A stretch of DNA of 41,350 nt. Source: a virus. Each line of letters starts with the position of its first letter. Position 1 is the first letter of the stretch. Both the position numbers and the translations under genes were made by a program. The DNA is taken from positions 1 to 41,350 of the IMG/VR virus record IMGVR_UViG_3300021138_000062. One strand, given 5' to 3'. The notes under the pieces were generated by a model, which had not been told where the DNA came from, did not search any database, and saw only the letters and a list, made by a program, of their open reading frames with translations. Positions 1-41,350 of the stretch are shown here, one piece after another.

Positions 1-2
1 CG

Positions 3-71
3 GGCGTTGCTATCGCCGCCGGCGGGGGTACTACAGGAATGCTTAGCCATGATGGCTACCTCTTTCGCTAA
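3..71 (+). CDS. Possible C-terminal end of an upstream gene (partial)
   Basis: Frame 3 is open from the left edge and ends at a TAA at 69-71, giving 22 residues that are rich in Gly and Ala and end in DGYLFR. Glycine-rich ends like this occur in phage tail fibres, but the piece is too short to identify. It is not the frame that would continue the collagen-like gene at the right edge if the molecule were circular. Bases 72-207 hold no gene I can support, only a small perfect hairpin (TTGCCC-TAC-GGGCAA, 82-96). Confidence 0.25.
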   Translation, partial: GVAIAAGGGTTGMLSHDGYLFR

Positions 72-207
72 TCGGGCGGAGTTGCCCTACGGGCAATAGT
101 AGCCACCGTCATCACGCAACGCAACAGAGCCGGAATACGCAACAATGGGGACGGTGCCCACACGCGTTCATTTTCACCTTCCCTTATACGAACATTTGTT
201 CAAACCC

Positions 208-237
208 TAGACACAGGCAGAGATACAACGCTATACT
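208..237 (+). promoter_or_regulatory. Sigma70-like promoter, probably giving a leaderless mRNA
   Basis: A -35 TAGACA (208-213) and a -10 TATACT (232-237) are separated by 18 bases. Transcription should begin about seven bases after the -10, almost exactly at the ATG at 245. No Shine-Dalgarno sequence precedes that ATG, so the transcript is probably leaderless. It would drive the two genes from 245 to 1356. Confidence 0.6.
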
Positions 238-244
238 AACACGC

Positions 245-1093
245 ATGAACAAGAACTATCGCAACAAATACACAGGTCAACAAATCGAAGCCCATTTCTA
301 CGTCAAGGGGGTCAAGAAACTCATTGACGAGATGTTCCTCAACTCCGGGGTTGAGTGGCAATTCTATGCCGACGAGAACATTTATGAGTTTGAACAGCGA
401 GATGAGTACGGGTTTACTACTACTCAAGTGCTTGCGCTTGGAGACTACATCGTCTGGGACGGGGACTACCTCAAGATTTACACGCCACAGCGTTTTGCTG
501 ACGTGTACCAGATTATCCCGGTCAATGGCATACCAGAGGTCTTGACGGGCGTAGAGGAGCCTACAGAGGAGCCTGAGCGCCACTCAGAGGGCTTCCGCAA
601 GTGGGTCGGGACGAAGCAATTCGCTGAAAAGCAAGATGCCCCCTCCCAAAATTTTTTGCGAGAAAAAACTGAGGAAGAAAGTACCTTCAAAAACGTTGAC
701 AAGAGCGTTATCAAGGATTGGTACAGCGACCAGACGTGGTGGGACGAAACTCGTGCCGACCGCATTGCTTGGGACGATGTGAAGGATTTTTTTGCGGGGG
801 CAGAACGCAAGCCCTATGTGGACCCTTACATTAAATCTGTGGAGGCTTATCGCATCACTGAACAGTTTGATGAGTGGGAATTTATCAACTGGCTCACGCC
901 GGGGGACAAGTTCACTGCCACTTACTGCATTTCTAAAAACAGTGATGGTTATCCCCGCTACAGCGACCCTGTGATTGCCATTTACAGCCCCAAGACAGAA
1001 GGCAAAGCAAAGGTGGGCGATTTGATTATCAAGGTTTGCCCTCATCGCTATACTATTCAAGCATGCGTCCCCGAAGAGAAAGAAGTTGACTAA
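245..1093 (+). CDS. Hypothetical protein, 282 aa
   Basis: I do not recognise a family. The protein is soluble, rich in aromatic and acidic residues (several Trp, many Glu and Asp), with no signal peptide or membrane segment. The N-terminal ~100 residues look like a compact folded domain. A charged, Glu/Lys-rich stretch (about 100-150) may be a linker, followed by a second Trp/Tyr-rich domain (about 155-280). The ATG start lies eight bases after a promoter -10 box and lacks a ribosome-binding site, pointing to leaderless translation. Its stop overlaps the next start (TAATG), so the two genes should be translationally coupled. Position next to the tRNA cluster and away from the virion genes suggests an early or accessory role, which is inference. 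Confidence 0.75.
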   Translation: MNKNYRNKYTGQQIEAHFYVKGVKKLIDEMFLNSGVEWQFYADENIYEFEQRDEYGFTTTQVLALGDYIVWDGDYLKIYTPQRFADVYQIIPVNGIPEVLTGVEEPTEEPERHSEGFRKWVGTKQFAEKQDAPSQNFLREKTEEESTFKNVDKSVIKDWYSDQTWWDETRADRIAWDDVKDFFAGAERKPYVDPYIKSVEAYRITEQFDEWEFINWLTPGDKFTATYCISKNSDGYPRYSDPVIAIYSPKTEGKAKVGDLIIKVCPHRYTIQACVPEEKEVD

Positions 1094-1356
1094 TGCTACA
1101 GTGGGAACACGAAGTTATTGACGGTGTGGATTTTTGGTACTGCTTCCCGTGGGAGATTACCTTTATTGAGGAGAGCGAGAACGCTCCGTACTCATTAGCC
1201 ATTGAGGGCATTACCGATGACGCTGATAAGACAGCGTTTGTTGACCTTGCCTACCTGCCAACCTTAGAGGCAGCGCAGGATTTGGCAGAGGAACTCCATC
1301 AGAAGATGGTTGATGAGTTCAACGGTGAGGCCGAAGTTTTGGAGCCATCAGAGTAG
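1093..1356 (+). CDS. Hypothetical acidic small protein, 87 aa
   Basis: Family not recognised. The protein is short and strongly acidic, with Trp-rich N-terminal sequence and a C-terminal helix rich in Glu, Ala and Leu (about residues 55-85). The ATG overlaps the stop of the preceding gene by one base, and a purine-rich AGAAAGAAG lies upstream. It is the last gene of a two-gene unit that ends at the terminator at 1397-1426. Small acidic phage proteins of this kind often act as inhibitors or DNA mimics, but nothing specific in the sequence shows that here. Confidence 0.7.
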   Translation: MLQWEHEVIDGVDFWYCFPWEITFIEESENAPYSLAIEGITDDADKTAFVDLAYLPTLEAAQDLAEELHQKMVDEFNGEAEVLEPSE

Positions 1357-1396
1357 TTATATTTACCCCTTTTGGGGGTATCCCGGCAAGAAGAAG

Positions 1397-1426
1397 CCCC
1401 CTCCCGGTTCGGGTAGGGGGTTTTTT
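1397..1426 (+). terminator. Intrinsic terminator
   Basis: The arms CCCCCT-CCCG and CGGG-T-AGGGGG form a ten-pair stem with one bulged T and a GTT loop, followed by six T. It ends the 245-1356 unit. On the opposite strand the hairpin is followed by a pyrimidine-rich tract, so it may also stop the leftward operon that ends at 1450. A weaker hairpin (TACCCC/GGGGTA, 1364-1380) sits just upstream. Confidence 0.85.
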
Positions 1427-1449
1427 GTTAACTTAAAATGTTAACCCGG

Positions 1450-1650
1450 TTAGTGACGTTTCAGGAATCGTGCCTGCTGTTCCCATTCTTCAATGTTGCC
1501 AAAGCGGACACCAACGGCGCAGAGGTCCATGCCCTCTTCCCACAGTTCGTTTTCTGTCTCGGCCATAGGGAAACCATCGTGCGTCAGGCAGAAAGATTGA
1601 GAAACAAAGTCATTGGCGATGCCGTACTGGAGCCATTCTTCAAAGGTCAT
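1450..1650 (-). CDS. Hypothetical small acidic protein, 66 aa
   Basis: Family not recognised. The 66-residue protein is rich in Glu, Phe and Trp, and probably forms a small alpha-helical domain. An excellent ribosome-binding site (AAAGGAG, then AAACA before the ATG) supports the start at 1650. It is the last gene of the leftward operon that also carries three tRNAs. Its neighbours suggest an early, host-directed role, but no function can be assigned. Confidence 0.7.
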   Translation of the reverse strand: MTFEEWLQYGIANDFVSQSFCLTHDGFPMAETENELWEEGMDLCAVGVRFGNIEEWEQQARFLKRH

Positions 1651-1699
1651 TGTTTCTCCTTTTTTGGGGGTACCCCATTTTTAAAAATTATTTGACCAG

Positions 1700-1772
1700 T
1701 GCCGGAAGCAGGAATCGAACCCACGACATTCTGATTACAAAACAGACACTCTACCTACTGAGTTATTCCGGC
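1700..1772 (-). tRNA. tRNA-Thr (anticodon TGT)
   Basis: A 73-base cloverleaf can be drawn: acceptor GCCGGAA/TTCCGGC with discriminator A, a D-arm with ACTC/GAGT, an anticodon loop TTTGTAA giving TGT, and a T-arm GTGGG/CCTGC around TTCGATT. The top pair of the anticodon stem at the loop is a T-T mismatch, and two T-arm pairs are G-T. CCA is not encoded. It should read ACA codons. Its first bases overlap the 3' end of the small gene at 1763-1909. Confidence 0.9.
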
Positions 1773-1909
1773 ATGCGTACATGGCAGCAGACTGTGTAGT
1801 GTTCTTCATTGAACTCTACATCCACAAAACAATCTTCTTCTAAATGACAGTTGATGCAGCAGTCATAGCGCCTGCCTGTGTCTAATTTGTAGGTGCTGCA
1901 ACCTTTCAC
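1763..1909 (-). CDS. Cysteine-rich small protein, 48 aa
   Basis: A 48-residue protein with a cysteine cluster (CCINCHLEEDC, then CC near the C-terminus), suggesting a metal-binding or small disulfide-type fold. The GTG start at 1909 is chosen because AAGGAG lies at ideal distance upstream; a longer frame would run into the tRNA-Asn gene. The last codons and the stop overlap the 5' end of tRNA-Thr by about ten bases. It sits between two tRNA genes in the leftward operon. Function unknown. Confidence 0.6.
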   Translation of the reverse strand: MKGCSTYKLDTGRRYDCCINCHLEEDCFVDVEFNEEHYTVCCHVRMPE

Positions 1910-1921
1910 GATTTCTCCTTG

Positions 1922-1994
1922 CTTCGGGGGCAGGACTCGAACCTGCAACCCAGTGATTAACAGTCACTTGCACTGCCAATTGTGCTACCCCGAA
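1922..1994 (-). tRNA. tRNA-Asn (anticodon GTT)
   Basis: A 73-base cloverleaf: acceptor TTCGGGG/CCCCGAA with discriminator G, anticodon stem AGTGA/TCACT with loop CTGTTAA giving GTT, and T-arm GCAGG/CCTGC with TTCGAGT. All stems pair well. CCA is not encoded. It lies six bases from the tRNA-Met gene and shares its transcript. Confidence 0.93.
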
Positions 1995-2000
1995 AAATGG

Positions 2001-2071
2001 TGGCAGGGGCGAGAATTGAACTCGCATCTCTGGCTTATGAGGCCAGTGGCGTACCGTTGGCCCACCCTGCT
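2001..2071 (-). tRNA. tRNA with anticodon CAT (Met, elongator type, or Ile2)
   Basis: A 71-base cloverleaf: acceptor AGCAGGG/CCCTGCC with an A-C mismatch at the first pair, anticodon stem CTGGC/GCCAG with loop CTCATAA giving CAT, a four-base variable loop, and T-arm GCGAG/CTCGC with TTCAATT. The three consecutive G-C pairs that mark bacterial initiator tRNAs are absent from the anticodon stem, so an elongator Met tRNA or a lysidine-modified Ile2 tRNA is more likely. It begins six bases after the stop of the gene at 2077-2358. Confidence 0.85.
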
Positions 2072-2076
2072 ACGAT

Positions 2077-2358
2077 TTACCGCCCTGCTCGCCGCGAAGG
2101 CTTAGAAGCATCGGCAACGCGCTTAACCGGGGCCTTGGCTGCGGCAGCAGGCTTGGGGGTCGGCGTGAGAGCGAGAATGGAAGCCTGAACCGAACTGATT
2201 TCCGTCAAGATGGAGTTTACATCTCGCTCAATGGTCGCAGCGTATTGTGCAAACCGCGCCTCGGCCTTCTTGGCCTGCTTCAAAAAACCGGTAACAACTG
2301 CTCCGGCGCTTCCAATCCAACTAGCGGCAATTGCCATGTAGGTAGATGCATTTGACAT
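2077..2358 (-). CDS. Hypothetical small protein with a possible membrane segment, 93 aa
   Basis: Family not recognised. The N-terminus (about residues 8-28) is a hydrophobic, small-residue-rich stretch that could be one membrane helix. A helical, possibly coiled-coil middle (about 30-65) follows, and then a C-terminal tail rich in Pro, Ala, Lys and Arg. The ATG at 2358 has a perfect AAGGAG upstream; a longer reading frame without such a signal was set aside. It is the first gene of the leftward tRNA operon. The layout of anchor, coiled coil and basic tail would suit a membrane-attached protein that touches nucleic acid, but this is speculation. Confidence 0.7.
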   Translation of the reverse strand: MSNASTYMAIAASWIGSAGAVVTGFLKQAKKAEARFAQYAATIERDVNSILTEISSVQASILALTPTPKPAAAAKAPVKRVADASKPSRRAGR

Positions 2359-2399
2359 GTGTTTCTCCTTGGTTCCCGAATAAATCCGTCTGTGCAGAA

Positions 2400-2429
2400 A
2401 GTGTAGCACTTGTAACTATGAGTAGTCAA
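2400..2429 (-). promoter_or_regulatory. Promoter of the leftward tRNA operon
   Basis: Read leftward, TTGACT (2429-2424) and TACACT (2405-2400) are separated by 18 bases. The start of transcription would lie about 35 bases before the ATG at 2358. The -35 is close to consensus and the -10 is moderate. Confidence 0.5.
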
Positions 2430-2500
2430 TTGTTTAACTGTTGCCCCTCTTGACTACGATGGAAACAACTCCGATAGCAGAAATTTGCTATAGGGGGGGG

Positions 2501-2516
2501 TGGCAACCAGTTGCCA
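2501..2516. promoter_or_regulatory. Perfect inverted repeat, possible operator
   Basis: TGGCAAC-CA-GTTGCCA is a palindrome with seven-base arms and a two-base centre. It lies right after a run of eight G (2493-2500) and before an AT-rich stretch, in the gap between the diverging operons. Size and symmetry suit a dimeric repressor site, but no cognate regulator is visible in the window. Confidence 0.35.
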
Positions 2517-2588
2517 GCCGATATATATAACAATATTAAGAATAATAAAAGCACAAAATTCTGCTACAAAGGAAAAACGGTTAGTGCA

Positions 2589-2789
2589 ATGATGAGTGTC
2601 AGTGAACAAGCCAGACTTGATGCCATCATGTCGCGTCTTAACATTTTGTATGGTTTGGACAACCTCAATCCAATCATTGAAGGTTTGTTGAACGATTTAG
2701 TTTTGGATGTTGATTGGCTACAAGAGCGTTTGTCGCTTGCATGGACAACTGTGGCTGCATACCAAAAAGAACTTTCGGGTAATCTTTAA
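2589..2789 (+). CDS. Hypothetical helical protein, 66 aa
   Basis: Family not recognised. The protein is mostly alpha-helical by composition, without Cys or membrane segments. The first of two tandem ATG codons (2589 and 2592) is taken as the start. An AAAGGA lies 15 bases upstream, slightly far. A TTG at 2511 could extend the frame, but it lies inside the palindrome and has no ribosome-binding site. It is followed by a good promoter that starts the next unit. Confidence 0.55.
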   Translation: MMSVSEQARLDAIMSRLNILYGLDNLNPIIEGLLNDLVLDVDWLQERLSLAWTTVAAYQKELSGNL

Positions 2790-2793
2790 AGGC

Positions 2794-2823
2794 TTGACTT
2801 ATTGCATTTACAGCGCCTATAGT
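2794..2823 (+). promoter_or_regulatory. Sigma70-like promoter
   Basis: TTGACT (2794-2799) and TATAGT (2818-2823) are separated by 18 bases. Transcription would start near 2830, giving a short leader with GGAGGAA before the ATG at 2850. It should drive the overlapping genes from 2850 to 4762. Confidence 0.65.
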
Positions 2824-2849
2824 TTGTATAAACTTCGGAGGAACATGAA

Positions 2850-3074
2850 ATGACTTGGTATTGGTGGGTAATTGCAGTTTACGCAGCAGTGGCATTACTG
2901 TGTTTTTTGCGCTATTGGTACATTGTTGACAAGACAGTCAAAGATTTTCGCGTCAAAGGCGTTGAAGCCCCTTCTTACAAGAACATGTTTGCTTTAATGA
3001 TTTTAGATTCGCTCAAGTGGCCGTTCTATGTTTTGCGTGATGGTTTGAAAAGTTTCTTGGAGGAACTGAAGTGA
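2850..3074 (+). CDS. Small membrane protein, 74 aa
   Basis: One clear transmembrane helix spans residues 3-22 (rich in Trp, Val, Ala and Leu). It is followed by a charged segment and a second amphipathic, aromatic stretch (about 45-70) that may lie on the membrane. The ATG has GGAGGAA upstream. The stop overlaps the next gene's GTG by three bases, so the two are probably coupled. Family not recognised. A membrane-located early protein is plausible. Confidence 0.7.
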   Translation: MTWYWWVIAVYAAVALLCFLRYWYIVDKTVKDFRVKGVEAPSYKNMFALMILDSLKWPFYVLRDGLKSFLEELK

Positions 3075-3730
3075 AAATTTACCTTGCCGGACCAATGCGC
3101 GGATACCCGCAGTACAACTTCCCAGCCTTTGACAAAGCGCGCAATACGTTGAAGGCCGCAGGTCACAAAGTTTTTTGCCCAGCCGAAACTGACATTGTTG
3201 AAGGTTTTAATCCCAACGAAGAAATAAGCGTTGAAAAAATTCAACAAGCATTTCGTCGTGACATTTTGGCGCTGCTTGATTGTCAAGCAATTGCCATGTT
3301 GCCCGGTTGGGAAAAGTCAGTTGGAGCAAACACCGAAGTTTCAATGGCAGAGATGCTTGGCCTGAAAGTTTTTTTTTACGACCCTTGGGGCAATGATGGC
3401 CTCATTCCCCTTTTGACGCACTACAACCACACTGAGGGCGGAGACAAGCGTTTCTTTGGCCTCACCGTCGAAATGTGCAGACTTCATGCTAAGAAACAAA
3501 ACGATTACGGTTTGGACAACGACCCGTTTTCCAACGTTCGTGCTTCTGAAGCCTTTGGTATTCCCGGCTGGGTCGGTACGTTGATGCGCGCTCAGGACAA
3601 AATGAAGCGGTTGCAGAAGGCTGCTCAAGGCGGTCAACTTTCCAACGAATCGGTTGAGGATTCACTCATTGACCTTGCCAACTACGCTGTGATTGCACTT
3701 ATTCTTTACAAGGAGCAGCAAAATGACTAA
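3071..3730 (+). CDS. DUF4406-like plus nucleotide-modification-associated domain protein, 219 aa
   Basis: Residues 1-115 match the pattern of DUF4406 proteins, which are related to nucleoside 2-deoxyribosyltransferases: an N-terminal MKIYLAGPMRG, then NFPAF, and an acidic, helical middle. Residues about 125-219 resemble DUF1599 (nucleotide modification associated domain), with a KxxDYG-like KQNDYG, a PFSNVR, a DKMKRL, and an ESVEDSLIDLANYA near the end. Both families are linked to nucleotide metabolism in phages, so a role in making or remodelling nucleotides is likely; the reaction is unknown. The GTG start at 3071 overlaps the previous stop and has TGGAGGAA upstream. The stop overlaps the next ATG (ATGACTAA). 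Confidence 0.75.
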   Translation: MKIYLAGPMRGYPQYNFPAFDKARNTLKAAGHKVFCPAETDIVEGFNPNEEISVEKIQQAFRRDILALLDCQAIAMLPGWEKSVGANTEVSMAEMLGLKVFFYDPWGNDGLIPLLTHYNHTEGGDKRFFGLTVEMCRLHAKKQNDYGLDNDPFSNVRASEAFGIPGWVGTLMRAQDKMKRLQKAAQGGQLSNESVEDSLIDLANYAVIALILYKEQQND

Positions 3731-3866
3731 TGACAGGGTTGACAATTTCTTAAAGCGCAATCCTCCAAACGCTCCGGGTCGTTTGTGCTACAAGTGTGGT
3801 TTAGAAACCACAGTTATTGGCCCGTGTTCATCATGTGGCGAAGAGGCTTACTATGGGCAAGACTAG
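3723..3866 (+). CDS. Zinc-ribbon mini-protein, 47 aa
   Basis: A 47-residue protein with two Cys pairs, CYKCG and CSSCG, about 14 residues apart, as in a zinc ribbon. Such mini-proteins in phages often bind nucleic acid or protein partners. The ATG overlaps the previous stop by eight bases, with AAGGAGCAG upstream as ribosome-binding site. The next gene starts inside its last codons. The overlaps on both sides and the conserved Cys spacing make it credible despite its size. Confidence 0.65.
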   Translation: MTNDRVDNFLKRNPPNAPGRLCYKCGLETTVIGPCSSCGEEAYYGQD

Positions 3867-4200
3867 AGCAGTCGGTACTGCATTTGAGACTGCTGTTGTT
3901 AAAGTTTTGATGGAACTTGGTTTTCCTGAAGCAATTCGCAACATTTTAAACTCTCCCCTTGGAGACATTAAAAACGTTCCGGTTGTGCTTGAGTGCAAAA
4001 ACCATCGCAAGATGGAATTGGCTGAATGGGTTGAGCAAGCAAATCGCTCCGGTGAGCGCGCTGGCCTTTTGGCGGCAGTTGTGCACAAGCGTCGTGGCAA
4101 GCATGCTCGCAAGTCGTACGTCACTATGGAGTTAGACCAGTTTATTCCCTTGCTTCTTGCATACGACAAGGTGCGGAAAGAGGAAAAGTCCAATGACTAA
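3853..4200 (+). CDS. PD-(D/E)XK-type nuclease, Holliday junction resolvase-like, 115 aa
   Basis: The protein fits a small PD-(D/E)XK nuclease of the archaeal-type or phage resolvase class: GTAFE near residue 8-12 (metal-binding Glu), GD at about 37-38, and an ECKN motif (about 46-49) on the central strand. These supply the acid-acid-x-Lys catalytic core. A basic C-terminal half (HKRRGKHARK) could hold DNA. It would cut branched DNA before or during packaging. The ATG at 3853 has GAAGAGG upstream, and overlaps the zinc-ribbon gene by 14 bases. Its stop overlaps the next ATG in the same ATGACTAA junction seen at 3723. A different nuclease role (for example end trimming) is possible. Confidence 0.7.
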   Translation: MGKTRAVGTAFETAVVKVLMELGFPEAIRNILNSPLGDIKNVPVVLECKNHRKMELAEWVEQANRSGERAGLLAAVVHKRRGKHARKSYVTMELDQFIPLLLAYDKVRKEEKSND

Positions 4201-4762
4201 AAAACTTAATCGTCGTAGCCAACAACGGCTGAAGCGCATGGTTGCAAGCGTTGATTCTCTCAACAATCTTCTTGCAGAAATCAAAGTCGAAGACTTGGAA
4301 GATTTTGTTCGTCGGGATGTCATCGTGGTCAATCCGTACGAAGTTTCGCAATCTTCAGATTTCAATTCTCGTTCCAACGGGCAGAACGGTTCTTCCATTG
4401 TTGAGCGTTCCGTGATTGCCCGTCTTGAGGGTCGAAACCTTAGCGACCCCGTACGGGAAAAGGTTTTGGAAATCGAACTTCAAATCCTTGAGGCCGAAAA
4501 GTTTTTGCGAGCCGCTGTGGTGTCCATTGATTTTTTAAAGCGCGGGGTTGAGCGTAAAAAGGTTCGCCAGACAAGCAACCCCTGTGAAATCTGCCTTGTT
4601 TTGCCTGCCATTAAGTCGGGTATGTGTATGAACTGCCAAATCGAATGGGTTGAAGCAGGAGCGCCCGACCGATTTCGTTGGAAAGCATACAAACATGAAC
4701 TTACATCATCAGATGGAAAGATTCTTGTAAAGGAACGTCCACCGGGTCAGCGAACCCAGTAA
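4193..4762 (+). CDS. Hypothetical protein with a C-terminal Cys4 motif, 189 aa
   Basis: Family not recognised. The N-terminus (1-50) is basic then acidic and helical. A Ser/Asn-rich stretch follows (about 55-75), then a helical segment (about 80-130) that may form a coiled coil. Near residues 140-156 there are two Cys pairs, CEIC and CMNC, likely to bind zinc. The end is basic. The ATG has GAGGAAAAG upstream. Its place shortly before the large terminase gene makes a small-terminase or DNA-binding role thinkable, but no typical helix-turn-helix is evident. Confidence 0.65.
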   Translation: MTKKLNRRSQQRLKRMVASVDSLNNLLAEIKVEDLEDFVRRDVIVVNPYEVSQSSDFNSRSNGQNGSSIVERSVIARLEGRNLSDPVREKVLEIELQILEAEKFLRAAVVSIDFLKRGVERKKVRQTSNPCEICLVLPAIKSGMCMNCQIEWVEAGAPDRFRWKAYKHELTSSDGKILVKERPPGQRTQ

Positions 4763-4766
4763 ACAT

Positions 4767-4794
4767 TTGACAATATAGAAATGTCGTGTAAGAT
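4767..4794 (+). promoter_or_regulatory. Promoter upstream of the packaging genes
   Basis: A perfect -35 TTGACA (4767-4772) and a -10 TAAGAT (4789-4794) are separated by 16 bases. Transcription would begin near 4801, so this is a candidate start for the late packaging and structural transcript. Confidence 0.55.
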
Positions 4795-4971
4795 ATGGAA
4801 TATACTAGGAAGAATTGCGCTCCGACCGAAGAGGAATTAGTGACCCTCGGTTTTGAAGCGTGGCAAATTTCAATCCTTAGAAAACTTCCGGTTGACCTCC
4901 AATGGGAGGCACACGACGAGTTTATACGTCGCTTAATGAGCGATGGAGAAACCGAAGGGTTTTTCTTTTAA
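4795..4971 (+). CDS. Hypothetical small acidic protein, 58 aa (or 43 aa from GTG 4840)
   Basis: The frame begins MEYTRKNCAPTEEEL and ends in GFFF. It is acidic and helical; family not recognised. The ATG at 4795 directly follows the -10 box, so a transcript from that promoter would begin after it. A GTG at 4840 has AGAGGAA upstream and would suit that transcript, giving 43 residues. Which start is used cannot be decided from the sequence. The next gene starts nine bases after the stop. Confidence 0.5.
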   Translation: MEYTRKNCAPTEEELVTLGFEAWQISILRKLPVDLQWEAHDEFIRRLMSDGETEGFFF

Positions 4972-4979
4972 GGAACAAT

Positions 4980-5264
4980 ATGCCAAGCGAAGACGAATTC
5001 GACAGCCGGTTTGAAGATATTGTAAGCAGCCTTGGTGGGCTTGTTGGCGAGAACGAAGTTAACGCCCGCAAGTTTCTCGGTAACGAGCAATACGACAAAA
5101 TTATGGGGCTTATTGATTTGAACAATGCGTTGCTCTTGCAGAAAGAGGCTTCGCAGATTCAATACCTCAAGATGCTGTCTGGTCTTTACGCTTCCATTAG
5201 TTGTTTTGTGGTTTTTGCAATGCCTATTTTGCTCTCTTGGTCAATTTACTATTGGGTGAAGTAA
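4980..5264 (+). CDS. Small protein with C-terminal membrane anchor, 94 aa
   Basis: Residues 1-60 are acidic and helical. A single hydrophobic helix (about 68-91, with CFVVFAMPILLSW) ends in a short Lys tail, typical of a tail-anchored protein. The ATG at 4980 has AAGGAA upstream; frames starting further left have no such signal. The terminase gene begins immediately after its stop. Family not recognised. It occupies the usual place of a small terminase but does not look like one. Confidence 0.65.
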   Translation: MPSEDEFDSRFEDIVSSLGGLVGENEVNARKFLGNEQYDKIMGLIDLNNALLLQKEASQIQYLKMLSGLYASISCFVVFAMPILLSWSIYYWVK

Positions 5265-6788
5265 GTGGCAACAAACTTTGGTAAGTTTATTTCGGACGCG
5301 GTTGTTCCACCGTCTGTTGATGCCTTTGGCATTTTAGGTTACCAACCTACTGACCGTCAAAAAGTGTTCCACGAAGCCTCTGCAAAACGCACCGACGCTA
5401 TTTTCTACGGTGGTGCTGCCGGTGGTGGTAAAAGTCGTGCTTTGACGATGGATGCCATTCATAACGCAGCCAACTATCCCGGTATGAAGATTGGTTGTTT
5501 CCGACGCACCTATGGTGAGTTGGAAGAGTCTTTTCTTGCCGAACTTGCCAAGTGCGATTATGCTCAAGCCCTTGGTGCCCGCTGGAACTCAACCAATAAA
5601 GTGTTGAAGTTTCCTAACGGCTCACTGATTAACTTTTCATATGCTGAAAACCTTGTAGACGCCAGCCGTATTCTCGGTGGTGAGTACCAAGCGTTTTATA
5701 TTGATGAGGCTGGCTTGATGCTGTCAGCGGTCATTCAGCAGATTGAAGAGCGTCTTCGTTCTGGTAGCAAACTTGTGCCGGTCATTGGGATTCGCCTCGC
5801 GTCGAACCCCGGTGGCGTGTCGCACAAATACCTGAAAGACCGCTTTGTCAACCCAACAAAGCGCGGCAAGGTGCCTGTGGTCGAAGATGAGAATGGCCGT
5901 TTGGTCGCTTTCATTCCAGCCAAGTCAACCGATAACCCGCATGTTAACGAAGACTACGACAAGATTCTGAACTCCATTCCCGACCCTCAGCGTCGTGCAG
6001 CGATGCGTGACGGTGACTGGGACGCAATGGTTGGTCAGTTCTTTGAGCAATGGTCATACAATAAGCATGTTGTGCGTTCTTTTCCCATCCCGAAAGAATG
6101 GCAACGCTACGCTGGTATTGACTATGGCTATGCTGCCCCCTATGCCTGCGTGTGGGTTGCTGTGGACCAAGACACTCGTGTTTGGGCGTATAGAGAAATC
6201 TATGCCACCAAAATCAACGCTAACGAACAGGCTCAGTTAATTCTTGAGGCTGAACGTAACGCTGGCGAACCAGAAGTTATTCGTGTCGCTGACCCTTCTA
6301 TGTGGGGTCATCGTGGTACGCCAATGTCCATTGCGGACATTTACGGTCTTGAAGGTTGTGGCATTACGCCAGCCGACAATGACCGGATTAACGGCTGGTC
6401 GCGAGTCCACCAATTTTTGAACGATGGACCGGCTTGTGACATTCACAGGGCTGAGGGCTTAAAGACTTGCCCAATGCTTCATGTGTTTGAGGACAAGTGC
6501 CCAATGTTCATCGAAACGATTCCTTCGCTTCCAAGAAGTGCGGTTAAGCCCGACGATGCGGAAACGAAAAATGTGGATGACCACATTCCTGACGCATTGC
6601 GCTATGTGTGCATGGCGGTCGGAACGTACGCCCGTCCTATCATCTATGACGTGGAACCTGCGTTTAAGGTTTCTCTGCCATCCTCAATGGTTGAAGTCCA
6701 AGAAACGAGCCATCAAGAACCTGTGAATGATTTGCCCCTAATGGGTGGTAAGTTTGTTGTTGGGGGCTTCGGAATGTCCCCCTTCTAA
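5265..6788 (+). CDS. terL: Terminase large subunit, 507 aa
   Basis: This is the packaging motor that pumps DNA into the prohead and cuts it. The ATPase domain shows Walker A GGAAGGGKS (49-57), Walker B FYIDEAG (144-150, Asp147 and Glu148) and a following coupling region at LASNPGG (179-185). The nuclease domain shows GIDYG (Asp286), VADPS (Asp343) and DDHIPDAL near 438-445, matching the RNase H-like acidic triad. Length is normal for the family. The GTG start follows the previous stop directly, with only a weak purine stretch upstream, so coupling is likely. The C-terminal ~50 residues are less typical. Confidence 0.95.
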   Translation: MATNFGKFISDAVVPPSVDAFGILGYQPTDRQKVFHEASAKRTDAIFYGGAAGGGKSRALTMDAIHNAANYPGMKIGCFRRTYGELEESFLAELAKCDYAQALGARWNSTNKVLKFPNGSLINFSYAENLVDASRILGGEYQAFYIDEAGLMLSAVIQQIEERLRSGSKLVPVIGIRLASNPGGVSHKYLKDRFVNPTKRGKVPVVEDENGRLVAFIPAKSTDNPHVNEDYDKILNSIPDPQRRAAMRDGDWDAMVGQFFEQWSYNKHVVRSFPIPKEWQRYAGIDYGYAAPYACVWVAVDQDTRVWAYREIYATKINANEQAQLILEAERNAGEPEVIRVADPSMWGHRGTPMSIADIYGLEGCGITPADNDRINGWSRVHQFLNDGPACDIHRAEGLKTCPMLHVFEDKCPMFIETIPSLPRSAVKPDDAETKNVDDHIPDALRYVCMAVGTYARPIIYDVEPAFKVSLPSSMVEVQETSHQEPVNDLPLMGGKFVVGGFGMSPF

Positions 6789-6801
6789 AAAGGATAACCA
6801 A

Positions 6802-8313
6802 GTGGCTATTACATCTTTTAGAGGGGTTCTTGAGGAGGCGTACAACAACGCCAACTCAATTGAAGAAGGTCGGCAAAAGACTTCGCCAAAGCGTTCTGGT
6901 TATGGAACCGGAATCCCAATTGGCGGTTCCTCTGAAGTTAACCCCGGTCAAAACGTTACTGCTGGCACCATTGACCGCCCTACATTTATGGGGCAGTTGC
7001 TTCAGGCTTACCTTGCTTGCCCTTGGTCCTCTGCTTCGATTGACACCATTGCGCGCACCTGCACAGCAGGTGGCCTTGAGGTTATTTACAACACCACGTC
7101 TTATGGACTTGAAAAACCACCGGAGGCAACCTCGGAGGTTAAGAAGGTTCAAGAACTTCTGAGTTATGTCAACCCAAGTGATGACATTCGACAATTGATG
7201 CGTACGGTCATTACCGACCTGCTCATCTTTGGCGATTCGTTCACTGAAGTTGTTTGGGTTATGGGCGAGCCTGTTGCCCTTTACCCGCTTGACCCGACCA
7301 CGATGACTGTCTTGGCCGACGAGCATGGCGTTATCAAGGGGTACGTTCAGCGTACGCCCACAAACCGCACTGCTCGTTTTAAGCCCAATGAAGTTATTCA
7401 TGTTAAGTTTGATTCGCCCGGAGACACGCTGTACGGCGTTTCCCCGACGCAAAAAAACATTCTGCCAATTACCTCATGGTTGTTCACAGCGGCGCTTATC
7501 AAGGAAACCATGAAGCGTGGAGACCCGTTGAGGGCACACGTTGACTGGCCGCTGGCCTTGCCAGAATCCGAGATGAAGCGCTTGCAGCAGCAATACGCTA
7601 TTCGCAACCTCGGCGCTCGTAACATTGGCAACCTTTTTGAGACAAAGGGTGGCGCTGTCGTTACTGAAATGGGAACTAACCAGATTAACAACTGGCTGAA
7701 TACCCTTCAACAGCGTCGTGATGAGATTCTTTCCGGCTACGGTGTGCCACCTTCAAAGGTCGGCGTTATCGAAGCAGGAAACCTTGGCGGTGGAACTGGA
7801 ACCCAGCAGGACAAGACGTTCCGAGTGAACACCTGCGGCCCTATCCAAGAGATTGTTCTTGAAAAGTTTTCGTTTGCGCTGCTTTACCAAGCATACGGTG
7901 TCAAGGACTGGCATTTGAAGTTTGGCGTTGTTGACTGGCGAGATGACGAAGTTATTGAGATGATTCGCGACCAGCGCATCCGCAATGGTTCGTGGACCCT
8001 TAACCGCGCTCGTGCTGACATTGGCGAGCCGCCTGTCGATGGTGGCGATGATGCGGTGCTTATTGACCGACAGAACATGGTTCTTTGGTCAGACCTGAAG
8101 GACTTGTCAACTGCCAACCTTGCGGCAGTTCAGGCAACTGCACAGACCAAGAACGCTATGCAGCCTCCGAACACGGCACCTTCGCCCAACGTTTCTAACA
8201 AGACCAGCAAAAACCCTGACCCCACAAAGTCAAAGGCCGGTCAAGTAGTGACTGCAAAGAAAACGCAGTCATCTTCTAGCAGCGAATCAGTCGAAGAGAG
8301 CGAAGATGAGTGA
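6802..8313 (+). CDS. Portal protein, 503 aa
   Basis: The ring at the capsid vertex through which DNA passes, also the docking site for terminase and neck. The sequence fits the HK97/SPP1-type portal superfamily: helices around LLSYVNPSDDIRQLM, a LLIFGDSFTEVV strand region, the YPLDPTTM clip-like segment, then PNEVIHVKF and DTLYGVSP. The C-terminal ~60 residues are Ser/Lys/Glu-rich and probably disordered. The GTG at 6802 is the start because AAAAAGGA lies upstream and the frame before it lies inside the terminase gene. It overlaps the next small gene by eight bases. Confidence 0.92.
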   Translation: MAITSFRGVLEEAYNNANSIEEGRQKTSPKRSGYGTGIPIGGSSEVNPGQNVTAGTIDRPTFMGQLLQAYLACPWSSASIDTIARTCTAGGLEVIYNTTSYGLEKPPEATSEVKKVQELLSYVNPSDDIRQLMRTVITDLLIFGDSFTEVVWVMGEPVALYPLDPTTMTVLADEHGVIKGYVQRTPTNRTARFKPNEVIHVKFDSPGDTLYGVSPTQKNILPITSWLFTAALIKETMKRGDPLRAHVDWPLALPESEMKRLQQQYAIRNLGARNIGNLFETKGGAVVTEMGTNQINNWLNTLQQRRDEILSGYGVPPSKVGVIEAGNLGGGTGTQQDKTFRVNTCGPIQEIVLEKFSFALLYQAYGVKDWHLKFGVVDWRDDEVIEMIRDQRIRNGSWTLNRARADIGEPPVDGGDDAVLIDRQNMVLWSDLKDLSTANLAAVQATAQTKNAMQPPNTAPSPNVSNKTSKNPDPTKSKAGQVVTAKKTQSSSSSESVEESEDE

Positions 8314-8443
8314 AGAAACTGTTCCCGAAGAGCAACCTATGGGTGACACGATTCAACTTCCTAACGGCACGTTGCAAAACACTCCATTTGGCGGTGTGAC
8401 TGCTGCCAAGGCTGCTGCGCTCATTAAAAAGCAAATTGGCTAA
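8306..8443 (+). CDS. Hypothetical small protein, 45 aa
   Basis: A 45-residue protein with an acidic N-terminus and an Ala/Lys-rich helical C-terminus. The ATG overlaps the end of the portal gene by eight bases, with a purine-rich GAAGAGAGCGAAG before it. The next gene overlaps its stop. Family not recognised. The tight overlaps at both ends, in a genome where this is the rule, support it as a real gene. Confidence 0.5.
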   Translation: MSEETVPEEQPMGDTIQLPNGTLQNTPFGGVTAAKAAALIKKQIG

Positions 8444-8918
8444 CTATTTAGGTCGCGCTGGTGCTTATGCAATGCATAAAGCACACCCTAGGGGACAGCA
8501 AACAGCGGCTCAGATACGGGCAGAGCGCGAAAACTTGATTAGAGCGCGTTTGGCTCGTGGTCAAATGCGACACACAAAGTCAACGCCTTATCATGGTTTG
8601 CGTAAGTCAACTGCAAAGTCCAGAGGGACTGCTGCGGCAGAACGCGTTTACAGGATGCGAGACATTAACAACTACAGAACCCGACCATTGGGTTCTCGCG
8701 TTGTGCGGTATAACGCCAAGGGAAGAATTAAAAAACCTCGTATTCTTGGTGTAAACAAACGATTTGTTGCGCGTGTTGCTCCGGGGCGTTACCTTGGAAG
8801 AACAGCGTGGGGTTCTGCAAGAACTCACAAATTTAAACACAGATTGACAAAACGCCAGCACCGCTTCAAGCAGGTTAAACACTGGAAGCATCACGGCAAG
8901 CGTTATACCCCAAGGTAA
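8436..8918 (+). CDS. Very basic protein, 160 aa
   Basis: By my count there are 29 Arg, 15 Lys and about 10 His but only 4 acidic residues among 160, and the C-terminus is a run of Lys/His/Arg clusters (HRFKQVKHWKHHGKRY). Such a protein should bind DNA or RNA strongly, for example as an internal head protein or a packaging aid. The TTG at 8436 overlaps the previous stop, with AAAAAG upstream; an ATG at 8472 is the alternative. Family not recognised. It lies between the portal and protease genes, so a head role is the most likely. Confidence 0.65.
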   Translation: MANYLGRAGAYAMHKAHPRGQQTAAQIRAERENLIRARLARGQMRHTKSTPYHGLRKSTAKSRGTAAAERVYRMRDINNYRTRPLGSRVVRYNAKGRIKKPRILGVNKRFVARVAPGRYLGRTAWGSARTHKFKHRLTKRQHRFKQVKHWKHHGKRYTPR

Positions 8919-8927
8919 TTACTCATT

Positions 8928-11306
8928 ATGGCAGATTCTTTTTCACCACCAGAACAAGTTCGGAAAAACGCTGCTCGTTCACTTGAGTTGCGCAAGGAAC
9001 ACAATCGCGGTATGACCGCCGTTGGCGTTGCTCGTGCTAGGGATTTGTCGGGTGGCAAGAATATTTCAGCCGACACCATTAAGCGCATGCACTCATACTT
9101 TGCCCGTCACGAAGTTGACAAAAAGGGTAAAGACTGGGCTAATCAATCCAATCCTTCTGCTGGCTACATTGCGTGGCTCGGTTGGGGTGGAGATGCTGGA
9201 CGCTCTTGGGTCAATGGAATTATGAAGAAGTTAGAAGCCAAAGAATCTCAGGAGACTGTTGAAAGCATGAATTCTACAAAGGCTGCAACCGTCCGTGGTA
9301 TTTTTCTTCGTCCCGGCATTTCCAAGAACCGTCGCTTGTACACCAAGGAAAACATTGGCAAGGCTGTTGAAAGGATGCAAGAGGCCCTTAAGGGTAACTC
9401 TGGCCTTCCTATCAACATGGCAACAAGTCACGGAGCCGCCTTTGATGACGATGCACTGTCCACTGTCGGTCGCGTAACTAACGTTTATCAACTGCCCGAT
9501 GGTTCGGCTGGTTTTGAAGCAGACATTGCGAATACTTCGCATGGTCGCGATATCGCCAACCTCGCAGTCGGTGGTTTTATCAAGGGCGTTTCCATTCGCG
9601 GCCAGTGGCTCGGAAATGTTGACACGGTGACTACCGATGATGGCAAAGAGGCTGTGACCGCCGATGACCTTGGCATTAACGGCATTGATTTCACTCACAG
9701 CCCCGGCGTTGACGGTGCCGAAATTATTAATGCAAGTCTTGCCGAGTCGGCAAATTCAGACACATCGTTGATTTTTGAATCTGTTTCAGAAGTGCAAGTT
9801 ATTGAATCTGCACACGACGAGCAAATTATTGCTGATGCCGTTGAGAACGCAGTTCAGTCTGCGCTTGAGGCAATCTTTGAGAAAGATGCAGCAAAGCCTT
9901 ACGGTGACGTTCAATACGCCGACCCCGGTTATCAGGCTGACAAGAAAAAGCGTTACCCGATTGACACAGCCAAACATGCTCGCGCTGCGTGGTCTTACAT
10001 CAATCAGGCAGACAACGCTGGCCTTTACACTGCGGCGCAATTGAAGCGAATCAAATCGCGAATCAAGTCTGCCGCTAAGAAATTTGGTATCAACATTGTT
10101 GGCGAGCATGATTCGCTTGCTCAAGAAATTCAAGATGTTCTTGAGGCTTATGCATCAATTACTCTTGACAATGATATGGACAGTATCCACATCAGCGGTT
10201 ATGCAATTGACCCTCACCAGTTGAAGATGGTTGCAAACCGAGTTGCGTTTGGCGCTATTGCTGCCATGCATGCAATTGACCCTGATGATGACGGAGATAT
10301 TTACCTCTCCAAGCCGGATTGGTCTCACGTTGATGACACTGGTGATGCCGGAGGAATGGGACCAGAGGATGAAGAAATGATGAGTTCGCAACCAGCCATG
10401 ACAAAAGAGTGCAGCGAATGCGGTGGCCTTGCCCCGGAAAGTTCAGCCTACTGCCATGAGTGCGGAGCGATGTTGCCGGAATCTACGGATGACAACAACA
10501 TGGAGGACGCTTGCTGCGGCGAGTGTGGCGCTTCTCCGATGGAGGGAGCAGCCCACTGCCACATGTGCGGCGCTCAACTGCCGGAAGCGGTGTCAAAAAA
10601 TGCTATTGGCTGCACAACTTGTGGCGAAATGGCTCCAAAAGATGCAATGTATTGCCCCACCTGTGGGGACCCCGTACCACAGGCCGAGTCGCAGGACACG
10701 GCCTCTAACCAGACCAAGGAGGAAGTCACAGTGAGTGACAACCAAACTGCTGCTGAGGCTTCTGCCGAAGAGTCGGTGGAGACACCTGCCATTCGTAGCA
10801 TGACCGATGCAGACCTTCAAGTGCTTGCAGGCTTCATTGTCGCTGCAAGCAAGCCAACCGAAAATGCTCCCGAAGAGGAAGAGGCCGAAGTCGCCCCTGA
10901 CGCTAAAGTTGAGGCTCCTGCCGACGCTGACGCTGAGGTTGCCGATGAGGCTCCTGCCGCTGAGGAGTCCAATATCTCTAAGGAGAATGAAGTGAGTGAG
11001 AACCTTTTCACTGCTGAACAAGTTGCCGAAATGGTGACCAAGGCTGCTACCGAAGCCGCCAAGGCCGCTGTTGAAGCCGCTAAGGCCGACGCCGTTGAGG
11101 CGTATCGTTCCGGCAGCATTACTCGTAAGGGCCTCGTTAATGAGTCAACTGGTTTCGATGCGTCGGAACTGCTTGAGTCAGATGAGATTGACCCCAATTT
11201 GCTTGCTGAGATGAACTCATCCCAGTTCCGCAAAATCCAAACCGAGATTTGGGGTTCCACCCCGTTCTTCGCAGCAAAGTTCGCTCAAGCCGACCGCGGC
11301 TACTGA
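8928..11306 (+). CDS. Composite prohead protease, zinc-ribbon and scaffold-like protein, 792 aa
   Basis: Residues 1-103 hold a helical domain with RMHSYFARHEVD and WGGDAGRSW. Residues 114-270 look like a herpesvirus-assemblin-type prohead protease, with a likely catalytic His168 (MATSHGA) and Ser222 (KGVSIRG). Residues 325-388 match DUF6582 (YGDVQYADPGY, then RYPIDTAKHARAAWSYI). Residues 495-579 hold three four-Cys zinc ribbons (Cys495/498/509/512, 530/533/544/547, 562/565/576/579). Residues 600-792 are acidic, Ala/Glu-rich and coiled-coil-like, as in scaffolds, and end in a Phe/Trp-containing segment. It would guide capsid assembly and cut the scaffold. In-frame internal starts with strong ribosome-binding sites lie at 10731 and 10992. 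The ATG at 8928 has only weak purines upstream. Confidence 0.8.
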   Translation: MADSFSPPEQVRKNAARSLELRKEHNRGMTAVGVARARDLSGGKNISADTIKRMHSYFARHEVDKKGKDWANQSNPSAGYIAWLGWGGDAGRSWVNGIMKKLEAKESQETVESMNSTKAATVRGIFLRPGISKNRRLYTKENIGKAVERMQEALKGNSGLPINMATSHGAAFDDDALSTVGRVTNVYQLPDGSAGFEADIANTSHGRDIANLAVGGFIKGVSIRGQWLGNVDTVTTDDGKEAVTADDLGINGIDFTHSPGVDGAEIINASLAESANSDTSLIFESVSEVQVIESAHDEQIIADAVENAVQSALEAIFEKDAAKPYGDVQYADPGYQADKKKRYPIDTAKHARAAWSYINQADNAGLYTAAQLKRIKSRIKSAAKKFGINIVGEHDSLAQEIQDVLEAYASITLDNDMDSIHISGYAIDPHQLKMVANRVAFGAIAAMHAIDPDDDGDIYLSKPDWSHVDDTGDAGGMGPEDEEMMSSQPAMTKECSECGGLAPESSAYCHECGAMLPESTDDNNMEDACCGECGASPMEGAAHCHMCGAQLPEAVSKNAIGCTTCGEMAPKDAMYCPTCGDPVPQAESQDTASNQTKEEVTVSDNQTAAEASAEESVETPAIRSMTDADLQVLAGFIVAASKPTENAPEEEEAEVAPDAKVEAPADADAEVADEAPAAEESNISKENEVSENLFTAEQVAEMVTKAATEAAKAAVEAAKADAVEAYRSGSITRKGLVNESTGFDASELLESDEIDPNLLAEMNSSQFRKIQTEIWGSTPFFAAKFAQADRGY
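10716..10733 (+). promoter_or_regulatory. Internal ribosome-binding site and GTG start (nested scaffold, 191 aa)
   Basis: AAGGAGG (10716-10722) lies eight bases before an in-frame GTG (10731). Translation from here would give the last 191 residues of the 792-residue protein (ends 11306), which are acidic and coiled-coil-like. The zinc ribbons end just upstream, so the start falls at a domain border. Nested scaffold genes are known in lambda (Nu3 within C). Confidence 0.6.
10980..10994 (+). promoter_or_regulatory. Second internal ribosome-binding site and GTG start (104 aa)
   Basis: AAGGAG (10980-10985) lies six bases before an in-frame GTG (10992), giving a 104-residue product ending at 11306. 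It begins VSENLFTAEQV and contains the Ala/Lys-rich coiled-coil segment and the C-terminal end. Confidence 0.45.
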
Positions 11307-11337
11307 GCCTAATCCTACCTATTAAGGAGAAATAAGA

Positions 11338-12933
11338 ATGTCTTCCGACCTTCAAGAAGCCCTTTTGACCGCTGGTGGCGCAGCCGCCCTCGTTGCTAAG
11401 CACATTGACCCTGTGCTGCTTGAGTACCAGCGTCGTTACGCGCCCCTCGTGCGCGCCCTCCCGTCCGTCAAGTGGGGTAGCACAGTTTACTACTTCAACA
11501 AGCGTACGACACTTCCTCAGGGTGGTTTCGTGACCGATGGTGGCGCTCGCCCTGTCTCGTCATCGAACTACGCGCAGGAGAACTACCAGATTCGCCTGCT
11601 TCAGAGCGTTGGCGCTGTGACTGGTTACGCTCAGGCTGTGACCGCCGACCTCATCTCGGACCTTCGTGCCCGTGAAATTGAGGGTGCTGCTCGCGGCCTG
11701 TACTGGGACGTTGAAAATGCCCTTATTTGGGGTGCAGAGGCTCCGACCAGCGCTGGTCCGTACCCACAGTTTGATGGCCTTGACGTTATCTGCTCGCAGT
11801 TCTCGTCCTCCAACACTGGTGGCCCTTCGCAGGGTATCGGTGGCGGTACAATTGACAACTACAGCGGCGCACAGGGCACATCGGGCAACGGTTGGGCTGC
11901 TCCCAACTACAACCCTTGGACCGATGGCGTTGACCAGAACTGCATTGACAACGGCGGCAACTACCTCGCCCTTGGTTCCCTCGATGCCGTGATTGACATG
12001 GTTGAGTCCAACGTGGCCGAGCCTGTCGAAAACGACGAGTGGATGTTCCTCATGTCCCCTTCGGCCACCAGCCGCCTGTCGCAGTTGCTCATCAACCAGC
12101 AGCGCTTTGTTGACAAGGTTGAGATTGCTCCGGGTCTCATTGTGCAGACCTACCGTGGCATTCCGATTGTCAAGTCCTCGTTCCTCTCGCCGCGTACCAA
12201 CGCAATGAGCGCCATCACAACTGCTACCGCCACCACTGGTGGAGTGCTTGCTGCTGGTTACTACTGGTACAAGGTTTCCGCTGTTGTGGCGCGCTTTGGT
12301 GAGACTCAAGCAACTGCTCCGACTGTTGCTGGAAACACCAACATCTACCAGCAGACCACTGGTTCGACCAGCACCATCACGGTGTCGTTCACGCCTCCGA
12401 CCGGCCCTGAAGGCGCTCAGGCTACGCACTACAAGGTGTACAAGGCTTTCACAGCCACTTCCACACCTCCTGCGGCCAACGCCAACTGGAGCCTTGCTGG
12501 TATGGTGGATGCCAACTACTTCGGTAGCGGCGGTGTTTCCTACGCCACGACTCAGTTCGTGGACAATGGAAACGCTCTGGTCGCAGGCAACGGAACCAAC
12601 GCCATCTCTTCGGCTCCGACCTCGTACTACTACGCCAACACCAACATGCACCCTCTCACCAGCAACGGTGAGCAGAGCCTGTACCTCATGTCGCGTGACC
12701 CGAACTACATCGTTCGTCCGTACGTCCGTGAGATGCAGCCGGTCAACGTGTACCCGACCACTTCCTCGCCTGACAGCCTGCCCTTCGCCTTCGTGGCGGA
12801 CACCACGCTGGCCGTTCGTGCGCCGAAGTACATCGGTCGTTTGGCTAACTTCATCGGTTCGCTGGACCGCACTGCTCGTAACGGTGTCCTCCCGACAACC
12901 ACCAGTTACACCCCTAACTACATCGTTGACTAA
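11338..12933 (+). CDS. Major capsid protein with inserted Ig/FN3-like domain, 531 aa
   Basis: Forms the capsid shell. The N-terminal part (about 25-130, with HIDPVLLEYQRRYAPLVR and a Tyr/Phe-rich E-loop-like stretch) and the C-terminal part (about 440-531, with PYVREMQPV and ADTTLAVRAPKYI) fit an HK97-fold capsid protein. Between them, about residues 290-435, lies a Thr/Ala/Gly-rich beta segment with GYYWYKVSAV and ATHYKVYKA, typical of an Ig- or fibronectin-III-like domain. The ATG has TAAGGAG upstream. Codon choice here is visibly more GC-ending than in neighbours (ctc, gcc, acc), as expected of a highly expressed gene. It follows the protease/scaffold gene and is followed by a long hairpin. 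Confidence 0.93.
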   Translation: MSSDLQEALLTAGGAAALVAKHIDPVLLEYQRRYAPLVRALPSVKWGSTVYYFNKRTTLPQGGFVTDGGARPVSSSNYAQENYQIRLLQSVGAVTGYAQAVTADLISDLRAREIEGAARGLYWDVENALIWGAEAPTSAGPYPQFDGLDVICSQFSSSNTGGPSQGIGGGTIDNYSGAQGTSGNGWAAPNYNPWTDGVDQNCIDNGGNYLALGSLDAVIDMVESNVAEPVENDEWMFLMSPSATSRLSQLLINQQRFVDKVEIAPGLIVQTYRGIPIVKSSFLSPRTNAMSAITTATATTGGVLAAGYYWYKVSAVVARFGETQATAPTVAGNTNIYQQTTGSTSTITVSFTPPTGPEGAQATHYKVYKAFTATSTPPAANANWSLAGMVDANYFGSGGVSYATTQFVDNGNALVAGNGTNAISSAPTSYYYANTNMHPLTSNGEQSLYLMSRDPNYIVRPYVREMQPVNVYPTTSSPDSLPFAFVADTTLAVRAPKYIGRLANFIGSLDRTARNGVLPTTTSYTPNYIVD

Positions 12934-12955
12934 AACGTTGTAGTGCCCTTCTAGC

Positions 12956-12997
12956 GGAGGGTAGCCGGTTCCCTCGTTCCTCCACCGGCTACCCTCC
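12956..12997 (+). terminator. Long hairpin after the capsid gene
   Basis: The arms GGAGGGTAGCCGG (12956-12968) and CCGGCTACCCTCC (12985-12997) pair perfectly over 13 bases with a 16-base loop. No T-run follows, so it is not a textbook intrinsic terminator. It could stop part of the transcription, or protect the 3' end of the capsid message from nucleases. Confidence 0.6.
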
Positions 12998-13028
12998 CTA
13001 GTTCCCCTCCCGCAAGAAAGGCTTTACT

Positions 13029-13304
13029 GTGAATTATTTTGTTGCTAAAACAGAGGCAGGCGGTTCTGCCGGTCTTGTTTGGGAATCCGCTGGACCGGCT
13101 GGGGCCATTGAGGTTGAAAATGACCTTGCCCAGCGTCTTGTAGCAAATTTTCCCGGCACGTTTTATTTTGTTGATGCCCCTCCTGCGAAGGAGCCTGCTG
13201 TCAAAAAAACACCGGCTAAAGCAAAAGAATCTGAGCCTGAGCCGGTCGCTGATTTGACCGATGCTTTGGACGCTGCTTCTGCCATCAAAAGTCGCAAAAA
13301 GTAG
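13029..13304 (+). CDS. Hypothetical small protein with charged tail, 91 aa
   Basis: Residues 1-50 may form a small beta-rich domain (with FPGTFYFVD). Residues 52-91 are Pro, Ala, Lys and Glu-rich and probably disordered. It resembles in layout the 85-residue protein at 15645-15902 (small folded start, then a tail of Ala, Pro, Lys and Glu), though I see no clear alignment. The GTG has GAAAGG upstream. Between capsid and connector genes, a head-decoration or head-completion role is possible. Confidence 0.6.
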   Translation: MNYFVAKTEAGGSAGLVWESAGPAGAIEVENDLAQRLVANFPGTFYFVDAPPAKEPAVKKTPAKAKESEPEPVADLTDALDAASAIKSRKK

Positions 13305-13309
13305 GCAAC

Positions 13310-13996
13310 ATGGTTAACAGTGGGTCTCAATATAACGACCCCATTGCGTTGGCCACGGTCGCAGATTTTACTAAGCGTTTCCCCGAACTTGTTGTTGACC
13401 TTGACCCCACGACCATCGCTGATGTTCTGGTTGAGGCAACGGCACACCTTGAGGACCGCACAGGACGCCGTTTAGCCCCGTTCACGGGTCACATTTACCA
13501 AGACAGACTCTACGGAATTGACCCGTCTGAGTATGGCAACAACGCCGATATGCCTATGGACATTTTTGGTTCATTGGGTTTGTCTCAGGCTGTTGCCCTT
13601 GGCGCTTCAACGTTGGTTCGTCATTTTTGGCTGGACCAATTTGCTCCGGTTTACCCTGAGTTGTGGACATACAACATTCAGTCCATGACTATTTTCAGAA
13701 CGTATGGCGATTACCAGCCCATTGATGTTTTGTATGGCGGTATTCGTGGTCCTGACGTGACTGATGGCCATGTGTGGCTTCGCCTTGGTACGTTTGCCCC
13801 TGAAGGCAGTCGTATCCAAGTTGTCTATGATGGTGGTTACACCGCAGGCATCCCTGCTTCGCTTCGACGTGCCTGCTTGTTCCAAGCAGCAAAGTTTGTG
13901 ATTCTTGAATTTGAACCACAGACGCGTCGTGAAATGAACCTTGATGAGATTGACAAGCAAGTTGACAACCTCATTATGTCTTGGATTAGAGGATAA
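13310..13996 (+). CDS. Head-tail connector (gp6/gp15-like adaptor), 228 aa
   Basis: The N-terminal part (VADFTKRFPEL, then DVLVEATAHLEDRTGRRL) matches the helical adaptor proteins that bind beneath the portal, such as HK97 gp6 and SPP1 gp15, in which an initial helix pair is followed by a conserved Ala-rich helix. The C-terminal part (IPASLRRACLFQAAKFV) fits the last helices of the family. A beta-rich insert in the middle (about 60-165) makes it longer than most. It lies five bases after the previous gene, in the place where adaptors are always found. Confidence 0.75.
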   Translation: MVNSGSQYNDPIALATVADFTKRFPELVVDLDPTTIADVLVEATAHLEDRTGRRLAPFTGHIYQDRLYGIDPSEYGNNADMPMDIFGSLGLSQAVALGASTLVRHFWLDQFAPVYPELWTYNIQSMTIFRTYGDYQPIDVLYGGIRGPDVTDGHVWLRLGTFAPEGSRIQVVYDGGYTAGIPASLRRACLFQAAKFVILEFEPQTRREMNLDEIDKQVDNLIMSWIRG

Positions 13997-13999
13997 CTT

Positions 14000-14974
14000 A
14001 TGGCGCAAATGGCTAGAAAAGGCGGCTCGTTTAGTCGTATTTCTTCCAGTGGCGTATACGTTGATGGCATTGATGCCATCACTGCAAAGTTAAACATCTA
14101 CGAAAAAAAACTTGAAGACCCTCAAATTGGTCGTGACTTAGTTGCAAAAGCATTCTCGGTCATGGAACAACAACGATTTGCTACTGGTGGTTCTGCTCCT
14201 GAATTTGGGATTATGAGCAAATGGGCACCTTTGGCTGCTTCAACAAAAGCAAATCAGTTGCAAAGAGGAGCAAGCGGAGACGTTCTTAATCAATTTGGCT
14301 ATTTGGCTGAAGCGGCTATTAACCCCGAATACATACCATTTGGCAACAAGGCACTTCAGTTGTTAATTAACCCTGTTAATCAGGGAAGCAAAAAGATGTA
14401 TCCCGAAAAAAAATGGTCTTCCGACTTAAAAAGTCGTAGTGGTAATTACGGTATTTACCATCAAGAAGGCATTGGCGCAAAAAAACGAGAATTTGTTACT
14501 ATTACGCCAGCGTTTCGTAAACTTGCTGCCAAAATTATTGCTCAGTGGCTTGTTAATCAAACTGAGTATCAATTTAAGAGCAACAGGTCTTTTGAATCAG
14601 TTCATCGCGAAATGGTGTCTGATTTAAAAAAAAGGCGCAAAAAATCAACCGGCGCAAAACGCGCCGAACAAAAGCGCATGCCGATAGACCAAGAAAATCA
14701 TTTTGATGGCGTTCCTCGTAGTAACAGGTCCGTTGCCAAGAAGATGAGTTTTGGTGAGTATTTCCAACGGCACGAAATGCCAAAACTTCGCAGTAACCCT
14801 GCGTTTACCGGCAAATCGCTTAGTGCTGCTGGCCATCAAGATGAATTGACGTTTGCTCGTACTGCTGTGCAAGATGCCAAAAAAGCCGGTGTGCCTCCCA
14901 ACTCTAAGTATCTAATTTATCTTAAGGCTGCGGAGCGATACAAGGCAGCCGACCCAGCAATGTTGAGGGAATAA
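14000..14974 (+). CDS. Virion morphogenesis / tail completion protein (Mu gpG, P2 gpS-like), 324 aa
   Basis: Residues about 50-90 carry RFATGGSAPEFG and KWAPLAASTKANQ, close to the conserved pattern of the phage virion morphogenesis family (Mu gpG, P2 gpS). YGIYHQEGIGAKKREF (about 150-165) fits the later His-containing motif of that family. The protein would complete the neck or tail end. Residues about 190-324 form an extra C-terminal region, basic at first (LKKRRKKSTGAKRAEQKR), with no family I recognise. AGAGGAT lies before the ATG. The stop overlaps the next ATG by one base. Confidence 0.75.
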   Translation: MAQMARKGGSFSRISSSGVYVDGIDAITAKLNIYEKKLEDPQIGRDLVAKAFSVMEQQRFATGGSAPEFGIMSKWAPLAASTKANQLQRGASGDVLNQFGYLAEAAINPEYIPFGNKALQLLINPVNQGSKKMYPEKKWSSDLKSRSGNYGIYHQEGIGAKKREFVTITPAFRKLAAKIIAQWLVNQTEYQFKSNRSFESVHREMVSDLKKRRKKSTGAKRAEQKRMPIDQENHFDGVPRSNRSVAKKMSFGEYFQRHEMPKLRSNPAFTGKSLSAAGHQDELTFARTAVQDAKKAGVPPNSKYLIYLKAAERYKAADPAMLRE

Positions 14975-15645
14975 TGGCACAACGAGCATGGTGGACAGAC
15001 TGGAACCTGTCGTATCTTGACGATGTGTACGGTCCCCTTTATGGAGGCCACTCTGTTCAGGAAGCGGTTTACAATACGCTTCAAGAATGGCTTCCTTCTT
15101 ATGTTGCTGAGTTCAATCGCAACCTTGGCAGCAATGTTCTCAAAGAACCATTTGAGTACAGGCATCGTCCCGACTATCGCACACTTCCTCGCGACGCATC
15201 TGCTGCTGTTCTCATTACTGTTCCCGGCACAATTGGCTTGCCGGAAACCCTTCAAGAATCTACTCGCGTTAACTGGCGCGTTGAAGCCATGATTTTTGTG
15301 TATGGCACAAAAGACTGGCAAGAGACCGAAGCCTTGACGCAAGCGTATACTGCTTGTGTGCGCGCTTGTATTATCCAACATCGCGACCTTGGTGGCTTCG
15401 CTGAAACAACCCTTTGGGATGGCGAAGAATACATGGAAGGCGAACACTCTGGCACTCGTACTACTGGTGTCGGTCATGTTCGTTTTGCTGTCACTGTTGG
15501 TAATGCAATGAAGATGAACGGCGGAGTTCCTCTGCCGCAATTTGCAGCCACAGGCGCAGTTGACTATCCCACTACTTTCCCCCCATCCCCTGCCCCAACA
15601 GTTACCAGTACTAGAATTACTGTTGGCGAACAAAGAGGTATTTAA
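14974..15645 (+). CDS. Probable tail terminator or neck protein, 223 aa
   Basis: No motif is strong enough for a firm family call. The order (connector, virion morphogenesis, this gene, sheath) is where the tail terminator usually lies. The sequence has a Trp-rich start, an N-terminal helical region, and a central alternating pattern (NWRVEAMIFVYGT) that could be the beta sheet of such proteins. The C-terminal 40 residues are Pro/Thr-rich. GAGGGAA lies upstream. The start overlaps the previous stop, and the stop overlaps the next ATG. Confidence 0.55.
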   Translation: MAQRAWWTDWNLSYLDDVYGPLYGGHSVQEAVYNTLQEWLPSYVAEFNRNLGSNVLKEPFEYRHRPDYRTLPRDASAAVLITVPGTIGLPETLQESTRVNWRVEAMIFVYGTKDWQETEALTQAYTACVRACIIQHRDLGGFAETTLWDGEEYMEGEHSGTRTTGVGHVRFAVTVGNAMKMNGGVPLPQFAATGAVDYPTTFPPSPAPTVTSTRITVGEQRGI

Positions 15646-15902
15646 TGAACGTTGTTGTTTTGGCAGAAAACACTCTTTACGATGACAATGGAACTCCTCT
15701 TTTCTCCGGTGAAGAGTACGATGTTGCTGCCTCCGATTTAATTAATTCTTACATTTCATCTGGCCTTCTGTCGGCTGTTGAAGATTCGGCTCCAGTTGCC
15801 GAAGAAGCACCAGCAGAGACACCTAAGAAGACCGTTTCTAACAAGACCCCCCGCGCTCAGGAAACTGTTGCGGATAATACTGAGGAGAACTCAAATGGCT
15901 AA
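15645..15902 (+). CDS. Hypothetical small protein, 85 aa
   Basis: The first ~45 residues may form a compact domain (with LFSGEEYDV, and an Ala/Ser-rich helix). The remaining 40 are rich in Ala, Glu, Pro, Lys and Thr and probably disordered. AAGAGG lies upstream of the ATG. It overlaps the sheath gene by eight bases. Family not recognised. Its layout recalls the protein at 13029-13304, so the two may have comparable roles in head or neck. Confidence 0.6.
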   Translation: MNVVVLAENTLYDDNGTPLFSGEEYDVAASDLINSYISSGLLSAVEDSAPVAEEAPAETPKKTVSNKTPRAQETVADNTEENSNG

Positions 15903-17532
15903 CCCAGCCCCCGGCGTTAGTGTTAACGTTTCTGCTTCCAGCGGAAACCCACGCAACAACGCTCCTACAGGCACTTGGTTTGTTATCGGCACAGCGCATG
16001 GCCCTTCGGGCGTTGCGGTTCCGGTCAACTCGCTGAATGACTTTAACACTTACTTTGGTTCCATCGTGAACGGTTCCCTGACCGGTCGCTACGGTGGTGC
16101 CACCGTTTCCAGCACAACTCTCTACGATGCGCTTGATGTGTATTTCCGCGAAGGTGGAGTTGCTGCTTATGTTTCTCGCGTCAACGCTTCAACTTCTACT
16201 GCCGCAGTTCCTGCGGTGTACCCCTACACGACTTCCTACCAGACTGCTGTTACGACTCCCAGCCTCACCTTTGCCCCTCTGAGCGCCGGTACTTGGGCTG
16301 CTAACGCTGCTTCGGCTGCTGCTCCTTCGGGTAACGCTGGTGTGGCTCTTACGCTTTCTTGGGTTTCCGGTAGCGGTTCAAGCCTTGTTTACACTGCTCA
16401 GATTACGCTGAACGGTAACGTCATTGCCACTTCGCCCAGCCTGTCGCTTCAGACAGACCTCACCGGATGGCTCGGTTCGCTTCCTGCCTATCAGCAACTG
16501 ATTAAGGTCTCTGCAGTCGCTAGCACCACAACCAACATTCTTCCTTCGTCCACCAACCTCAAGATGGTTGTTATCTTCTCCGGTGGAACTGATGTTGCAG
16601 TTGCCGATGCTGACATTACTGCTGCCCTTACGCCCTTCACCGACTCGTACGGTCAAGGTCAGGTTTCGTACCCCGGATGCACCACTGCTACTTGCTACGC
16701 CACCCTTACGCAACATGCTCAGACTTACAACCGCGTTGCCTTCCTTGACGGTGCAGACCCGGCTGGCGTTGACAACTCGGCTACGCTGGTCTCCGCTGTG
16801 GCTACCTTGCAGACTGCGACTCTCAATGGTTCAGCCGTTGACCCTTCGTACGCTGCAATGTTTGCCCCGAACCTCATCGTCCCCGGCATTGTGACCACAA
16901 ATGCTTCCAACACGACTGGTATTGTGTTCAACCGTTCGGTCCCCTCGTCGGCCCTTGCTGCTGCTCGCGTGGCCTACATGGACACCTTTAACGACTGCAA
17001 CGTGCCTGCTGCTGGTACTGGTCCGGGAAGTTCTTCCTACGCCATTGGCCTTTCATTCTACTACTCCGGTGCACAGCGCGCTACGCTGAACAACGGTGGC
17101 GTGAACACCATTCGCCTTGTCCCCACCCTGAACCAGATTGCGCTGTACGGTTTCCGTTCGTGTGCATTTGACCAGAACTGGGTGTTCCTGAACAACGTGC
17201 GTTTCCGCATGCAGGCCATTCGCGACTTCACCCTTATCTCGGAAAACTTCATGTTCGATGAGATTGACGGTCGCGGTCAGGTGTTTGCTAACCTCGGTGG
17301 ACAACTTGCTGGTCAGTGCCAAGCGTACTGGCTCCGTAAGAGCATCTACGGAACAAACCCCGGCGATTCCTTCACCGTTAACACTGGCCCTCAGGTCAAC
17401 AACCCGGCAACAATTGCTGCTGGTCAGATTAACGCTCAGGTCAACATGCGTATGGCTCCGTTTGGTGAGTTCGTCACCATTAACGTGACCAAGTACACGA
17501 CCAACGCCGCGCTTCCCAACTACAACGCCTAA
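15895..17532 (+). CDS. Tail sheath protein, 545 aa
   Basis: The contractile outer tube of the tail. The start (APGVSVNVSAS, then TGTWFVIGTAHGP) and the pattern of PVNSLNDFNTYFG, YDALDVYFREGG and AAYVSRV fit the sheath superfamily, and the C-terminal region (VFLNNVRFRMQAIRDF, then GQINAQVNMRMAPFGEFV) matches the conserved end that links neighbouring subunits. Residues about 130-330 form a variable, Ala/Ser/Thr-rich middle domain. The ATG at 15895 has GAGGAG upstream. Codon choice is GC-rich, as in the capsid gene, consistent with high expression. The tube gene follows. Confidence 0.92.
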   Translation: MANPAPGVSVNVSASSGNPRNNAPTGTWFVIGTAHGPSGVAVPVNSLNDFNTYFGSIVNGSLTGRYGGATVSSTTLYDALDVYFREGGVAAYVSRVNASTSTAAVPAVYPYTTSYQTAVTTPSLTFAPLSAGTWAANAASAAAPSGNAGVALTLSWVSGSGSSLVYTAQITLNGNVIATSPSLSLQTDLTGWLGSLPAYQQLIKVSAVASTTTNILPSSTNLKMVVIFSGGTDVAVADADITAALTPFTDSYGQGQVSYPGCTTATCYATLTQHAQTYNRVAFLDGADPAGVDNSATLVSAVATLQTATLNGSAVDPSYAAMFAPNLIVPGIVTTNASNTTGIVFNRSVPSSALAAARVAYMDTFNDCNVPAAGTGPGSSSYAIGLSFYYSGAQRATLNNGGVNTIRLVPTLNQIALYGFRSCAFDQNWVFLNNVRFRMQAIRDFTLISENFMFDEIDGRGQVFANLGGQLAGQCQAYWLRKSIYGTNPGDSFTVNTGPQVNNPATIAAGQINAQVNMRMAPFGEFVTINVTKYTTNAALPNYNA

Positions 17533-17560
17533 TTTACTCTAACCTTTAAGGAGAATTCAC

Positions 17561-17998
17561 ATGGCTACTCAGGTTAATAACCACTTCTACGGTTCAGAGC
17601 AACAGTGGCTTGCCACGCTCAACGTTGGTGGCACTGACTACGGTATCTTCGACAAGTTCAGTGGCGGCGATGTTACCGCTACAGCGAACAAGCACCGTCC
17701 CGGAGGGATGGGGCCAGAGATTACTTACCTCTCGCTCCCTTCTTACTCGGACATTACGCTTACCAAGGTGTACGAAACGCAGAAGGACCACGCTCGCATT
17801 TCTGACCTTCACAATGCGGTCGGACGCCAACTCGCCACCGTTACGCTTCAGCCCCTTGACGATTCGGGTGCCCCTTGGGGAACTCCTCGTACCTATCAGG
17901 GCCGCATCATCGCAGTGAAAGATGGTGGCACTGACTCCACCAGCAATGCTGCTAGGATGTTTGAAGTGGACATTTCGGTCGAAACCGTTACCAACTAG
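17561..17998 (+). CDS. Tail tube protein, 145 aa
   Basis: Forms the inner tube. The length of 145 residues, the position after the sheath gene and the beta-rich pattern (FYGSEQQWLATLNVGG, DITLTKVYE, then AARMFEVDISVETV) fit the gp19/gpFII-like tube fold. TAAGGAG lies upstream of the ATG, among the strongest sites here, as expected for an abundant protein. Confidence 0.88.
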   Translation: MATQVNNHFYGSEQQWLATLNVGGTDYGIFDKFSGGDVTATANKHRPGGMGPEITYLSLPSYSDITLTKVYETQKDHARISDLHNAVGRQLATVTLQPLDDSGAPWGTPRTYQGRIIAVKDGGTDSTSNAARMFEVDISVETVTN

Positions 17999-18031
17999 TT
18001 TTAACCAAACCAACAATCACAGGAGGAACTT

Positions 18032-18565
18032 GTGGCTGATTTCATTATTGGACAAGAGGGAATTGATTCCGCAGCAGCACCGGGGATGGCGGCGTTTATT
18101 CCACCGTCATCCCCGATGCTCTCGCTGAAGAAGCGTCGTGAGGCAATCGTCAACGACCTTTACATTGATTTGCAAGTGCCGCGCTGGAACGAACCCGAAA
18201 TTTTTGTTCGGTTCAAGCCAGCATCGGCAACACGTATTAACGCAATCATTGAGCGCAGACGCAAGCAGAAGGCCGAGAACTGGTCCCTGCTGACAAACGC
18301 TGACGTTCTGGTTGACTGCTGCGTTGGGGTTTATGCTGTGCACCCTGACGAGCCAAACACGCAACTTTCTCTTCGCGAGAATGATTCCTACGGGTCGTGG
18401 ACAAAGTTTGACCACGAACTCGCTGCTGCTCTTGGAGTTGATGTGGGCAACAATGCGGAATGCTGCATTGCTCTCTACATGACTGAGGGGGACCTGATTG
18501 ACACGGCAAACAAGTTGTTCCGATGGAGCAACATCGCTAACGATGAGGCCGACGCAACTTTTTAG
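18032..18565 (+). CDS. Tail assembly chaperone, short form, 177 aa
   Basis: The short form of the tail chaperone pair (as lambda gpG) that holds the tape measure while the tube polymerises. It is a soluble, mixed protein with helices such as SLKKRREAIVNDLYIDL and a C-terminal acidic helix (ANKLFRWSNIANDEADATF). Length, place between tube and tape measure, and the frameshift at its end identify it. The GTG has AGGAGGAA upstream. It ends at the TAG at 18563-18565, right within the T-run used for frameshifting. Confidence 0.85.
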   Translation: MADFIIGQEGIDSAAAPGMAAFIPPSSPMLSLKKRREAIVNDLYIDLQVPRWNEPEIFVRFKPASATRINAIIERRRKQKAENWSLLTNADVLVDCCVGVYAVHPDEPNTQLSLRENDSYGSWTKFDHELAAALGVDVGNNAECCIALYMTEGDLIDTANKLFRWSNIANDEADATF

Positions 18566-18789
18566 AAGCCCTTAAAGAAGACCCATACATCATTTCGGCG
18601 GCTCACGCCGCGACTCTTGGACTAGATGGCATGGGTCTTCTTGATAAGGGCAATGAAGATTTCGTAACAAGTTTGGCCATACTTCAAAAGGCCATCGCAC
18701 TAACCAACGAACGCAAGATTGAAGAAATTAAAATCCTAGCGGAATTAATTGGTATAGAAGTTGGCAAAACGATTGCGAAAATCTTCTAA
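18032..18789 (+). CDS. Tail assembly chaperone, frameshifted long form (-1), 252 aa
   Basis: The product of join(18032..18562, 18562..18789), with a -1 shift at the five-T run before TAG. The added 75 residues start LEALKEDPYI and form helices, ending KTIAKIF. The second frame opens only at 18547 (after a TGA at 18544-18546) and has no start codon near its beginning, so it can hardly be translated except by frameshifting. The fusion is the equivalent of lambda gpGT. The extension probably touches the tube protein or tape measure. Confidence 0.8.
18558..18565 (+). promoter_or_regulatory. Frameshift site (T5 followed by TAG)
   Basis: The in-frame codons are ACT TTT TAG. Slipping back one base keeps tRNA-Phe paired to TTT and opens the TTA GAA frame. 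The site is not a standard X-XXY-YYZ heptamer, because the preceding Thr codon does not re-pair. The stop codon in the A site may supply the pause. Confidence 0.6.
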
Positions 18790-18824
18790 TACTTTCCGTC
18801 TTAACTACTATAGGCGGCAGAAAC

Positions 18825-18850
18825 CGCTACCTTTCGGGGTAGCGTTTTTT
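18825..18850 (+). terminator. Intrinsic terminator between chaperone and tape-measure genes
   Basis: CGCTACC (18825-18831) and GGTAGCG (18838-18844) form a seven-pair stem with a six-base loop, followed by six T (18845-18850). A competing hairpin (GGCGG/CCGCT, 18813-18828) uses the left arm of the terminator, so the two cannot form together, as in attenuators. It lies 15-40 bases before the tape-measure ATG. Confidence 0.75.
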
Positions 18851-18864
18851 GCTTTGGTGACCAA

Positions 18865-21800
18865 ATGGCTGGCATAAACGAAGAAGTTGTCGTTGATATC
18901 ATCATCAACGCTAATGAAGGTATTGCCACCCTTGAGGACGTTCAGAAGTTATGGGAAGAATACAAGGCGGTAGTTGGAGAGGCTAACGCCACTCAGAAAG
19001 ATTTCATTGACTGGGCGCGCGACCTCAACAAACAACTTGGCACTGAAGGTCTTGAACTTGGAAAACTTACCAAGTTAATCAAGAAACACGCCGATTCCCT
19101 TGACGCTGCTACAGTCGCTACAGAAGCGACCACAACAGCCACAGAGGCCCTTTCCGGGGCGTTCGACGTTGCAGGAGCCTCTGCTGCCGGTTTCTCCGAT
19201 GAAATTATTGCTGCTGCTCAAAATACAGAACGCCTTAACAACATTCTCAGTCTTGGGATTGACGCGGCCAGTCCATTTGAAGCAGAAATTGTTGCATGCG
19301 CTCGGGCCTTCGGCACAATGGGTGCTGCGGCAACTGAAGCGGCTGGCGAAATTGATACTCTTACCGAAGCAGAGAGAGCAAGTGCAGCGGCAGCAGACGA
19401 AGCAGCGGCAGCCGCTGCTCGTTTAAAGATTGCTCAAGAAGCAGTTGGTCAAAGCGCTGCCATTAATGCCTTTAAGTACAAGTTTGCCAACAGCCAATTA
19501 AGCGGCACATACCAAACTCTTAGCAACCTTGAATCGGTTGGTTCGCCAGCAATTTTGAAGGCTGCTACATGGGGTGCGCTTGGCGCGGGCGGAATTGCCT
19601 ACGAAGGCATTAAGAAGTTCATGGCGTTTAACGCTCAGATGACTCAGGTTGTCACTCAGGCCGGACGCCCACTTTCCGAATTGCCCGCCTTGTCGAAGAT
19701 TGCTGAAAATGTTTCTAAGACAACGGGTGCAAACCTTACCGATGTTTCCAACATTATTTACCGACTTGCTTCGGGTACTGCCAGTTGGAACAAAGGTTTG
19801 GGTTCAACCACGAAGCAACTTGGTGCGCTTACTGACGCTACCGCTAAACTAAACATTCTTGGTGGCGTTCCCAGCGGCGCTGCGTCAGAACAGAGCGCCC
19901 GTATCATCACCGCCATTGCTAACTCAAACATGAGAGGCATTGGTCAAGACCCTACAAAAATTGCAGAAAACATTAACGCTGCTGTTGGTACTGGTGATAT
20001 TCGTCAGAATGAAATGATTACCGCGCTTGGTCGTGGTGCCCCCAGCGTTGCTCGTGCATTGGGCGTTTCAGGTCAAGACCTTCTTTCGCTGATTACTGCA
20101 TACACCGCTGTTGGTTTCACTGGTTCAACTGCTGGTACATACGCAAAAACATTCTTGACGCAGTTGGGTGGAAACGGAACTCAGGCTTCTAAAGCCTTCT
20201 CCATGATTGGAATTCCGTTTGGCAAAATTCAAAGCCTTATGTCTGGCCCCGGTGGTCTTAACTCTGCTGTTAGTTACCTTAACAATCAAATGCAGAAGTT
20301 TGACCCACTGGCAACGTTCCAAAAATTCAAAGGTGCAACTGGTCGCGCTGGTGCTTTAAAACAACTTGAGCAGTGGGGCGGCGGCAGTATCACTCAGAAG
20401 TTTATTTCTGACTGGTCTTCTGGCAATTTGACGCCTGAAGAAAAGCGCATGGCTAACGATTTGATTGTTACCAAGGCTTTCGGTGGAGCGCGTGGTTTTG
20501 CCGCCATTGAAACCATTCTTCAAAACCCAACAGTTCTTCAAGGTAACCTTGACCACATTCAGCAAAATGCTAATGCCAATGTTTACAACAAAGACGTTAA
20601 TCTTGCTCTTAATACGCCGGAACAACGTTATCGCAAAGCGTTAGCAGCCATGAATGTTGACCTCATTCAAATTGGTCAAAAGTTAACTCCATACTTTGAA
20701 AAGTTTGTTGCTGCTTTAGGTAACGTTGTTAATTACTTGACTCAACATGGAGCAATTCTTAAAGCCCTTGTTGCTGGTCTTGCTGCGGTTATGGGCGTTG
20801 CCGCTGTTTCTAAAATGGCAGGCTTTGCCAAGGACCTTTACCCTATTATCGGTAAAGGTTACATGATTCGCAATCGTGCATTTGGTAAATACAAAAATGG
20901 TGAGTTTGTTCCCAACGCTTTGGGTGGAAAATTTGGCAACACAAAATTTGGCAAGGCGTTTTTGGGACGCGGTGACAAATTCATTATGCATGCCGAAATG
21001 CGTCAAATTGAAGCCATTGAGAAAAACACTAAAGCACTTTTGACGCTTGCTGGCCTGACCGGAAAAGAAATTAAGGCAGAAGAGCGCGCGTCCATGACTG
21101 GTGGAGGCATGGGCGGCGGTGGCGGCGGAGGCGGTGGAACCGGCAAAAAGGGTTTCTTGAAGAAACTGTTTGGCAAAGGCGCTTCCGAAGTCGAAGGCGA
21201 TGTTGTCAGCGCTGCCGAAGGTGACGTTGCCAAGGTCGGTGAAAAGGCTGTTGGCACTATTGCCTCTGACGCTGTTGGAGGTCTTGCTGGCGCAGCCGAA
21301 GGAGCCGCTGCAGATGTTGGTGGTGGACTTCTCAGCACCATTGGTGGCGCTGCTTCAAGCGTTTTAGGTGGCGGTGGCATCAGCGGCATGCTTGGTGGTC
21401 TTGCCGAAGGTGGCGTTGGGGAACTTGCTGGCTCTGCTCTCGGAATTATTGGTGGTCCTATCGGCATGGCCGTTGGGGCTGCTCTCATGCCGATACTTGC
21501 TCCTCTGGCTGGTCATGCCCTTAGTTCCATTGGAAACTTCTTTTTCGGTGGCGGCGGTCCAAAAGCAGGAAGCACCAAAGGAACCGGCAAGGTCGCTGGT
21601 GCTGTTGATGTAATGAACACCGGCAAAAACGTTGCTGCCGACATGGCCAAGATTAAAAGACTTCAAGACCACATGGCCAAAGTTGGTTGGAACAAAAAAG
21701 ATGCCGACACTTTGCATCGTTTGCAAAACGACATTAACTTTAACCGTGGTATTGCTCACGACCCTTCTAGTTATGTAAAAAGCAAATACGAAAAAATTAT

Positions 21801-22653
21801 GAGGGCGCACAGCCTTGAGCAACGCTATCAAAACGACCAAAATCAACTTGACAAATTAAGTCACGTTGCACAAACGCGCGCAGTTAAAGCAAGAATTAAT
21901 GAATTAGGTAAAGACCAAAATCAGGCTCTTTACGCTGAACGTGATTTTGCCAATAAAAACCCCGGTCTTAAAAGTGCTTTTGATAAATTCAAAAGGGCTG
22001 GCGGCAACATTCACGATTTCCTTAAGCAACAGGTTATCAATCCGGGCGTTGCTTTCCTTGGCCGCAATGCTTCTTATGTTCGTGGGTTTGACCCTCATTA
22101 CTTCGACCGAGCAAAAATTGCTGGGCTTGCTGCCGAAGCAGAAAAGAAACGCGCTAACCTCAAAGCAGGTTTTGGTGACATTCTTGGAAGTGGTCTTTAC
22201 GTCAACACTACAAAGATGCGAGGCCGTGGCGGAGGCATTGGGTACAACACAAGCGAATTGACAACTGCTCAAGCAACTGCTCGTTTTGACCGTTTGATGC
22301 GTGGTGCATTTTCCACTCACGAAGCCGCTGTTGGTTTGGAAAAGATTGCTCAAGACCCTTCCAAATATGGCAAAACTTCTTCGGAAACTGCGGCTAAAGA
22401 AGCGCACAAACTTGAGCAAACGTCTGCTAAAATGCAAGAGGCTGCGACAAAATTGGCCAAAAAGGCTGACCTTGAAAAGAAAAGCGCTGGTTATTTGTCT
22501 GACATTAAGCAAATCCTTCAGGACAGTGCTACAATGGCTCAACAATATGGTATGACTCCAGCGCAATACCAAGCAGCAATGCAGGCTGCGTTTAAGGGTG
22601 CGTTGACAAGCCTGCCTTCTAACCTTAATGCCAACGGATTGCCAAGGGCGTAG
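18865..22653 (+). CDS. Tail tape measure protein, 1262 aa
   Basis: Sets tail length and leaves the tube first during infection. Residues 1-240 are helical with Ala-rich coiled-coil stretches. Residues about 255-480 resemble the TP901-type tape measure domain (FNAQMTQVVTQAGRPL, then NLTDVSNIIYRLASG). Hydrophobic segments at about 631-652 and 863-890 could insert into the host membrane. A glycine-rich stretch (747-764) and an Ala/Gly-rich region lie between them. The C-terminal region is charged and helical, with a coiled coil at about 1170-1215. At about 0.15 nm per residue the tail would be roughly 190 nm, a rule-of-thumb estimate. GGTGA precedes the ATG. Confidence 0.93.
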   Translation: MAGINEEVVVDIIINANEGIATLEDVQKLWEEYKAVVGEANATQKDFIDWARDLNKQLGTEGLELGKLTKLIKKHADSLDAATVATEATTTATEALSGAFDVAGASAAGFSDEIIAAAQNTERLNNILSLGIDAASPFEAEIVACARAFGTMGAAATEAAGEIDTLTEAERASAAAADEAAAAAARLKIAQEAVGQSAAINAFKYKFANSQLSGTYQTLSNLESVGSPAILKAATWGALGAGGIAYEGIKKFMAFNAQMTQVVTQAGRPLSELPALSKIAENVSKTTGANLTDVSNIIYRLASGTASWNKGLGSTTKQLGALTDATAKLNILGGVPSGAASEQSARIITAIANSNMRGIGQDPTKIAENINAAVGTGDIRQNEMITALGRGAPSVARALGVSGQDLLSLITAYTAVGFTGSTAGTYAKTFLTQLGGNGTQASKAFSMIGIPFGKIQSLMSGPGGLNSAVSYLNNQMQKFDPLATFQKFKGATGRAGALKQLEQWGGGSITQKFISDWSSGNLTPEEKRMANDLIVTKAFGGARGFAAIETILQNPTVLQGNLDHIQQNANANVYNKDVNLALNTPEQRYRKALAAMNVDLIQIGQKLTPYFEKFVAALGNVVNYLTQHGAILKALVAGLAAVMGVAAVSKMAGFAKDLYPIIGKGYMIRNRAFGKYKNGEFVPNALGGKFGNTKFGKAFLGRGDKFIMHAEMRQIEAIEKNTKALLTLAGLTGKEIKAEERASMTGGGMGGGGGGGGGTGKKGFLKKLFGKGASEVEGDVVSAAEGDVAKVGEKAVGTIASDAVGGLAGAAEGAAADVGGGLLSTIGGAASSVLGGGGISGMLGGLAEGGVGELAGSALGIIGGPIGMAVGAALMPILAPLAGHALSSIGNFFFGGGGPKAGSTKGTGKVAGAVDVMNTGKNVAADMAKIKRLQDHMAKVGWNKKDADTLHRLQNDINFNRGIAHDPSSYVKSKYEKIMRAHSLEQRYQNDQNQLDKLSHVAQTRAVKARINELGKDQNQALYAERDFANKNPGLKSAFDKFKRAGGNIHDFLKQQVINPGVAFLGRNASYVRGFDPHYFDRAKIAGLAAEAEKKRANLKAGFGDILGSGLYVNTTKMRGRGGGIGYNTSELTTAQATARFDRLMRGAFSTHEAAVGLEKIAQDPSKYGKTSSETAAKEAHKLEQTSAKMQEAATKLAKKADLEKKSAGYLSDIKQILQDSATMAQQYGMTPAQYQAAMQAAFKGALTSLPSNLNANGLPRA

Positions 22654-22655
22654 AT

Positions 22656-23516
22656 ATGAGCAATAGTTACATTACCATTACCCCATTGTCTTTGTTTACC
22701 GGCAATCTTAAAGCGCCATCAGCGTTGCGTAACAATTTTTATCAGCCTGTTAAACTAAACTTGGTTGACTACGCAACATACAACCAATCTGGTTCTGGTG
22801 GCTGGCAGGTTGTTGACCGCCCCAAGATGGTTGCGGCAACTCAATGGTATGACCGTTCTCCTTTTCAGTTGCAATTTGATGCCATCATTGACCAAAACAA
22901 TAGCAACATGTCTGGCATTAACGCCAGCACTTCTATAGTCTCTGAGCAGTTAAAATCAACTTATTCATCTATTGGTTCTGATGGAACACTTAGTTACGAT
23001 TCAAATACATATTTTAATGTTAGTACAACAATTGACAGTTTGAATTCAGCCAATACTTTTTCAATTGAAGATTCATGTATTGCTTTAGAATCTTGGATGG
23101 ATAAAGTTGATGGGACTCTTACTCCTCCAGTTTTGCAAATTGATGGACCTATTCCCGGAACGCAAAGATTGTGGGTGTTATATTCTTTAGAATTTGACGA
23201 TGCTGTCCGAGACCCTCTTAGTGGTTTAAGAATTCAACAAACGTGCAAAATTACTTTGTACGAATACCAACCACCATATGCTAATCAAACACAATTTTAC
23301 AATTACTCGCCAACAAGTCAATGGACCCAAACCACTCAGTCTAATTTGCAACAGTACAGTATTTATACAGTCAAACAGGGTGACACATTGATTAGTATTG
23401 CTAATCAGTTTTATGGCAGTGCAACATACGTCAATAATATTGCAACACTTAATAACATCACCGACACTGCCAATCTTCCTGTTGGCACAAAACTTAGTCT
23501 TCCGGTGTCTTCGTGA
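22656..23516 (+). CDS. LysM-containing baseplate or tail protein, 286 aa
   Basis: Residues about 236-284 form a LysM domain (YTVKQGDTLISIANQFYG, then NNIATLNNI and LPVGTKLSLPV). The first ~230 residues are beta-rich and fit the baseplate/tail proteins that follow the tape measure in contractile tails, where a LysM end joins them to the hub and tape measure. It starts three bases after the tape-measure stop and overlaps the hub gene's GTG by four bases. Binding to peptidoglycan is possible, but in this position the LysM is more likely structural. Confidence 0.85.
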   Translation: MSNSYITITPLSLFTGNLKAPSALRNNFYQPVKLNLVDYATYNQSGSGGWQVVDRPKMVAATQWYDRSPFQLQFDAIIDQNNSNMSGINASTSIVSEQLKSTYSSIGSDGTLSYDSNTYFNVSTTIDSLNSANTFSIEDSCIALESWMDKVDGTLTPPVLQIDGPIPGTQRLWVLYSLEFDDAVRDPLSGLRIQQTCKITLYEYQPPYANQTQFYNYSPTSQWTQTTQSNLQQYSIYTVKQGDTLISIANQFYGSATYVNNIATLNNITDTANLPVGTKLSLPVSS

Positions 23517-24568
23517 GTTCTCCCGGTTTTGGTCCTTATGACATTTTAAGCACAATGACCTTGGAGGATGCCAATGGAAAAATTGTGCGACAATTGCCAG
23601 TTGAATATCGCAGTTCAGTCATTGACGTTATTTTGCAAAAAACCAACATGGGTGCTTCTACCGTTACTTTGCAGTTAATGGACCCAACGCGTTATTTGGT
23701 CAACAATCTTGTCAAGCAAGGCGCAACAATTACCGTTGACGGTTTGAAATTTACGCTGGTGCAGTTTAACAAAGCATCAGACCAGTTGCAGTTGGTTTTT
23801 GAAGCAGAATGCGTTTACCGACTTCGTAATCAGCGTGGCGTTTTGCGTTATCCAACCGGAACTGACGTAACTGGTTTTATGGGCAAACTTGTTAATGCGT
23901 TAAATTACAAACAAATTGGGGGCAAGTTAATTGCGATTAAACCTTCTGACCCAAACTTTGTGCATTTTGTTGCTCCCGATTACGCAACAATTTGGAGCAA
24001 ATTGACCGCTGGCCTGACCAACACAAAGATTGTCCCGGTCGCTTTGGGCAGGGGAACTTCTGTTGACCTCAACGAAGATTCGTGGACTTGTATGAGTCGC
24101 ATTGCTTCTTCGGTTGGTTGGCGTTTATGGGAAGACAACAATACCATTTATTTTGGACCTGACGAATGGTGGAACGGTAACGCAACTCCGTTTAAACAGC
24201 CATACATCAACTACGCCAAGACTCCCTTGGTTCATCACAAACATCCAAAGCAAGCGGAAATTCAAACTCTTAATGAGTTTACGCAAAACGTTCAGTTGAT
24301 TGACTTTGACTGGGACGTTGGAAAAGCATACGCAAATGCTACAGTTACTTGCATGTTGAGCGATTTTAATTATTCAATTGGTGAGATTGTTAAAGTCAAT
24401 AATGTTGGCCCTGCTACTGGTCACTGGATGGTTGCTCAGATGCAGCGAGATGCGTTTAACCCACAAGCAACTCTTACGCTTCAGGTTCCCATGCCATTCG
24501 CTTCGGTGTTTGAACCTACCTCATTGCCGGTTAGTGGTTTCCCGCTTAGAACGGTTGGTGTCCCATGA
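23513..24568 (+). CDS. Baseplate hub protein (gp27/gpD-like), 351 aa
   Basis: Position after the LysM protein and before the spike fits the hub. The sequence is beta-rich with an early SSVIDVILQKTNMGASTVTLQLMDP and a later domain (VTGFMGKLVNALNY, then WSKLTAGLTNTKIVP, DSWTCMSRIASSVGWRL and NTIYFGPDEWW) that agrees with the gpD/gp44-type hub fold. GTG at 23513 overlaps the previous stop. The stop overlaps the spike gene's ATG by four bases. Confidence 0.78.
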   Translation: MSSPGFGPYDILSTMTLEDANGKIVRQLPVEYRSSVIDVILQKTNMGASTVTLQLMDPTRYLVNNLVKQGATITVDGLKFTLVQFNKASDQLQLVFEAECVYRLRNQRGVLRYPTGTDVTGFMGKLVNALNYKQIGGKLIAIKPSDPNFVHFVAPDYATIWSKLTAGLTNTKIVPVALGRGTSVDLNEDSWTCMSRIASSVGWRLWEDNNTIYFGPDEWWNGNATPFKQPYINYAKTPLVHHKHPKQAEIQTLNEFTQNVQLIDFDWDVGKAYANATVTCMLSDFNYSIGEIVKVNNVGPATGHWMVAQMQRDAFNPQATLTLQVPMPFASVFEPTSLPVSGFPLRTVGVP

Positions 24569-25848
24569 GAACTGATGACCCAAATGTTTTGGTTCAAACG
24601 TATTTTAAAAACACATTTGGTCACGTTCTTACCGCCTCTGTTAACAGCGAAGGCATTTATGTTGGTCAAGTAGTTGACACACACGTCACCAACCCGGCAG
24701 TTGCAGTTGGCTACATGCGCGTTACCATTCCACTTTTGTCTGGCTCAGACATTTTGCCGGAAATTGTTTATCCCGGAAACGTTGCTCCGCCCAATGGCAC
24801 AACTGTAAACCTTGGGTTCTCGCGCAACGGGCAATTGGTTGCACTTTCATTTGTCGGATGGAGTGTTTCTTCAGGACCTACAGGACCCACAGGACCCACA
24901 GGAGTTACTGGCCCTCCCGGCTTCATCTACAGCGCAACAGACCCCGGCGTTGCGTATCACAGCACTGTTTGGATTGATACCAGCACATCGGGCAGCAGCC
25001 TTACCGGCTTGGGATACGGCAGCACAACTTCGACTACCAGCAATACTATTGGTACTGGCTATTTGACATTTGCAGTTTCAAATACTGGTGCCTTCTTGCT
25101 TGGCAATCGTGTTCGTGTTGCTTATGCAACTACGCCAGCCAATTATGTTGAAGGCATTATTGTGTCTTTGACAGAAAACTCTTCCATCGCTGTTTATGTT
25201 GATACCTACGGTGGTTCGGGAACTTACACTTCTTGGAACTTTGGCATTGCTGGACAAGTTGGGCCGGTTGGAACCACTGGAGCCACAGGTCCTGTAGGGC
25301 CAAACGGTGCAACAGGAGTTACCGGCCCGGTCGGAACAACTGGTTCTACTGGCGCAACAGGTGTTGCAGGTGCCTCACCTAGCATCACTAGCAGTACAGT
25401 TTTAGTAATGACTTCCAACAACGCTCTTTCTTCTAGCGGTGGAACGTTGACAAACTGGGCCTATCCTTCCAAGCCTTCTGGCGCAACAAACGATTACGAT
25501 AGAAGCAATATCACAACCAACGGAACCAACTTCACTGTTGGAACTGGTGGATATTACAGAATTACAATGACGTTCACTACTACCACCACGGCAGCAACAA
25601 ACGTTGGATTGCAACTTAAATATTCGTCCGGTGGCTTTATTTACACTTTGGCCAACTATTCAACCACTTCTGGCATTACTTCTGCTTGGACCATTACTGT
25701 GACTGCTTATCTTTCTAGCGGCATGGTATTTAACATTCCTTACACTGCCAGCAATAGTTCCACAACTCTTAAGGGTAACAGTTTGCCCGGTGGTGGCGCC
25801 ACCAACACTAACGGTTGTTCGGTTGTTTTTGATTATTTAGGAAGTTAA
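24565..25848 (+). CDS. Spike-like OB-fold protein with collagen repeats and C1q-like end, 427 aa
   Basis: Residues 1-100 look like an OB-fold domain of the gp5/gpV spike family (YVGQVVDTHVTNPAVAVGYM, then PEIVYPGNVAPPNGTTVNLGF). Residues 104-119 and 230-270 are collagen-type Gly-X-Y triplets. Between them lies a beta domain (about 125-228, starting YHSTVWIDTS). The C-terminal ~150 residues have the alternating hydrophobic pattern of a C1q/TNF-like jelly roll (GGYYRITMTF, then GCSVVFDYLGS). Such a trimer-forming architecture would place a fibre or adhesin on the central spike. The ATG overlaps the hub stop. Confidence 0.72.
   Translation: MRTDDPNVLVQTYFKNTFGHVLTASVNSEGIYVGQVVDTHVTNPAVAVGYMRVTIPLLSGSDILPEIVYPGNVAPPNGTTVNLGFSRNGQLVALSFVGWSVSSGPTGPTGPTGVTGPPGFIYSATDPGVAYHSTVWIDTSTSGSSLTGLGYGSTTSTTSNTIGTGYLTFAVSNTGAFLLGNRVRVAYATTPANYVEGIIVSLTENSSIAVYVDTYGGSGTYTSWNFGIAGQVGPVGTTGATGPVGPNGATGVTGPVGTTGSTGATGVAGASPSITSSTVLVMTSNNALSSSGGTLTNWAYPSKPSGATNDYDRSNITTNGTNFTVGTGGYYRITMTFTTTTTAATNVGLQLKYSSGGFIYTLANYSTTSGITSAWTITVTAYLSSGMVFNIPYTASNSSTTLKGNSLPGGGATNTNGCSVVFDYLGS
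24874..24921 (+). repeat. Collagen-type triplet repeat, block 1
   Basis: Codes for GPTGPTGPTGVTGPPG. The DNA holds near-identical 9-base units (ggacccaca). Confidence 0.85.
25252..25374 (+). repeat. Collagen-type triplet repeat, block 2
   Basis: Codes for about 14 Gly-X-Y triplets (GPVGTTGATGPVGPNG and so on) in the same gene. Rarely used codons are mixed, so the DNA repeats are imperfect. Confidence 0.85.
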
Positions 25849-26262
25849 ATGGAAGCCAAAGTTTGGGATACTGGAACAAGTGCTTGGGTGCCAGCCATTA
25901 TTGGCGCTCAGGGCTATCAGGGGCCAACTGGTGCACAAGGTCCGACTGGTCCTTCTGGTGGTCCGACTGGCCCAGCAGGCCCTCCAAGCCCAGCAAGCAC
26001 CGCGTCAATTGGAGCAGGCACCACCCCGGTCACGTCTTCATCAACGCAAATTCTTGCCAGCAATGGTGCAAGGAAACAGTTTTGGGTTACCAATACATCT
26101 ACAAGTTTGGTTGTGTATTTAGCGTTTGGTTCAACCGCTGTGTATGGGTCTGGAATTGCTTTGTACCCCGGACAGCAATTTACAACACAAATGTATTCTG
26201 GAATGGTTTCTGGTATTATTTCTGATACCGGTTCAGCATATGTTGCATTTGTAGAGGTTTAA
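25849..26262 (+). CDS. Collagen-like protein with a beta-rich end module, 137 aa
   Basis: Residues 1-18 (VWDTGTSAWVPA) are a short lead, residues 19-46 are Gly-X-Y triplets ([16 protein letters not shown]), and residues 50-137 form a beta-rich module (SNGARKQFWVTNTSTSLVVYLAFG). The same module, with RK-aromatic-LxN and a YLxFG/YLKYG pattern, is found in the next two proteins. It starts directly after the previous stop and ends directly at the next ATG. Probably a small adsorption or decoration trimer; host target unknown. Confidence 0.65.
   Translation: MEAKVWDTGTSAWVPAIIGAQGYQGPTGAQGPTGPSGGPTGPAGPPSPASTASIGAGTTPVTSSSTQILASNGARKQFWVTNTSTSLVVYLAFGSTAVYGSGIALYPGQQFTTQMYSGMVSGIISDTGSAYVAFVEV
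25903..25986 (+). repeat. Collagen-type triplet repeat
   Basis: About nine Gly-X-Y triplets in the 137-residue protein, with one break (SGGPTG). Confidence 0.8.
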
Positions 26263-26580
26263 ATGACCGCCATTTCAGTTACTGTAAGTCCAAGTGGATT
26301 TTCTAGTTATCTAACGCCCACTTTGGTTGTTGCATCAAATGCAAATAGAAAATATTTGTGGCTTCAAAATGTCAGCACTGAAGGTCAAATTATTTATCTT
26401 AAATACGGGACCGATTCAGGACCTTCAGCGCTTGATATTGCTTTAGTAAATCAAGGTGTACGAATTAATCCAAATGGCGGAATGTTTGTAACCGCAGCGC
26501 AAGGTTGGTTTACTGCAACTTGCATCGGCGGTGGTTCTGCTGGACAAGACAGCGGTTTGCTGGTAGGCTGGGAATTGTGA
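26263..26580 (+). CDS. Paralogous beta-rich module protein, 105 aa
   Basis: The whole protein corresponds to the end module of the previous gene: SNANRKYLWLQNVSTEGQIIYLKYG aligns by eye with SNGARKQFWVTNTSTSLVVYLAFG (each given in part), and both continue with a glycine-rich strand and FVTA/YVAF. No collagen part. The ATG follows the previous stop immediately. It ends in the codons that overlap the next gene's GTG. Role probably structural, as an adhesin part. Confidence 0.6.
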   Translation: MTAISVTVSPSGFSSYLTPTLVVASNANRKYLWLQNVSTEGQIIYLKYGTDSGPSALDIALVNQGVRINPNGGMFVTAAQGWFTATCIGGGSAGQDSGLLVGWEL

Positions 26581-28073
26581 GTTTACTGTCAATTGGTTAT
26601 CTTCAGGCTGTTTTAGACAACAGCGTGTACGGTGGTCTTAACGACCCCACTAACGCGCTTGTTGGGCATTGGCCAATGAACGAAACAAGTGGCACAACCA
26701 TGATTGGCTATGGCCCGACTGGAACTACTCCCACTTATCTCAAAGGCACGTATCGCAACGTTGGTTCGCAAACTTTTTTGGGACAATCAACGTTGATGCC
26801 GGGACTTAGTGACACTGCTGTTTCTTTTACTGGGGACACCAGCACAAGTGGTGCTTATGTTTCTAACAGTACGGCAATGAATGTGTTCAACAGCAACTAC
26901 CCTGTTTTTAATGCATGGGTATCTTGCACTCAAATTCCCAAACCTTACTTTTTTCAAAGCGCAACTGGAACGTTGTCAACGTCCGGTGGAGTTAGTACGC
27001 TTGCTCTTACCTCAAGTAATGCATCCACTATTCAAGGATACATGAACACTTACATTTCTCAATACAACTCTGGAGACAATTCTTCCTACATCCAAGTTGT
27101 TGGGAACGGTATTCCTTTTGCAACTTCAGTCAGTGCTACAAGCCTTTCCGGTTCTACTTTGTATTTGACGCTTACAAATGTTGCAACATTATCTGGCACA
27201 ACATCTGTAGATATTTCTGTTTCAGATAATTCTCAATCGTTTGGTTATGTTATGTGGAAACCAAATGACTTTTCGTTTCAAGTTAATAATTGGATTTCTA
27301 ATATTCAAGTGGTTAACAGTTACTTTGGATATTTAAACACCTCTAATTCTGATGCTTTAAGTCTTAACGGTCCGTACATGTTAACTTGTCAAGTTAAGTA
27401 CGGCGCAGATTCATTAGGTCAAATTGGTTTTATTTGTGATTTTTGGGTTAATGGGGTATACATCGGAGAAAACATTGTTGCTCCGGCATTTTTAGGAACT
27501 ATTTCAAGTTCTAATCTTTACTTTGGCATTTCTCCGGTTCCTCAAAACAAGTATGGCAGCAGAGCCTTGTATCAAAATGTTATGCAACATGCAACGTTGT
27601 CTGCTACCCAATATGGTTTATCAACTTGGGCATTGCAGAACCTTTACGTTTTAGGAACTCAAGGTACACTGTATTACGATAGTTCAAATGCAAACTATCG
27701 TTATCCCGCCGTTTTAAGTAGCGGCAGTTATTCTAATATGCCATCTAACGTCAATGTATATCCTTGGGAAACAACCATTGCTCCGGCAAACCCTAATCGT
27801 AAAAGTATTACGTTGATTAATGACAGTCCCGGCTATATAATGCTTGGCTTATGTTATACTGATTATACGCAAACAAATACATCATCAAGTTTGCTTTCTC
27901 TCAACCGACCAAATTACGAACCCGGAAAAGTGTTGGCTAGGTTTAATCTTAACGGAATTGTGTTAGAGCCGCGTGGTGGAACTTGGTCAAGCGATTATTA
28001 TCAAGGTCCAATTTCAGCAGTAACAGATTTGTGGTCTGGATATTGGAACCTTACAGCCCTTGAGGACGTTTAA
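26577..28073 (+). CDS. LamG-like tail fibre or adhesin, 498 aa
   Basis: The first part (about 15-60, ALVGHWPMNETSGTT, then GLSDTAVSFTGD) is typical of a LamG/concanavalin-like domain that binds carbohydrate; a later segment (PYMLTCQVKYGADS, then GQIGFICDFWVNGVYIG) fits the rest of that fold. The insert between them (about 135-235) is Ser/Thr-rich. The C-terminal part (about 400-440, APANPNRKSITLINDS) repeats the module seen in the two previous proteins. GTG at 26577 overlaps the previous stop. The gene is AT-richer than the capsid and sheath genes. Confidence 0.65.
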   Translation: MSLLSIGYLQAVLDNSVYGGLNDPTNALVGHWPMNETSGTTMIGYGPTGTTPTYLKGTYRNVGSQTFLGQSTLMPGLSDTAVSFTGDTSTSGAYVSNSTAMNVFNSNYPVFNAWVSCTQIPKPYFFQSATGTLSTSGGVSTLALTSSNASTIQGYMNTYISQYNSGDNSSYIQVVGNGIPFATSVSATSLSGSTLYLTLTNVATLSGTTSVDISVSDNSQSFGYVMWKPNDFSFQVNNWISNIQVVNSYFGYLNTSNSDALSLNGPYMLTCQVKYGADSLGQIGFICDFWVNGVYIGENIVAPAFLGTISSSNLYFGISPVPQNKYGSRALYQNVMQHATLSATQYGLSTWALQNLYVLGTQGTLYYDSSNANYRYPAVLSSGSYSNMPSNVNVYPWETTIAPANPNRKSITLINDSPGYIMLGLCYTDYTQTNTSSSLLSLNRPNYEPGKVLARFNLNGIVLEPRGGTWSSDYYQGPISAVTDLWSGYWNLTALEDV

Positions 28074-28076
28074 ATA

Positions 28077-30215
28077 ATGTTGATGTATGGAACGGTAACT
28101 CCTAACACATCAGACACAACAATTACTTTGACAACTGGAACATTGTCAACGTGGGTTCAAAACTTGACAACGTGGCAAATGTCCATTACTCAAGTTGCAG
28201 GATATTTAATTGACAGCAACAACAATGCTTATCAAGTTGTTGGTAGCACAAAAAATGATGCGTATAACTACGCTGCAAACAACGCGTACATTACTCAGAT
28301 TATTGACAACAAAACTTTTAAAGTCAATCAAAAATGGCCAGCAAGTTCTAATGTCAAAATCATTATTTCTGCTCCCATGTACGACCTTTACGGCGTTGTT
28401 GGCAGAAACGGCGAAACCATTCAAGGACCTCCGTACCCTTCGTCGCAAAATCCAATTTGGTACAATTCTGAAGGCCAACCGCCGTTCTTCTTTCTTGCTA
28501 TTACTATTACCGACACTGGCACATCTCCAAGCCCGTACACAACATTTTCGATTCCTAGTGACATAACCGCCAACCAAAGAGGCATGCAGGTTGGTCTGCC
28601 TGTTTCGGGCGGCGTAAGTCTTGACGGAAATAGTTATACAATTCCTCAGGGTTCAAAAGTCACTGCTGTCAATTTAGCCCCGACAAGCGGCAACCCCACT
28701 TTCACCATTGACCATCAATGCATTGGAACTGGCGGAGGAAGCGCCCCAGTCGGCGTTGCATTATTTAACTTTTACAGTCATTCTCTTGGTGCTGGATTCA
28801 ACGGAGCCGACCAAGGTGGCTCAGTCAATCTTGGCCCTATGGGGTTCCCAAATACTTCTTTGACTGTTTGGGCTGACACCGTTTGGACTTCTTATCCCGG
28901 ACAACTGCGCTACGGTAGTGGCGCTCCATACTTGACGCACACAACCGGCATTTTGCAGACAGGCAGTTACGACGATACTCTTGCAACTTTTGATTTCATT
29001 GGGGACCGTCAAAATACCGCAGCACCTAATTTGATGTGCAAGGCAGTATGGCCAGCAACTGCCAATTTTGCTTACGGTCCTTTTTTGCCCGCTGGAGACA
29101 ATTTGTTTATTGGCGGTGGCGCTGGGTTCATGTATTCCGCAAACGCACAAAGAGGTTTGTTTACTAAAGTCGGAAACATCATTAAAAGTTCCAACACGCC
29201 GCAGTATGTCAATTGTGCTACAACCAATGGCAACCGCATCGTAACTGCTCCAACGTCAGCATTTCCCGGAATTATTTTTCCTTATGCTCGTATTAGCGGA
29301 CCGGGGATACCTTACGGAGCGTTTGTTGACACAGTAAATGCTGCTGCCGGAACGTTTAGCATGAACCTGCCAGCGACCGCAACCGCAACAAGTGCATCGC
29401 TTGGTTTCTATACAAACGTTTTAAATCCAAATTCAGATTCTTGGACGTTTACTGAAATTGACCACCCTTGGGCAGATGGCTTAGAGCGCGGCAATCAAAC
29501 GTTTTTCTACAGCAATCCAAACACCAAATGGACTTCTGGCGGAGTCACTTATTGCGGTGATGGATATGTTTACAGTATTGGTACTGCAATCAGATTCCCT
29601 TATCAAGATTTGTTGACCAACAATCCGTTTGGCAATGCTGAACGTTGGTTGGGGTCAACTTCTCCTACATGGACTGGAACACGCGCCAAATCTTACGTTG
29701 TGGACACTGGAGGCACAACTCCAGTTCCCGAAACCTCTGGCTGGATTAAACAAGACGTTATTCAAAATCGTCAAGAGTTGCTTGGATTGGTTCAGCAAAA
29801 CGCTTTTGGGGCAGTTATCACTAGCCTCGCTCAACGTTCTGATGGCACATATATTGGTATTGGAATCTCTCAAAACATTTACGGGCAAACAGAGCGTGGT
29901 GTGCGCGTACAAACTGCACCTAGTCTGACAGGGCCTTGGACGCCAATTTATCCCAACGAACCTATGTTTGCTTTTAACAACATACGCTACTCCAATACTG
30001 ATTACACCTCAACCGGAAGTCCTTGGACATACAACATGTGGATGTACGCTGGATTTTTTCACACTGAAAAAATTTGGCCCGGTAAAGACGTAGATGATTT
30101 TGCCATTAGTTACACCAACCACACCAACTCTTCTCCGGGGACAAACACAGTAAACTCCGGATGGTTCAACCCACAGAAATACTGGACTAACATGTGGGTT
30201 GTAAGTGGTTTGTAA
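28077..30215 (+). CDS. Tail-associated protein with probable beta-propeller, 712 aa
   Basis: The N-terminal ~200 residues are beta-rich. From about residue 220 on, the pattern of Gly/aromatic strands (LTVWADTVWTSYPGQLRYG, GPFLPAGDNLFIGGG, then TYIGIGISQN and APSLTGPWTPIYPNEPMF) recalls five-bladed beta-propeller proteins such as GH43-like glycosidases and DUF4185. This would suit a capsule- or polysaccharide-binding or -cutting tail protein. No catalytic residue can be named with confidence. The ATG is three bases after the previous stop. It is followed by the glycosyltransferase gene. Confidence 0.55.
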   Translation: MLMYGTVTPNTSDTTITLTTGTLSTWVQNLTTWQMSITQVAGYLIDSNNNAYQVVGSTKNDAYNYAANNAYITQIIDNKTFKVNQKWPASSNVKIIISAPMYDLYGVVGRNGETIQGPPYPSSQNPIWYNSEGQPPFFFLAITITDTGTSPSPYTTFSIPSDITANQRGMQVGLPVSGGVSLDGNSYTIPQGSKVTAVNLAPTSGNPTFTIDHQCIGTGGGSAPVGVALFNFYSHSLGAGFNGADQGGSVNLGPMGFPNTSLTVWADTVWTSYPGQLRYGSGAPYLTHTTGILQTGSYDDTLATFDFIGDRQNTAAPNLMCKAVWPATANFAYGPFLPAGDNLFIGGGAGFMYSANAQRGLFTKVGNIIKSSNTPQYVNCATTNGNRIVTAPTSAFPGIIFPYARISGPGIPYGAFVDTVNAAAGTFSMNLPATATATSASLGFYTNVLNPNSDSWTFTEIDHPWADGLERGNQTFFYSNPNTKWTSGGVTYCGDGYVYSIGTAIRFPYQDLLTNNPFGNAERWLGSTSPTWTGTRAKSYVVDTGGTTPVPETSGWIKQDVIQNRQELLGLVQQNAFGAVITSLAQRSDGTYIGIGISQNIYGQTERGVRVQTAPSLTGPWTPIYPNEPMFAFNNIRYSNTDYTSTGSPWTYNMWMYAGFFHTEKIWPGKDVDDFAISYTNHTNSSPGTNTVNSGWFNPQKYWTNMWVVSGL

Positions 30216-30233
30216 CCAATAATGGAGGAACGA

Positions 30234-31319
30234 ATGAGATTTCACGTTGTCAGTTTGCCTCACACGCAAACCACTGAAGAATATTCAGCGTGTGCCTATA
30301 CACAAAAAGTGCGTCGGTTTGCGACCATGATGTACGAACTTGGTCACGAAGTTTTTCTTTACAGCGGCGAGGAAAACACTGCAAAGTGTACTGAACACAT
30401 TCCTTGCATTACAAAAGAATCTCAAGCAGCGTATGGTTGTTGCGGACCGTCTGATTACCTTGTTGCTCAACTTGACCCCAAGTGGGGGTTGTATGAAGAG
30501 TTTAACGCTAACATTGTTAGAGAAATTCAAGACAGAATTAAGCAAAAAGACTTTATTTGCTTGATTACTTCTTATCCCAACAATCCAGTGTTTGAGAATT
30601 TTTCATTCCCTGAGTATCAAGTTGTTGAGTTTGGCATTGGCTACGAAGGCACTGTATCGCAGTACCGCGTGTTTGAATCACACGGCTGGCGCAATTATGT
30701 GCATGGTTTGTATAAAGAAAACTCAGCGCGAGTGTTCGACGCTGTAATCCCCAACTACTACGACCCGACAGAGTACCCACTTGGAACCGGCAAGCGCGAC
30801 TACTTTCTGTTTGCAGGTCGGCTTATCGAACGCAAAGGTTTTCAGTTGGCTGCAGATGTTTGTCAGCGATTGAACGTTCCGCTAAAGGTTATTGGTCTTG
30901 GTGAGCCACCCGCGTATGGCGAATACCTTGGTCTTGCGGGACCTGAATTGCGTAGTGAATTAATGGCTGGAGCCAAAGCCCTGTTTGTGCCCACCTATTA
31001 TCTTGGGCCATTTGAAGGGGTGCATGCCGAAGCGCAGTTATGCGGCACTCCCGTTATCACAACCAACTTTGGCATCTTTACCGAAACAGTGACCAATGGG
31101 TTCAACGGTTTTCGGTGCGACACTTTTGATGACTTTGCTCAGGTTACGCAAAAGATTTGGAACGGCGAATGGGTCGCTGACCATGAAGCCATTCGTGCAA
31201 ACGCCATTAGCCAGTGGTCTATGGATGTTGTAGGAAAGCAATACGAAGATTATTTTAAGCGACTTTTGCTGCTGTGGGAAGATGGTTTCTACGCTGGCTG
31301 GGGTCCTCCGACTGCTTAG
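30234..31319 (+). CDS. GT4-like glycosyltransferase, 361 aa
   Basis: The C-terminal half has the GT-B pattern: a FAGRLIERKGFQLA start of the donor domain (about 194-207), then a nucleotide-sugar region with GPFEGVHAEAQLCGTPVI (about 257-275, carrying the two Glu) and NGFNGFRCDTFDDF. The N-terminal half is the less conserved acceptor domain. It transfers a sugar, possibly to a virion protein or to host surface glycans. The ATG at 30234 has GGAGGAACGA before it; an in-frame ATG at 30222 overlaps that signal and is less likely. It lies among baseplate genes, an unusual place. Confidence 0.85.
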   Translation: MRFHVVSLPHTQTTEEYSACAYTQKVRRFATMMYELGHEVFLYSGEENTAKCTEHIPCITKESQAAYGCCGPSDYLVAQLDPKWGLYEEFNANIVREIQDRIKQKDFICLITSYPNNPVFENFSFPEYQVVEFGIGYEGTVSQYRVFESHGWRNYVHGLYKENSARVFDAVIPNYYDPTEYPLGTGKRDYFLFAGRLIERKGFQLAADVCQRLNVPLKVIGLGEPPAYGEYLGLAGPELRSELMAGAKALFVPTYYLGPFEGVHAEAQLCGTPVITTNFGIFTETVTNGFNGFRCDTFDDFAQVTQKIWNGEWVADHEAIRANAISQWSMDVVGKQYEDYFKRLLLLWEDGFYAGWGPPTA

Positions 31320-31327
31320 GAGATGGA

Positions 31328-32056
31328 ATGACTGAACCGATTACTGGCCTTGGTGCTAAATGGGTTGACAACGTTGGCATCACTTTTTCGTGGACCGCAG
31401 CAGAGGACGTGACCAACGCCTCTAGTTACCTTGTTTATTACTTGGACAACTCGCAAACTGTGCCAACGTGGACACTCTTAACAACCCTGTACCCTGTTCC
31501 GGTAAAAGTTCCAGAGCAAACCAAACACGTTTTGACTAACCCATCAACGACCTATTTTCTTCAATGGTCGCAAATGGTGACTTGGGCAACAACAACTCCC
31601 AAGCCGGTCATACCTTCATACATTCCTACCGGTCAATCTACTCCTTTCCCCTTGTGTGTAGTCATTCAAATTGTTCATGTTGACAACACCGGGTCCGAAA
31701 GCGACCCGACAACAGACTTTGTTTTTTCCAACTCTTTTCAAAATCAAACTTTGCCATCTCACTTGAGCAATAATTTTGGGTTTGATGTTTATGGTCAAGC
31801 CTTAGTCAATACTCAAGATTCAATTAACGAAATTATGGATTCCGTTTCAATGCTTCTTGGCACAGGGCTTGGACAAAGAACAATGGTTCCGCGTTACGGA
31901 ATCGAAGACTTGCCTTTTCACAAAATTGATGTAAACTTAATTAGTGCTGCCATTCAAAATTGGGAACCTAGGGCAAAAGTAAATCTTTCTGTGATTGTCA
32001 ATTCTGACCGAACAGAATCTGTCAACGTTCAATTGCTTAACAGCGCAGGAGTTTAA
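31328..32056 (+). CDS. gp25-like baseplate wedge protein with N-terminal FN3-like domain, 242 aa
   Basis: Residues about 165-240 match the gp25/gpW family (SINEIMDSVSMLLGTGLGQR, then MVPRYGIEDL, and NWEPRAKVNLSV). Residues 1-130 resemble a fibronectin-III domain (ITFSWTAAEDVTNASSYLVYY, then VIQIVHVDNTGSESDP; each in part). The usual gp25 has about 100-140 residues, so the N-terminal domain is an addition. It closes the wedge together with gpJ and gpI. GGAGATGGA precedes the ATG. The gpJ gene follows two bases after the stop. Confidence 0.78.
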   Translation: MTEPITGLGAKWVDNVGITFSWTAAEDVTNASSYLVYYLDNSQTVPTWTLLTTLYPVPVKVPEQTKHVLTNPSTTYFLQWSQMVTWATTTPKPVIPSYIPTGQSTPFPLCVVIQIVHVDNTGSESDPTTDFVFSNSFQNQTLPSHLSNNFGFDVYGQALVNTQDSINEIMDSVSMLLGTGLGQRTMVPRYGIEDLPFHKIDVNLISAAIQNWEPRAKVNLSVIVNSDRTESVNVQLLNSAGV

Positions 32057-32058
32057 TA

Positions 32059-34965
32059 GTGTCCACTTCATACATTGGCGTCCCGGTTACCACCGATAGC
32101 AATGCGTTGATTCAAACAGCCCTGTCAAACATTGTTGACAGCATCCCCGGTTGGATTCCGCGAGAAGGCAATCTTGAAGTTCTCCTCTTGGAGCAGTTTG
32201 CTCTAATGGCAGCAGACGCAGCCACAGTTGCTTCTACTGTGCCGGATTCTATCTTTACCTACTACGGGTCACTTATTGGAATTACGCCAAATGCAGGCGT
32301 TGCAACGCAAATCAATGTGACTTGGAGTTTGTTAACTCCCGCTGGAACTGGCGGAATTACCTACCCTGCTGGCACAAATGTTATTTTTTACTACAACGGT
32401 GCTGGATACGAATTTCAACTTGTCAATGATTTGACGTTTGCAATTGGAGTTCAAACCGTCACAAACGTTTTGATGCAAGCATCCGATGTTGGGGCTGCAT
32501 ACAACTTTTACACAGTTGTCCCTTCCGGTCAAATTTATTTAAATTTGGTCAACCCAGATTCTTCAACTGCAAGCATTGTTGTAACTGCAACCCCGGCAAC
32601 AAACACCAGTCTTGCTGCCGGTGTTGACCCCGAAAGTTCGTCAGCGTTCCTTAACCGTTTGACCGCAGAACTTCAACTTCTTGCTCCACGTCCTATCACG
32701 CCATACGACTACTCAATTTATTCGCAAAACGTTGATGGCGTTTACCGAGCGCTTTCGCTGGATGCCTACAACCCGTTCCAAAACATCTTTAGTGCAAGCA
32801 ACGCTAACTGGACCACTGCTTCTGCAACAACTGGTTGGTCAGGTGTTGGCAACGGAGGCATTTCGGCACAAACGCCAACAATTGCAATTTCTGGAACCAG
32901 TCCATCTGCTTACATGCAAGTTACCACTGGTTCAACAGCGACCCCAACCAACCTCACGATTAACAGTGGGGCAACGGCTGGCAGCACTTCAATTGTTATT
33001 AACGTTCCCAGCGGAACTGGAATTGACACAACAGCAGGTAAGCAAACCTTGCTTTTGCTTCAAGGCGCAACAAACACCGAAGTAGTTGTTGTGACTTCTG
33101 CTTCTGCGGTTAGTAGCACTTTGCAAACTCTTACACTTGCAGCACCGTTGGCGTACGCTTACGCTTCAACTAACGTTGTTACGGTTTTGCAAGGTGTCGG
33201 CAACACAACAGCAATTTCTGGTTTGTACGCAAACAGTTATTGGTTGCAACTTGGCGCGGTGGTCAAGGCAATCAGCGAAACTACGCTTACCGCAACTCCA
33301 ATTTTGGTTGCTCTTGCAACATACGCAGACCAATCAAAGCGTGTGTTCTCGTCAATCCCCGGAGCAGGGTTTGTTGGCTCCAACTCTATTGCCACTTGTT
33401 TTGGTGTGGATTCGACAAGCGATTACAAGGTTCTTACAACTAACGTTGCTGGGTCAAATGTCAATGGATACTTCAACAGCGTTGCTCCAACAAACACAAA
33501 TTTTACATCGCTTGATGTTCCTATTTCTTCTGTTAGTTTTTATGTCACTTGGGCTAATGTTGGTATTAGCAAAACACACGGCATCTACTACACTTCCTTT
33601 ACTGAAACTGATTTTGATTTTTCCAATAGCGGGCCGGAAAGCGCGTCATCTTTAACCAGTGACTACAACTTTATCCCCGATGCCAACTTGTCGGCGTATG
33701 GATATAGCAACGCTTCAACTGGTTCTTGGGTACTTGGCTCAAACATAGCGGCATTGCCAAACTTAGGAATTCAATTCACTGGCGGTAACGGGTCTCCTGT
33801 TGTTGCAAAATCTCCTATTTTTTATGTTCCCAACACTACGCTTTTAAGTTCTAACCAAACTACCACTGTTTCTAAATTGTTTACTTTCATTGCAAAAGTT
33901 GACACTTCGTTTGTTACAAGTGCTGGCACTTCGGTAACCTTGAGCGTTATTGATGACAGCGGTACAGCCATTGGAACTCCTGCTTCGGTTTCAACTTCGC
34001 AATCAGGATTTATTTACATTCCGTTTAGCATTCCTGCCAACATCTCTGGCAAAGATTGTCGTGTTCAAATTACTTTCAATAGTGGCGTAACATTCAGCGG
34101 CGGAAGCGGAAGCATTATTGTTTCTCAAATGTCAGTTCTTGCTGGCACTTATGATGGCGTAACTTTGGTGGCACCATCGTATTATCAAACTGGCTACGCT
34201 TGGAACCCCGGTGGCAACTTTGTTTCCACTTCAGTGTTCGGCGCTCCCCGAAACGTTACAGTTGTCCCTGTTGCCTCAACCGGCTTGCCAGTTTCCAGCA
34301 CAATTCAAGACCAATTGCTTGTTTACCTGACGCAATCTCGTGAAGCAAACTTTACAGTCAACTACATAATTCCCAATTACGTTCCAATTAACGTTGTGTG
34401 GAACGCTCTTGCCAGCCCCGGTTATGACCCGGCAACGCTGCAAACAACCGGCAACGCTGCAATTAACGCATTTCTCAACCCCGGCACTTGGGGTGGTGGT
34501 TCGCAAACGCCGCCAACTTGGACCGGAACTCAATACGTTGTTCAGGCAGCAGACGTTGCTTCAATCATTGGAGCAATCCCCGGAATTCAATCGGTGCTTG
34601 CAGTTAATCTGACAAGCGGTTTGACAAACTCGTCTAACATTTCTAGCATTACGGTCTCCGGCACAACTGCCACCGTTGCTACTGCATCTGCACATGGTTT
34701 CTTCAATGGCTCTTATGCAACCATCGCCGGTTCTTCGGTAAGCGCTTTAAACCTGACAAATGTTGTCATTGCAGTAACAAGCGCAACAACGTTTACTTAC
34801 ACAGTGGTTTCTGGAACTGCTTCTTCTAGCACCGCTGGAATGACTGCGACACTTACGCCTCAAACTTCAATTGCAATGTCAGGCCCTGCCCCATTGCCAA
34901 TTGGCAACTATGTGTCAGGAGTCGTGACCGCCAACCCAACGGACGCATTGGTTGGTTCAATTTAA
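32059..34965 (+). CDS. Baseplate J-like protein with large insertion, 968 aa
   Basis: Residues 1-240 (IPGWIPREGNLEVLLLEQFA, YYGSLIGI, then PESSSAFLNRLTAELQLLAP) and 725-850 (APRNVTVVPV, DQLLVYLTQSREANFTVNY, then DVASIIGAIPGIQSV) fit the baseplate J/gp6-like wedge. Between them, about 240-725, lies a Ser/Thr/Gly-rich beta insertion. Near 860-930 there is one unit of the kind often repeated in fibre proteins (SISSITVSGTTATVATASAH with FTYTVVSGTA). GTG at 32059. The stop overlaps the next ATG by one base. Confidence 0.83.
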   Translation: MSTSYIGVPVTTDSNALIQTALSNIVDSIPGWIPREGNLEVLLLEQFALMAADAATVASTVPDSIFTYYGSLIGITPNAGVATQINVTWSLLTPAGTGGITYPAGTNVIFYYNGAGYEFQLVNDLTFAIGVQTVTNVLMQASDVGAAYNFYTVVPSGQIYLNLVNPDSSTASIVVTATPATNTSLAAGVDPESSSAFLNRLTAELQLLAPRPITPYDYSIYSQNVDGVYRALSLDAYNPFQNIFSASNANWTTASATTGWSGVGNGGISAQTPTIAISGTSPSAYMQVTTGSTATPTNLTINSGATAGSTSIVINVPSGTGIDTTAGKQTLLLLQGATNTEVVVVTSASAVSSTLQTLTLAAPLAYAYASTNVVTVLQGVGNTTAISGLYANSYWLQLGAVVKAISETTLTATPILVALATYADQSKRVFSSIPGAGFVGSNSIATCFGVDSTSDYKVLTTNVAGSNVNGYFNSVAPTNTNFTSLDVPISSVSFYVTWANVGISKTHGIYYTSFTETDFDFSNSGPESASSLTSDYNFIPDANLSAYGYSNASTGSWVLGSNIAALPNLGIQFTGGNGSPVVAKSPIFYVPNTTLLSSNQTTTVSKLFTFIAKVDTSFVTSAGTSVTLSVIDDSGTAIGTPASVSTSQSGFIYIPFSIPANISGKDCRVQITFNSGVTFSGGSGSIIVSQMSVLAGTYDGVTLVAPSYYQTGYAWNPGGNFVSTSVFGAPRNVTVVPVASTGLPVSSTIQDQLLVYLTQSREANFTVNYIIPNYVPINVVWNALASPGYDPATLQTTGNAAINAFLNPGTWGGGSQTPPTWTGTQYVVQAADVASIIGAIPGIQSVLAVNLTSGLTNSSNISSITVSGTTATVATASAHGFFNGSYATIAGSSVSALNLTNVVIAVTSATTFTYTVVSGTASSSTAGMTATLTPQTSIAMSGPAPLPIGNYVSGVVTANPTDALVGSI

Positions 34966-35717
34966 TGTCGGTAGTTACAGATTTTAGAACGTACACTGCG
35001 GATTCTATTTACGCAACTGTTCCTCAATTTATTCAAGACCAAGACGCTGCAAATTCTGTAACTTCAGATGGCAACGGTCCGCTGTATCATTTCATCAACA
35101 GCATGGCTTCTATTGTTGACCAGCAAATCAACGTGTTAATTCGACAAAACATGGGTGCTGGTCATGGTAGCGGAGCCGATGGCACTACCGACACTGTTAA
35201 TTACGACAATGCTCCCAACTGGTCACAAGTTGTAGACATTAATCGTTGTCCAATTTACGCACTGCCTTGGTTGGCTCAATTTGTTGGTGTAAGTATTCCA
35301 CTCAATACAACTTTGACGTATGCAGAGCAAATTGCAAAAATCAAAAGTCGTTCGTCTTTTCAACGTGGAACAACAGGTATTTTGCAACAAGCAATTGCGG
35401 CAGTTGTTAATAGCGGAACTTTTATTACGCCGCTTGACGCTTCAAAAATTATTGTGTTGGAAAATACAAAATACACCACAACTTACGTTACTGATGTTAA
35501 CTCAATGACAATTTTGATTCCTAAAAAATATTTAACTTCAACAACGTATCAAGGTTTAAACTCTAACGGCACAACAACTTATGCGTCAATCTACGCATCG
35601 TTTCCGACATATGGCGCAATGAACGCTTCTGGAGTTCCTTTGTTGACTAACAACTACGGCAACATTATCTATCGCTACCGCCCTGCCGGTATTAACATCT
35701 ACATTGGAGGCTACTAA
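34965..35717 (+). CDS. Tail protein I-like baseplate protein, 250 aa
   Basis: Follows gpJ, as in P2-like and other contractile tails. CPIYALPWLAQFVGVSIP and EQIAKIKSRSSFQRGTTG (in part) match the phage tail protein I (P2 gpI) motif that joins wedge and fibre. The C-terminal ~110 residues are a beta-rich extension (about 165-250). Start overlaps the gpJ stop, and the last base of its stop is the first base of the next ATG. Confidence 0.8.
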   Translation: MSVVTDFRTYTADSIYATVPQFIQDQDAANSVTSDGNGPLYHFINSMASIVDQQINVLIRQNMGAGHGSGADGTTDTVNYDNAPNWSQVVDINRCPIYALPWLAQFVGVSIPLNTTLTYAEQIAKIKSRSSFQRGTTGILQQAIAAVVNSGTFITPLDASKIIVLENTKYTTTYVTDVNSMTILIPKKYLTSTTYQGLNSNGTTTYASIYASFPTYGAMNASGVPLLTNNYGNIIYRYRPAGINIYIGGY

Positions 35718-36616
35718 TGGCTGGAACAAGCCAACGACTTGGCACACCTTATCCCACCGCTTCTGACCCGGCAAACGTTGCTAACGACATGCAGGCAATT
35801 GCAACTGCAACCAACCTTGACAAAGCAGTTGTGTACAATCAAGGTACTACGCAACCCTCTGCTAGTTCCAGCATCCCCGGACAACTGTGGTGGTGCACTA
35901 ACGCTTCAAGCGTACAGTACGGTCTTAATTATTGGGATGGTACTTCTTGGAACGCTGTTCCCGACTGCATTGTGGCATCAAGCACTCCAACAGCGGCCTC
36001 TGGCGCGGCTTTGACGCTTGGCAAGTTGTGGTTTAACACAAGTACGCAAGTTTTGAACTACTACAACGGCTCTACTTGGGTGGCAATGTCGTATAGTTAC
36101 AGTCAAATTGCCCCAAGTGCAACTAACAATCAAGTTCTTTCGACGCTTGGAGGAGCAACTGTTTGGGCCACGCCCACAAACCTTAGCGTTCCTTATTTTC
36201 GCAGTTCCATTAATCACACAAGTTTTGGTCTTACTACCGGTTCTCCAGCAGTTATTGACACAGTTTTGTCAACAAACTATGGATTCAGTAGGGCAGACAG
36301 CAACAACTCTGTTCTTGTTAGCATTGCTGGTGTTTACCGTATTTTTGGTTACATTAATGGAAGTAGCACTTCGCAAAATTATCAATTCTTTCTTAAATCA
36401 GGAACTGTGGCTGGAACATATGGCACAACAGTTGATAGCGGAGAAATTATTTATTCATCAGCAATAACTTTGATGCGTTCTTGGTTTGACGAAGTCGTAA
36501 GCATTAGTAGCCCCACATATTTTGCGCCGTACATTAACAGCAACCCCGGTGGAACAAGTAGCGGTACCGCCAACTACACCGGCAAATTCTCCATTGAATT
36601 CATTAGCGCCGTTTAA
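35717..36616 (+). CDS. Tail fibre / receptor-binding-like protein, 299 aa
   Basis: The first part (about 50-130) has two copies of a short motif, GQLWWCTNASS..GLNYWDGTSWNAV and GKLWFNTSTQVLNYYNGSTWVAM (in part), as in attachment-type fibre domains. The C-terminal ~130 residues (from about 170) show the alternating strands of a C1q/TNF-like jelly roll, ending GKFSIEFISAV. It would form a trimer that binds the host. It follows the gpI gene, the common site for receptor-binding proteins. The endolysin gene begins eight bases later. Confidence 0.68.
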   Translation: MAGTSQRLGTPYPTASDPANVANDMQAIATATNLDKAVVYNQGTTQPSASSSIPGQLWWCTNASSVQYGLNYWDGTSWNAVPDCIVASSTPTAASGAALTLGKLWFNTSTQVLNYYNGSTWVAMSYSYSQIAPSATNNQVLSTLGGATVWATPTNLSVPYFRSSINHTSFGLTTGSPAVIDTVLSTNYGFSRADSNNSVLVSIAGVYRIFGYINGSSTSQNYQFFLKSGTVAGTYGTTVDSGEIIYSSAITLMRSWFDEVVSISSPTYFAPYINSNPGGTSSGTANYTGKFSIEFISAV

Positions 36617-36624
36617 GGAGACAA

Positions 36625-37395
36625 ATGGCTAACATTACTACTCCAGCCGATTGGGCTGAATGGGCGGTTCAAGACCGCATTGACCATCCTGAGCATTGGG
36701 TTTACAGCGAAGGTCCTGAACGCATGAGCGCCATTGGTGTTTGGCCGATTAAGTTTCCGGTCACTGCCGATTGTTCTGCTGCTTGCACTCTTTGGTATTG
36801 GTTGACTGGTCGCAAAGACCCCAACAACATGCAGTTCAACCACACCGGCTACACCGGAACTTTGCTTAGCCACAATCAGCACATCCCAATCGAACAGGTC
36901 CAACGTAACGACCTTGTTGTGTACGGTCCCGGCACTGGATGGCACGTTGCCATTGTTGTTGAAGTGCATGGCAAAGATATTCTTACGGTTAGTCACGGCG
37001 AGCAAGGGGACCCTTCGTACGTTTGGGTCAACACTCCTAGCGTTCCTTCTCGCGGTTACGCAGTTGATGGTCGCAGCCCACAAACGTTCTTGCGTCCTGA
37101 CAACACAATTGTTCGCACAGTTCACTCTCCAGCAGACCTGTCTCCCAAGCCCGCACCGGCACCTGCGCCAGCACCAACGCTGCACCCAACAGTCAAACAA
37201 GGTGACAACGGACCAAACGTTGTTGCTGTTCAAAACGCGCTTAACGCCGCTGGCTATCACCTTAAAGTTGATGGCATTTTTGGTGCGTTAACATTTCAGT
37301 CTGTTAAAGATTTTCAATCTCATCATAAACTTATTGCAACCGGAGTTGTAAGCGATGCCACTTGGCCAATCTTGCTTGCAGCAACCAAAAAGTAA
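36625..37395 (+). CDS. Endolysin: cysteine peptidase plus peptidoglycan-binding domain, 256 aa
   Basis: Residues 1-150 resemble NlpC/P60 or CHAP-type hydrolases: a DCSA motif with Cys50 at the start of a helix, and WHVAIVVE with His107, the usual Cys-His pair. A Pro/Ala-rich linker (about 173-186) leads to a peptidoglycan-binding domain of the PGBD1 type (190-253, VKQGDNGPNVVAVQNAL, then VDGIFGALTFQSVKDFQ; both in part). It would cut peptide bonds of the cell wall at lysis. TAAGGAG precedes the ATG. No signal peptide is present, so a holin is needed. Confidence 0.85.
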   Translation: MANITTPADWAEWAVQDRIDHPEHWVYSEGPERMSAIGVWPIKFPVTADCSAACTLWYWLTGRKDPNNMQFNHTGYTGTLLSHNQHIPIEQVQRNDLVVYGPGTGWHVAIVVEVHGKDILTVSHGEQGDPSYVWVNTPSVPSRGYAVDGRSPQTFLRPDNTIVRTVHSPADLSPKPAPAPAPAPTLHPTVKQGDNGPNVVAVQNALNAAGYHLKVDGIFGALTFQSVKDFQSHHKLIATGVVSDATWPILLAATKK

Positions 37396-37401
37396 TGCGT
37401 T

Positions 37402-37704
37402 ATGAGTGCACACATTAATTGGTTTACTTGGTCAAATACTTGGTTTAATTACCTTTCTGCTTTTTTCTTTACAACAGGTGGTATTTGGGCAATTATTCGT
37501 TTTATTCATAAACATTGGGTCAACAACATCGCACAAGAGGTTAAGGAAATTCACGAACAAACTACTCAGTTTAACGGTGGAGGCAGCATGAAAGATGCGC
37601 TCAAACGCATTGAAGACAATCAAGCAGAACTTAGAGATTACATTATCAAAGTTGACAACGCTCTTGAGCGTCACCTTGGTTATCACCAAGGCTTAGGCGA
37701 ATAA
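37402..37704 (+). CDS. Small membrane protein with C-terminal coiled coil, holin-like, 100 aa
   Basis: One transmembrane helix lies at about residues 12-34 (FNYLSAFFFTTGGIWAIIRF), followed by a charged helical domain with heptad-like Leu/Ile spacing (about 60-92). Proteins with this layout often lie beside endolysin genes of actinophages and are taken as holins or holin partners. The ATG is six bases after the endolysin stop. No Shine-Dalgarno is evident, so it may be coupled. Confidence 0.6.
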   Translation: MSAHINWFTWSNTWFNYLSAFFFTTGGIWAIIRFIHKHWVNNIAQEVKEIHEQTTQFNGGGSMKDALKRIEDNQAELRDYIIKVDNALERHLGYHQGLGE

Positions 37705-37725
37705 TTACCGAAGGAGGAACGAGAA

Positions 37726-37902
37726 ATGGCAAAAAATGACAAAACATTGGGAGTTCCATCCGAGCGTCCGAACGGGCAACCAAAGGACACTAGGGGAACG
37801 AGCAGCGGACCACATGCGAATGGGCATGGGAACGTGGACTTTCCTACTGACGTTTCTGGTAGCGATGGCATTTTGGATTATTTCAAGCGGTTTGGGGATT
37901 GA
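37726..37902 (+). CDS. Overprinted small reading frame, 58 aa
   Basis: The frame begins MAKNDKTLGVPSERPNG, is hydrophilic and rich in Gly, Pro, Asp and Asn, and ends in DYFKRFGD. It overlaps the start of the DUF1003 gene in another frame for nearly its entire length. The ribosome-binding site AAGGAGG (37711-37717) lies eight bases before this ATG, an ideal distance, but 18 bases before the DUF1003 ATG. It may be a real overprinted protein or a leader that delivers ribosomes to the DUF1003 start ten bases on. No family recognised. Confidence 0.4.
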   Translation: MAKNDKTLGVPSERPNGQPKDTRGTSSGPHANGHGNVDFPTDVSGSDGILDYFKRFGD

Positions 37903-38095
37903 CCCGCAACCGTACTTCAGGCTTAATCTTGCGTTGTCTATGCTGGCTGGGTTGCAAGGGTCCGTTCTTTTAATCGCAGCAAAACGTGCTGACAAAATTT
38001 CGGCAGAACTTCAAGAGTATCACTTAAAAATCAGTCAAGAAATGGCTGAAATGATGGAAGACCACCGTAATATTTTAGAGGAGTTGCGTAAATGA
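37736..38095 (+). CDS. DUF1003-like membrane protein, 119 aa
   Basis: Residues about 18-100 fit DUF1003: TLGERAADHMRMGMGTW, then a first membrane helix (about 33-52), DPQPYFRLNLALSMLAGLQG, and a second helix (about 62-85), with a charged helical end. DUF1003 proteins have two membrane helices; in phages they often lie in the lysis region and are suspected to aid or time lysis. The first 55 codons use several codons that are uncommon in this window (AGG, CTA, CGA), consistent with constraint from the overlapping frame. The stop overlaps the next ATG. Confidence 0.72.
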   Translation: MTKHWEFHPSVRTGNQRTLGERAADHMRMGMGTWTFLLTFLVAMAFWIISSGLGIDPQPYFRLNLALSMLAGLQGSVLLIAAKRADKISAELQEYHLKISQEMAEMMEDHRNILEELRK

Positions 38096-38436
38096 CGATT
38101 GCATTGCTTGCAGCAGTTTGCATGATTATTCAAGATTCTCTTGCAGTTATTAAATACCAAGCCGCTTCACGCAATCGAGGCATGATTGTCGCTAGCGCTG
38201 ACGTTGTAATTTGGTTTGTATCTATTACTGGCACAACCATTGCGGCATTTACTTTGCATGGCGATAACTTTAGCAAAAAAGTCATGGTAGTCGCTGCTGT
38301 GTCTGTTGCAAATATTGTTGGCAATCTTCTTGGAACTTGGTTGGGACAAAAATTTGTTACCGACGAAGATGAAGAAGAACAAGATGACAAAATCGAAGCG
38401 CTTGAAAAGCGTATAGCAAAGTTGGAGGCAAAGTAA
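38092..38436 (+). CDS. Membrane protein, holin-like, 114 aa
   Basis: Three hydrophobic segments (about 2-18, 31-52 and 62-85) are followed by a strongly charged C-terminal tail (DEDEEEQDDKIEALEKRIAK, in part) that may form a coiled coil. The layout of several membrane helices and a charged tail is that of many holins. A relation to YebE/DUF5698-like membrane proteins is also possible. It overlaps the DUF1003 gene by four bases and the next gene by one base, so the lysis genes form one coupled block. Confidence 0.6.
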   Translation: MTIALLAAVCMIIQDSLAVIKYQAASRNRGMIVASADVVIWFVSITGTTIAAFTLHGDNFSKKVMVVAAVSVANIVGNLLGTWLGQKFVTDEDEEEQDDKIEALEKRIAKLEAK

Positions 38437-39164
38437 TGGAGAGAGTTGCTGGCAAGCGAGGGAAGCAAGCAGCAGAACAAGTCGCACTAGGAACTCTTTC
38501 TCACTACGCCAATACCAATTTTCCTGTTCCACCCAAAGCGTTTGACTACTCTACTGAAGTTAAATCATATCCAATGGCATTGAACGACCAATTGGGTGAC
38601 TGCACCATTGCTGGTGTGATTCACATGCTGCAACTTGCTTACGCAGAAGTTGGAGAAATCTTCCAGTACCCCGGTGACCAAGCGGTGAGGGACACTTACC
38701 TAAGCCTGACTGGCGGAGCAGACGCTGGCCTTGTTGAACATCAAGTGTTGCAAACGTGGATGCACGATGGTCTGTTTGGCAACAAAATTGCAGCGTACGC
38801 TCCAATCAACATTCAAAATCGTCAAGAGATGGCTGCTGCTTGTTTTGCGTTTGGGTCTTTGTACCTAGGCGTTGAGATGCCACCGAACGCTGAAACACAG
38901 TTTGAGTCCAATCAACCTTGGCACATTGACGGAACTCCCGAAAAACCAACGGGCGGTCACTGCATTGTTGCCACAGGCGTAAACAATCTTGGCATTGACC
39001 ACATTACTTGGGGCGCAACAGAATCTATGACATGGGACTGGTGGGCAACCTACGGTTCTGAAGCATGGGTTGTTATTCCCGAAATTTTTGTCGAAGCCGA
39101 CCACGGTCCGGTTTGGGACATTGACATTTTAACCCTTCAAAAAGATTTGGAAAACCTACATTGA
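38436..39164 (+). CDS. Papain-like cysteine peptidase, 242 aa
   Basis: ALNDQLGDCTIAG places a likely catalytic Cys56 with Gln52 in front, as in papain-fold enzymes. GGHCIVATG gives His175, and TWGATESMTWDWW (191-203) resembles the region after the catalytic Asn in that fold. No signal peptide or cell-wall-binding domain is present. It could be a second lysin, a virion-associated enzyme, or act on a host protein. Start overlaps the previous stop; its stop overlaps the next start. Confidence 0.65.
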   Translation: MERVAGKRGKQAAEQVALGTLSHYANTNFPVPPKAFDYSTEVKSYPMALNDQLGDCTIAGVIHMLQLAYAEVGEIFQYPGDQAVRDTYLSLTGGADAGLVEHQVLQTWMHDGLFGNKIAAYAPINIQNRQEMAAACFAFGSLYLGVEMPPNAETQFESNQPWHIDGTPEKPTGGHCIVATGVNNLGIDHITWGATESMTWDWWATYGSEAWVVIPEIFVEADHGPVWDIDILTLQKDLENLH

Positions 39165-39679
39165 ACCCCTTTGACCCTCAACCCGGTGACATTGGTTTTG
39201 CTTGGACGCATAACCCCTATGGAGTCTTAATTCGTTTTGCACAGGCACTTCGCTGGTGGAAGTGGCGCAAGTGGAACCACATGTTTGTTGTGCAGGAAAT
39301 TGACGCTAACGGTCAAATTTGGGTGTTGCAAATGGCTCGTCGCTGTGAGCGTGTTCGCATTGAAGACGTTGCTCCAAAGGGTCACGTCAAACTTGTCCAA
39401 TGCCCCGATGACCTTGACCGCGTTCGGATTATGACTTGGGCTAACAAGCGCCTTGGAACCAAATACGGTGTGCTGACCATTATGAGCATTGCTTTCAACC
39501 TGCTGCTTCCCAACTCTTTGCGTGTTGACATTCACAAAGAGGACACGCTTATCTGCTCAACGTTTGCTGCGCGCGCGTGGGAACACGGTGGTTGGGACTG
39601 CCCAACTGACCCGTTTCAAATTATCCCGGCAGAATTTGATGCCCTTATGGATGGTTCTTCATCTTTTGAGGTTTACTAA
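39161..39679 (+). CDS. Permuted NlpC/P60 (YiiX-like) hydrolase, 172 aa
   Basis: QPGDIGFAW at the N-terminus, WNHMFVVQE (His40, Glu46) and later LICSTFAARAWE (Cys132) give the permuted order His-Glu ... Cys known from YiiX/YebB-type NlpC/P60 enzymes. These act on peptide or lipid amide/ester bonds. The TTG at 39161 overlaps the previous stop; ATG is absent near the start, and coupling would explain its use. It is followed directly by the HNH gene. Confidence 0.65.
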   Translation: MNPFDPQPGDIGFAWTHNPYGVLIRFAQALRWWKWRKWNHMFVVQEIDANGQIWVLQMARRCERVRIEDVAPKGHVKLVQCPDDLDRVRIMTWANKRLGTKYGVLTIMSIAFNLLLPNSLRVDIHKEDTLICSTFAARAWEHGGWDCPTDPFQIIPAEFDALMDGSSSFEVY

Positions 39680-40134
39680 TGGTTGACGCTAATGAAGGTC
39701 ATCTTGTAGAACGTACGCTTCACGAAACGGTATGGTATCCCGACCACGACCCACGAAAAGCGTCTGCCGAATACAAACGCGTGCATCATCATTTGGTGTA
39801 CGAACTTGACGAGGCATGTTGGATTTGTGGAGTGCGTCAGTCGCAATTGCCCGCAGGCGAGCACATGGAAACGCATCACTGGCACGTTGAGTGGGCGCTT
39901 GTCAACGCTATTGACCCCGCCAAGATTTTGGCAGACTTCCCCGAAATGAAAGAAGCAACAGATGAAGCGCTTCGGGCTTGGCTCGATTCTGAGGGGAACA
40001 TGCTTGTTCTTTGTCCGCATCATCATAGAGATGGAAGACAAGGAATTCACTCAATTACATACCCAATTTGGCAGGCACAAAAATACATTTACGACCAATG
40101 GCCGTTAACCGAGGGTCCGCAAGTTAAATCTTGA
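39679..40134 (+). CDS. HNH endonuclease-like protein, 151 aa
   Basis: The zinc pair CWIC (47, 50), the core HHWHVEWAL (His66, His67, His69) and LCPHHHRDGRQG (Cys112, His114-116) fit an HNH/McrA-type ββα-metal nuclease. Phage HNH proteins often help the terminase or are mobile. Here it stands at the end of the late block, next to the fibre gene. The ATG overlaps the previous stop by one base. Confidence 0.72.
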   Translation: MVDANEGHLVERTLHETVWYPDHDPRKASAEYKRVHHHLVYELDEACWICGVRQSQLPAGEHMETHHWHVEWALVNAIDPAKILADFPEMKEATDEALRAWLDSEGNMLVLCPHHHRDGRQGIHSITYPIWQAQKYIYDQWPLTEGPQVKS

Positions 40135-40163
40135 CTGTTGTACTAAACTAGAAACAGGTCATT

Positions 40164-41350
40164 ATGAGTTTTTACATTCCGCAAACAACCGACAACCCAA
40201 CGTTTCCAGCGCAAACTGTTATGGACAGTTGCGACATTAGTGCACTTGCTGTTCAAGGGAACGGACGTGGTGTTGTTTCTGGGTTAGACATTACTGCAAT
40301 TTTAAATTCAACAATTTCTGTTGGACCGGGAATTTTGTCTTACAACAATTTTGAATTTGTTTCCTCTGGCGGAACAGTTACACTTGCAACTGCTGATTTA
40401 TATGACAGACGAGATGTAGTTGTTTCAGATATGAATGGAACAATTAGCGTTATCAAAGGTACTCCTTGTTCTGTTGCTAATTGGACTTTAGTTTATGGTT
40501 TAAATAATATTCAACCGCCACTTAAACCTTTAATTCCAAGCACGTCAATTCTTCTTTACGAAATTTATGTTCCGGGAATTCCTACATATTTAACAACTCT
40601 TTTAACTAACGCAAATGTTGTTGACAAACGTGTTGAAGCATATGGTTCTGGTGTATACGGAGTTATTACATCAACAACTACATATTCTTTTACTTCACAA
40701 ACTCGCGGTTCACAAATTTTTGTTGTCAATAAATTAAATGATTTGGTAGTTGGCGAGAATGTACAAGTTATTGAAGATGCAAATGATTATGTAATTGGCA
40801 TAATTACCAACATTAATCCTTCAACGCCAAGTATTACTGTTAACATAACCGGAGCAATTGGTTCTGCCACAAATAATTCTGCTTGGGTTATTAACAGCAT
40901 AGGGTTTCAAGGACCTACTGGACCTACCGGCGCTCAGGGGCCAACTGGCGCAACTGGCGCAACTGGCGCAACTGGCGCAACTGGAGTACAAGGTGCAACT
41001 GGCGCACAAGGTTCTGTAGGCGCAACTGGACCGCAAGGTTCTACTGGAGCCACTGGACCCATTGGGGCAACAGGGGTACAAGGTTCAGTCGGTGCTACAG
41101 GCCCTCAAGGCGCAACAGGGGTTGTTGGGCCAACCGGAGTACAGGGAGCAACTGGTTCGCAGGGCGCAACTGGCCCGCAGGGTTTGATTGGTTCCACCGG
41201 AGCAACTGGCCCTGCTGGCGCTACTGGTCCTACAGGATTGCAAGGTGCCACTGGTGCCATTGGTGCAACTGGAGCGACCGGGGTTCAAGGCGCAACTGGC
41301 GCTCAAGGCGCAACTGGTCCGACCGGGGCAACCGGGGCAACCGGGGCAAC
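40164..41350 (+). CDS. Collagen-like tail fibre protein, partial (runs off the window), at least 395 aa
   Basis: The frame is open from the ATG at 40164 to the right edge. Residues 1-240 are a beta-rich domain ([27 protein letters not shown], then [21 protein letters not shown]) like the N-terminal part of fibre or minor tail proteins. From residue 250 to the end there are about 48 unbroken Gly-X-Y triplets, mostly GAT, GPT, GPQ and GVQ. It should form a trimeric collagen-like shaft, whose C-terminal receptor part lies outside the window. ACAGG precedes the ATG weakly; no clear promoter is seen. Confidence 0.8.
40911..41350 (+). repeat. Collagen-type triplet repeat with tandem 9-base units
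   Basis: About 48 Gly-X-Y triplets. The DNA contains perfect tandem 9-mers, such as caactggcg about four times near 40942-40984, and ggggcaacc about three times at the right edge. Such units can change number by recombination or slippage and also disturb assembly. Confidence 0.85.

Follow-up and report, generated by a model that had tools for sequence, protein, structure and literature searches.

Organization of the head-gene locus

The window, the whole 41,350-nucleotide stretch analyzed here, is a metagenomic contig of a freshwater phage. Its head-gene region comprises terminase and portal genes, followed by a long protease gene. The major capsid gene begins 31 bases 3' of the protease gene, with nothing encoded in between. 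Three tRNA genes (Thr, Asn, and Met) lie on the minus strand at window positions 1699-2071. The protease gene and its downstream neighbor contain the following features.

8928-11306, plus strand: full open reading frame (ORF), 792 residues (84 kDa), open throughout, with an N-terminal module, a T4 gp21-like protease, DUF6582, zinc ribbons, and an acidic scaffold-like C-terminus
8928-9266, plus strand: N-terminal module (N-module), residues 1-113, phrog_2859, basic (pI 9.7)
9267-9740, plus strand: protease domain, residues 114-271, T4 gp21/Peptidase S77-like by fold and Pfam matches
9882-10097, plus strand: DUF6582 domain, residues 319-390 (E 5e-21)
10401-10676, plus strand: Cys-rich zinc-ribbon block, residues 492-583, with DZR and Zn_Ribbon_1 matches
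11338-12933, plus strand: next gene downstream, SU10_MCP-like major capsid protein, with the Shine-Dalgarno (SD) sequence AAGGAG at 11324-11329

A single ORF directly upstream of the capsid gene therefore carries both an N-terminal head protease and a C-terminal scaffold-like segment. Residues ~118-271 match the fold of T4 gp21 (5jbl; Foldseek E 3e-4, probability 1.00, target TM-score 0.60). The Pfam Peptidase S77 scores are 24.7 bits for the window protease and 26.4 bits for the protease of the relative L003, against a cut-off of 27, and H168 and S222 of the domain are invariant in 38 relatives. On the basis of its modeled fold, the enzyme is a T4 gp21-like prohead protease with putative catalytic function. 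Lambda C is an S49-type protease, whereas the window fold is T4 gp21/S77-like; Pfam returned no S49-family match in the ORF, and classing it as a lambda C homolog is not supported.

The N-module has a wider distribution than the rest of the gene. Among 50,697 annotated phage records, it alone had matches, and the remainder of the family had none. It is missing from the protease ORF of relatives L020-L026 and L032, and phages of Vibrio, Synechococcus, and Pseudomonas also have it. In Roseobacter phage CRP-811 (L195), it forms the N-terminus of a gene annotated as the major capsid protein. The same N-module is present in another family of head-maturation proteases, phrog_3270 (L156-L167, e.g. 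L161:3501-5024). These proteases contain an internal ATG ~220 residues from the end (275 residues in L156/L157), preceded in several members by an AGGAG-type SD and missing in L160, L165, and L168. A nested start may thus have a parallel in this family. We regard the N-module as a mobile head-gene module.

Two internal GTG codons follow strong Shine-Dalgarno sequences

The initial annotation had placed two in-frame GTG codons, each preceded by a strong ribosome-binding site, within the 792-residue ORF. Their positions and signals proved exact to the base.

10716-10722, plus strand: site 1 SD, AAGGAGG, with an 8-nt gap to the GTG
10731-10733, plus strand: site 1 GTG start, codon 602
10980-10985, plus strand: site 2 SD, AAGGAG, with a 6-nt gap to the GTG
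10992-10994, plus strand: site 2 GTG start, codon 689

Simple estimates of the anti-SD duplex energy gave -11.2 kcal/mol for site 1 and -8.2 kcal/mol for site 2, the latter equal to the major capsid gene (-8.2 kcal/mol). The ORF's own ATG at 8928 is preceded by nothing better than AAGG at a distance (-3.9 kcal/mol), in agreement with the earlier claim that the internal signals are better than that of the full gene. Local mRNA structure at site 1 ranks among the more structured parts of the gene (15th percentile).

The strong SDs are present as described, but their strength is not exceptional. Synonymous-codon shuffles of all genes gave 6.4 ± 2.4 in-frame internal starts at or below -8.2 kcal/mol, compared with 4 observed, and the protease gene carried two or more such starts in 41 of 200 shuffles. 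We therefore rejected signal strength within one genome as evidence; since shuffling matches the observed number of strong starts, the evidence offered by the initial annotation is insufficient by itself.

Start codons and Shine-Dalgarno sequences are conserved at the level of bases

We retrieved relatives through IMG/VR searches and aligned 26 distinct close ones codon by codon, the window's own sequence included; median nucleotide identity was 72%, and the set formed 12 clusters at 80% identity. Because the relatives are not independent, the control was drawn from the same alignment: each start column was compared with every other column encoding that amino acid, all of them having evolved along one tree. 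Sliding-window synonymous conservation was not discriminating, its ranking being dominated by the stretch at residues 576-630 and by the C-terminus, and for this reason we used the column-wise comparison of Val, Glu, and Gln codons. As a separate observation, synonymous conservation over residues 576-630, around site 1, is raised beyond what an SD and a start codon need; recent recombination and an RNA element are candidate causes.

GTG makes up 109 of the 1175 Val codons in this alignment (9%). Only residues 602 and 689, among 30 Val columns, are GTG throughout, the next best column reaching 21%. At residue 602, GTG occurs in 22/22 Val-bearing sequences and ATG in the other 4, while residue 689 is GTG in 26/26. 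The SD of site 2 shows the same constraint. Glu686 is the sole single-codon column (GAG) among 56 Glu columns, and the only single-codon Gln columns among 13 are residue 685, also within the site 2 SD, and residue 108, within the SD of an ATG at residue 114. Codons 685-686 always read (A/C)AG GAG (26/26), and codons 687, 688, 690, and 694 beside the signal vary freely.

ATG, GTG, or TTG occupies at least 75% of sequences in 16 columns of the alignment. A conserved SD (≤ -6) precedes just three of them, residue 602 (26/26), residue 689 (26/26), and residue 114 (21/24); at each of the other 13, an SD is found in 0-3 sequences. We also looked for close relatives in which the SDs were lost with the protein unchanged, the outcome named beforehand as speaking against internal starts, and found the opposite: SD and start are kept and their neighbors drift. 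Selection acts on the individual bases of the internal starts and their SDs across relatives, and on these alignments a chance origin of the signals is excluded for practical purposes. The proposal that internal initiation yields nested C-terminal proteins thus gains support from the conservation of both SD and start, and the gene very probably gives rise to the full fusion and two shorter co-terminal proteins.

The conserved stretch might be a peptide motif, for example a protease cleavage site of the form (K/Q)E[NT]xV(S/T)EN. Short acidic motifs are where prohead proteases cleave scaffolds, and the peptide around site 2 is indeed recognizably conserved. Selection is seen, however, at synonymous positions, with GAG rather than GAA and GTG rather than GTT or GTA, and at site 1 the encoded residues shift under constant bases (K/E/M/Q before GAG; V and M exchanging at the start). 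This explanation is already contradicted, and we give it almost no weight. Pausing is a second non-initiating explanation, in which SD-like words slow ribosomes at domain boundaries and aid folding of the fusion. The words do lie at predicted boundaries, every internal start being placed in an interdomain junction predicted to be disordered, but pausing would require no fixed ATG or GTG at the distance of a start codon and no exchange of V and M, and it is equally hard to credit.

Site 1 is a family-wide start signal

Conservation of site 1 extends to a set of 56 distinct sequences that includes Streptomyces prophages and relatives down to 16-30% identity in the region. All 56 carry a start codon at this position (30 ATG and 26 GTG, no other codon) and an SD core 4-12 nt upstream. 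The peptides encoded here differ (KEEVTV, EKETEV, NKEEAM, PEGGPAM, TQEVPAV, and PKEAAM), and the SD can even be read in another codon phase, as GAA GGA GGC in L052/L089/L171 versus AAG GAG elsewhere. The SD of L094 is weak (-5.8). Judged from these sequences, conservation at site 1 acts on bases and not on residues, and the scaffold start at this site is ancestral and shared by the whole family. In the prophage of Streptomyces aureus NRRL B-1941 (L169/L173), the product predicted from the internal ATG has 152 residues.

The zinc-ribbon block, which the initial annotation had included in the layout, is not essential to it: some Streptomyces-prophage relatives lack the block and still have site 1. 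In L003, L120, and L137, an insert of ~63 residues, DUF5872-like in L003, occupies precisely the junction that precedes site 1, after the zinc ribbons. The Streptomyces-type group also has a conserved GTG ~421 residues from the end (ESVQEALV), which we did not count as a start, as CAG, GAG, and GTG are expected in high-GC genes.

Site 2 is specific to one clade

Every member of the window's clade (22 tree rows) carries site 2, which is absent from the sister groups. Outside the clade, it was seen only in L032, as an ATG with CAGGAGG. A single origin of site 2 was not rejected in a comparison of two origins with one (p-AU 0.41). Of the two starts named initially, it is site 2 alone that sets the layout apart.

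Scaffold translation might begin at site 1 only, as it does at a single site in lambda and Mu, with site 2 conserved but silent or marginal. Such an arrangement would fit the ancestral, family-wide distribution of site 1, the restriction of site 2 to one clade, and the weaker SD of site 2, whose energy ranges from -7.4 to -8.9 across relatives. It does not fit the codon data. Nowhere else in the gene are codons as invariant as at site 2 (GTG in 26/26, GAG in 26/26, and AAG or CAG in 26/26), and a silent site would not stay invariant over the 12 clusters at 80% nucleotide identity, in all of which it is kept. We consider it unlikely that site 1 functions alone.

A probable third internal start lies at the junction of the N-module and the protease

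The initial annotation had overlooked a third conserved internal start, at residue 114, where the N-module meets the protease domain.

9249-9255, plus strand: site 0 SD-like sequence, CAGGAGA
9267-9269, plus strand: site 0 internal ATG, residue 114, start of a predicted 679-residue protease-scaffold protein (~72 kDa) without the N-module

The conserved SD here is of the CAGGAG type: Gln108 is CAG in 18/18 sequences, and codon 109 is GAG in 21/24 relatives. In L020, L025, and L026, whose protease ORF has no N-module, this ATG serves as the sole start of the gene and is preceded by an SD of its own. Spacing in the window is long (12 nt from GGAG), longer than in most relatives, which makes site 0 less certain in the window itself. 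A third shorter co-terminal protein is probably made from the same gene, as the alignment suggests. Where the module is present, the first start of the gene is weak or lacks an SD in all relatives (no stronger than -4.8), and the layout inferred from the alignments comprises one weak start and three stronger internal starts.

A further strong in-frame SD with an ATG (AAGGAGGAGCACGAG-ATG in L017) occurs near residue 392, just after DUF6582, in L017/L031. It is confined to this pair and not conserved, and we rejected it as a candidate.

Predicted products of the internal starts

Initiation at sites 1 and 2 would yield two short proteins that share the C-terminus of the fusion.

10731-11306, plus strand: predicted 191-residue scaffold-like product (20.1 kDa, pI 4.05) from site 1
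10992-11306, plus strand: predicted 104-residue scaffold core (11.2 kDa), with a long helix and C-terminal helices, from site 2

The C-terminal 191 residues are acidic and alanine-rich, with 41 D+E versus 14 K+R. An AlphaFold (AF2) model of the 191-residue product, of low mean confidence (pLDDT 62), shows disorder at residues 45-88 and a long helix at residues 95-127. Site 2 corresponds to residue 88 in this model, the end of the acidic disordered linker, and the 104-residue product would consist of the helical core alone, without that linker. A fold search of the model, at its confidence of only 62, found no match in the PDB. Searches of the scaffold part against PHROGs, Pfam, and NCBIfam gave nothing useful, an Oxidored_FMN Pfam match being discarded as far below the cut-off. 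The position, composition, and helical C-terminus of the segment, together with the analogy to known systems, suggest that it acts as a scaffold.

Proposed model for nested translation of the protease-scaffold gene

We consider it highly likely, on the comparative evidence, that the gene encodes a head-maturation protease-scaffold fusion read from several in-frame starts on one mRNA. The 792-residue form, weakly initiated, and probably the 679-residue form would bring the protease into the prohead via the shared C-terminal segment. GTG 10731 would supply the bulk of the free scaffold, 191 residues consisting of the acidic linker and the helical core. In the window's clade, GTG 10992 would add the 104-residue core. 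All products could co-assemble because the C-terminal helices are common to all, and the major capsid protein is their presumed contact. Product ratios would follow from how strong the individual ribosome-binding sites are. On the simplest reading, that of lambda and Mu, a few protease-bearing copies would assemble beneath the capsid shell together with many copies of free scaffold, to be cleared later by the protease. We infer the production of the short proteins, their role as scaffold, and their removal by the protease. The fuller version, to which we lean with less assurance, holds that four co-terminal products (792, 679, 191, and 104 residues, starting at residues 1, 114, 602, and 689) are made at set ratios, with the 104-residue core as a second scaffold species that tunes head assembly.

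Alternatively, the short forms could arise from internal promoters or processed mRNAs, with the SDs lying near the 5' ends of shorter messages. Cytomegalovirus UL80 offers a precedent, its nested protease/scaffold products being made from 3'-coterminal transcripts (Welch 1991, cited in PMC9732275). A scan of the coding strand for promoters of the sigma-70 type only found none upstream of sites 1 or 2, the number of its hits being at chance level, and we regard separate messages as improbable.

Scaffolds are usually among the abundant assembly proteins. Gene callers report one 792-residue protein here, leaving the presumed scaffold invisible in annotation, and this is probably true of the whole family. 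Hidden starts of this kind can be recognized from sequence alone with the codon-invariance test. With scaffolds of two sizes, the influence of scaffold composition on head assembly would become testable.

Comparison with known systems

The window protease shares the fold of T4 gp21, but T4 has no fused acidic scaffold, its scaffold core proteins being encoded by separate genes. SpaO of the type III secretion sorting platform has one internal start, and both the protein and the process are unrelated to the window gene. SpaO and SpaO-short, a protein and its C-terminal ~100 residues, are two isoforms of one gene (PMC13059759).

Another parallel is lambda C/Nu3, in which the C-terminal part of the protease gene, read in frame, encodes the free scaffold (Shaw & Murialdo 1980, cited in PMC8508860). 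Both are protease-scaffold fusions upstream of head genes, but lambda has one internal start and the window gene two or three, and the N-module, DUF6582, and zinc ribbons of the window gene are not described for lambda C. In the Mu-like I/Z arrangement, gene 27 of Pseudomonas phage PaMx73 contains an in-frame scaffold start inside the protease gene, predicted at a Val codon following an SD with 9-nt spacing (PMC4378225). This start, itself only predicted, is the single internal one, and PaMx73 and Mu I/Z differ from the window gene in length and domain make-up. Our search, confined to open-access papers, found no phage with serial internal starts, and an earlier case elsewhere is possible.

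Several in-frame, 3'-coterminal protease-scaffold products are known from cytomegalovirus UL80 (Welch et al. 1991, cited in PMC9732275 and PMC4032930). This eukaryotic virus uses four nested transcripts, whereas the window gene has serial SD starts. The principle is known from lambda C/Nu3 and Mu I/Z; the serial arrangement appears to be a new variation on it, and the four-product reading would be a translational counterpart of UL80.
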